DNA from: an uncultured Bacteroidia bacterium
GTDB lineage: Bacteria; Bacteroidota; Bacteroidia; Bacteroidales; F082
DNA length: 39,777 nucleotides
NCBI GenBank assembly: GCA_902770835.1
Contig: CACXUM010000045.1
Coordinates: 1 to 39,777, forward strand
Direction: 5' to 3'
Part shown: in pieces, positions 1 to 39,777 of the stretch
Layout: every line of letters starts with the position of its first letter
Position numbering within the stretch: the stretch's first letter is position 1
Notes under the pieces: generated by a model
The model's input: only the letters and a program-made list of their open reading frames with translations
Database searches by the model: none
What the model was told of the DNA's origin: nothing
Made by a program: the position numbers and the translations under genes

Positions 1-1
1 A

Positions 2-99
2 AGGTGACGCGATTCACCCAAATATTCTCACATCATATCGGATATGGTTGATAATCAATCGATAAGAAAAACATAAAATCTTAGCTGTCGAAGTCAGGA
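2..99. repeat. Left copy of 98-bp terminal inverted repeat
   Basis: These 98 bases are the exact reverse complement of positions 39680-39777. Identity stops abruptly after base 99 (G here, A in the other copy). The last codons of the rloB-like gene lie inside it. The simplest reading is that both contig ends enter the same multi-copy sequence, as happens at a branch in an assembly graph. A transposon end or an invertible segment is possible but cannot be shown from one contig. Confidence 0.95.
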
Positions 100-712
100 G
101 GTGCTGTACTGTGGTCACGGATTCTTGTGTCTCTTGGTTGTGTTTTTGCTTTAGTGTATACAATCTACAAGCTCTATCGTATGCTATTTGTAACGATGCC
201 AACATAATTTCAAACATCACGTCAGAAACATGTTTGGATTTGGCATCGTAATAGACCCCGTACTTTAGAAGCTGCTCGTTGATGATTCCAGCATAGGCAC
301 TGCGTTGCATAGCCCCCCCTTGATGGTCTTGGAAATGGAGGACAAACCAATATTCAAACGCTTGGTTGGAGTAAGCTACTTTGTAATTCTTGGATTTCGC
401 CAAGCGTATGGCCTCGTCAAAATCCGAGTTGTCATCCTTGTCGAAAACCACCCAAACCTCATCAAACCTTATCTTCTTGCGTTTTTCCAACTCCATGCGT
501 TTTTTCTCTGTTTCTTTGACGAGTTTTGTGGTGCTCATTCCGATTCCGATGGGCATGATGGTCACATTTGCTATGCGGAATTGTTTGAAATAATCCACCT
601 CGGTGTTTTCCCCTTCACAAACAATCAGGATAAGCTTGCGTGGCTGCTTGGTTCCCGCTGGCTTTTCCAGCATGGGCTCTGCGTTGATAAATGGATTCTT
701 CTTTACGGCCAT
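14..712 (-). CDS. rloB: RloB-like protein (AbiL-type defence partner)
   Basis: This is the probable second gene of a two-gene phage-defence operon. Near the N terminus (about residues 32-38, counted from ATG 712) it has the CEGENTE motif typical of RloB-like proteins, which have a TOPRIM-like fold. An acidic DKDD motif follows near residues 91-94, then FEYWFVLHF near 119-127. The family is known as the partner of RloA/AbiLi ATPases. The upstream ATPase stop codon (TGA at 718-720) overlaps an alternative GTG start at 719-721; ATG at 710-712 is the start chosen here, giving 232 aa. The last ~28 residues, after the expected terminal TTVQHL segment, are encoded by the 98-bp contig-end repeat, so the natural C terminus may have been replaced. 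Family assignment is good; activity is inference. Confidence 0.75.
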   Translation of the reverse strand: MAVKKNPFINAEPMLEKPAGTKQPRKLILIVCEGENTEVDYFKQFRIANVTIMPIGIGMSTTKLVKETEKKRMELEKRKKIRFDEVWVVFDKDDNSDFDEAIRLAKSKNYKVAYSNQAFEYWFVLHFQDHQGGAMQRSAYAGIINEQLLKYGVYYDAKSKHVSDVMFEIMLASLQIAYDRACRLYTLKQKHNQETQESVTTVQHLLTSTAKILCFSYRLIINHIRYDVRIFG

Positions 713-717
713 AATTA

Positions 718-1986
718 TCACTTGTTAAGGTTTCGACCTAAATCCTCCAAATAAGGCACACCTCCGAAACGGCCCTCACGATATAGTTTTCCGACTTTTG
801 CTGATTCTCTCAAACTGAAATCCGACACGGGAATCAAGAAGGCTTCCCCATAACGGTTTTTCTCGATGATGAAAACTTGGTCGCGCCTGAACAAAACAGC
901 ATCGTCTATAAGGCTGATGTTGTGCGTGTTGATGATGAGTTGTGCATCGTGAATGTTGGTTTCGTCAGATTGGAATAAAGCAACAAGGGCTTTCACCAAA
1001 TCATAGTGCAGGCCGTTGTCAATCTCGTCTATCCAAAGCACAGAACCTGTTTCCAAAGCATTAATAATAGGCTCTGCCAAAGAGAAGAAACGGTAGGTGC
1101 CGTACGACTCGTCCGATTCTAAACGGAACTTTACATATCCTATGGGAAGGTGTTGGTCATCATATTTGCGGTGTACCACATTGAACCCCAAATTGATAAG
1201 CTTGCCAATAGCATCGTTGGGCATCATCTCCCTCATCTCGCCTGTCAAAATCTCTTCAAGGGGTACTTCATTGGGAGTGACATCAGAAATGCCCAAATCA
1301 GCCGAAAGCAAGAAGTCTATTATTTTTGTTTTCATTGTGGGACTGTTCAAGGCGGTTCTGAGGTTTGGGGTCATTGTGTTTAAAGAGGTGGAAATGACGC
1401 TGTTGTGTTTGAACCAATCCAGAATGTTTTTTGAAAGTTCATCGTTCCACATCGACAATGCTGAAATGATTAAGGAGTTCTCCCTAAACATCTTTGCGGA
1501 TGACAAGTTGCTAAAGATTTTTGTGTTGATGTAGTGCTCATTATAGTAGGTGTCATGTCTATTAAACTCTAAAATTCGGATTTCCTTGCTTTTCTTGCGG
1601 AACAGCCATTCAGCCAAAATGTGGTTGCTGTTCAATTCAAATCCGTATCGGTATTGGATGCCGTCTTTGAGAAAAACCACTTCGAATGTGCTTGAAGCGT
1701 TTTCGCTATTGTTATCGAGCAGGAAAGGTGAATAGTTTTTCTGCCAAGTGTTGGTCTGGTTGTCGGCTGAAGTAAGTACAACTTCTCTCATAAAGTAAAA
1801 AGCTTGGAACAACTTGGTCTTGCCGCTTGCATTGGCACCATAAACAGCCGCTGTACGCAATAAAGAGTATTGTGGAGCCTGAATCAAGTTCTCCGACTTA
1901 TCCTTGTAATATTTGGAAGCGACAACATTGAAAACAGTTTCGTCTTTAAAACATTTGTAATTGTTGAATTTGAATTGGACCAGCAT
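718..1986 (-). CDS. rloA: RloA/AbiLi-like AAA ATPase
   Basis: This is an ABC/SMC-like AAA ATPase of 422 aa, about the usual length for RloA-type proteins. Visible motifs are a start typical of the family (MLVQFKFNNYKCFKDE), Walker A GANASGKT at about residues 50-57, an ABC-signature-like stretch (ESYGTYRFFSLAEP) at about 293-306, Walker B VLWIDEID at about 316-323, and a following switch segment LIINTHN. The open frame extends 48 codons further upstream, but that extension is hydrophobic and unlike the family, so ATG 1986 is chosen. The stop overlaps the start region of the rloB-like gene, which implies one transcript and translational coupling. AbiLi/AbiLii and RloA/RloB pairs are known for phage resistance; the target here is unknown. 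Confidence 0.8.
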   Translation of the reverse strand: MLVQFKFNNYKCFKDETVFNVVASKYYKDKSENLIQAPQYSLLRTAAVYGANASGKTKLFQAFYFMREVVLTSADNQTNTWQKNYSPFLLDNNSENASSTFEVVFLKDGIQYRYGFELNSNHILAEWLFRKKSKEIRILEFNRHDTYYNEHYINTKIFSNLSSAKMFRENSLIISALSMWNDELSKNILDWFKHNSVISTSLNTMTPNLRTALNSPTMKTKIIDFLLSADLGISDVTPNEVPLEEILTGEMREMMPNDAIGKLINLGFNVVHRKYDDQHLPIGYVKFRLESDESYGTYRFFSLAEPIINALETGSVLWIDEIDNGLHYDLVKALVALFQSDETNIHDAQLIINTHNISLIDDAVLFRRDQVFIIEKNRYGEAFLIPVSDFSLRESAKVGKLYREGRFGGVPYLEDLGRNLNK

Positions 1987-2159
1987 AATGTTGCTTTTTA
2001 GAATTTCGACTGCAAAGATAAGCAAAAAGCAGTACAAAAAACGCAATTTTTGCAAAAAACTTGCAAAAATTCTGTTTTTCGTGTTTGGGAAGTCTCGGAG
2101 CAATAAAAGGGTATCATAAATGAAAATCAAATTTTTTCCTATATTTTTTGCTGAAACAC

Positions 2160-2188
2160 TTTGCGAAACGAAAAAAAGTGTACCTTTG
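2160..2188 (+). promoter_or_regulatory. Bacteroidota promoter of rpmB
   Basis: TTTG at 2160-2163 and TACCTTTG at 2181-2188 match the sigma-ABfr-type pattern (TTTG, then TAnnTTTG). The spacer is 17 bp, a little short. The element lies about 46 bp before the L28 start. Confidence 0.6.
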
Positions 2189-2234
2189 CAGCCCGTTACA
2201 GAGTGGACAATTAAATAATAAAGGATAAAGAGTC

Positions 2235-2477
2235 ATGTCAAAAGTTTGTCAAATTACAGGAAAAAAGGTCATGCACGGTAACAATGTTTCTCACTCCAAC
2301 AAGAAGACGAAGAGGACATTCGAACCGAATTTGAAAATCAAGAAATTCTATGTTCCGGAATGGGATGAGTGGATCGTGCTGAAGGTTTCGGCTGCCGGTT
2401 TGCGCACCATCAACAAGAAGGGCGTTTATGCAGCCATCATGGAGTCTGCCGAAAAAGGTAACCTTGAGCGTTGGTAA
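2235..2477 (+). CDS. rpmB: 50S ribosomal protein L28
   Basis: This 80-aa basic protein opens with [20 protein letters not shown], the standard start of bacterial L28, a protein of the large ribosomal subunit. The length is normal for Bacteroidota. In many Bacteroidales rpmB is followed by rpmG and a small DUF4295 gene. Here neither is present, and a hairpin terminator (2500-2528) follows directly, so it appears to be monocistronic. A good promoter lies just upstream. The identification is secure. Confidence 0.97.
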
Positions 2478-2499
2478 TCCCAATGTGAACTATATTGGA

Positions 2500-2528
2500 G
2501 CCGTTGTGCCTTGCGCAGCGGCTTTTTT
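2500..2528 (+). terminator. Rho-independent terminator after rpmB
   Basis: A hairpin spans 2500-2522: GCCGTTGTGC pairs with GCGCAGCGGC, with two G-U pairs and a three-base loop. A T-run follows. Confidence 0.8.
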
Positions 2529-2593
2529 CGTTTGGAAGAAGTTCATTTTGCCTTGACTATATAATATTTCCGACCCTTTTCAGTTATCCTTTC

Positions 2594-5113
2594 ATGCGAG
2601 CGAAATTCATCATAGCATTGTTGCTTCTCACCTTTGCGGCATCAGCCCAAGATTTGCCCGTGGGCACGGTTTACGGCAAGGTGACCGACGAGCATGGGCA
2701 TCCGATTGAGATGGCCAATGTGGTGGTGCCTGAGTTGTTGGTGGGCTACACGACCAACTCGCGCGGCTACTATGAGTTGACGCTGCTGTCGGATACAACT
2801 TGGATGCTCCATTTTTCGTTTGTCGGCTATGAACAAAGGCACACTGCCGTGCGCTTGCGGAAAGGGGAGAAGCGGAAATTGGACATGGTGCTGAAATCCA
2901 CTGCCACGGTGCTGCCCGATGCGGTCATCAGCGACCGCGCCACCGATGCTTCGAGCCTCACTCGACTGAACGCCAAGCAAGCCACCTTGCTCCCCTCGAT
3001 GGGCGGCGGGGTTGAAACGCTCATCAAGACCTTGCCGGGTGTGGTGTCGAACAATGAACTGAGCTCGCAATACCGTGTGCGAGGCGGCAATTTTGATGAG
3101 AACCTGATTTATGTGAACGGCATCGAGATTTACCGTCCGTTCCTCGTAGGGTCGGGGCAACAGGAGGGTTTGAGTTTCGTCAACTCACGGTTGGTCAACA
3201 ATATAGAGTTTTCGGCAGGCGGCTTTGCTGCTGAATATGGCGACAAGATGTCTTCAGTCCTTGATGTGACCTACAAGTCGCCACGCGAAACGGCGGCTTC
3301 GCTCGTTTTGAGCCTTTTGGGTGCCGAAGCCCATGTGGAGGGTGCGACGAAAAACGAGAAATTCAGTTACCTCGTGGGCGCACGCTACAAGAACACATCA
3401 TTGGCTCTCGGCATGTTGGACACCAAAGGCGACTATCGCCCCAACTTCACCGATGCGCAAGGCTTGTTTAATTTCAAATTCAGCGAGAAATGGGACTTGT
3501 CGTTTTTGGGCTATTATTCCAAAAACAGGTACATGCTGATTCCGAAAACCGCCAAAATCAATGTGGGCAACCTCAATTTGCCGATGCAATTGAAGGTCTT
3601 TTTCGACGGTCAAGAGGTTGACGACTACACCACCGGCCTTGGAGCATTGACTTTGTCGTACAAACCTCACAACAACTTAAACCTGAAATGGATACTTTCG
3701 GCTTATTCGGCCTACGAAACCGAGACTTACGACATACAGGAGGCGTATGAGTTTGGGGTGCGCAACACTTCCTTCGGCACTGAGAATTTCGGTGAAGTGA
3801 TTGAGAGTTTCGATGTTGGAACGCTCACCAAACATGCCCGCAACGGCTTCTATGCGCAGGTCTACAACCTTGACCATAAGGGACTTTACGCCTTCGACCC
3901 ATGTCTGTTGAAGTGGGGATTGCGTTTCCAGCATCAGGATATTGACGATGTGGTTGACGAATGGCAAATGTTCGACTCGGCAGGCTACACCATGCCACAT
4001 CCCCACGATGTGATTGGCAGCTATCCGGAAATCTTGCCCGAAGTGGAGATGGACTTCAACCATAAGGCGCATAATGTGCTTTCCATCAATAATTTGGATG
4101 GATTTGTGCAAAATTCATGGACAATTCCCTGCCGCGATAATGGCGCGTTTGTCATCACTGGCGGCCTGCGTGCCAATTATTGGGGCTATAATAATAAGGT
4201 GTATGTAAGTCCGAGGGCGGGCATTGCCTACAAACCTGAAGATGAGAAACGTGAGAGAGTGTACCGGCTTTCGGGCGGTGTCTACAACCAAACGCCGTTC
4301 TACCGCGAAATCCGCAACCGCGACGGCAGCCTCTACATGGATGCCGAAGTACAACGTTCCTACCAGATTGTGGCGGGTCACGATTTCAAGTTCCATGCTT
4401 GGAACCGGCCTTTCATCCTGACTACGGAACTGTATTACAAGTATTTTACCCATGTCATTCCTTACGACATCGATAATGTCCGCATCCGCTATTATGCCGA
4501 CCAGTCGGCGAAGGCTTATGCCACTGGCATGGATTTAAAGGTGAACGGTGAGTTTGTGAAGGGCATCGATAGCTGGGCGAGTTTGTCCATCATGCGGGCG
4601 CGCGAGGACATTCGTGGCGACTATTGCCTGCTCGGTGTCAATGGCGACACGCTTCCATTCTATAACCATAGGGACGCTGATGTGGCCGATACGCTATCCT
4701 TGGGCTGGCATTATCGTCCTTCAAATCAGTTGATTAATTTCTCGTTGTTTTTCCAAGACTACATCCCTAATTTCCCGACTTGGCGCGTCAACATGACCTT
4801 GACCTTTGGCGTGGGCCTGCCCTACAACAGCAACAATTCCGACTTTTACGACCCTCAAGGGCGTTATCCCGCCTATCGCCGCGTCGACATTGGCTTCAGC
4901 AAACAACTCATCAGCGAGGCAAGCAGTTTCAGCAAAGGCAATCCACTGCGGTATGTGAAAAACATGTTTATTAGCGTGGATGTTTTCAACCTTTTGGACA
5001 TTCCCAACACAATTTCCTACACTTGGGTAAAATTTGTTGACAACCGATATTACGGCATCAACAACTACCTGACACCGAGGTATGTGAATGTCAAGTTGGT
5101 GATGGAGTTTTGA
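2594..5113 (+). CDS. TonB-dependent outer-membrane receptor with carboxypeptidase-regulatory-like domain
   Basis: This is an outer-membrane beta-barrel receptor of 839 aa. The start is placed at ATG 2594 because a clean signal peptide follows (MRAKFIIALLLLTFAASAQ); the 33 in-frame codons before it look untranslated. After the signal peptide comes a CarboxypepD_reg-like domain (VGTVYGKVTDEHGHPIEMAN, about residues 23-105), then a plug domain (about 120-225, with YRVRGGNFDENLIYVNGIEI), then the barrel, ending in a C-terminal Phe typical of outer-membrane barrels. There is no SusD-like neighbour, so this is not a classical SusC/D pair. Its ligand cannot be told from the sequence. A palindromic extragenic repeat separates it from the convergent peptidase gene. 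Confidence 0.9.
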   Translation: MRAKFIIALLLLTFAASAQDLPVGTVYGKVTDEHGHPIEMANVVVPELLVGYTTNSRGYYELTLLSDTTWMLHFSFVGYEQRHTAVRLRKGEKRKLDMVLKSTATVLPDAVISDRATDASSLTRLNAKQATLLPSMGGGVETLIKTLPGVVSNNELSSQYRVRGGNFDENLIYVNGIEIYRPFLVGSGQQEGLSFVNSRLVNNIEFSAGGFAAEYGDKMSSVLDVTYKSPRETAASLVLSLLGAEAHVEGATKNEKFSYLVGARYKNTSLALGMLDTKGDYRPNFTDAQGLFNFKFSEKWDLSFLGYYSKNRYMLIPKTAKINVGNLNLPMQLKVFFDGQEVDDYTTGLGALTLSYKPHNNLNLKWILSAYSAYETETYDIQEAYEFGVRNTSFGTENFGEVIESFDVGTLTKHARNGFYAQVYNLDHKGLYAFDPCLLKWGLRFQHQDIDDVVDEWQMFDSAGYTMPHPHDVIGSYPEILPEVEMDFNHKAHNVLSINNLDGFVQNSWTIPCRDNGAFVITGGLRANYWGYNNKVYVSPRAGIAYKPEDEKRERVYRLSGGVYNQTPFYREIRNRDGSLYMDAEVQRSYQIVAGHDFKFHAWNRPFILTTELYYKYFTHVIPYDIDNVRIRYYADQSAKAYATGMDLKVNGEFVKGIDSWASLSIMRAREDIRGDYCLLGVNGDTLPFYNHRDADVADTLSLGWHYRPSNQLINFSLFFQDYIPNFPTWRVNMTLTFGVGLPYNSNNSDFYDPQGRYPAYRRVDIGFSKQLISEASSFSKGNPLRYVKNMFISVDVFNLLDIPNTISYTWVKFVDNRYYGINNYLTPRYVNVKLVMEF

Positions 5114-5121
5114 TTCTATTA

Positions 5122-5179
5122 CACGCAAAATCCGCAGAATCTTGAGAATAATGTCCCATGGTTCTGCGGATTCTTCGTG
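5122..5179. terminator. Extragenic palindrome acting as bidirectional terminator
   Basis: Bases 5122-5139 and 5162-5179 form an inverted repeat (16 of 18 pairs) carrying the ATCCGCAGAA core. It sits between two convergent genes. The same core (CGCAGAA and its complement) recurs at 14354-14440 and 39366-39450, so this is one member of a repeat family. Confidence 0.7.
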
Positions 5180-5190
5180 AGAAAAAACAA

Positions 5191-6612
5191 TCAATACATT
5201 CCCGTCATCTTAATCCATTCTCTTCCTTGTGCACAGATTTCCTCGACCTCCGAAACGGTCTTGGGAATCGGTCTGCCGAGGATGCGGTTGCCGTCTGCGG
5301 TGATGAGTAAATCGTCCTCGATGCGGATGCCGCCAAAGTCCTTGTAAGTTTCCAACTTCTCGTAATTGATGAACTCTTTGAACTTGCCTTCGGCCTTCCA
5401 CATATCGATGAGTGTCGGGATGAAGTAAATGCCCGGCTCGTCGGTGACCACAAAGCCCGGTTTCAAGGTCTTGCCGCAACGCAATCCGCTGAATCCTAAC
5501 TTGGTAGAGCGCGGGGTGATGTCGTCGTAGCCAACGTAAGTCTCGCCGAGGCCTTCCATGTCGTGTACGTCCATGCCGAGCATGTGGCCGAGGCCGTGAG
5601 GCATGAAGAGCCAGTGTGCGCCGTTCATCAGGGCTTCTTCGGTGTCGCCTTTCATCAGGCCGACGCCTTTTAAGCCTTCAATCAGAGTGCGGCAGGCCAA
5701 GGTGTGCATCACCATATAAGGCATATAGGGGCGCGTTTGTTCGGCCACGGCTTGGTTGGCGGCAAGCACGATTTCATAGATTTCGCGCTGGCGTGTGTTG
5801 AACTTGCCACCTACGGGCGTGGTGCGGGTGAAGTCGGAGGCGTAGTAGTTTTCCGTTTCGGCACCGGCATCGCAGACCATCATACGGCCTTCCTTCAGCA
5901 CGTTGTGGTGACCGTGGTTGTGCAAGGTCTGGCCATCGACACTCAAAATGACGGGGAACGACACAGGACCGCCGCCCGACAGCGAAAGGCCTTCCACCAC
6001 GCCAGCAATCTCTTGTTCGACCATGCCGGGCTTGCACATCTTCATTGCGGTGGTGTGCATGTAATAAGCGGTGTTGGCGGCACGTTCCATTTCGGCGATT
6101 TCGAGAGGACTCTTCACCTCGCGCATGGCAATGACGGCCTTGATGAGTTCGAGGCTGACATATTCCTGCACCTTATTAATATGGCACCCCAACCACTCGG
6201 AGCATTGGATTTTAGTGTCGGCGCGATAGGTCGGCAGGATGTGGATCTGGCGGCCTTTGGCGATGGCTTGTTGGATGTATTCTCCGAACTTGTTGAAGTC
6301 GCGGCAGTCGGTGATGCCGATGCAGTCGCCTTGTTCTTTCAGTGAGGGCAGGGGGCCGCACCAAATCACGTCGTCGATGGTCACGTCAACGCCGAAGAGG
6401 ATTTCCTCGCCCGTCTCAAAGTCGATAACGCCGACCAAGTCGGGGTGGTTGAGGCCGAAATAGTAGGAGAAATTGCTGTCCTGACGGTAGATATAGGTGT
6501 TGTCAGGGTAGTTGAAGGGTGCTTCGTTGTTGGCCGGGAAGAACGCGATGCCCTTCTGAATCATCTTTTTCAATGTGGCGCGACGGCCACTGTAAACGTC
6601 TTTTGCGAACAT
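5191..6612 (-). CDS. pepP: Xaa-Pro aminopeptidase (M24B)
   Basis: This is a cytoplasmic metallo-aminopeptidase that removes an N-terminal residue preceding proline. It is 473 aa from ATG 6612; the 21 in-frame codons upstream look like leader and are excluded. An AMP_N-type N-terminal domain (with the RQDSNFSYYFGLNHPD segment) is followed by the pita-bread M24 domain. The dinuclear metal ligands are visible as VCDAGAE and SDFTRTT (two Asp), HGLGHMLGMDVHD (His), DEPGIYF (Glu) and IRIEDDLLI (Glu). It lies 59 bp downstream of a second M24 gene on the same strand and is probably co-transcribed with it. Confidence 0.9.
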   Translation of the reverse strand: MFAKDVYSGRRATLKKMIQKGIAFFPANNEAPFNYPDNTYIYRQDSNFSYYFGLNHPDLVGVIDFETGEEILFGVDVTIDDVIWCGPLPSLKEQGDCIGITDCRDFNKFGEYIQQAIAKGRQIHILPTYRADTKIQCSEWLGCHINKVQEYVSLELIKAVIAMREVKSPLEIAEMERAANTAYYMHTTAMKMCKPGMVEQEIAGVVEGLSLSGGGPVSFPVILSVDGQTLHNHGHHNVLKEGRMMVCDAGAETENYYASDFTRTTPVGGKFNTRQREIYEIVLAANQAVAEQTRPYMPYMVMHTLACRTLIEGLKGVGLMKGDTEEALMNGAHWLFMPHGLGHMLGMDVHDMEGLGETYVGYDDITPRSTKLGFSGLRCGKTLKPGFVVTDEPGIYFIPTLIDMWKAEGKFKEFINYEKLETYKDFGGIRIEDDLLITADGNRILGRPIPKTVSEVEEICAQGREWIKMTGMY

Positions 6613-6671
6613 ATTTATTTTGTTTAATTGTTGAATGTTGAATTGTTTGGTCACAAAACCTGCAAAAATAA

Positions 6672-7964
6672 TCAATTTTTCATCGCCGCCTCAATCTCCT
6701 CGATTTCCGTCGGCAATTCTTCAAACAAATTGATTGGTTCGCCGTCGGTAATCAAAAGGTCGTTCTCAATGCGGATGCCGATGCCTTCTTCACGGATGTA
6801 AAGCCCTGGCTCACAGGTGAGTATCATCCCTGGCTCAAATGGTTTGAATTTGTCGATGCTGTCGTGTACGTCAAGGCCGATGTGGTGCGACATGCCGTGC
6901 ATCAAATATTTCTTGTAAAGCGGCTTGTCGGGGTTTTGGTTTTTCACGTCCTCGGCGGTGAAAAGTCCGAGCTTAATCATCTCTTGTTCCATCAACTTGT
7001 AAGTCGTCTCGTTGATTTCGTTGATGGTGCCGCCGGGACGGTAGAGTTTCGTGATTTCCTTCATCACGCGAAGCACGGCGTTGTAGCAATCTTTTTGTCT
7101 TTCAGTGAATTTGCCGTTGATGGGGATGGTGCGGCTGAGGTCGGAAGAGTAGTTTTTCAACTCGCAGCCGATGTCGAAAAGGATGAGGTCGCCGTCGTTG
7201 AGTTGGCTTTGGTTCTTGCAATAATGTAGGCAACAGGCGTTTTTGCCGCCCGCGATGATGGGTGCGTAGGCGTGGCCCGAAGCGTTGTTTTTCTTGAAAA
7301 TGTACTCGATTTCGGCTTGCACCTCGTATTCGTTCATGCCAGGTTTCACCGTTTCCAAGCAACGGCGGAATGCCTTTGCTGTAATGTCGCAAGCCTGCCG
7401 AGTGATGGCGATTTCGTCTTCCGATTTGATCATGCGCAAAGCATTGAGAATCGGGGCGGTGCGACCATAGTTGTGCATCGGGTAACGCTCCTTCACCTGC
7501 TTGACGAATCGTTTTTGTATGGTTTCAACGGCGCACTCGTATTTCGGGTACTCGTAGCTGTTCAAAATAATCGTGTCGGCATAGCCAGAAAGGGCGATGT
7601 CGTTCAAGAAACTCCAAAAAGCGTCGCTTCCTTTGATGGTTTTCACGCCCGAAAGCTCGGTGGCTTGGGCATTGTCGAGCATTTCGCCTTGCCAAGTGGC
7701 TTTCACCTCGTCGTAAGGCTCAATGAAAAGGATTTCGCGCAGGTCTTCAATGGGATAGTCGGGCGTGATGAGGAGGTAGGTGTTCTCCTCGTTGATGCCC
7801 GTAAGGTAAAAGAAATCAGACTGTTGGCGGAATGGATAGAACTCGTCGCCGTTGCGCGGCATGGCTTCATTAGCGGTGAAGACGGCCACCGACTTGGGCG
7901 GCAGTTGTGCCGCAAAATTGGCCCTGTTTCGGATGAAAAGGCGGTTGGGAATTGGTGTAATCAT
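6672..7964 (-). CDS. Xaa-Pro aminopeptidase paralogue (M24B)
   Basis: This is a second aminopeptidase P, 430 aa from ATG 7964. A TTG start 11 codons upstream is possible but falls inside the promoter element. It has an AMP_N domain (RQQSDFFYLTGINEENTYL) and a complete set of metal ligands: LFDIGCE and SSDLSRT (Asp, Asp), HGMSHHIGLDVHD (His), CEPGLYI (Glu) and IRIENDLLI (Glu). It is clearly diverged from its downstream neighbour, so the pair is an old duplication or a functional split rather than a recent copy. A TATTTTTG element at 7985-7992 gives the likely shared promoter. Confidence 0.9.
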   Translation of the reverse strand: MITPIPNRLFIRNRANFAAQLPPKSVAVFTANEAMPRNGDEFYPFRQQSDFFYLTGINEENTYLLITPDYPIEDLREILFIEPYDEVKATWQGEMLDNAQATELSGVKTIKGSDAFWSFLNDIALSGYADTIILNSYEYPKYECAVETIQKRFVKQVKERYPMHNYGRTAPILNALRMIKSEDEIAITRQACDITAKAFRRCLETVKPGMNEYEVQAEIEYIFKKNNASGHAYAPIIAGGKNACCLHYCKNQSQLNDGDLILFDIGCELKNYSSDLSRTIPINGKFTERQKDCYNAVLRVMKEITKLYRPGGTINEINETTYKLMEQEMIKLGLFTAEDVKNQNPDKPLYKKYLMHGMSHHIGLDVHDSIDKFKPFEPGMILTCEPGLYIREEGIGIRIENDLLITDGEPINLFEELPTEIEEIEAAMKN

Positions 7965-7984
7965 ATCATGCGATTTTGGAATTT

Positions 7985-7992
7985 CAAAAATA
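7985..7992 (-). promoter_or_regulatory. -7 element for the M24 peptidase operon
   Basis: TATTTTTG on the minus strand, 20 bp before ATG 7964, fits TAnnTTTG. No convincing -33 TTTG is seen at the expected distance. Confidence 0.45.
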
Positions 7993-8034
7993 GACAAAAT
8001 TCCTTGATGCGGCGAAAAAATGTCAAAAAAGAAA

Positions 8035-8065
8035 AGCGTCGCACATCAGAAGGATGCACGACGCT
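8035..8065 (-). terminator. Terminator of the 8090-8809 gene
   Basis: AGCGTCG (8035-8041) pairs with CGACGCT (8059-8065). On the minus strand a T-rich run follows. It sits between the end of the barrel gene and the promoter of the peptidase operon. Confidence 0.75.
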
Positions 8066-8089
8066 CTTTTTTGTTTTTAAATCTATGGT

Positions 8090-8809
8090 TTACAGGAATT
8101 TGTAACCAATGGTCACCATAAACATATTGGTGTGGACATTGGAAATGTTGTTGGTGTCGATGTATTGGCCCCATTCCGTGTTGTTGATAAGGCTGGCACC
8201 GAACAATTTGGTGATGCCGAAGTTGTAGTTGATGTCGAGCGTGATTCTGTCGAGCACATCCACGCCGAGGCCGCCTTGCATACCGAAAGCGATTTTCTTG
8301 GTGTCGAATGTCTCGTTATCGATTTCAGTAGGCTCGATGTTGCCAACTGACTGGCTCACCAAAGTCTTTTGAGGCAAGGTGAAATTGAGCGTTGGGCCTA
8401 CTTGGGCGCGAATGGCAATGAGGTCGTCGATGATTTCGTACTTGTAGCCCAAGAAAATCGGCACTTGGATGTTCATGGCGTTCAGGGTGAAATCAACACC
8501 GGCACCGTCGGGAATGGTGATGTCGCCGATAATGACATCTTGGTGTACATTGGTATTCAGTTCAAAAACATTCGATGTCTTGAACCAAAGTGCCTCTGGC
8601 TGCACATAGAAGCCGCCGATCCCAATGCGGCCGAACAGGCCAAGAGTGAAATGGTTGGCAAATCCTGCCTTGATGTCTTCTTTTTGGTAGGAGAGTTTTG
8701 CGGTTTGATAACCAACTTTAGGGCCAATGCCAAAGTCGAGGCCGCCACCGGCAAAAGCAGTACTGCCCATCATTAGCAGTGCTGCAATCAGTAAAAACGT
8801 CTTTTTCAT
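8090..8809 (-). CDS. PorT-like outer-membrane beta-barrel protein
   Basis: This 239-aa protein starts with a clear signal peptide (MKKTFLLIAALLMMGSTAFA) followed by a Gly/aromatic-rich barrel with alternating hydrophobic strands (FGIGPKVGYQTAKLSY, FYVQPEALWFK) and a C-terminal strand ending in GYKFL. It fits the small 'outer membrane beta-barrel' (PorT/OMP_b-brl) families common in Bacteroidota. The specific role is unknown. It is divergent from a second barrel gene at 8927, with back-to-back TACTTTTG promoters. Confidence 0.8.
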   Translation of the reverse strand: MKKTFLLIAALLMMGSTAFAGGGLDFGIGPKVGYQTAKLSYQKEDIKAGFANHFTLGLFGRIGIGGFYVQPEALWFKTSNVFELNTNVHQDVIIGDITIPDGAGVDFTLNAMNIQVPIFLGYKYEIIDDLIAIRAQVGPTLNFTLPQKTLVSQSVGNIEPTEIDNETFDTKKIAFGMQGGLGVDVLDRITLDINYNFGITKLFGASLINNTEWGQYIDTNNISNVHTNMFMVTIGYKFL

Positions 8810-8848
8810 TTTTGATGTGTTTTAGTGAATGATTTGATGAATTTGCGG

Positions 8849-8856
8849 CAAAAGTA
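8849..8856 (-). promoter_or_regulatory. -7 element of the 8090-8809 gene
   Basis: TACTTTTG on the minus strand, 40 bp before the start codon, matches TAnnTTTG. Confidence 0.5.
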
Positions 8857-8873
8857 AGAATCATTTTTCAATT

Positions 8874-8906
8874 TTTGGGAAATGTCGGCAAAATAAATTA
8901 CTTTTG
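8874..8906 (+). promoter_or_regulatory. Promoter of the 8927 barrel gene
   Basis: TTTG at 8874-8877 and TACTTTTG at 8899-8906 with a 21-bp spacer, 20 bp before the start codon. Confidence 0.6.
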
Positions 8907-8926
8907 TAGGCCAAAATCTTATTGTT

Positions 8927-9619
8927 ATGAAGAGAATTGCATTGATTATCAGTTTTATAGCGTTTTTTTCCTTGGGATGCATCGCTCAGGGCAACACCGT
9001 TAGGTATGGACTCAAGTTGGGGCCGAGTCTCGATTGGGCCAGCGCGGGCTCCACTGCCACTAAGAATGATGGCATGAGGGTTGGTTTCAATGTCGGATTG
9101 ATTTATGACCATTATTTTAGTGACCACATTGCGCTTTCTTCTGGCGTGAATATCAATTTTTTACGGATGAAATACACTTTTACCGACCGCCGATATGTAG
9201 AGGACTTTTTGGAACAGACTATTGTATCAGTGTCGCGTCGGCTGAATGCCACCAACATAGAGATTCCACTCAAGGCCAAGGTGTCGTTTGATGTTTTCGA
9301 TTCGTTCAAGGCCTATGTAGAAGCTGGTGGAGGCTTGGGTTTCAATATCAAGGACATGGGAAAGGATGGCTACAAGTATTATTGGGTTTCCTATGAAAGC
9401 CCAAATTATGATGACTGCACGAGCCAATATCGCCTGGTTCAGTTGTCGATGGTTTTCGGTGTGGGTGCCGAGTATGAAATCAACAAGAATTTGGGCGCGT
9501 TTCTGCAAGTGACTTTCAACCATGCCTTTTCCAATGCTTTTGTGCGTTCACTTGAGAGGCAGACGGGCAGTATCTTGCGCAACAATTTCATTGGTATTGA
9601 AGCGGGCATCATGTTTTGA
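8927..9619 (+). CDS. Outer-membrane beta-barrel protein
   Basis: This 230-aa protein has a signal peptide (MKRIALIISFIAFFSLGCIAQ) and a barrel-like body with alternating strands (YGLKLGPSLDWASAG, GFNVGLIYDHYFSDHIALSS, FKAYVEAGGGLGFN). It ends in a terminal Phe, typical of barrel insertion signals. It belongs to the same broad small-barrel class as the divergent 8090-8809 gene but the two are not close copies. Ligand and role are unknown. A bidirectional hairpin terminator follows at 9646-9674. Confidence 0.75.
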   Translation: MKRIALIISFIAFFSLGCIAQGNTVRYGLKLGPSLDWASAGSTATKNDGMRVGFNVGLIYDHYFSDHIALSSGVNINFLRMKYTFTDRRYVEDFLEQTIVSVSRRLNATNIEIPLKAKVSFDVFDSFKAYVEAGGGLGFNIKDMGKDGYKYYWVSYESPNYDDCTSQYRLVQLSMVFGVGAEYEINKNLGAFLQVTFNHAFSNAFVRSLERQTGSILRNNFIGIEAGIMF

Positions 9620-9645
9620 CGCTTTGCCTCAATTTCGAGCATAAA

Positions 9646-9674
9646 AAAAGCCTGGCGAAATCCGTCAGGCTTTT
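9646..9674. terminator. Bidirectional terminator between convergent genes
   Basis: AAAAGCCTG (9646-9654) pairs perfectly with CAGGCTTTT (9666-9674). A-rich and T-rich flanks on both sides let it serve both the barrel gene and the OmpA-like gene. Confidence 0.85.
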
Positions 9675-9696
9675 CTGTTGTCAATTAGTTGTGGAA

Positions 9697-10986
9697 TCAT
9701 TCGATTTCCTTCACCAGCTCAATCATCACGCGGCGGTCGTATTCCGTCGGTTCGAGTTTCTTGATGCCTCCAACGGGCACAAGGATGATTTGGTCTTCGG
9801 GAATACCCATTTCCATGAGTTCCAACATGATTCTGCGGCAGCGGTTCTCCGACAATGTTTGGTTGTAGGAAGGCGAGGCCGTTGCGCTATCGCACGAACC
9901 TCTCAGACGCAATTTGTAGCCGCGTTCCTTGGCCACCTTTGCAATCTCCTGCAGGTTGACGAGGTCGCGGTTCGACATCAGTTGATACGAGTCGCGATGG
10001 AAGAAGATGGAGAACGGATAACTCACCATTTCGTCGCTCGAAATGCTTACAAGTCTGACAATCGTATCCATCATATATACCGTGTCGCAAGGCATGGGTT
10101 CTTGGCAAGGCAATGCATCGGGCAACTCATATATTCTGCTGAAGTAGTAGGTCAAGCCCAAAGCGGCGGAATACATGTTGTCGAATCTCTTTGGTCTGAT
10201 GTTCTGGGAATTTTGGGTGAAGAAAGCATCACCGCCGTCCATGTATTCATGCGCCCATGAGTCTATAGTCCATCTGTGGAATAGCCATCTGATTTCAAGG
10301 TTGATGTCGAAATGCTCACTGATTCTGAAGTTGTTGAGCAAACCTGCGCCCAATGACAATTCAAAGTTGGTCCCGTCAACCTTGGTGAGGTCGTATGGAT
10401 TACCATAATTAATGAAATGGATGATGTTTTGGGTGAGGAGCAAACGGTTGGAAGTCAACCCTGCACCTGCGTTGAGATAAATCACGGGAGTCCAAATCCT
10501 CTCGGGGTTATAGTACCCTTGGAAGAAGTCAATCGGACTGACCATAAACTGTGCCGACAGGTTATGGTAGTGCATGAACGTTTTGTACACTTCCAAACCA
10601 TTTACGGCTTCGGCAATTTCCGGGTTTTCACCGTAGAGGAATTGGATGTGTTGTTCATTGGGAGTGTTGTGCCTTCCATAAATGAAACTGTTGAGGACAG
10701 TGTTGTCATACGAAAACCTCAATGCAGTCTTGTGGTTGATCCACTTTCCGAAATTGACATGAACACCGAAATGTGGCTGATCCCAATACACTTTGGTGAA
10801 ACTGTTGGTGAAATACTCGGGCATTCTAAGGCTGCCTTGCCACCAACTGATGGTCGCATCTGCCGAAACAAACCAATTCCTGCGCCATCTGGTAGTCAGG
10901 TAACGAACTGAGTCAACATGACCGTCGGCCCAAACTGAAGTGGCTACTGCGAAAAACGCGATGATTGTAAGCAAAAGTTTCTTCAT
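9697..10986 (-). CDS. OmpA-family outer-membrane protein
   Basis: This 429-aa protein has its start at ATG 10986, set by the signal peptide (MKKLLLTIIAFFAVATSVWA); 17 upstream codons are excluded. After a long beta-strand-rich N-terminal part (about residues 20-310) comes a C-terminal OmpA-like peptidoglycan-binding domain. In it, RGSCDSATASPSYNQTLSEN and NRCRRIMLELMEMG preserve the pattern of the family, including the Asp and Arg that usually contact peptidoglycan, although the usual G-H-T-D is degenerate (GSCDS). It probably tethers the outer membrane to the cell wall. A TATTTTTG promoter element lies 49 bp upstream. Confidence 0.85.
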   Translation of the reverse strand: MKKLLLTIIAFFAVATSVWADGHVDSVRYLTTRWRRNWFVSADATISWWQGSLRMPEYFTNSFTKVYWDQPHFGVHVNFGKWINHKTALRFSYDNTVLNSFIYGRHNTPNEQHIQFLYGENPEIAEAVNGLEVYKTFMHYHNLSAQFMVSPIDFFQGYYNPERIWTPVIYLNAGAGLTSNRLLLTQNIIHFINYGNPYDLTKVDGTNFELSLGAGLLNNFRISEHFDINLEIRWLFHRWTIDSWAHEYMDGGDAFFTQNSQNIRPKRFDNMYSAALGLTYYFSRIYELPDALPCQEPMPCDTVYMMDTIVRLVSISSDEMVSYPFSIFFHRDSYQLMSNRDLVNLQEIAKVAKERGYKLRLRGSCDSATASPSYNQTLSENRCRRIMLELMEMGIPEDQIILVPVGGIKKLEPTEYDRRVMIELVKEIE

Positions 10987-11034
10987 TGTGTTGATTATTA
11001 TGTCTTTACAAAGAAATCTAATTATTCCAAATGG

Positions 11035-11042
11035 CAAAAATA
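11035..11042 (-). promoter_or_regulatory. -7 element of the OmpA-like gene
   Basis: TATTTTTG on the minus strand matches TAnnTTTG and lies 49 bp before ATG 10986. Confidence 0.5.
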
Positions 11043-11096
11043 CGAAAATTTTCTATTTGAGAAGTGAATTTCGTAAAAATTGAAAGATTTTTTCCC

Positions 11097-11975
11097 TTAG
11101 TTTGACAATCTTTCCAAGGTGTTCAAAACCAATTTTTTTATGTATGGATGATAGTCGATGGCGAATTTTTCGGTCACGCGGTTAGCAATCACCACGCAAA
11201 TGGTCAGACAATTGTGGCCCATCATCTTGCCGAGGCCGTAGAGTGCAGACGATTCCATCTCGAAGTTGCACACGCGCCAGCCCTGATAGTTGAGCGCCTC
11301 GATTTTGCGGTTGTTTTCGGGATAGGTCAAGTGCATCCTCAGCGTGCGGCCTTGCGGGCCGTAAAATCCCGGTGTCGTGGCGGTTACGCCTTGGTAATAG
11401 CCTTCCGCCAAGCGGTCAAATAATGCTTTCGAGCCTTCCACGATGTAGGGGAGAGGCAGGTCTTTCGGGTAGTCCATCTGTTCAATGAAAGCGTCGCGCA
11501 TGGCGGTTTCGTTCACTTCCTTGTGCTTTTCATAGAAGTAAAGCAGCCCGTCCAAACCGATGGCGTAGCGGGTGGCCACATAACTGTCGCCCACTTCAAT
11601 GTCGGGCTGCAAAGCACCGCAAGTGCCGATGCGGACAAGGTTCAGCGAGCGGTGTTCCTCTTTGGGCATCCTCGTTTTCAGGTCGATGTTGGCCAAGGCA
11701 TCGAGTTCGTTCATCACGATGTCTAAGTTGTCGGTACCCATGCCGGTCGAGAGCACGGTGATGCGCTTGCCGTTGAAATAGCCAGTGCAGGAAACAAGTT
11801 CGCGGTTCTGGCGTTGCAACTCGATTTTGTCGAAGAACGATGAAATCATGACGACGCGCCCGGGGTCGCCTACTAAGATGATGTCGTCGGCGATTTGGTC
11901 GGGATGAAGGTTCAAATGGTATATTGCGCCCTCGTTATTGAGGATCAATTGTGATGCAGGAATGGGTTGGTTCAT
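11097..11975 (-). CDS. Nucleoside phosphorylase (uridine phosphorylase-like)
   Basis: This 292-aa cytosolic enzyme of the PNP/UDP superfamily cleaves nucleosides with phosphate for base salvage. Motifs are the phosphate-binding VGDPGRVVMISSFFD near residue 35, STGMGTDNL, RIGTCGALQPDIEVGDSYVA and the ribose-binding CNFEMESSALYGLG. The MES motif points to the uridine/purine nucleoside phosphorylase group, but substrate choice cannot be settled by eye. The open frame extends 47 codons upstream across the divergent promoter region; ATG 11975 is chosen because the protein then starts as family members do. It is divergent from cinA. Confidence 0.85.
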   Translation of the reverse strand: MNQPIPASQLILNNEGAIYHLNLHPDQIADDIILVGDPGRVVMISSFFDKIELQRQNRELVSCTGYFNGKRITVLSTGMGTDNLDIVMNELDALANIDLKTRMPKEEHRSLNLVRIGTCGALQPDIEVGDSYVATRYAIGLDGLLYFYEKHKEVNETAMRDAFIEQMDYPKDLPLPYIVEGSKALFDRLAEGYYQGVTATTPGFYGPQGRTLRMHLTYPENNRKIEALNYQGWRVCNFEMESSALYGLGKMMGHNCLTICVVIANRVTEKFAIDYHPYIKKLVLNTLERLSN

Positions 11976-11998
11976 TTTAATTGTTGATTTTGAGGGTG

Positions 11999-12006
11999 CA
12001 AAAATA
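11999..12006 (-). promoter_or_regulatory. -7 element of the nucleoside phosphorylase gene
   Basis: TATTTTTG on the minus strand, 24 bp before ATG 11975, matches TAnnTTTG. Confidence 0.5.
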
Positions 12007-12058
12007 CGAAAATAATTGCAATGGCCGTTTTTTCTGTCAAAACGGTCGAAAAATGACC

Positions 12059-12066
12059 TATCTTTG
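12059..12066 (+). promoter_or_regulatory. -7 element of cinA
   Basis: TATCTTTG on the plus strand, 18 bp before ATG 12085, matches TAnnTTTG. Confidence 0.5.
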
Positions 12067-12084
12067 CGGAAAATTGATTCAACT

Positions 12085-13350
12085 ATGAGCGAAATCATCA
12101 TAAAAAATATCTCCATAGGAGACGAATTGCTTATTGGTCAGGTGATTAACACCAATGCGGCATGGCTTGGCGAGCAACTTTCGGGTGCGGGTTTCCAATT
12201 GGATTCCGCCTTGACCATCGGCGATTCCGAAAAAGCTATCCTCGATGCTTTCAACGCTTGCATGAATGCCGATTTGGTGCTTGTGACGGGCGGTCTCGGC
12301 CCCACTGCCGACGACATCACGAAACCCACGGTCTGCAAGTTCTTCGATACTGAACTGGAATTTTGCCAAGCGGCCTACGACAACATCGTGTCCATTTTCA
12401 ACCGCCGAGGCTTCCAAATGAGCGAGCGCAATCGCGGCCAAGCCATGTTGCCGAAATCATGTCAATACATCCCGAACACTTACGGCACTGCACCTTGCAT
12501 GTGGTTGGAGAAAAACGGGGTCGTGTTTGCCTTCATGCCGGGCGTGCCTTACGAAATGAAGGGCATTTTCAACGATGAACTCTTGCCGCGTATCAAGGAA
12601 CGGTTCCATGCTGTGCCTTACGAAAAGCGCGTCATTATGACCACGGGCATCGGCGAGTCGTTTTTGGCCGACAAAATCAAGGATTGGGAAGACCATTTGC
12701 CCGATTTCCTTTCGTTGGCCTATTTGCCTCAATACGGCATGGTGCGCCTGCGCCTGAGCGGAAGGCATGAAAGCGCCGATTTCCTTCGCAAAACTTTGGA
12801 CAGCGAAGTCGAAAAGTTGAAGGCCTTGATTTCGGAGTACATTTTCGCCATGCAAGACCACCCCATTGAGCGCACGGTTTTCGACCTCCTTATTAATAAA
12901 GGTATGACTTTCGCCTCGGCGGAAAGTTGCACGGGCGGCAACATTGCCCATGCCATCACTTTGATTCCTGGCAGTTCGGAAGTATTCAAAGGTACTGCGG
13001 TTACATACGCTACTCCGATGAAAACCAAGGTTTTGGGCGTACCAGCCGATACAATAGAGAAACATGGTGTTGTAAGTCAAGAGGTGGTCGAAGGCATGGC
13101 TACGGGTGTCCGAAATCTGATGGAGGCGGACTTTGGCGTGGCCACAACGGGCATTGCCGGACCGAGTGGCGGCACGGAAGAAAACCCAGTCGGCACGGTT
13201 TGGATTGGTGTGGCTTCGGCGAAAGGCGTGGTTTCCAAACGTTTCAATTTCGGCAAGGAACGCGAAAATGTCATCAACCGTGCGACCATCATGGCCTTCG
13301 AGATGCTTCGTGAAGAAGTTTTGGCTCACACAGAAAACACAGTATCATGA
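12085..13350 (+). CDS. cinA: CinA: nicotinamide-nucleotide amidase / competence-damage protein
   Basis: This 421-aa two-domain protein has an N-terminal MoaB/MoCF-like domain (NISIGDELLIGQVINTNAAW near the start; TGGLGPTADDITKP near residue 75) and a C-terminal CinA amidase domain (ASAESCTGGNIAHAIT; TGIAGPSGGTEENPVGTVW). In this family the C-terminal part deamidates NMN in pyridine-nucleotide recycling, and the N-terminal part can have ADP-ribose pyrophosphatase activity. The start at ATG 12085 matches the family; 23 upstream in-frame codons overlap the promoter. The stop overlaps the next start in ATGA (13347-13350), indicating coupled translation with the GldB-like gene. Confidence 0.95.
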   Translation: MSEIIIKNISIGDELLIGQVINTNAAWLGEQLSGAGFQLDSALTIGDSEKAILDAFNACMNADLVLVTGGLGPTADDITKPTVCKFFDTELEFCQAAYDNIVSIFNRRGFQMSERNRGQAMLPKSCQYIPNTYGTAPCMWLEKNGVVFAFMPGVPYEMKGIFNDELLPRIKERFHAVPYEKRVIMTTGIGESFLADKIKDWEDHLPDFLSLAYLPQYGMVRLRLSGRHESADFLRKTLDSEVEKLKALISEYIFAMQDHPIERTVFDLLINKGMTFASAESCTGGNIAHAITLIPGSSEVFKGTAVTYATPMKTKVLGVPADTIEKHGVVSQEVVEGMATGVRNLMEADFGVATTGIAGPSGGTEENPVGTVWIGVASAKGVVSKRFNFGKERENVINRATIMAFEMLREEVLAHTENTVS

Positions 13351-14342
13351 AAAAAATATTCATCATTGCTTTTGCTTTTTTGTTCGTATCATGTCAAGAC
13401 AAGGCTCCGGCCTACAAAGCCAAACTTAACATCAAAACAGAGCCATACGACCTCGAATTCGATCGTTACGAAGACGTGCTCTTCAATCTCGATACGGCTG
13501 ATTTTCAGGCTGAACTGATGAAAATTCAAGACCATTACCGCGTGTTCCTCAGCGGCGACCTCAATAACCTCAATGCGGTGAAGTATTTGAAAGACTTCGC
13601 CACCGACCCTTACAGCATTGGCCTAAATAATAAGGTGAAAGCCGCATTTCCCGACCTGAAGCAAGTGGAGCCGATGGTGGAGGATGTGTTTGCGCATTTC
13701 CATCATTATTACCCTGAAATTGAGATTCCCAAGAAAGTTTTTACTTGTGTGACGGGTGTCAATTACGACGAGCCGCCCGTGCAGGTCATTGACGGCAATT
13801 TGGTGATTTCCTTGGACTGGTACCTTGATGGCGATGCGGTTTATGACCAAATCGGGATGCCGAAATACATTCAGACGCGCACCAATGTGGCGACTTTGGC
13901 GAAAGATGTGGCCAACCGCCTGTATATGTATTATTTATACGATTGGCGCAAGCAGGGACAGATTGTCGGAGAGATGGTGTTTTACGGTCGCTTGAACTAT
14001 TTCATCGAAGCCATGTGTCCCTCAATTGCCGACAGCGTTTTGCTTGGTTATTCCTCCCAGCAGTGGCAATGGGCGGTGGAAAACGAAGGTCAGGTTTGGG
14101 CCGACATTGTTGGTAATCGCCGCCTTTATGACGCTGGTCTGGATGCCTACATGATGTATTTTGGCGACGGTCCTTTTACGCAAGCCTACACCAACGACGC
14201 GCCCTCACGTTTGGGCGAGTTTTTTGGCCTGAACATCATTCGCGCCTATGCCTCCAACCACGACTACGACTTGGTCGAACTGATGAACAGGAAAGATTTG
14301 CAGAATATTTTCCAAGATTCGGGTTATAAGCCTAAGAAGTAA
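13347..14342 (+). CDS. gldB: GldB-like lipoprotein
   Basis: This 331-aa protein has a lipoprotein signal (MKKIFIIAFAFLFVSC, lipobox Cys at residue 16). The body resembles the gliding-motility lipoprotein GldB: FDRYEDVLFNLDT early on, VIDGNLVISLDWYLDGDA in the middle, and SRLGEFFGLNIIRAYASNH near the end. GldB is required for gliding and surface adhesin handling in Flavobacterium; homologues occur in non-gliding Bacteroidales alongside the T9SS, where the role is less clear. The gene is coupled to cinA by a 4-bp overlap. Confidence 0.7.
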   Translation: MKKIFIIAFAFLFVSCQDKAPAYKAKLNIKTEPYDLEFDRYEDVLFNLDTADFQAELMKIQDHYRVFLSGDLNNLNAVKYLKDFATDPYSIGLNNKVKAAFPDLKQVEPMVEDVFAHFHHYYPEIEIPKKVFTCVTGVNYDEPPVQVIDGNLVISLDWYLDGDAVYDQIGMPKYIQTRTNVATLAKDVANRLYMYYLYDWRKQGQIVGEMVFYGRLNYFIEAMCPSIADSVLLGYSSQQWQWAVENEGQVWADIVGNRRLYDAGLDAYMMYFGDGPFTQAYTNDAPSRLGEFFGLNIIRAYASNHDYDLVELMNRKDLQNIFQDSGYKPKK

Positions 14343-14353
14343 GGGCTTGTTCA

Positions 14354-14440
14354 CACGCAGAATCCGCAGAACTTTGTGAAGCGCGAAGCGACGATAAGTT
14401 TGCGTCTGGCAGGGTCTGCGATTTCAGTGTATTCTGCATG
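14354..14440. repeat. Extragenic palindrome (CGCAGAA family)
   Basis: This imperfect inverted repeat begins CACGCAGAATCCGCAGAA, contains the block GAAGCGCGAAGCGACGA in its loop, and ends with degenerate TCTGCGATTT and ATTCTGCATG arms. The same arrangement with better arms is at 39366-39450, and a shorter member lies at 5122-5179. It probably terminates the cinA-gldB transcript. Confidence 0.7.
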
Positions 14441-14468
14441 AAATAATTTCCAATTGAAAATCAGCAAA

Positions 14469-14531
14469 CTATCCGACAGCAAACGACAACAAACGACTGC
14501 TGTCGACTACAAACGTTTAATCAACGGCTTT
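14469..14531. repeat. 63-bp repeat, copy 1
   Basis: This stretch is identical over 63 bp to 39603-39665. It contains an 8-bp inverted repeat, CGACAGCA and TGCTGTCG, around a 16-base spacer. Weaker similarity (TTCTTGACA versus GTTTTGACA) continues about 10 bp downstream. It lies immediately before the promoter-like region of the 14585 gene. It may be regulatory or part of a mobile unit. Confidence 0.85.
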
Positions 14532-14547
14532 TTCTTGACAGGTTTTG

Positions 14548-14555
14548 CATCTTTG
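14548..14555 (+). promoter_or_regulatory. Possible -7 element of the 14585 gene
   Basis: CATCTTTG differs from TAnnTTTG in the first base and lies 29 bp before the start codon, directly after the 63-bp repeat. Confidence 0.35.
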
Positions 14556-14584
14556 CAGAGTGAAACTAATAAACCCCAATAACT

Positions 14585-15055
14585 ATGGAAACACCTGAAT
14601 ACATTGAAGGCATCCCTACGGAGAAGAAAAGAGTAAAAGAGCGTTTTGAACTGATCAAGTCTTATTATGAGAACCTTTGGAGAGACTTGCAACGGGTTAC
14701 GGGTAGTAACTACATTCATAACATATTCCTTAACGCGGATGTGTATATTGTGAAGAATGAAAGCGACAAAAAGACCTCTCGTGAGGCGTTGCACAATTGG
14801 AAATCCACCTACGCCGTAAAGCATATAAGAGAAGTTGTTGAAAACGCAAGTTCCATTGAAGGCCTGCCATTGTTTTCTTCCATCAAAGACGGAGTCCAAA
14901 AGAAAAACGGCTATAAGAACATGATACTTTTGTACTATCAGTTTAAGAATGAACAAATTGACTACTTGAATTTTACGGTCAAATTAACTATAGGAGTCAC
15001 GGCATCACAAAAACATATACAGTATAGCGTCAATAAAGTTGAGGCGGCAAAATAA
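14585..15055 (+). CDS. Hypothetical protein, possibly LPD3-like
   Basis: This is a 156-aa soluble protein I do not recognise with confidence. There is no signal peptide or membrane segment. The first half is helical and charged (ERFELIKSYYENLWRDLQRV). The second half runs from a helix (YAVKHIREVVENASSIEG) into strand-like segments (YKNMILLYYQFKNEQIDYLN) and ends near YSVNKVEAAK. That helix-then-strand layout is reminiscent of LPD3-type domains of phage and polymorphic-toxin polyvalent proteins, but this is weak. It stands alone between a 63-bp repeat and a long hairpin, with AT-rich codon use unlike the neighbouring cinA and yifB, which suggests an acquired gene. Confidence 0.55.
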   Translation: METPEYIEGIPTEKKRVKERFELIKSYYENLWRDLQRVTGSNYIHNIFLNADVYIVKNESDKKTSREALHNWKSTYAVKHIREVVENASSIEGLPLFSSIKDGVQKKNGYKNMILLYYQFKNEQIDYLNFTVKLTIGVTASQKHIQYSVNKVEAAK

Positions 15056-15113
15056 AAATCTGACCAAGTTTCACAGTACCTCGCTTTCGTTTGGACCGTC
15101 CATGGTCAGATTT
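15056..15113. terminator. Long-loop hairpin after the 14585 gene
   Basis: AAATCTGACCA (15056-15066) pairs perfectly with TGGTCAGATTT (15103-15113) across a 36-base loop. It begins right after the stop codon. It may act as a terminator or mark the edge of an inserted segment. The remaining ~165 bp to yifB shows no other clear feature. Confidence 0.55.
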
Positions 15114-15279
15114 GTTTCACTATCGTATCCAGCGATTATCTCACAAAGGTTTGGAACGCATACGATTGATTTCCGCCCGCAAAATTACAACATTTTTACA
15201 AAACACGGCCATTTCGCCGGAAAAAAACGAGAAAAACAAAGAAAACAACAAACAATAACCCCCTAAAACCCCCACAATC

Positions 15280-16812
15280 ATGTTAGTAAAGACATTCGGA
15301 TGCGCCCTTTTCGGCATCGACGCGATTACGGTCACCATCGAGGTGAACATCGACAGAGGCATCAATTTCTATCTCGTCGGCCTGCCCGACAATGCGGTCA
15401 AAGAAAGTCAGCAACGCATTGAGGCCGCCATCACCAATCTCGGCTATTATTACCCGCACAAGAAAATCGTCATCAATATGGCCCCCGCCGACATCCGCAA
15501 GGAAGGCTCGGCCTATGACCTGCCCATCGCCATGGGCATCATGGCGGCTTCGGAACAAGTGAACACTGACCGTTTGGAGCAGTTCGTCATCATGGGCGAA
15601 CTATCGCTTGACGGCACACTCAACCCCATTAAGGGAACCTTGCCCATTGCCATAAAAGCCAAGCAGGAGGGTTTTCGAGGCCTCATCGTCCCCAAGCCCA
15701 ACGCACGCGAGGCCGCTGTGGTGGAAGGTTTGGAGGTTTTTGGCGTGGAGAACATCCATGAAGTTGTTTCCATCCTCAACGGCGAAAACACCATCCACCC
15801 CGTGACCATCGACATGGCTGACTCATTGCACGAGATGGTTTACGAGTTCGATTTTAGTGATGTAAAAGGGCAAGAAAACATCAAACGGGCTTTGGAAATT
15901 GCTGCGGCTGGCGGCCACAACGTCATCCTTATCGGACCTCCCGGTAGCGGCAAAACCATGCTTGCCAAGCGTATGCCCACCATTTTGCCACCCTTGACGA
16001 TGGCTGAGGCTTTGGAAACCACTAAAATCCATTCCGTGGCGGGCTTGGTTGGGCGCAATGCTTCTTTGGTCAGGACAAGACCATTTCGCAGTCCACACCA
16101 CACCATCAGCGATGCGGGCTTGGTGGGCGGCGGCACCTATCCGCAGCCTGGCGAAATCTCGCTTGCCCACAACGGCGTGCTCTTCCTTGACGAACTGCCC
16201 GAGTTCAAAAGAACGGTGTTGGAGGTGATGCGCCAACCAATGGAAGACCGTGTCGTGACTATCTCCCGCGCCAAAATGACGGTCGATTTTCCAGCCAGTT
16301 TCATGATGGTGGCGGCGATGAACCCCTGTCCCTGCGGCTATTATAACCATCCTGACAAGGAATGTACCTGCAAACCCGGCATGGTGCAGCAGTACCTCAA
16401 CCGCATCAGTGGCCCACTGATGGACCGAATTGATTTGCATGTTGAAGTCGTCCCCGTGGAATACAAGGACTTGTCGTCAAAGAGTAGCGGCGAGTCGAGT
16501 GCGAAGGTGCGCGAGCGCGTCATCAAAGCGAGAAAGATACAAGAAGAACGCTACGCGGATTTCCCGGCCATCCATGCCAACGCGCAAATGACTTCTCAAC
16601 TTATCCAAAAATACTGTGACTTAAACGAGCCTTGCCGCAACATTTTGAAAAACGCCATGAACCGCCTCGGCCTCTCGGCTCGCGCCTACGACCGCATCCT
16701 GAAAGTTTCCCGCACCATCGCCGACCTCGACAGCAGCGAAAACATCCAAACCGACCATTTGGCGGAGGCCATTAATTATAGGAGTTTGGACAGGGACAAT
16801 TGGGGGAGTTGA
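15280..16812 (+). CDS. comM: YifB/ComM family Mg-chelatase-like AAA+ ATPase
   Basis: This 510-aa protein has a ChlI-like N-terminal domain (YLVGLPDNAVKESQQRI; INMAPADIRKEGSAYDLPIA) and an AAA+ core with Walker A GPPGSGKT at residues 219-226 and Walker B-like FLDELPEF. It continues with a Cys-rich insertion (CPCGYYNHPDKECTC) and a C-terminal Mg_chelatase_C domain (NRLGLSARAYDRILKVSRTI). In naturally competent bacteria ComM is a branch-migration helicase that helps integrate incoming DNA; in other lineages the role is unclear. The length is normal. No clear promoter was found in the region before it. Confidence 0.93.
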   Translation: MLVKTFGCALFGIDAITVTIEVNIDRGINFYLVGLPDNAVKESQQRIEAAITNLGYYYPHKKIVINMAPADIRKEGSAYDLPIAMGIMAASEQVNTDRLEQFVIMGELSLDGTLNPIKGTLPIAIKAKQEGFRGLIVPKPNAREAAVVEGLEVFGVENIHEVVSILNGENTIHPVTIDMADSLHEMVYEFDFSDVKGQENIKRALEIAAAGGHNVILIGPPGSGKTMLAKRMPTILPPLTMAEALETTKIHSVAGLVGRNASLVRTRPFRSPHHTISDAGLVGGGTYPQPGEISLAHNGVLFLDELPEFKRTVLEVMRQPMEDRVVTISRAKMTVDFPASFMMVAAMNPCPCGYYNHPDKECTCKPGMVQQYLNRISGPLMDRIDLHVEVVPVEYKDLSSKSSGESSAKVRERVIKARKIQEERYADFPAIHANAQMTSQLIQKYCDLNEPCRNILKNAMNRLGLSARAYDRILKVSRTIADLDSSENIQTDHLAEAINYRSLDRDNWGS

Positions 16813-16860
16813 AACAAAAAATCGCCAAAATCTTTTGCTCGTTTTGATTATTGACTAATT

Positions 16861-17490
16861 CCGCATCACGACGACTTCAATATCGTTGCCGACCAAAGTT
16901 TCACCGTTACGGGATGGGTGCGCAATGGTGATATGATTCGTTATACTTCTGAAAACCAATGCCATGACAAAAGTCGTTTGCTACATTCCGCGCCTTACGG
17001 TGCAAACCGGGAAAAGGTGACGGTTCATGTCAGTTATGACGAGGGCGAGACTTGCCCGTGAGCAAGTGCATCGTGCCTAATAGTTCGGACTATTCCTCGC
17101 TTTGTGTCCTTCCCTACGGCATCATCGACTTCTATGTGGAGGAAGCCTATGCAGCTGCTTCGGGTTATTCGACGGTGTTCTACAACTTCAGTCTCGACTG
17201 GCTCACCGATGGCGATGATACTTTTGACCCATTGGGAGTTGCTGAAAATCAATTTGAAACAGAATCTTTGAAGGTTTATCCTGTGTCTGCATCATCGTTC
17301 GTAATGATTGAAACTGAGGGAATGCAGACCGCCAACATTATTAACGCATTAGGTCAAATTGTTAAGGTCATTCAGGCCAATGGCGTTTCGGAAATTCGAT
17401 TGGATGTTTTCAGAGTGGGCTTCAGGCGTGTATTTCGTTGAGGGAGTGGATGATAAAGGAATAAGAAGAGAAGGAAAGTTTATGAAATAA
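16861..17490 (+). pseudogene. Broken sialidase (BNR-type, GH33-like) with T9SS sorting domain
   Basis: Reading three frames in succession reconstructs pieces of one secreted sialidase. Frame A from 16861 gives HHDDFNIVADQSFTVTGWVR, then, apparently across an internal deletion, SRLLHSAPYGANREKVTVHV and an Asp-box-like SYDEGET; it stops at 17059-17061. Losing one G in an expected TGG Trp codon near 17053 shifts the frame. Frame B then continues as VSKCIVPNSSDYSSLCVLP and STVFYNFSLDWLTDGDDTF, followed by a T9SS sorting domain. Near 17407 an extra T shifts it again, and frame C finishes SGVYFVEGVDDKGIRREGK and stops at 17488-17490. The N-terminal signal and much of the propeller are missing. The two indels alone could be sequencing errors, but the missing parts argue for real decay. 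Confidence 0.75.
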
Positions 17491-17515
17491 GTGGGCTTTC
17501 GGTTTCTTTGGTTTC

Positions 17516-17588
17516 CTTGAATTTTTGCAAACTTTCGGGCCTTAACGCATAAAAAAATCGACTTATGGCCCGAAAGTATGCAATTTTT
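17516..17588. repeat. Palindromic repeat, upstream flank of ATPase cassette
   Basis: This ~73-bp repeat is about 90% identical to 19085-19159. It is itself an inverted repeat: ACTTTCGGGCC (17531-17541) pairs perfectly with GGCCCGAAAGT (17567-17577), and weaker pairing continues outward through the GCA/TGC and AT-rich arms. The central part (AACGCATAAAAAAATCGACT) is identical in both copies. Confidence 0.85.
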
Positions 17589-17620
17589 GGCCGATGGTAT
17601 CACAATTATTCCTACTTTTG
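17586..17620 (+). promoter_or_regulatory. Promoter of the ATPase cassette gene
   Basis: TACTTTTG at 17613-17620 matches TAnnTTTG, 20 bp before ATG 17641. A TTTG at 17586-17589, inside the edge of the palindromic repeat, is 23 bp upstream and could be the -33 element. Confidence 0.5.
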
Positions 17621-17640
17621 CATCGGAAAAACATATTGAA

Positions 17641-19089
17641 ATGGCAAAGCGAAACGAACCTTCTTCTGATTTGCTGGTAGGGCGCAAAGACGAAATCAAG
17701 CATTTGGAGTCCATCATGGAGTCCAAGGAGGCCGAATTTGTAGTGGTCTATGGCCGCAGAAGGGTGGGAAAAACCTTCCTCGTCAATACATTTTTCAACG
17801 ACGAGTATGCTTTCAAACTGACCGGTCTTGCCAAGAAAGGCAAACGTGACCAACTGGCCAACTTCACGGCCACGCTCAACAGATACGGCGACGGACGAAA
17901 ATTCACCAAGCCGCGCACTTGGTACGAGGCTTTTGATAAACTCCGCGAGTTGCTCGAAGCGAAACGCAGCAAGACGAAGCGGGTCGTTTTTATTGACGAA
18001 CTGCCGTGGATAGACTCTCGCGGGAGCAACCTCATCTCGGCCCTTGAGCATTTCTGGAACGACTGGGCGGTCACGCAAAGGGACATCGTGCTGGTTTTGT
18101 GCGGCTCGGCCACCTCGTGGATTACGCGAAAAATCCTGAAAAACCGTGGCGGGTTGCACAATCGGGTGACGCAAAAGTTGTATATTCGTCCGTTCACCTT
18201 GGCCGAGTGTAAGGAATACATTCGCAACCGTGGCCTCGATATGGAAGAAAAGGAAATCGCTGAGTGTTATATGATTATGGGTGGCATCCCTTACTATTTG
18301 AAGAACCTCAGACGCGGTGCAAGCCTTTCGCAGAATGTAGATGAGATGTTTTTTGCCGAGAAAGGTCGACTTGACGACGAATTTGATGCGCTGTATAATT
18401 CACTGTTCGAGAAGTCGGAGAACTATATCAAGGTGGTTGAAGCCCTGAGTACAAAAAACAAAGGGCTGACGAGGGAAGAAATTTTGCAAGTGACAAAATT
18501 GGAGATGAACGGGCATTTTTCCAAAATCCTACAAGACCTCATCGATTGCGATTTTGTCCGTTGCTACAAAGGCTACGGCAACAAGACACGAATGGGAATT
18601 TATCAACTCGTTGACCCTTTCACCTTGTTTTATTACAAGTTCATCCAGAAATTCGGCCATTCCGACAAGCCGTTTTGGCAGTACCAAATCGGGACACGGC
18701 TGCACGACACTTGGGCTGGACTTGCCTTTGAGCAGTTGTGCTTGAACCATCATAGGCAAATTGAGAGAAGTCTTGGCATTTCGGGCATCCTCACGCAAGT
18801 GTATTCGTGGGCAACGCCTCCCGGTGCGGAGGAGAAGGCGCAAATCGACCTTATTATCCAGCGGGCCGACAAGGTGATTAATGTGTGCGAGATGAAGTTT
18901 TATGACGGCATTTTCAAGATGAAAGCCAAGGACTATGAGGATATGGAGCGGCGAATCAGGGCGTTTCGTGAGGCGCGCAACATCCGCAGGGCAGTCCATC
19001 CAGTTCTCGTCACGACCTACGGACTGACGCATAACAAATACAGCCATTTGTTCCAAAATGTAGTGACCTTGAAAGACCTTTTCGCTTGA
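17641..19089 (+). CDS. AAA ATPase (ATPase_2/DUF234 type) with PD-(D/E)xK-like C-terminal domain
   Basis: This 482-aa protein has an ATPase domain of the 'predominantly archaeal' type with Walker A GRRRVGKT at residues 38-45, Walker B VVFIDE at 115-120, sensor-like LCGSATSW at 153-160, and a winged-helix-like middle (about 255-330). The C-terminal DUF234-like domain carries Glu364 (LAFEQLC), Asp403 (AQIDLII) and Glu417/Lys419 (CEMKF), the spacing of a PD-(D/E)xK nuclease fold. Such proteins occur in many copies per genome in Bacteroidota and archaea, and their role is unresolved. ATG 17641 is chosen because the 21 upstream codons cover the promoter. A near-identical palindromic repeat lies on each side; the downstream copy begins within the stop region. 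No transposase is present. Confidence 0.85.
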   Translation: MAKRNEPSSDLLVGRKDEIKHLESIMESKEAEFVVVYGRRRVGKTFLVNTFFNDEYAFKLTGLAKKGKRDQLANFTATLNRYGDGRKFTKPRTWYEAFDKLRELLEAKRSKTKRVVFIDELPWIDSRGSNLISALEHFWNDWAVTQRDIVLVLCGSATSWITRKILKNRGGLHNRVTQKLYIRPFTLAECKEYIRNRGLDMEEKEIAECYMIMGGIPYYLKNLRRGASLSQNVDEMFFAEKGRLDDEFDALYNSLFEKSENYIKVVEALSTKNKGLTREEILQVTKLEMNGHFSKILQDLIDCDFVRCYKGYGNKTRMGIYQLVDPFTLFYYKFIQKFGHSDKPFWQYQIGTRLHDTWAGLAFEQLCLNHHRQIERSLGISGILTQVYSWATPPGAEEKAQIDLIIQRADKVINVCEMKFYDGIFKMKAKDYEDMERRIRAFREARNIRRAVHPVLVTTYGLTHNKYSHLFQNVVTLKDLFA

Positions 19090-19159
19090 CTTTTTTGCAC
19101 ACTTTAGGGCTATAACGCATAAAAAAATCGACTTATGGCCCGAAAGTCTGCAATTTTTT
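19085..19159. repeat. Palindromic repeat, downstream flank of ATPase cassette
   Basis: This is a direct-orientation copy of 17516-17588. It shares an exact ~34-bp core through the right arm, while the left arm has drifted (ACTTTAGGGCT), so its hairpin is weaker than in the upstream copy. It overlaps the stop codon of the ATPase gene and precedes the fusA promoter. Confidence 0.85.
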
Positions 19160-19178
19160 GAATTGAAAAACTAATGAA

Positions 19179-19208
19179 TTGCCATTTCAAAAATTTTCCC
19201 TACCTTTG
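19179..19208 (+). promoter_or_regulatory. Promoter of the EF-G gene
   Basis: TTG at 19179-19181 and TACCTTTG at 19201-19208 with a 19-bp spacer match the Bacteroidota consensus well. It lies 58 bp before the start codon. Confidence 0.65.
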
Positions 19209-19265
19209 CAGCCCGAATCGAAAACCTGGTTTTTGTTTGCAAATAATTGATAATCAAATAAAATA

Positions 19266-21192
19266 ATGAGTTTAAACATTTCAAAATTGAGAAACATCGG
19301 TATCGCTGCGCATATCGATGCTGGAAAGACTACGGTTTCGGAACGCATTCTGTTCTTCACGGGCGTCAACCGTAAGGTGGGTGAAACGCATGATGGACAA
19401 GCCACCATGGACTTTATGAAACAAGAGCAGGAGCGCGGCATCACCATCCGTGGAGCCGCAATCGGAAACGGTGTGGAACCAAGCCGACAAATACCGCGTG
19501 CCGCGTATCGCTTTCGTGAACAAGATGGACCGCACGGGTGCCGACTTCCAAGAGGTGGTCAACCAAATGCATAAATACTTGGGAGCCAATGCCGTGCCAC
19601 TGCATCTCCCCATCGGAGCGGAGACTACGTTTGAGGGTATGGTTGACTTGGTGCAGATGAACTCGGTGCGCTTCATTGAGAAGGAACGCATCGTCGGTCC
19701 CATCCCGGAAAATATGATGGAGCAGGCCCAGGAAGCTCGCCGCAACCTTATTGAAAAAGTCGCCGACTTGGACGACGAAATCGCCGAACTTTACCTCGAA
19801 GACAAGGAAATCCCGACCGACAAACTGATGGCCGCCATCCGTCAGGCCACCATCAAACTGATGATGGTGCCGGTGCTTTGCGGTGCGGCCTATAAGAACA
19901 AAGGTATCCAGCTGCTTTTGGATGCCGTTGTTGACTACCTGCCTTCGCCGAAGGACTTGGGTGCCGTCATCGCGCACGACCCCGCCAACGAGGAGAAGAC
20001 CTACCAGCGCAATCCCTCTGAGAATGAGCCTTTTTCGGCCTTGGCATTCAAGCTCATCAACGACCCGTATGTGGGCCAGCAGACCTTCATCCGCATTTTC
20101 AGCGGCAAGTTAGTAAACGGAATGAGTGTGTATAATACCAACAAATTGAAGAGTGAGCGCGTGGGACGCATTTTCCGCATCAAGGCGAAGGAACGCGAGG
20201 AAATTGATGAGGCAAGTGCTGGTGAAATCGTGGCTCTCGTGGGCATGAAATATACCAAGACGGGCGACACGCTTTGCGATGAAGAACAGCCTATCTTGCT
20301 GGAATCCATTAATATACCTCCAGCGGTCATTGAGATGAAAGTGAACCTCGATGACAAGAAGAACCGCAGCAAACTGAGTGAGGCCTTGGCCAAGCTCTGC
20401 AACGAAGACCCGTCGTTCCACGCCCACTTCGACGAGGAAACCGAGGAAACCATCATCGCGGGCATGGGCGAGTTGCATTTAGAAATCATCGTCGACCGCC
20501 TGAAGGAAGAGTTCAAGGTGCCGGTCACGGTGGGTGCGCCTTCGGTGTCGTTCCGCGAGACCATCACCGCGCCTTTCGAGTGCAACTACCGCTATGTGAA
20601 GCAGACCGGTGGCAAGGGCCAGTTCGCCCATACCGTCATTCGCTTCGAGCCTAACCCGGGCGGCGGTTTCGAGTTCGTTGATATTACCAAGGGCGGCGTG
20701 ATTCCTAAGGAATACATTCCCTCGGTGCAGAAGGGTCTGGCAGCGGCCATGAACAAAGGTCCTTTCGCAGGTTATCCCGTCGTGGATGTGAAGTGCGTCC
20801 TCGTGGATGGCAGCTCACACCCCGTCGACTCCAGCGATATGGCCTTCCAACTTTGCGCCCAGATGTGCTTCAAGCAGGCCTTCATGAAAGCCAGCCCTGT
20901 GTTGCTTGAGCCTGTGATGAAGGTGGAAATCAACACGCCCGACGACTACATCGGCAATGTGACGGGCGACGTCAACAAGCGCCGTGGCCGCATCGAGGCG
21001 ATGAGACGTTTCCGTAAGGGTTCGCAGAAGTTGGATGCCTTCGTCCCGCTGATGGAGATGTTTGGCTATGCCACCGCCTTGCGCAACCTCACCTCGGGCC
21101 GCGCCAACTACTCGATGGAGTTCCACCAGTATATGCCGACCCCGAAGGACAAGCAGGAGGAGATTGTGAAGATGCGGAACGAGAAGGAGTAG
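19266..21192 (+). pseudogene. fusA: Elongation factor G gene with internal frameshifting deletion
   Basis: EF-G is the GTPase that drives translocation on the ribosome. The 5' part (19266 to about 19449) encodes G1 (AHIDAGKT) and the effector-loop G2 region (QEQERGITI). At about 19449/19450 the coding frame jumps by one, and the 3' part continues from [20 protein letters not shown] with G4 NKMD to a normal C terminus. By comparison with the family, roughly 50 residues are missing, including the G3 motif (DTPGH). Neither part can be a working EF-G. The 3' part would give 580 aa from GTG 19450. Promoter and terminator are intact and the rest shows no decay, so an assembly or sequencing error is as likely as a recent deletion. 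It stands outside a str operon, so a second EF-G is expected elsewhere. Confidence 0.85.
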
Positions 21193-21220
21193 TTTTTATC
21201 AAGAATTTGAGAATGTTCAG

Positions 21221-21250
21221 GACGTTGCCTTTCGGCAGCGTCTTTTTTTT
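21221..21250 (+). terminator. Rho-independent terminator after EF-G
   Basis: GACGTTGCC (21221-21229) pairs with GGCAGCGTC (21234-21242), with one G-T pair and a short loop, followed by a run of T. Confidence 0.9.
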
Positions 21251-21275
21251 GATTACACTTTTTGTGTAACACCTT

Positions 21276-21695
21276 TTGTGTAATTCTGACGAAGCCCTTC
21301 AATTCGTGCTTGATTGGACGCAACGAGTGACCTACTATACCCAGCAATTGTGCCACACGCTGCATGCTAACGGAAAGAAAACCATTGACTTGGCCGAAGT
21401 GAAAAGCACTTGCAATCAATTGTTGAAGCAAAGCGAGGCTGTTTATTTGCAATACCGCCAGATGTTGACCGACAAGCAATGGAACTATCTTATTGCAGTA
21501 GCCAAGGAGGGGAGTGTCAGGCAGATTACTGCTGCCGATTTCCTGAAGCGGTATCAGATTGGCGGCGCATCGGCTTCGCGGAAGTTGGCTGAGTCGCTTA
21601 GCGAAAAAGGGTTGCTCAATGTTGAGGTCAGTCTTGAGGGAATTGACTACTCTGTTGACGATATTTTCTTCTCACATTGGCTTGGAAGGCTGTGA
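21276..21695 (+). pseudogene. C-terminal fragment of a Bacteroidota AAA ATPase
   Basis: This 139-codon open frame has only a TTG start and no 5' partner. Its sequence (TQRVTYYTQQLCHTLHAN, then VYLQYRQMLTDKQWNYLIAV, then LKRYQIGGASASRKLAESL, ending FFSHWLGRL) looks like the C-terminal helical and winged-helix part of the ATP-binding proteins common in Bacteroidales. The P-loop half is missing. Just before it lie small repeats (TTACAC/GTGTAA at 21253-21269 and a second TTTTGTGTAA), which may mark the deletion edge. It is probably not expressed as a functional protein, because the EF-G terminator lies immediately upstream. Confidence 0.7.
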
Positions 21696-21715
21696 TTTAA
21701 TAATGCAACCAGCTT

Positions 21716-22615
21716 TTAGTTTTGCAACCAAAGCGGCTCTTGCAGCCAGCCTTTTGGGAAGCCCATAGCGGCAGGGTCGACGGTGGGATATTTCACCAAC
21801 AACGCCTTGAGGTCGGCAACGAAGGTGCTTTGTGGGTCGATGGCACGAAGCCAATAGGCGATGCAGCAAAGTTGGGGGTAGAGGCGAATTATAGGGAACG
21901 AATAATCTGTTATCCATGGAAGTTGCAGATGATGCGGCATACTTGGACGGACGACAAAACTACGATTCCACAAACGTGCATGATGAGCGCAGACATTGCG
22001 TATGATGGTCAAATTTTCCAGCCAATTGCGCATAAACTCATGCTGAGGAATGGTGAAACTTCGGGCCACTTGTTTTTTCAAGGCATTGTCGGCGAAATTG
22101 CTGTACATACGAGACAAAATGCCAAGCGTAGCCAGTTCGAGGCTTTTCCATACGGGCGGCATATCTGGCTCGTCGTAACGCTGAAAATGCTCCAAAACAA
22201 AATCCTCAATACTTCTTTCAACCGCATTGCGCAAGATGACGAGGTTTTTTCGGAAAATATCCTCACTGGCAAACAACTGCTTATCCATAAACCAAAACGA
22301 GCCATACTTCATCGAAAACTGTTGAATCATCTTTGTACGCACGGCAATTTCAATACGCTGAATGGAATTGAAAACAAGCGATTTCAATTCGCTGTCGAAA
22401 CGATAGAGTGTGAGGACATTGCTGAAATGGCTGTTGGGTTTGAACACATGTTGCGCTTTGTCTTCTTCCAATACTCGCCAATAGGAAGCCAACCTGAAAT
22501 AACTGACCCGCTCCAATACCGCAAAGGCTTCGGCCTCGTTGTCAATCATTAATCCACGCCGTTTCAGCAAATCAATTTGTTCCTCAAGGGAGGCGGGTTG
22601 CTTCATGTATCTCAT
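21716..22615 (-). CDS. Abi_2 family protein (AbiD/AbiF-like abortive infection)
   Basis: This 299-aa protein matches the Abi_2/AbiF pattern. Its N-terminal helices (KQPASLEEQIDLLKRRGLMI, then YFRLASYWRVLEED) are followed by IQRIEIAVRTKMI, and a C-terminal HEPN-like motif NVCAHHARLWNR supplies the Arg and His residues expected of HEPN RNases. Members of this family give phage resistance in lactococci; activity here is inferred. ATG 22604-22606 (MKQP) is an equally plausible start. Its promoter and a GC-rich hairpin in the leader lie upstream. It is convergent with the ATPase fragment, the two ends being only 20 bp apart. Confidence 0.8.
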   Translation of the reverse strand: MRYMKQPASLEEQIDLLKRRGLMIDNEAEAFAVLERVSYFRLASYWRVLEEDKAQHVFKPNSHFSNVLTLYRFDSELKSLVFNSIQRIEIAVRTKMIQQFSMKYGSFWFMDKQLFASEDIFRKNLVILRNAVERSIEDFVLEHFQRYDEPDMPPVWKSLELATLGILSRMYSNFADNALKKQVARSFTIPQHEFMRNWLENLTIIRNVCAHHARLWNRSFVVRPSMPHHLQLPWITDYSFPIIRLYPQLCCIAYWLRAIDPQSTFVADLKALLVKYPTVDPAAMGFPKGWLQEPLWLQN

Positions 22616-22631
22616 GGGTAAAATAAATTAT

Positions 22632-22669
22632 CCCGCCCTGGTACGCTGTTCAGCGGGAAGCGTGGCGGG
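22632..22669 (-). promoter_or_regulatory. GC-rich hairpin in the leader of the Abi_2 gene
   Basis: CCCGCC (22632-22637) pairs with GGCGGG (22664-22669), and inside it ACGCT (22643-22647) pairs with AGCGT (22659-22663), with a 5-base bulge on one side. It falls between the predicted promoter and the start codon, so it would form near the 5' end of the mRNA. Copies elsewhere would make it a mere repeat. Confidence 0.5.
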
Positions 22670-22682
22670 AATTATCCAACGG

Positions 22683-22712
22683 CAAAATTACAAACATTTT
22701 CCCATACCACAA
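22683..22712 (-). promoter_or_regulatory. Promoter of the Abi_2 gene
   Basis: On the minus strand, TTG (22710-22712) and TAATTTTG (22683-22690) are 19 bp apart and match the consensus. A small hairpin (GCC..GGC, 22713-22732) lies just upstream. The rest of the region to 22890 is AT-rich with no gene. Confidence 0.55.
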
Positions 22713-22894
22713 GCCTTTTCATGAAAAAAGGCCAATTTTTTGCCTGTAAAACGGCCGCTTTTTTCGGGGTTTCATCAAAAATCATAGCGACAAAACTTTG
22801 TCCATCCAAAAATCATATCGTTGATTTCCAATGAAATAATATTGGACAATCCACAAAAAGCATGGACAAAACAGGGAGGCATCCCGAAAACCTC

Positions 22895-22923
22895 TTGACA
22901 AGCGTTTTTTCTGTATATTTTTG
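22895..22923 (+). promoter_or_regulatory. Promoter of the TPR regulator gene
   Basis: TTG at 22895-22897 and TATTTTTG at 22916-22923 with an 18-bp spacer. The leader to ATG 23001 is about 70 nt. Confidence 0.6.
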
Positions 22924-23000
22924 CGATGTCGAAGCCCTGAATGGGCGACCAGACTTTAACGGGGATTTCAATCCCCAACCAACCAATAAAACATGTGCCT

Positions 23001-24479
23001 ATGAAAGCAAAACTAAAATCCCTAATCCTCTTGGCCGTCGCCATCGGCGCGATGATGACCGCCTGCGACTCGCCCGCCAAACGCCTGCAACAGGCGCGCG
23101 CCTTATATGAAGAAGGTGCCAATCTGCGCCAGCAACGCCTCTCGGAAGAGGCCGCCGAGCGTTTCCTGCAAGCCTTGCAACTGATGCAAGGCTGCGAAAA
23201 AACCACCGAAAACCTCCGCTTGGAAGGCCAACTCAAGGACAACCTCGGTGCGATGTACAACAAACACGGCCTCTTCGAAGATGCCCTCAAAATGCACTGC
23301 GAAGCCATCGAATGTTTCCGACAAATCGACGATTCCACGGCAGTAATGACCACGATGCGCAACTGTGGCCGCGTGGCGAAGTCGTTGGAGCAGTTTGCCC
23401 AAGCCAAGCATTACTACGACACGGCTTTCAGCATCGCCACCTTGTTAAATGATAAGGCCATGCAGAGCGACATTTACCTTGAGATGGGTCGCGACTACTA
23501 CCTGCCCGTGGGCAACTATCCCGAGGCTATGACTTGCGTCCGCCGCGCCTTGGAGGGCGAACTCGACGACAACAACACCGACATTGCCAATATGACGATG
23601 GGCGTACTCTATTATTACACAGAGAATTACGCCGAGGCCAAACCTTATCTCGAAGCCGCTTTGCGTAGCGAAAGGGCTGGACTGAAAATGTCGGTGTACC
23701 AAACGCTCTACGCCATCGCCTACAACGAGGGCGACTTGCAGAAAGCCCTTGAATACCAAGACCTTTTCACGCAAAATATGATGCAGGTCGACAAGGAACA
23801 CGCTTCCGATAACCTACAACGCCTGAAGGCCGAGTACGAACTGAAAGCCCAAAAGAGCGAGATGGAAGTCGTGATGCGCAACAGCAGCCTCAAACTTTGG
23901 CTCATCATTGCCGCAGCGGTGATTGCATTGCTCGTCATTGTGCTGATTGTGAGGAAGAAAGTGAGCGACCACAAGTTGGCCGTGGAGCAGTTCCGCAGTC
24001 AGGTGGAGCGCGACCAAAACCGCATCCACGAGTTGGTGAGCGATATGGAAAACCTCATCCGTACCAACGACGACCTCCGCCGCGACCGTCAGACGCTTTC
24101 GCAAAAAGACCTGCTGATGACGAGTAAGATCATGGGGCGCAACAAGGTTTACACTACGGCGCAAAGCCTTGGCGAGCAGGTGACCGCCGACACGATGAAC
24201 TTCGCCCTCAGCGACGACGACTGGGCCGACTTCATCAGCCTCACCGATTTGGTCTATGACGGCTTCTCGCAACGCCTTTTAGAGCAATATCCCAAACTCG
24301 GCAAGTGGGATGTGCGCATCTGCTGCCTCTCCAAGAACGGTTTCTCTAACCAGGTGATTTCCATCCTCTTGGACACCCAGACTGAGTCGTACTACCGCCG
24401 CAAGAGCCGCATCAAGCAAATGAAGATGAACCTCCCCGACGACACACGGACTTTCGAGGAAATCGTCAATGCAGTATGA
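23001..24479 (+). CDS. TPR lipoprotein-like transmembrane regulator with C-terminal HTH
   Basis: This 492-aa protein has a signal/lipobox-like N terminus (MKAKLKSLILLAVAIGAMMT then Cys22), TPR-type helical repeats (about residues 30-270), one strong membrane segment (LWLIIAAAVIALLVIVLIV, about 299-317), a coiled coil (about 320-385), and a C-terminal LuxR-like helix-turn-helix (GFSNQVISILLDTQTESYYR near 446-466). The layout matches Bacteroidota TPR-HTH one-component regulators. It suggests an outside sensor and an inside DNA-binding end. The Cys22 lipobox would conflict with simple topology only if the protein is fully released to the outer membrane. The start at 23001 is chosen for the signal sequence. 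It precedes three T9SS cargo genes and may control them. Confidence 0.7.
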   Translation: MKAKLKSLILLAVAIGAMMTACDSPAKRLQQARALYEEGANLRQQRLSEEAAERFLQALQLMQGCEKTTENLRLEGQLKDNLGAMYNKHGLFEDALKMHCEAIECFRQIDDSTAVMTTMRNCGRVAKSLEQFAQAKHYYDTAFSIATLLNDKAMQSDIYLEMGRDYYLPVGNYPEAMTCVRRALEGELDDNNTDIANMTMGVLYYYTENYAEAKPYLEAALRSERAGLKMSVYQTLYAIAYNEGDLQKALEYQDLFTQNMMQVDKEHASDNLQRLKAEYELKAQKSEMEVVMRNSSLKLWLIIAAAVIALLVIVLIVRKKVSDHKLAVEQFRSQVERDQNRIHELVSDMENLIRTNDDLRRDRQTLSQKDLLMTSKIMGRNKVYTTAQSLGEQVTADTMNFALSDDDWADFISLTDLVYDGFSQRLLEQYPKLGKWDVRICCLSKNGFSNQVISILLDTQTESYYRRKSRIKQMKMNLPDDTRTFEEIVNAV

Positions 24480-24481
24480 AA

Positions 24482-24553
24482 AACTACGGATTACACGGAT
24501 TTGACGGAATTTTCATCAAATTGGAATCTGTATAATCCGTAAAATCCGTAGTT
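24482..24553. repeat. Extragenic palindrome (ACGGATT family)
   Basis: The arms AACTACGGATTACACGGAT and its near complement at the right end (to 24553) form a long imperfect hairpin between the regulator and the LRR gene. It could terminate the regulator transcript. Its core differs from the CGCAGAA family seen elsewhere in the window. Confidence 0.75.
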
Positions 24554-24594
24554 AAATTGAAAATCAAATCATTAACAATCAAATAATTACAATT

Positions 24595-27066
24595 ATGAAA
24601 AAATTATTCTTTACCTTAGCGATTTTGGCTGGCTTCGCCGTGCAAGCCTTGGCCTATGATTTTGAAAGCGTTGCCCCAACGGGACAGACACTTTGTTATT
24701 CAATTATCAGCGACTCTACAGTTTATGTGGAGATGGTCTATTATGGTGTAGAAGGTGCAGTGGAGATACCCGAAACCGTTTCATACAACGATGTGGAATA
24801 TAAAGTAGTAGGTATTGATACGAATGCCTTCGCTAACCAATCGGGAATGACCTCGGTGATTCTTCCCAATTCCTTGCTGTATCTGGCAGGTTTTAGAGGT
24901 TGCTCGGGATTGACTTCCATTGAGATTCCCAATTCGGTGATTTACATTGACAGTGGCAGTTTTGAATATTGTAGCGCTTTGTCATCGGTGAGTATTGGAA
25001 ACGCTGTGACACACATTTATAGTGGCGCGTTTTATGGATGCACCGCCTTGACTTCCATTGTCTTGCCTGATGCAGTCAGTTTTATTGGGGAAGATGCGTT
25101 TTATAATTGCTCGTCTTTGACTTACGTTTTCTTTGGGGCTTCGGTGGAAACCATTGGAACTTATGCTTTCATCGGGTGCGGCGCATTGGAAACGATTGAA
25201 GTCTCGGAAAACAATCCGTTTTACAAGTCGATAGATGGCGTTTTGTTTGACCACAATGAGAATATGTTGCTGTATTATCCTCGCGGGAAAACGGGAGAGC
25301 ATTATTCTGTGCCCAGTACGGTGACTGCTATTGGCGACAATGCGTTTATTTACAACACTCATATTGCCTCCGTTACGCTTGGCGAATCGGTAATCTCCAT
25401 CGGTGCCTTTGCGTTTAATGCCTGCATCAATTTGACGGAAATCAATCTGCCCAATTCCGTAACAACTATCGGTAATGCGGCGTTTGCCGACTGCGAGGCT
25501 CTGTCTTCCATTGTATTGCCCAAATACCTCACCACAATCAACGCGACTGTTTTCAGCAATTGCTCGTCGTTGCAACACATTGTCATACCGAGATTTGTGC
25601 GATGGATAAAAGATTCGGCTTTCTCCAAAACGGGATTGTCTTCGGTGGAGTTCGAAGGTGATATGGTGGAAAGCATTCAAGCGGCATTCAGTTCGTGCGA
25701 CAACTTGACCTCCATAATGCTGCCCAATTCGATACGAGGACTCAGTGGCGGCGTGTTCGCCAAATGCAGCCATTTGGAACACGTGGTTTTAGGGAGTGCA
25801 GTTGAAGCCATAGGAGGCTTTGCTTTCAATGAATGTACGGCTTTGCAGACGGTCACATTTATGACACCCACGCCTCCAGTTGATGGTGGAAGTTCATTCA
25901 GGGATTGCAATGATTCTGTCCGTTTGATTGTGCCTTGTGGTGCGCGAGAAGCCTATGAGGGATTTTATGAGTACATCAACTATGTTGAGGAAGACTGCAA
26001 CCATCACAATATCAATGTTATAGGAGATGAAAACGGTGGACAAGTCACGCTTTCGGTCAATTCGGCGATGATGGGCGAGGAAGTCACCTATTCCGTTGAG
26101 GTTCAGCCTGATTATGTGTTTAACGGGGTCGTGGTTTACAAGGCTGACGATGAAACCTTCAGGATTCCCGTGGCTGACAACAAGTTTGTGATGCCCAATT
26201 TCGATGTGACGGTAAAGGCGGATTTCGAGTATCTGAACATCGGCGAAGGCCAACCCGAATGGTACTACGAAATCCAAAACGAGAACGGCAGCATCACTTA
26301 CCAGCATCTGGAATATGCCGCCGACACCACCATCAACCACAAGAACGTGACCGTCATCATCCGCACCAACACCTTGTACGATAAGGGCGAACACACGGAA
26401 ACGACGCGGGAATACATCTATGAAGAAAGGTTGAGAGGCAATAAGGTATATTGGTGGAACAAGGACTTGCAGGAGTTTACCGTGCTCTATGATTTTGGTG
26501 CCCAAGAAGGCGACAGTTGGGTCATCAAGGTCGGCACGGCGAGCCTCACGATGCACGTCGACGCGGTTGAGCAATACGAATATGAAGGCCGAGTGTTCAG
26601 AATGCTGCAAGTGAGCGACGACCAAGGCTTCTTCAGCGGCACCATCGTGTGCGGCATCGGCCACCTCAGCAGTTTCTTCCCCGAAAGGCTGATGAACCGA
26701 AGCAAGAACTACCGCGTGGAAGGTATGCGCTGCTATTGGCGCGAAGGCGAACTGTTCTTCAAATACGGCAACCGCGACTGCAACGAGGTGTATGAGGAAT
26801 GGCACAACGGCATCGAGGAAGACGGCCCTTCGTCGGATTCAGAGCCCTTCACCATCTATCCCAACCCGACCAATAGCGTTCTCACCATTCACCATTCATC
26901 ATCCATCATTCATCATTCCGAATTCAGAATTACCAACCTCATGGGTCAAACTGTCCTCACGGGCAGCCTCAATTCTGAAACCCAGCAGATTGATGTGTCG
27001 GTTTTGCCGGAAGGGTTGTATTTCATTACCTTTGCAGGTGAAACACGGAAATTTGTGGTGAAATAA
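24595..27066 (+). CDS. BspA-like leucine-rich repeat T9SS-secreted protein
   Basis: This 823-aa surface or secreted protein starts with a signal peptide (MKKLFFTLAILAGFAVQALA). From about residue 40 to 450 it has BspA/LRR_5-type repeats (units such as LTSIEIPNSVIYIDSGSFEY). A short beta-rich domain follows (GGQVTLSVNSAMMGEEVTYS), then an unrecognised domain (about 550-740), and a T9SS type A sorting domain at the end (FTIYPNPTNSVLTI, then FRITNLMGQTVLTG, ending ETRKFVVK). A short-period repetitive stretch encoding HHSSSIIHHSE sits inside the sorting domain between its first two strands. BspA-type proteins bind host matrix or other cells; the ligand here is unknown. It is first of three adjacent cargo genes. 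Confidence 0.88.
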   Translation: MKKLFFTLAILAGFAVQALAYDFESVAPTGQTLCYSIISDSTVYVEMVYYGVEGAVEIPETVSYNDVEYKVVGIDTNAFANQSGMTSVILPNSLLYLAGFRGCSGLTSIEIPNSVIYIDSGSFEYCSALSSVSIGNAVTHIYSGAFYGCTALTSIVLPDAVSFIGEDAFYNCSSLTYVFFGASVETIGTYAFIGCGALETIEVSENNPFYKSIDGVLFDHNENMLLYYPRGKTGEHYSVPSTVTAIGDNAFIYNTHIASVTLGESVISIGAFAFNACINLTEINLPNSVTTIGNAAFADCEALSSIVLPKYLTTINATVFSNCSSLQHIVIPRFVRWIKDSAFSKTGLSSVEFEGDMVESIQAAFSSCDNLTSIMLPNSIRGLSGGVFAKCSHLEHVVLGSAVEAIGGFAFNECTALQTVTFMTPTPPVDGGSSFRDCNDSVRLIVPCGAREAYEGFYEYINYVEEDCNHHNINVIGDENGGQVTLSVNSAMMGEEVTYSVEVQPDYVFNGVVVYKADDETFRIPVADNKFVMPNFDVTVKADFEYLNIGEGQPEWYYEIQNENGSITYQHLEYAADTTINHKNVTVIIRTNTLYDKGEHTETTREYIYEERLRGNKVYWWNKDLQEFTVLYDFGAQEGDSWVIKVGTASLTMHVDAVEQYEYEGRVFRMLQVSDDQGFFSGTIVCGIGHLSSFFPERLMNRSKNYRVEGMRCYWREGELFFKYGNRDCNEVYEEWHNGIEEDGPSSDSEPFTIYPNPTNSVLTIHHSSSIIHHSEFRITNLMGQTVLTGSLNSETQQIDVSVLPEGLYFITFAGETRKFVVK
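26884..26918 (+). repeat. Short-period repeat inside the sorting domain coding region
   Basis: Near-tandem ATTCACC/ATTCATC/ATCC units encode HHSSSIIHHS within the T9SS sorting domain of the LRR protein. In sequence character it differs from the surrounding codons. Confidence 0.7.
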
Positions 27067-27075
27067 TCGCCGCCT

Positions 27076-27151
27076 TGTAGGGCTGTCACACCGTGGCAGC
27101 CGCCCGTGCAGCCATGACAATAAGCGGCTGCCGTGGTACGACAGCTCTACA
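27076..27151. repeat. Extragenic palindrome (GGCTGTC/GGCAGCC family)
   Basis: The 27-base arms at 27076-27102 and 27125-27151 are imperfect inverted repeats (about 22 matches), with GGCAGCCG and CGGCTGCC innermost. A shorter relative lies at 30576-30602. It sits between two cargo genes and may attenuate or protect the transcript. Confidence 0.75.
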
Positions 27152-27190
27152 GACTGAAACGGAAATTAGAACAATTAAAATCCTAATACA

Positions 27191-28480
27191 ATGAAAAAAT
27201 CCATGATTCTTGCAGCCTTGATGTGCTGCTTCGTGTCAGCCACGGCACAACAAACCTACGATGAGCCGGAAGTGCTGAGAATACTGCGAATGAATCGCAA
27301 TGATAATAGTTATATCGTGAAACTGGATAGCGTCACAACAGGATGGTCAAGGTGTTTGTATGAATACGATGCCCGACTCAACTGCACGCGCCAAACCGAG
27401 TATCGTGTTGGTACCATCGGATGGTATGTCTGTTCTACCCGAGAATATACTTATGACGACCTCGATCGTGTGACCTCAATAAGGTCAAACAATGGGGGGG
27501 GCGTGAATAAGACGGAATACACTTACAACGAACAAGGCCTGTTGTCGAAAGCAATCCAATCCTATTACAACGGTACCAACTGGCATTTTGAAACCAAATA
27601 CAACTATGTGTATGACGGAGAAGGAAACCAGACGCTTTTCCTCAAATACAAATTCAAGGACGGCAGTTGGATAGAAGAGGAAAAGAAAGTTTGGGAATAT
27701 GTGGATGGTCTGCCTCAAACGATGGTGCGTTATTTAGTCGGTTATGCTTTTGAAAAGACCTTTTACAGTTACAATGCCCAAGGATATTGCAACGAAATGA
27801 CACGTTGCTATCGCAACACCGAGCCAGGTTCGACTGTGGAATGGGGCGCGTATTATAAGGAAGTCTACGAGTATGACGATGCAGGTAATCTGTTGTCAAG
27901 GGTTTCTCTTCGACTGAGTACAAATTCCCAAGAATGGTATTATAGCGAAAAGACCGAATTGGCATACGACGAAAACAACAACTGCACCCACATAGGCATT
28001 TTTGGCAGTTATGATAACGAAACGGAGCAATGGACGATTTTGAAAAACGCTCTGGATTTTACTATCGACCGTGCAATAAATATTGACAACATAGCGGGGC
28101 TTTCCTTGTTCTGGGGAAGTTATTTACAAGACCTTGATTTGAAGGTTCCATTGTTCAATGCGTTGAAACAAATCACATTCAATAATTTAGGGCAAGTTTC
28201 TCAGTGTGATTTCCACTATTCCAATTTCAATGGACTTGATGAACCGACAGACGGTGTTTTCGCGGTGTATCCAAATCCCGCCACCGGCGTTTTGTTCGTT
28301 GAGACGCACGGCCGTGCGTCTCTGCCAGACCAAACTTACCACATCACCAACCTAATGGGCCAAACCGTCCAAACGGGCAGTCTTAATGGTGAAACGCAGC
28401 AGATTGATGTTTCGGGTTTGCCGAAGGGGATGTATTTCATTACCTTTGCAGGCGAAACGCGGAAGTTTGTGGTGAGGTGA
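27191..28480 (+). CDS. T9SS-secreted protein with YD/RHS-like repeats
   Basis: This 429-aa protein begins with a signal peptide (MKKSMILAALMCCFVSATAQ). The body contains several Tyr-Asp repeats resembling RHS/YD motifs (LYEYDARLNCTRQTEY, EYTYDDLDRVTSIRS, YTYNEQGLLSKAI, YEYDDAGNLLSRVS), a pattern shared with secreted DUF-type beta-propeller-like proteins of Bacteroidota. It ends in a sorting domain (FAVYPNPATGVLFV, then YHITNLMGQTVQTG, ending ETRKFVVR). A perfect 22-bp palindrome at 28301-28322 lies within the sorting domain coding region. A run of eight G at 27494-27501 is a potential slippage site. There is no recognisable enzyme motif. Confidence 0.8.
   Translation: MKKSMILAALMCCFVSATAQQTYDEPEVLRILRMNRNDNSYIVKLDSVTTGWSRCLYEYDARLNCTRQTEYRVGTIGWYVCSTREYTYDDLDRVTSIRSNNGGGVNKTEYTYNEQGLLSKAIQSYYNGTNWHFETKYNYVYDGEGNQTLFLKYKFKDGSWIEEEKKVWEYVDGLPQTMVRYLVGYAFEKTFYSYNAQGYCNEMTRCYRNTEPGSTVEWGAYYKEVYEYDDAGNLLSRVSLRLSTNSQEWYYSEKTELAYDENNNCTHIGIFGSYDNETEQWTILKNALDFTIDRAINIDNIAGLSLFWGSYLQDLDLKVPLFNALKQITFNNLGQVSQCDFHYSNFNGLDEPTDGVFAVYPNPATGVLFVETHGRASLPDQTYHITNLMGQTVQTGSLNGETQQIDVSGLPKGMYFITFAGETRKFVVR
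28301..28322. repeat. Perfect 22-bp palindrome inside a sorting domain
   Basis: GAGACGCACGG is followed immediately by its exact complement in reverse, with no spacer. In frame it encodes the ETHGRAS region of the T9SS sorting domain loop. From memory, this GC-rich palindrome resembles extragenic repeats of Bacteroidales; that is unverified. Confidence 0.85.
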
Positions 28481-28508
28481 ACTAAGTAACAATCAAATAA
28501 TCAGACCA

Positions 28509-30494
28509 ATGAAAAAGCTATTATCAACATTTATCCTGTTTGCCTTAGCCCTCGTCGGTATGGCGCAGCAACCCGATTGTTGGGACGGCAGTGTGGCAGA
28601 ATCATACGCCGGCGGCAACGGCACGCCCGAAAACCCCTTTCAAATCGCCACCCCGCAACAGTTGGCCTTGCTTGCACAGCAAACCAACTTTGGCACGGGA
28701 GGCAATGCCTATTATGTCTTGACCAATGATATTTGCCTGAACGACAACTTGAACGTGAACCCGCACAATTGGACACCCATCGGTTGTGTAGTTGACACCA
28801 TTCCATCTTTTTTCACGGGTCATTTCGACGGCAACAAAAAGATTGTTTCAGGTTTGTATTTTGAAGACGGAAGCAACGATGAGGTTGTAGGTTTGTTCGG
28901 TTGCACCAATGGGGCCGAAATCCGCAATGTCAGCGTCTCCGGGTGTAGGGTGACAGGTTCGCAATACGTGGGAGCCTTGGTCGGTTGCGCTGGCTTGACC
29001 GACATTTCCGACTGCTATGTCGCTGATGCTTCTGTGACTTGTGAAGCACGGTCGGCGGGCGGCTTGGTCGGTTTTCTTGGCTTGCCCTATGGCGTGAGCC
29101 AAAACTCTTACGATACCTGCCATATCGTCAATTGCCACGCTATGGAAGGCGTGACGGTGTATGGAAAGATGGTAGGCGGATTGGTGGGCGAAATCACGGA
29201 GTTCCTTCTTTGGGGGCCATCGGTGCCGTCGGTCGTGTCCGACTGTTCGAGCAGGGCTGTCTTGATGGGTTCTGAGGAGGTTGGCGGTATTGCCGGATTT
29301 ATGCGAAACGGCAAGGTGGAGGCGTGCCGTTGTTGGAACGAGGTGCATAGCGGCCAATATGCAGGAGGATTGGTGGGTATGGGCATAAATGTCGACTTCA
29401 ACGGTTGCCAAAACAATGCCTATGTGACTGGTAATTACCATTGTGGTGGAATGGCGGGCAAATTGTATGGCGGAAATCTGACGAATTGCGATAACTATGG
29501 AGGGATTCAAGGTGCTGGCCTGAGTAGCATCTCGAAAGTGGGTGGAATGGTCGGACATTATGAGCCTGACCCGTTGCTTGGAGGGTCGCCTTGCGAGAAT
29601 TTCATTCGCAATTGCCACAACCACGAGGAGATTTCGTATGCTGGTAACGATGCTGGAGGTATCGTAGGCTTTGCCGAAGGTGTCGGGATTGAAAAACTGT
29701 TCATTGTGGATTGTAGCAATACGGGAAGGATTTACAATTCGATTTGCTCAGGCGGCATTTTGGGCGACAGCAATGGCTATGTGATGCGATTGCTGAATGT
29801 TTACAATACGGGCAATGTCAGCGCGAGGTCGGTGTTGGGTGGCATCGCAGGCGAATTGGGTTTGTCGAGCGATTTGGTCATCAATGCCTATAGTGTAGGT
29901 GAACTTGACCACGAAATCGACACCTATGTTTGCCCGATGGGAAACATCATTGGCCGTTCCCAAACCAACGAGCAATTCAGCAGTTGCTATTGGTTGGCCA
30001 GCAGTGAACACGGCAGCAACGGCCAAGGCCCCGAACTTGTTAATTCGAGTGCCTTCCACGCCACCAATTCGCCTTCAGTGTGGCAACTCGAAACGCCTTT
30101 GCACGATACGGAAGACCTGCTCACGGCCTTGAATGTCGGTGCAGGGCAAATCGAAACGGTTTTTCCCGCTCTCGGCTCGGTGAACCGTTGGCGCGAGGAC
30201 ACACAATTGTGCAACGGCGGCTTCCCGCTTTTTGCCAACCAATGGCCAGTCGGTTTTGATGAAAAAGAAACAATTGAAACCCAATTCAATCTCTATCCCA
30301 ACCCGACCGAAGGCGTAATAACCATTTCGGGATTCCCGATGGGTGAATATCGCATTGGTAATATGATGGGCCAAACTGTCCAAACGGGCAATATCAACGC
30401 TGAAAACCAGCAGATTGATATGTCCAATTTGCCGAAGGGGATGTATTTTATTACCTTTGCAGGCGAAACGCGGAAATTTGTGGTAGGAAAATAA
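28509..30494 (+). CDS. GLUG-like repeat T9SS-secreted protein
   Basis: This 661-aa secreted protein has a signal peptide (MKKLLSTFILFALALVGMAQ). An opening segment (GGNGTPENPFQIATPQQLAL) is typical of GLUG and related beta-helix proteins. Repeats follow that alternate variable strands with GG(L/I)VG turns (YVGALVGCAG, AGGLVGFLG, VGGIAGFMRN, AGGLVGMGI, AGGIVGFAEG, LGGIAGELG), consistent with a right-handed beta-helix or adhesin. The end is a T9SS sorting domain (FNLYPNPTEGVITI, then YRIGNMMGQTVQTG, ending TRKFVVGK). It lies 28 bp after the previous cargo gene with no promoter between, so they are probably co-transcribed. The binding partner is unknown. Confidence 0.85.
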   Translation: MKKLLSTFILFALALVGMAQQPDCWDGSVAESYAGGNGTPENPFQIATPQQLALLAQQTNFGTGGNAYYVLTNDICLNDNLNVNPHNWTPIGCVVDTIPSFFTGHFDGNKKIVSGLYFEDGSNDEVVGLFGCTNGAEIRNVSVSGCRVTGSQYVGALVGCAGLTDISDCYVADASVTCEARSAGGLVGFLGLPYGVSQNSYDTCHIVNCHAMEGVTVYGKMVGGLVGEITEFLLWGPSVPSVVSDCSSRAVLMGSEEVGGIAGFMRNGKVEACRCWNEVHSGQYAGGLVGMGINVDFNGCQNNAYVTGNYHCGGMAGKLYGGNLTNCDNYGGIQGAGLSSISKVGGMVGHYEPDPLLGGSPCENFIRNCHNHEEISYAGNDAGGIVGFAEGVGIEKLFIVDCSNTGRIYNSICSGGILGDSNGYVMRLLNVYNTGNVSARSVLGGIAGELGLSSDLVINAYSVGELDHEIDTYVCPMGNIIGRSQTNEQFSSCYWLASSEHGSNGQGPELVNSSAFHATNSPSVWQLETPLHDTEDLLTALNVGAGQIETVFPALGSVNRWREDTQLCNGGFPLFANQWPVGFDEKETIETQFNLYPNPTEGVITISGFPMGEYRIGNMMGQTVQTGNINAENQQIDMSNLPKGMYFITFAGETRKFVVGK

Positions 30495-30503
30495 ATAAAT
30501 TTC

Positions 30504-30563
30504 CTACAGAAACGTGCCAAATCTTGGAAAATTTAGAAGATTTGGCACGTTTCTGTAGTTTTT
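30504..30563. terminator. Strong bidirectional terminator (22-bp perfect stem)
   Basis: Bases 30504-30525 pair perfectly with 30537-30558 around an 11-base loop, followed by TTTTT. It closes the T9SS cargo operon and faces the convergent oxidoreductase gene. The stem is longer than needed for termination. Confidence 0.85.
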
Positions 30564-30575
30564 CCGTCAATACAA

Positions 30576-30602
30576 AGGGCTGCCGCAAACCACGACAGCC
30601 CT
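30576..30602. repeat. Short palindrome of the GGCTGTC family
   Basis: AGGGCTG (30576-30582) and CAGCCCT (30596-30602) flank a 13-base loop. It is a truncated relative of 27076-27151 and may terminate the minus-strand oxidoreductase gene. Confidence 0.6.
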
Positions 30603-30632
30603 AACTTTAAACTATAAACTTTCAACTTTCAA

Positions 30633-33600
30633 CTATTTGAAAGCATTCTCGCTCAGTCCCTTGCCGCTCAAGGCCAAGTCCTTCATATAGCCCGGAACCT
30701 CTCTGCCGAGGTACTTGTCCACATATAGTTTGGCTAAGTATTGGCCGAGCATAAAGCCGTGACCGCGCAAGCCAGTGCAGAGACCGACCTCAGGGTCGAC
30801 GATGTAACGCGGCTCGGTGTAACGACCAGCCCAGCAGGCGAGGAAACTGACTTCGCCCAAATTCGGAATCCATTCGGCAAAGACCTCGGAAACAATCTCC
30901 AAGAATTCCTTGCTGTTGTACTTGATATTTTGACGTGCCTCGTAAGCGTCGGTGTCGGGACTGGCGCAGCCGATGATCTGGCCTGTGTGTGCCCATTGCT
31001 GTCCGTAAACGGCGCTGAAGCCCTTGTAGTGACGGCGGTCGATAATCATATCCAACGGGCCGCCATTGGGTCCCATCATAGGCAAGCGGCGCGTGATGAA
31101 GGCTTGGTGCTTCACAGGATATAGGCCAGTATCCAGACCGAGCATGTCGTTGAACTTTTCGGCACCCCAACCCATTGCGTTGACGAAGTGGTCGCAGGTG
31201 TATTCGATGAACTCGCCCTCGTGGGTGCGCACCAAGGCAATGTAATGTCCATTGGCTTTCTGAACGTGGAGCAGTTCGCAGTCCTCAAAATAACGTCCTC
31301 CCTGTTGTACGCCAATCCAACGGATGTAGTCGATGACGCGACCGGGAGTGGCCTGCCAGCAGTCGCGGGTGATGAGAGCGTGACTGTAGGTGTCTTTGCT
31401 GTCGTCCCACAACGGCGAAATCTCCTTCTTAAAGTCCTTGCGCTCAATCATATAGGCATCACTCCAAGCGCGAGAGGCATCGAGGGAGTTGTAGGTGGCC
31501 TCATCGTGTACCAAGTTGACATAGTGCGTCGGGTGGTAGTTGATGTTGTGCTCCTTCTGCATATTCTTGAAAATCTCGTGGTTGTGTACGGCGATGTCGG
31601 CGATGTCAGGGTTCGAGAACGCCGGACGACCGCCACCGATGCAACGCCACGAAGCGCCACGGCTGTAATTGATCATCACGGGCTTCTTGCCAGCTTCCGA
31701 GAAGTAGCGGAACAAAGCACTGCCCGCGATACCGCCACCGGCAATGAACACTTCGACCTGTTCTTTCTTCACGTCGTTCATTTCGGGGAAGACAAAGACT
31801 TCTTTGGTGTGTGGGTTGTAGAGGTCGCCAAGGGTGACTTGGTTCGACAGCGGGGCACGCGGCGTGGCGTCGCCGACCAATTCGATGCCGTAGGAGCGCA
31901 AAATCTGACGGGCGCGTGGGATGCAACGCTTTCCACGGCACGGGCCCATACCCATACGGGTGATGTGCTTCAATTCGTCCACGGAGATGGTCTTGCGGTT
32001 GCCGATGACGCGCAACACGCGGTCCAATTTGATGTCCTCGCAGTGGCAGACGTAGGTTTCGCCCTCGCCCTCGGCTTCTTTTCTTGAGGAAAGGGGAGTG
32101 GTGAGTTCCTTGTTGGCATTGTAACGGTCTTTCAAGATAAAGCCCTTCACATCCGTCAACTCAAACACCATACTCGCCTCTCCAGAGGGGCGCGAGGAGC
32201 GGGCTTTCACGCGGGCCACGTTGGTCTTATTTGATTTCTTGAGGATCTTTTCGATGACACCTTCGCCAATCTTTTGTCCGTCATTATCAACGAGATAGAC
32301 TTCCGCGCCTTCTTGGGCTTCGTATTCGATGGGCAGGAAGCAGGTGGATTTCTTCACGTCGTAGCCGAAGATGGCTAAACCCGGACAACTGGAAACGCAC
32401 AGCATACAGCCGATGCACTTGTCGTAGTCGATGGTCGGAACGGTGTTGGTCGAGGGTTTGCTGATGGCACCTTGCGGGCAACTGAACGAGCAAGGATTGC
32501 AAGCGAAGCCGTAGAGGCAGTCGGCCTGCACGAAAGCCTTGAGTTGCATACGCTCAGGCGTAGGCAGGTTGGGCTTCTCCAACACCCTGACGGGATGCTG
32601 TTGCGAGTCGATATATTGTCTCGAAACTTCGAGATAATCGTCGTAATTGAACCTCACGCCAATAGCTTGAGCCACTTCGTAAGCGACTTGCTTACCACGC
32701 AAAACCGCGCTGGTGCCTTCGCCGATGCGGATGGCATCGCCAGCACCGTAGGTGTTGAGGCCGAAGACCTCACGACCCTTGACAAGCAACTGACTGTCAG
32801 GAATCAAGCCCGTGCAAATGTTGATGATGTCGATGTCGTCAATGACTTGCTCGGTGCCGGGGATGGCCTTGAAGTTCTCGCACTTGGCGATGACGGCACC
32901 CACAACGCCCGTCTTGTCCTTGTTCGGGATGGCGCGCACGAGGGTGTAACCTGTCATAATCGGGATGCCGAGACGGCGCACACGGTTGGCCTGCACGGGG
33001 AAACCGCCCTCGCGGGGCATCGCCTCTATGATGGCCTTGATGGTGGCTCCAGCCTGCATACCTTGGTATGAAGTCAGATAGCCGATGTTGCCTGCACCCA
33101 CGGTGAGGACTTTCTTGCCCAAAAGCGTATGTTCTTGGTTCATCATCTTCTGGAACACGGCGGCAGTGTAAACGCCCGGCACGTCGTCGTTCTCGAAGGT
33201 CGGCATAAAGGGAACTGCGCCCGTGGCGACCACCAAATGTTGCGCGTCGATGTAGCCTATCTCACCGTTTTCGATGTTTTTTATGGCTACGCGACCGCCT
33301 TCAAGCAAGTCCCAAACGGTGTTGTTGAGCAAAATGCCCTCGTGGTTGTCGCCGGCCAAAGTCTTGGCGATGTCGAAGCCACGCATTCCGCCGAATTTCT
33401 TCTCCTTTTCGAAGAAAAAGAATTGGTGCGTCTGCATATTGAACTGTCCGCCAATGCGGGCGTTGTTGTCGATGACGATGTTGCTGATGCCGAAGGCGTT
33501 CAGTTGCTCACGGCAGGCGAGACCCGCAGGACCCGCACCGATGATGGCGACTTGGGTCTTGTAGATTTTCACCTCGCGGGGTTGGTGTTCCTTAGGCTCG

Positions 33601-33902
33601 GGAAGGATGTTGGCCTCGTTGTTGATGGAGCGCACTTCCTTGACACCATCGACGAGAGTGATGCAGATACGGCGGACTTTGCTGTCGACCAGCATTTCGC
33701 AGGCACCGCACTTGCCGATGCCGCAGTTGAGGCTTCGGTTGCGTCCGTCAAGGCTATGGCTGTGAACGGGATAGCCGGCTTGGTGAAGGGCCGCAGCGAT
33801 GGTCTTGCCCCGCTGACCTTTCACGGTCTTGCCTTCATATTGGAATTCCACAAGGTCTTTCTGTGGGATGTCCAAAATTGGGTGTTTTTCGATTTTGTAC
33901 AT
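30633..33902 (-). CDS. Multidomain FAD/iron-sulfur oxidoreductase (HcnABC-like fusion)
   Basis: This 1089-aa protein joins in one chain what is usually split among subunits of opine/hydroxyproline/cyanide-forming amine dehydrogenases. In order: a 2Fe-2S domain (Cys60, 65, 68, 80; CGIGKCGACEM); a pyridine-nucleotide-type FAD domain (GAGPAG at 122-127; second nucleotide site VGAGNIG near 268-274; AGDA near 387); a 4Fe-4S segment (Cys462, 468, 471, 475 and CIGCMLCVSSCP with Cys496, 499, 502, 506); a BFD-like 2Fe-2S domain (Cys619, 621, 655, 660); and a DAO-type FAD domain (AGGGIAG from 721 to about 1075). There is no folate-binding domain as in sarcosine oxidase alpha. It probably oxidises an amino or imino acid and passes electrons onward; the substrate is unknown. 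It is monocistronic with its own promoter. Confidence 0.85.
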   Translation of the reverse strand: MYKIEKHPILDIPQKDLVEFQYEGKTVKGQRGKTIAAALHQAGYPVHSHSLDGRNRSLNCGIGKCGACEMLVDSKVRRICITLVDGVKEVRSINNEANILPEPKEHQPREVKIYKTQVAIIGAGPAGLACREQLNAFGISNIVIDNNARIGGQFNMQTHQFFFFEKEKKFGGMRGFDIAKTLAGDNHEGILLNNTVWDLLEGGRVAIKNIENGEIGYIDAQHLVVATGAVPFMPTFENDDVPGVYTAAVFQKMMNQEHTLLGKKVLTVGAGNIGYLTSYQGMQAGATIKAIIEAMPREGGFPVQANRVRRLGIPIMTGYTLVRAIPNKDKTGVVGAVIAKCENFKAIPGTEQVIDDIDIINICTGLIPDSQLLVKGREVFGLNTYGAGDAIRIGEGTSAVLRGKQVAYEVAQAIGVRFNYDDYLEVSRQYIDSQQHPVRVLEKPNLPTPERMQLKAFVQADCLYGFACNPCSFSCPQGAISKPSTNTVPTIDYDKCIGCMLCVSSCPGLAIFGYDVKKSTCFLPIEYEAQEGAEVYLVDNDGQKIGEGVIEKILKKSNKTNVARVKARSSRPSGEASMVFELTDVKGFILKDRYNANKELTTPLSSRKEAEGEGETYVCHCEDIKLDRVLRVIGNRKTISVDELKHITRMGMGPCRGKRCIPRARQILRSYGIELVGDATPRAPLSNQVTLGDLYNPHTKEVFVFPEMNDVKKEQVEVFIAGGGIAGSALFRYFSEAGKKPVMINYSRGASWRCIGGGRPAFSNPDIADIAVHNHEIFKNMQKEHNINYHPTHYVNLVHDEATYNSLDASRAWSDAYMIERKDFKKEISPLWDDSKDTYSHALITRDCWQATPGRVIDYIRWIGVQQGGRYFEDCELLHVQKANGHYIALVRTHEGEFIEYTCDHFVNAMGWGAEKFNDMLGLDTGLYPVKHQAFITRRLPMMGPNGGPLDMIIDRRHYKGFSAVYGQQWAHTGQIIGCASPDTDAYEARQNIKYNSKEFLEIVSEVFAEWIPNLGEVSFLACWAGRYTEPRYIVDPEVGLCTGLRGHGFMLGQYLAKLYVDKYLGREVPGYMKDLALSGKGLSENAFK

Positions 33903-33936
33903 ATAGAATGAATTTTTGAGTCTTAAAATGTGGGCG

Positions 33937-33964
33937 CAAATTTAGGAAAAACATAAAAAGCAAA
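33937..33964 (-). promoter_or_regulatory. Promoter of the oxidoreductase gene
   Basis: On the minus strand TTTG (33961-33964) and TAAATTTG (33937-33944) lie 16 bp apart, 34 bp before the start codon. Confidence 0.5.
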
Positions 33965-34006
33965 CATAATTGGCGCATTTTTTAGTCAAAAAAACGAAAA
34001 TCTGCT

Positions 34007-34014
34007 TATTTTTG
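34007..34014 (+). promoter_or_regulatory. -7 element of the AAA-ATPase/nuclease gene
   Basis: TATTTTTG matches TAnnTTTG, 20 bp before ATG 34035. No clear -33 element. Confidence 0.45.
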
Positions 34015-34034
34015 CCGACAGAAAACGACACATT

Positions 34035-35582
34035 ATGAGAAAAAGGTTCAATATCACGGGCAGTTGCAATCCGGAAAGGAATTATATGGTTCAGACAGAC
34101 AAGCGCTTCAAGTCTATTGAAGAACTTATTGATTTTGGGGAGTATTTCACCATCAACCGTGCGCGGCAGTATGGGAAAACGACCACTTTAAGTATGATTT
34201 GGCGCAAATTGTCTGACCGATATTTGGTCATAAAAACCAGTTTTGAGGGTGTCGGCGATGCTCCTTTCAAAGATGAAGAGTCATTTGCAAAGATGTTTTC
34301 GGGAAGAATACTTAGGGAAATCAAACCTGCTGAAAATGAGCAGTATGCATCCGTTTGGAAAAACCCTGATATTGTGAGTTTTGACAGTTTGGGCCAAGCC
34401 ATAATCGCTTTCTGCCGAGCGTTTCCCAAACCGGTTGTACTATTGATAGACGAAGTGGACAAGAGTTCCAACAACCAGATTTTTATCGGTTTCATCGGAA
34501 TGTTGCGCGATTTGTATTTGGGAAGGGATGAAAACGGTATGAACTATACTTTCCACAGCGTAGTCCTCGCAGGCGTTTACGATGTCAAGAACCTCAAACT
34601 GAAACTTCGCTCCGATGCGGAAAGGAAATACAACTCGCCGTGGAACATCGCCGCCGATTTCAAGGTGGATATGACCTTCCATCCCGAGGAAATCGCGCAG
34701 ATGTTGGGCGATTACGAGAACGATATGCACACGGGTATGGACATCAAAGCGGTGAGCGAGGAGATTTACAAATACACTTTCGGCTATCCTTTCCTCGTGA
34801 GCAAACTCTGCAAGGTGATTGACGAGGAATTGGACCAGAACTGGACCATTGAAGGCGTGCAAGAGGCCACAAAACAGACCATTTTGGAAAAAAACACGCT
34901 GTTCACGAGCCTCACCAAAAGCCTTGAGGAATATCCCGAACTGAAGCGTTTCATCTATTCCATCTCCATCTTGGGCGACACGGTGACCTACGACATCAAC
35001 AACCCCGTGATGGATTTTGCCACAATGTTCAGCATCATCAAGTACGACGCCAACCGCAAGGTCAGGATTCACAACATCATTTTCGAGGAGGTGTTGAACA
35101 ACTATTTCATTGCCGAGCAGAGCATCGCCGATATGGGCAAACTGAGGCTGCAATATAATTATGTGAAGGATGATGTGCTGGATATGGAGATGGTTATCAG
35201 GCGTTTCGCGGATTTGATGCACGAGGAGTACCGCGAGAGCACGGTGCCTTTCCTTGAGCGCGAAGGTCGTTTGCTGTTCCTCACTTTCCTCAAGCCGGTC
35301 ATCAACGGAACGGGATTCTATTATGTTGAGCCTCAGACCCGCGACAACCGCCGAATGGATTTGGTGGTCACATACGGCAAAAAGGAGTTCATCGTTGAAT
35401 TGAAAATCTGGCACGGCGACAAATACGAGCAATCAGGCCGTGACCAACTCTCTGAATACCTTGCCGTTAAAGGATTGGAGGAAGGCTATTTGGTGACTTT
35501 CGACTTCTCGAAAAACAAAGTCGAGGCCGAACCCCATTGGATTGAACACAACGGAAAACGGCTTTTTGAAGCCATCATTTAG
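34035..35582 (+). CDS. AAA-ATPase-like protein with PD-(D/E)xK nuclease domain
   Basis: This 515-aa protein fits the AAA-ATPase_like (PF09820) plus PDDEXK_9 (PF08011) architecture found in many copies in Bacteroidota and Clostridia. The Walker A segment is RQYGKTTT (residues 44-51) and Walker B is PVVLLIDEVDKSS (133-145). A helical middle follows, and near residues 435-460 there is a nuclease-like core with RRMDLVVTYG and FIVELKIW (Asp and Glu-x-Lys). It is a different family from the 17641 ATPase, though both pair a P-loop NTPase with a PD-(D/E)xK-like end. Function is unknown; roles in defence or mobile-DNA biology have been proposed for such proteins. It has no operon partner; lysC is convergent, ending 35 bp away. 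Confidence 0.85.
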   Translation: MRKRFNITGSCNPERNYMVQTDKRFKSIEELIDFGEYFTINRARQYGKTTTLSMIWRKLSDRYLVIKTSFEGVGDAPFKDEESFAKMFSGRILREIKPAENEQYASVWKNPDIVSFDSLGQAIIAFCRAFPKPVVLLIDEVDKSSNNQIFIGFIGMLRDLYLGRDENGMNYTFHSVVLAGVYDVKNLKLKLRSDAERKYNSPWNIAADFKVDMTFHPEEIAQMLGDYENDMHTGMDIKAVSEEIYKYTFGYPFLVSKLCKVIDEELDQNWTIEGVQEATKQTILEKNTLFTSLTKSLEEYPELKRFIYSISILGDTVTYDINNPVMDFATMFSIIKYDANRKVRIHNIIFEEVLNNYFIAEQSIADMGKLRLQYNYVKDDVLDMEMVIRRFADLMHEEYRESTVPFLEREGRLLFLTFLKPVINGTGFYYVEPQTRDNRRMDLVVTYGKKEFIVELKIWHGDKYEQSGRDQLSEYLAVKGLEEGYLVTFDFSKNKVEAEPHWIEHNGKRLFEAII

Positions 35583-35591
35583 TTCAAATCA

Positions 35592-35629
35592 AACTCCTAA
35601 CTCAAAACTTCCAACTCCTAACTCAGAAC
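35592..35629. repeat. Short tandem repeat at convergent gene ends
   Basis: Two 17-base units (AACTCCTAACTCAAAAC and AACTCCTAACTCAGAAC) with a 21-bp period lie between the ATPase and aspartate kinase stops. The second runs into the last codons of lysC. No terminator hairpin is visible here. Confidence 0.7.
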
Positions 35630-36898
35630 GAATTGCATCGTGCTTCGGCTGCTTTGCTTCACCAAAATCTTCTTCCCCTTGATGAAGTCGTTTTCCAAGC
35701 CGTCTTGGTAGTGGCGGATGGTGAAAAGTTGTAGGCCGTCATTGTATTTGATGCTGAAATCGTCGTTGAGGCAAGCCATCAGTTGATTGAGTTTGCCTTT
35801 GTCGCTGTCGAAGCAGAACGAGAGCATCAAAGCCGAGGTTTGGATCATATTGGCGTGGATGTTCAGTTCTACGCAAATGGAGAAGATGGTCTTCAGGTTG
35901 TGTTCGTCCATAAAGGAGAAGTCGCGGGGTGAGATGCTGACCAACGTTTGGTTGTCCTTTATTATATAAGAAGGTATGTTCTCGTCGTCTTTGCGCCTTG
36001 TGCCATCGATAATTGTAGGTGTGTGGTCGGGGTTCAGGAACGATTGCACTTTCAGCGTTATTCCCTTGTTTTGCAGGGGCTTGATGGTCTTTGGGTGAAT
36101 GATGGTCGCGCCGTAGAAGGCCAATTCGATGGCTTCGGAGTAGGGGATATGCGGCAGTTGAACCGTGTCGGCGAAGCGTTTCGGGTCGGCGTTGAGCAGG
36201 CCGTCCACATCTTTCCAGATGGTGACTTCCTCGGCATCAAGGCAGTTGGCGAAGATGGCGGCGGTGAAGTCGGAGCCTTCGCGTCCGAGGGTGACGCTGT
36301 GCTTGCCATCGGCAGTGCCACCGATGAAACCTTGCGTCAGGCACACGATACCCCGAATATGCTCGTCGTTCAGTTTGCTGATTTTCATCCTCGTTTCGTC
36401 CCAATCGGGATTGGCGGCGCGGTAGTGGGCCTCGTCCTCGGCGATGACATATTTTCGCGTATCAAGCCAGCGCGTGGGGATGTCGCATTTGCTGAGGTAT
36501 TCGTGGATGATGCTGGTCGAAATCAGTTCGCCGTAACAAACGGTCTGGTCGTATTGGTAGTCGTAGGGTGCATCGGTCTTTTGCAGTTTCTCCCAAAGTT
36601 CGATGAAAAGCCCCGCTATGTTCTCCCCAAATTCAGGATTGGCATCCTCGCCGAAGAGGTTTTGGATAATGCCGTCGTGGTAGGCGATGACCTCGTGCAG
36701 GGCTTCCATACCGAGGTTGCCGTCGTGTTCGCGGAAGTCGGCCAAAACCTTCTCTAACATATTGGTAGTCTTGCCCATAGCCGAAACCACCAACAGAATG
36801 TCCTCGTTCTTATGCTGGCCCACAATGTCAGCCAAATTGCGCACAGCCTCGGCATCCTTCACCGACGCGCCACCGAATTTATAGATTTTTTTGATCAT
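35618..36898 (-). CDS. lysC: Aspartate kinase
   Basis: This 426-aa enzyme phosphorylates aspartate, the first step to lysine, threonine and methionine. It has the N-terminal KFGGASVKD motif, LLVVSAMGKTTN, the substrate-binding QGFIGGTADGKHSVTLGREG segment, IWKDVDGLLNADP, and a C-terminal ACT-type regulatory region. The start ATG 36898 (MIKKIYKFGG) is chosen over an upstream in-frame codon that would overlap the small gene. It lies 14 bp after a 56-codon small gene on the same strand, so the two may share a transcript. Confidence 0.93.
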   Translation of the reverse strand: MIKKIYKFGGASVKDAEAVRNLADIVGQHKNEDILLVVSAMGKTTNMLEKVLADFREHDGNLGMEALHEVIAYHDGIIQNLFGEDANPEFGENIAGLFIELWEKLQKTDAPYDYQYDQTVCYGELISTSIIHEYLSKCDIPTRWLDTRKYVIAEDEAHYRAANPDWDETRMKISKLNDEHIRGIVCLTQGFIGGTADGKHSVTLGREGSDFTAAIFANCLDAEEVTIWKDVDGLLNADPKRFADTVQLPHIPYSEAIELAFYGATIIHPKTIKPLQNKGITLKVQSFLNPDHTPTIIDGTRRKDDENIPSYIIKDNQTLVSISPRDFSFMDEHNLKTIFSICVELNIHANMIQTSALMLSFCFDSDKGKLNQLMACLNDDFSIKYNDGLQLFTIRHYQDGLENDFIKGKKILVKQSSRSTMQFVLS

Positions 36899-36912
36899 TT
36901 TACTATGGCAAC

Positions 36913-37083
36913 TTAAAGGCAAACAGCGATTTTCTTGATAATGGAATTGAACTCTTCCAGCAACTTAATGCGGTTGGCAGTTCTGGTTTCTTTGCTCATA
37001 CTATCCACTCTTTCCATTTCTTCCACGAAGGCTTCTGCATCTGCCCCTGTCAGGATGGGCGTTTCTTTAATTGGTCTTGCCAT
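36913..37083 (-). CDS. Small protein with MARPIKETP start (antitoxin-like)
   Basis: This 56-aa open frame runs from ATG 37083 to TAA 36913. It begins MARPIKETPILTGADAEAFV and is otherwise charged and helical (VEEMERVDSM, NRIKLLEEF). This N-terminal signature is, to my recollection, common on small Bacteroidota proteins next to acetyltransferase or other toxin genes, so an antitoxin-like role is plausible, but no such partner is adjacent. A TATTTTTG element (37116-37123) and an AGGAA purine tract precede it. It reads into lysC with a 14-bp gap and is divergent from the YafQ-type pair. Confidence 0.7.
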   Translation of the reverse strand: MARPIKETPILTGADAEAFVEEMERVDSMSKETRTANRIKLLEEFNSIIKKIAVCL

Positions 37084-37115
37084 AGTCTATTCCTTTTTTT
37101 AATCTTTTCCGTCTG

Positions 37116-37123
37116 CAAAAATA
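37116..37123 (-). promoter_or_regulatory. -7 element of the small MARPIKETP gene
   Basis: TATTTTTG on the minus strand, 32 bp before ATG 37083, matches TAnnTTTG. It could also drive lysC. Confidence 0.5.
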
Positions 37124-37187
37124 CTATTAATATGCCAAAAAAAGTATAAAATCTGCTCTTTTTCTCCGACCCTTATCATTTTTTTCC

Positions 37188-37195
37188 TACTTTTG
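37188..37195 (+). promoter_or_regulatory. -7 element of the toxin-antitoxin operon
   Basis: TACTTTTG on the plus strand, 32 bp before the antitoxin start, matches TAnnTTTG. A purine-rich AGGAGAGG follows at 37219-37226, an unusually Shine-Dalgarno-like site for this phylum. Confidence 0.5.
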
Positions 37196-37227
37196 CACCC
37201 AATCAATACACACAAAAAGGAGAGGAA

Positions 37228-37434
37228 ATGGCTACTTACACAGTGACTATCAACGAAAGGACAAACGCCGGAAGACAACTCTTGAATTATCTTTTGGGCT
37301 TGGGCTTGATTAAGGAAAGAGTGTCCGCAAAGAAAAAGTCCGGTTTTGAGGAGGCTGAAGAGGATATAAAGGCAGGTCGCGTATATACAGCCAGTAGTGC
37401 CGCCGATTTGTTCAATCAATTGATGAAAGACTGA
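37228..37434 (+). CDS. Antitoxin of a YafQ-type pair
   Basis: This 68-aa protein (MATYTVTINERTNAGRQLLN at the start; EEAEEDIKAGRVYTASSAAD near the end) sits directly before a YafQ-like toxin with a one-base stop/start overlap (TGATG). The order antitoxin-toxin, size and coupling are typical of type II modules. The strand-then-helix start could bind DNA for autoregulation, and the C-terminal tail would neutralise the toxin. It is not an obvious DinJ ribbon-helix-helix copy; the call rests on context and general resemblance. Confidence 0.8.
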   Translation: MATYTVTINERTNAGRQLLNYLLGLGLIKERVSAKKKSGFEEAEEDIKAGRVYTASSAADLFNQLMKD

Positions 37435-37709
37435 TGTTCACCATTAAGTACACCAAGTCTTTTGAGAAAGACTTCAAGCGTTGCAAGCAACGGGGCTATG
37501 AAATGGAAGCCTTAAACGTGGTGATGCAATTGCTTGAAAAGGATGGTGGCTTGCCTGCCAAATACAAACCACATAGACTTTCTGGAAAGTTCAACCGCCG
37601 TTGGGAATGTCACATCAAGCCTGACTGGTTGCTGGTGTGGGACAAGAACGACACCGAATTGACTTTGCTATTGATGCGTACAGGCACTCACTCCGATATT
37701 TTTGGATAA
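37434..37709 (+). CDS. yafQ: YafQ-family mRNA interferase toxin
   Basis: This 91-aa RelE/YafQ-fold toxin cleaves mRNA on the ribosome. The YafQ catalytic and core residues are all present: His47 (KPHRLSG), His60, Asp64 and Trp65 (CHIKPDWLLVWD), and His86 and Phe90 (RTGTHSDIFG). Length and end match Escherichia coli YafQ closely. ATG 37434 overlaps the antitoxin stop by one base. An intact active site suggests a functional toxin. Confidence 0.92.
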   Translation: MFTIKYTKSFEKDFKRCKQRGYEMEALNVVMQLLEKDGGLPAKYKPHRLSGKFNRRWECHIKPDWLLVWDKNDTELTLLLMRTGTHSDIFG

Positions 37710-37730
37710 ACAGAAAAATTCATACTTTTG
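37701..37730 (+). promoter_or_regulatory. Promoter upstream of the nested hairpin
   Basis: TTTG at 37701-37704 and TACTTTTG at 37723-37730 with an 18-bp spacer. It overlaps the toxin stop region and would start transcription about 60 nt before the hairpin at 37795. Confidence 0.6.
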
Positions 37731-37794
37731 CACCCATAAACAACAAAACCCACAACAAACGAAAGAATAGAAAACTAACACATAAAATATAAGC

Positions 37795-37963
37795 AAGGGC
37801 TGACGCTCTTATTCTCCTGATGGAATTCTGGTAAAATTTTGAGATGGGAATAAGTTTGCGGAAGTTCTCGCCCTTGGGCGAGGATTGTTTCCAACTTATT
37901 TATCTCAAAGGTTACCAGAGCCTCCATCAGAAATAAGCGAATCTCAAAGGACAATTCCGCCCT
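37795..37963. ncRNA. ~170-nt nested hairpin (structured leader RNA or palindromic element)
   Basis: One long stem is built of successive matched blocks, from outside in: AGGGC/GCCCT (37796/37959), CTTAT/ATAAG (37808/37933), CTGATGGA/TCCATCAG (37817/37923), TCTGGTAA/TTACCAGA (37827/37912), TTTGAGAT/ATCTCAAA (37838/37902), AATAAGTT/AACTTATT (37849/37893), GGAA/TTCC (37860/37889) and CTCGCCC/GGGCGAG (37867/37876) with a two-base loop. The blocks are separated by small internal loops. A good promoter lies just upstream and a secreted-protein gene 100 bp downstream, so the plus strand is probably transcribed as a leader or small RNA. A MITE-like repeat is the main alternative. Confidence 0.7.
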
Positions 37964-38051
37964 CTTTCGTAAGGCCAAATTTCCTCGCTTTTGATGATGA
38001 GAGTTTCAGCAGACCATGACTGGAAAACTAACTTAATTATCAATCAAAAAT

Positions 38052-38057
38052 AGGAGG
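38052..38057 (+). promoter_or_regulatory. Shine-Dalgarno site of the 38066 gene
   Basis: AGGAGG lies 8 bases before ATG 38066. Strong Shine-Dalgarno sites are rare in Bacteroidota, so this is notable and supports the chosen start. Confidence 0.6.
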
Positions 38058-38065
38058 AAACAAAA

Positions 38066-39355
38066 ATGAAAAAGCTATTGTTAATCGCAATGATCTTAAT
38101 CAGCAACTTTATGCTGACACATGCTCAAGATATCTATTTGGATATCGAAAATTACCCCAACGACACTACGCTATGTCTGGAGTTTAATCAAACAGTTTAC
38201 GTTAATGCCCAAATAGGATGTGAAGATTTTTTTTGGAGTCTTAACGGACAAATCATAGAAAACGTAACTCCATTGATCATCAACCCAGTTGCGGGCAGAA
38301 GGACCATTCAGTACTATTCTGGCCCTGACTGTGGCGACTTCTACCATTCATTTAAAATTAAGTACGTTGATGCACCTGTCGTGAATTCTTTCCATAAGAA
38401 GGTCTGGGGGCTCCCCGGTGCAATTACAACTCTACACGCCATGGGAATTGACTCAATTGGCGATTACGAGATACAATGGCAAGGTGGCCCTAATGACAAT
38501 GATTATGATGTCATTTTACCAGGTGAATATCCTGTTACAATCTCGAGTCCCTGCGGTACAACGACACGTACCTTTATCCGTTATGACAAAGTGGAAATCT
38601 ATCGCGCCACCATCGACCTTGAAACCAATCTGAACAAGGTCACTTGGCCAATCATATCCGGGCAAGACGAATACATCAGTGAAGTGAAAGCCTACCGGGA
38701 TGGCTTCCTCGTGGGCACCGTGCCCTACGAGCAAGGTTACTTCTTAGACAACATCGGCAGCGACAACGCCGCTCGAAACTACCACCTTGTGGCTGTCACT
38801 ATTGATGGAGAGGAAAGCCCTGTCAGTTTCCAGAAAGGCACCATCCACACCACCTATTATCAAGACGTGAACAACAACCTGAATATGACTTGGAACATCC
38901 CCTACATTGAGGAAGGTGCTAATGGAACGCTTACCTATTTCCAAATCTGCAAATACGACCCCAGCACGGGCGAAATCACCGTGGTTGACCAAGTCAATGC
39001 CGCCATCACCGACTACACCTGCGGCGTGAACCAGTTCGATGGAGGCTATGCTGTCATCGCTGCCGTGTTTAACGATGGCAAGGGCGTGGAAGAATTGTCT
39101 TTCTCCAACCTCACCACCGACATCCTTGGCATTGAGGAGGACTGCCCTTCGACAGGCTCAAGAGCCTTTACCGTTTATCCCAATCCAGCCAAAGACCGCG
39201 TGACCATTGAAGGTACGGGCAAGGCAACCATCACAAATGCCCTTGGGCAGACCATTCTCACGAAAGAAATCGATGGCAAGGCAACGATTGAATTGCCGCG
39301 AGGGATGTATTTCGTGAAAATGAATGGCGTGACGCGGAAGATTGTGGTGGAATAG
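38066..39355 (+). CDS. T9SS-secreted protein, function unknown
   Basis: This 429-aa protein has a signal peptide (MKKLLLIAMILISNFMLTHA). The first part resembles Ig-like or PKD-type surface modules (residues about 25-170; several Cys that could form disulfides). Fibronectin-III-like stretches follow (LNKVTWPIISGQDEYISEVK; LNMTWNIPYIEEG). A T9SS type A sorting domain ends it (FTVYPNPAKDRVTIEG, then ATITNALGQTILTKE, ending VTRKIVVE). No catalytic motif is recognised. The segment CPSTGSRAF just before the sorting domain is encoded by DNA resembling a CCTTCGACAGGCTC repeat half. It is preceded by the nested hairpin and a strong Shine-Dalgarno site. Confidence 0.8.
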   Translation: MKKLLLIAMILISNFMLTHAQDIYLDIENYPNDTTLCLEFNQTVYVNAQIGCEDFFWSLNGQIIENVTPLIINPVAGRRTIQYYSGPDCGDFYHSFKIKYVDAPVVNSFHKKVWGLPGAITTLHAMGIDSIGDYEIQWQGGPNDNDYDVILPGEYPVTISSPCGTTTRTFIRYDKVEIYRATIDLETNLNKVTWPIISGQDEYISEVKAYRDGFLVGTVPYEQGYFLDNIGSDNAARNYHLVAVTIDGEESPVSFQKGTIHTTYYQDVNNNLNMTWNIPYIEEGANGTLTYFQICKYDPSTGEITVVDQVNAAITDYTCGVNQFDGGYAVIAAVFNDGKGVEELSFSNLTTDILGIEEDCPSTGSRAFTVYPNPAKDRVTIEGTGKATITNALGQTILTKEIDGKATIELPRGMYFVKMNGVTRKIVVE

Positions 39356-39365
39356 TTTTTTTTGG

Positions 39366-39450
39366 CACGCAGAAATCGCAGAATTATGGGAAGCGCGAAG
39401 CGACGAATTTTTGTCCGATAGGCTTCTGCGGCTTCTGCGATTTCTGCGTG
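39366..39450. repeat. Extragenic palindrome with perfect 18-bp arms (CGCAGAA family)
   Basis: CACGCAGAAATCGCAGAA (39366-39383) is perfectly complementary to 39433-39450. The loop holds the block GAAGCGCGAAGCGACGA, also present at 14354-14440. It follows the stop of the last cargo gene. Confidence 0.85.
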
Positions 39451-39541
39451 AGTAATCATCGTCCGGCAGGTTCTGCGTATTCTGCGATTTCTGCGTGAGT
39501 AATCATCGTCCGGCAGGTTCTGCGTATTCTGCGATTTCTGC
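39448..39541. repeat. Two tandem copies of a 47-bp unit
   Basis: Positions 39448-39494 and 39495-39541 are identical. Each unit ends in the right arm of the preceding palindrome (TTCTGCGATTTCTGC) preceded by GTGAGTAATCATCGTCCGGC. It looks like repeated slippage or growth of one palindrome arm. Confidence 0.9.
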
Positions 39542-39551
39542 GTGAGACAAA

Positions 39552-39583
39552 TCCATCCTCGGCCTACGGGTCGGGGATTTTTT
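39552..39583 (+). terminator. Probable terminator
   Basis: A GC-rich imperfect hairpin between ATCC and GGAT followed by a T-run near 39577-39583. It could end transcription of the last cargo gene. Confidence 0.5.
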
Positions 39584-39602
39584 ATCATTGAAAACCAACA
39601 AT

Positions 39603-39665
39603 CTATCCGACAGCAAACGACAACAAACGACTGCTGTCGACTACAAACGTTTAATCAACGGCTTT
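39603..39665. repeat. 63-bp repeat, copy 2
   Basis: This is identical to 14469-14531, including the CGACAGCA/TGCTGTCG inverted repeat. In both places it lies downstream of a CGCAGAA palindrome, separated by an ATTGAAAA block. Here it is followed 14 bp later by the contig-end repeat. Confidence 0.85.
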
Positions 39666-39679
39666 GTTTTGACAAAGGT

Positions 39680-39777
39680 TCCTGACTTCGACAGCTAAGA
39701 TTTTATGTTTTTCTTATCGATTGATTATCAACCATATCCGATATGATGTGAGAATATTTGGGTGAATCGCGTCACCT
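39680..39777. repeat. Right copy of 98-bp terminal inverted repeat
   Basis: This is the exact reverse complement of positions 2-99. In this orientation it reads outward, just as the rloB end does at the other side. Confidence 0.95.

Follow-up and report, generated by a model that had tools for sequence, protein, structure and literature searches.

Introduction

In the REP/RAYT and IS200/IS605 systems a single gene lies between direct hairpins and hairpin and protein form a private pair, and in autoregulated winged-helix repressors and toxin-antitoxin operators a palindrome is located at the gene's own promoter. Bacteroidota promoters carry a -7 motif of the form TAnnTTTG. Aravind, Leipe, Koonin and co-workers have reportedly published on ATPases related to the one described here.

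The closest described family is PDC-S27, known as an unvalidated defence candidate in the available text of PMC12988326 and PMC13356809. The data set of PMC12988326 holds 3503 of its genes in archaea and 4562 in bacteria, and the available part of that paper lists the family among single-gene "guilt-by-embedding" candidates, most of which are pending validation; no palindromes are described there. An expanded group of ATPase-nucleases is also found in Cardinium, where one genome encodes 25 divergent AAA-ATPase/PDDEXK_9 (DUF1703) paralogs; in the available text their Pfam families differ from those of the family studied here, and neither "palindrom" nor "inverted repeat" occurs in the main text (PMC6387759). 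No description of palindromes with the PDC-S27 family was found in the literature searched, which comprised sources other than subscription papers and preprints and included the available text of PMC4158269 and PMC9252829. The gene family is already known; its palindromes appear to be new.

Here we describe a unit in a window of 39,777 nt (the whole stretch of DNA that was analysed; GenBank assembly GCA_902770835.1, contig CACXUM010000045.1) from an uncultured Bacteroidia bacterium (Bacteroidales; F082). Like REP/RAYT and IS200/IS605, the unit is a gene between direct hairpins with private pairing, but its protein has no HUH/Y1 match and its palindrome is not spread genome-wide. As in winged-helix repressors and toxin-antitoxin operators, a palindrome lies at the promoter and is probably read by a winged helix; unlike these, the protein combines an ATPase with a nuclease, and a second, matched palindrome follows the gene. 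Its palindromes also set the unit apart from PDC-S27 as described in the available text.

Results

The window unit is a gene bracketed by two direct palindromes

The upstream palindrome occupies positions 17522 to 17588 of the forward strand, with arms of 21 nt each (17525-17545 and 17563-17583) around a 17-nt loop. The downstream palindrome (19092 to 19158, forward strand, arms of 21 nt each at 19095-19115 and 19133-19153) is direct to the left copy. The two repeats of 67 nt are 93% identical and lie 1570 bp apart; the duplicated direct palindromes of the preliminary description, which had given ~73 bp and ~90%, are thus real. Each is an inverted repeat in which both strands fold at z -3.9 to -5.0 compared with shuffles, and the 34-nt core gave two matches without mismatch and none in 100 shuffles. 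In 240 kb of the bacterium's own genome plus the window, no other matched pair of strong hairpins had a spacing of 1.2-2.4 kb; elsewhere there was one further hairpin pair, whose members are separated by 356 bp. The own genome (3.26 Mb in 76 contigs, 86% complete; labelled G000, with other G labels for relatives' genomes and L labels for single loci or units) contains the window palindrome in two places only, the remaining matches being short pieces with E values of 0.23 or worse.

Between the palindromes lies a gene for an ATPase_2-winged helix-PD-(D/E)xK nuclease protein of 482 aa (17641 to 19089, forward strand; stop codon TGA at 19087-19089). ATG 17641 is the likely start because the 503-aa open reading frame begins inside the palindrome, ahead of the box TACTTTTG (17613 to 17620, forward strand), which is located ~25-30 bp past the left palindrome. 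The downstream copy had been said to overlap the stop codon, but its core begins 2 nt past the TGA and only a looser alignment covers the stop. The unit is placed between the stop of the upstream gene and the promoter of the EF-G gene, whose box TACCTTTG (19201 to 19208, forward strand) was deduced from the sequence and from the empty site in a relative, G021. We take both boxes to be Bacteroidota-type -7 boxes by the TAnnTTTG motif.

Both neighbours had been called broken. The left gene (16858-17491), presumably T9SS-like, is indeed shortened and lacks ~1.8 kb found in several relatives such as G021; G018 aligns through with the window and also lacks this extra sequence. The EF-G gene lacks 143 bp at 19448/19449 that are present in aligned relatives including G018 and G048, which breaks the frame and reflects either a true loss or an assembly error. 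Since the loss is absent from G018 and G048, both of which carry the window unit, it is not part of the element.

The encoded protein belongs to PDC-S27

The protein matched the PADLOC profile of PDC-S27, PDLC04984, with an E value of 3.5e-195 (residues 12-481 on 4-473 of 474), and two homologues likewise matched it over the full length. It is a PDC-S27 protein and, as such, a phage-defence candidate. In Pfam it matched PF01637 but not DUF234 (PF03008) up to an E value of 10; DUF234 reached 0.15, below the cut-off, in the homologue L216, and the distant paralogs L041 and L042 do carry it. The earlier label of a DUF234-type ATPase does not hold for the window protein, and membership in ATPase_2/DUF234 (PF01637 plus PF03008) was rejected for want of the C-terminal DUF234 in the window protein. 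A transposase domain, HUH/Y1 included, was not found in Pfam, which returned only ATPase-type and weak unrelated matches; on this ground an IS200/IS605 or RAYT element was rejected as well.

The nuclease-like residues named before (18730 to 18897, forward strand) held up: E364 (18730-18732), D403 (18847-18849), E417 (18889-18891) and K419 (18895-18897) are, like the Walker residues, invariant in 64 aligned homologues. Judged by its sequence, the protein has the same architecture, an ATPase plus a predicted PD-(D/E)xK nuclease, as PDC-S27 in the available text of PMC12988326. A structure model (pLDDT 90.2, pTM 0.88) shows an order of helices and strands that, in our reading of the domains, fits an ATPase, a winged helix (~259-323) and a nuclease. 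The best Foldseek match of the model was 2qen, a walker-type ATPase of Pyrococcus abyssi whose chain (350 residues) is 132 residues shorter and presumably lacks the C-terminal nuclease domain. STAND and Orc/Cdc6 proteins came next, and the matches also included Orc1/Cdc6 in complex with origin DNA. A profile search of solved structures gave weak matches to the Tn7-like TnsC (E 6.7e-4) and to 2qen (E 0.002).

Gene and palindrome recur together

The own genome encodes 22 proteins matching the window protein at E 1e-60 or better, which agrees with the earlier view of a multi-copy family; the other 21 are 39-50% identical to it. After L037 had been left out (near a contig end), a strong hairpin was found upstream in 17 and downstream in 13 of 21 genes, 11 of which had a matched pair. 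Within one genus, the number of PDC-S27-type matches per genome ranged from 0 to at least 26.

For a broader view, the 21 own loci were pooled with 29 genus copies (the best per genome) and with 76 of 79 loci from genome contigs, leaving out the partial genes L175, L176 and L222. From these 126 loci, 122 had 200 bp on both sides, and removal of two duplicates left 120, in which close relatives are counted separately. At a strict hairpin score of at least 12 within 220 bp of the gene, a strong palindrome was present upstream in 81 and downstream in 50 of the 120 loci, where ~1.5% was expected per flank. This expectation stems from 240 kb of the own genome (12 x 20 kb from six contigs without any of the 22 genes), in which there were 16 comparable hairpins, giving ~1.5% for a flank of 220 bp, and no matched pair with a spacing of 1.2-2.4 kb. 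Matched pairs were present at 38 of the 120 loci and were direct in 36, the exceptions being L070, clearly inverted, and L026, nearly a tie. Eighteen of the 120 loci had no upstream palindrome scoring at least 10 within 220 bp, which counts against the explanation that we favour below.

DUF4143 ATPase genes of the same genome (L380-L409; 53 matches at E 1e-5, 50 of them above the family cut-off) were also examined, and the 29 of 53 tested had four upstream hairpins, six downstream hairpins and one matched pair. Three of these genes (L397, L398 and L391) have flanking direct repeats of another kind than the matched palindromes.

Each gene has a private palindrome that diverges along with its protein

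Upstream palindromes were obtained from 19 of 20 other paralogs, one having none, and used as one query against the own genome. All 49 matches were located beside the gene of origin (40 of 46 candidate regions scored, E up to 0.01). Every gene has its own palindrome sequence, which rules out one palindrome common to all ATPases; REP-style scatter is ruled out too, the window palindrome and the 19 others occurring in the own genome only beside their own genes. The expectation that further copies of the palindrome border other ATPases thus holds for related units, which do recur, but not for the window sequence itself.

Palindromes co-diverge with their proteins. Among 101 loci, the median similarity of upstream palindromes was ~0.15 below 60% protein identity and rose to 0.24 at 60-70%, 0.32 at 70-80%, 0.55 at 80-90% and 0.89 above 90%; with 100 deduplicated loci the Mantel r between palindrome and protein similarity was 0.646, reached in 0 of 1000 permutations. 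The arms also change in a compensatory manner. In 19 upstream palindromes of the window subfamily, 13 of 21 base pairs were changed on both sides, and the covariation score of the arms was higher than in any of 500 shuffles or any slid control; counting the further pair types gave a weaker result, equalled by 44 of 500 shuffles. This set leaves out the near-copies of L016 (L046, L047, L151, L152 and L177) and loci whose upstream hairpin is short, different or absent (L155, L157, L158, L160, L162 and L173). The co-variation suggests that the protein very probably recognises its cognate palindrome.

Winged helix and residue 292 track the palindrome

In the window subfamily, co-variation with the palindrome maps to the winged-helix domain (18406 to 18615, forward strand; residues 256-325). 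When the rest of the protein was held constant in this subfamily (22 loci), the winged helix gave a partial r of 0.416 (1 of 2000 permutations) and residues 281-300 reached 7 of 2000, compared with 341 of 2000 for the ATPase and 853 of 2000 for the nuclease. In a second positive cluster of six loci the whole winged helix reached 13 of 2000, and residues 281-300 alone had no signal; in two of the four clusters tested, with 8 and 12 loci, a winged-helix-specific signal was not found.

Position 292 (codon 18514-18516) lies in the first turn of the predicted recognition helix. Histidine was found there in 20 of 20 subfamily members with a GGGC-type palindrome (23 rows, one locus twice), and the three members with CAG arms have Val, Gln or Ala. 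Three of the GGGC-type rows are copies at the EF-G locus in which the left arm is mutated and the right arm keeps GGCCCG. Outside the subfamily, His292 was present in L032 and L033 only, both with GGGC arms, and GGGC or GCCC without His292 in 3 of 76 other loci. Residue 292 is therefore predicted to read the arm type, a pattern seen post hoc in cases most of which share ancestry.

The upstream palindrome is located at the predicted promoter

Among the 82 loci whose upstream palindrome is strong, 49 TAnnTTTG boxes begin 0-39 bp past it, the promoters being predicted by motif; past downstream palindromes (51 loci) no 10-bp bin held more than five boxes. With the -7 motif as generally known, the palindrome would thus sit at the gene's own promoter as in an autoregulated operator-repressor unit. 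Homologues lacking flanking repeats had been named as a point against the idea; many are paired, but many others have an upstream palindrome only; lying near the promoter, these fit an operator.

A search of 247 genomes, with the best six candidates kept for each (so that G000 gave six of its 22 and copy numbers are lower bounds), revealed the gene in ten further genomes of other Bacteroidota families with at least one to two matches each. In the 10 of 11 loci that were testable, five of them from one genus, a strong palindrome was present upstream in six and downstream in none. Homologues from plasmids, phages and viral contigs had an upstream palindrome in 8 of 15 cases, two of them nearly alike, and a downstream hairpin in 2 of 15; one with an upstream palindrome sits on a plasmid of Butyrivibrio (Bacillota). 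The homologue of Wolbachia phage WO (L425) has neither; it stands alone directly after head-module genes and resembles an inserted selfish or cargo gene. The exact pattern of the window palindrome was not found in one scan of viral contigs, which is weak evidence. Since the palindrome is present upstream in other families and on plasmids and the downstream copy is rare there, the upstream palindrome looks like the older, operator-like part, and the matched downstream copy like a trait typical of the expanded lineage.

Units are gained and lost across relatives

Empty sites, which had been predicted for close strains, were found. At the window site of G021 the unit is absent together with its palindromes and the stop of the upstream gene runs into the EF-G promoter; G030, G045 and G044 resemble this site. 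The window palindrome was found in 28 places in 19 of 99 genomes of the same genus: 14 assigned to the cognate ATPase (from fetched flanks and known pairs), 11 solo, i.e. with no ATPase in the 1.1-1.5 kb fetched per side, two as a gene-less pair (G089) and one beside a 37% identical ATPase (G016). Palindromes without an ATPase, named earlier as a point against the idea, thus do exist in relatives, while in the own genome the palindrome occurs only beside the gene.

Fourteen own units were searched in ten relatives, and ten were inspected closely. L024 is filled in G000, G018 and G084, solo in G048 and empty with both flanks in G033; in G056 the site holds unrelated sequence without palindrome, and in G022, G050, G057 and G021 a single flank was matched, with neither palindrome nor gene beside it. 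L021 is filled in G000, solo in G018, represented by two tandem palindromes in G050 and empty in G057, and also solo in G048, where the other flank is on another contig. L020 is filled in G000, G056 and G084, solo in G018, G048 and G058 and empty in G033. L025 (in G022) and L035 (in G018) are absent together with their palindromes. Of L029, a single short copy of the repeat is left in G022 and in G050; G021 lacks L033; the genes of L027 and L030 are damaged in a relative; and L023 could be matched on one side only. A unit that shares 82% identity with that of L021 (L303, G018:C49) and has related palindromes is found 1.6 kb away from the solo palindrome of L021 in the same genome.

In the reverse direction, twelve units of relatives were checked, six in detail. 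L321 and L323 are cleanly absent from G000, L321 with both boundaries at or near the palindromes and L323 with an insert that extends well beyond them. L332 is absent from G000 and G018, its right boundary lying at or near the palindrome, and G048 retains its palindromes. At this locus (G056:C6) the insertion of 3.2 kb comprises a second AAA-type ATPase of 447 aa and a PDC-S27-like gene with paired palindromes, and its boundary lies at a T run. Of L329, G000 holds an internally deleted remnant only. G000 and G048 lack the gene that G018 has at L325 but keep its palindromes, which lie there beside a distant ATPase. L328 is a swap site with the ATPase gene in G018:C44 and other genes in G000:C53 (L344, which we take to be an AlbA_2-like protein of 478 aa) and G056:C27 (L347, presumably a 403-aa relative plus a 159-aa gene).

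Target duplications varied from ~20 bp (L323) and 53 bp (L033) to 5 bp or less (L321 and L332). The closest pair among 21 own-genome paralogs shares 60% of its amino acids, and by blastn only the four EF-G loci among 24 loci of at least 66% identity share flanks, although divergence could hide shared loci. The EF-G tree groups the relatives as (G048,(G018,(G000,G056))) with supports of 0.81-0.94 and is a one-gene tree; on it, L020 and L021 are more simply read as gene gain into a solo palindrome. Matching loci of sister species thus occur in three states, filled, solo-palindrome and empty, so that the unit behaves like a cassette; gain and loss of gene and palindromes in this manner are highly probable.

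Discussion

The best overall explanation, to which we give a probability of roughly 0.6, is that the ATPase-nuclease recognises its own palindrome, which would act like an operator and, within this genus, also as a boundary for recombination. The PDC-S27 protein would consist of an Orc/STAND-like ATPase, a winged helix and a PD-(D/E)xK nuclease, and the winged helix of a dimer or higher oligomer may read both arms of its own long palindrome as duplex. The older site would be the gene's own promoter, where bound protein would limit its own expression. In this rumen Bacteroidales genus the palindrome would have been copied to the downstream side as well, and palindrome, promoter, gene and palindrome would be gained and lost as one cassette. 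Recombination between the direct palindromes, the route of loss that we infer, would delete the gene and leave a solo palindrome; it is not the sole reading because the EF-G tree favours the solo state as older at two of three loci, and homologous recombination may perhaps also insert the cassette, using a solo palindrome. ATPase switch and nuclease would act on a signal.

A self-mobilising element, whose protein would cut at the flanking palindromes (the ends of the element), excise or copy the unit and place it in new sites or, homing-like, at existing solo palindromes, is a more doubtful reading. It would account for the direct orientation of 36 of 38 matched pairs, for entire units missing from close relatives with boundaries at or near palindromes (both in L321, the right one in L332), for related units beside different DNA (in 24 loci of at least 66% identity only the four at EF-G share flanks), for the relative of L021 at another place in G018, for gene gain into solo palindromes at L020 and L021, for the range of matches within one genus and for plasmid- and phage-borne homologues, one of them next to head genes of phage WO. 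A homing endonuclease gene would interrupt its recognition site; here both palindromes are whole around the gene, and solo-palindrome alleles exist. However, the own genome has no close copies, the length of the target duplication is inconstant, the insert of L323 runs well past its palindromes, none of ten other-family homologues has a strong downstream palindrome, and Pfam contains no known transposase domain in the protein. A DDE-type or classical IS with inverted ends is ruled out by the direct pairs and by target duplications that are not of fixed length. From the preliminary idea that the protein acts on its palindromes and spreads the unit, recognition emerges as very probable from co-variation, whereas self-spreading stays a hypothesis: no two paralogs of the own genome exceed 60% identity, the target duplications differ in length and the downstream palindrome is missing from many copies. 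The term "non-autonomous" would not apply if the movement were due to the encoded protein itself. An active part of the protein in movement is accordingly questionable, and it is unlikely that the unit is a single-gene mobile element in which an Orc/TnsC-like ATPase-winged helix-nuclease acts on its own palindromes, enters or is rescued at solo cognates and has its targets set by a winged-helix code.

An ordinary defence gene, a PDC-S27 nuclease silenced by its own operator, with the downstream palindrome and the gain and loss as by-products of recombination in hypervariable spots, is a real possibility that falls short of even odds. The full-length PDC-S27 match, the listing of the family among defence candidates, the operator-like position of the palindrome and the other gene types at the L328 site in G000 and G056 agree with it, but it leaves unexplained the matched and nearly always direct second palindrome on many copies of this lineage; the defence role of the family is at candidate level in the available text of PMC12988326, and the empty viral-contig scan for the exact palindrome weighs little against it. 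It is very improbable that the hairpins have nothing to do with the protein and are just intrinsic terminators or REP-like repeats. They do form stable RNA hairpins with T/A runs alongside, but 16 comparable hairpins per 240 kb stand against 81 of 120 upstream flanks, the sequences are private to each gene and track the protein, and the DUF4143 ATPase genes of the same genome rarely have hairpins (four upstream and six downstream of 29). Plain terminators are ruled out by this background rarity, by the tracking of the protein and by the covariation of the arms.

The private palindrome of each gene and the candidate reading residue turn an ATPase-nuclease without recognised substrate into a protein with a predicted DNA site. 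If the single-gene-element reading were true, dozens of mutually non-interfering units would co-exist in one genome, and if the protein also uses the palindromes as boundaries, the few enzymes that are able to move DNA would include a PD-(D/E)xK-ATPase fusion.
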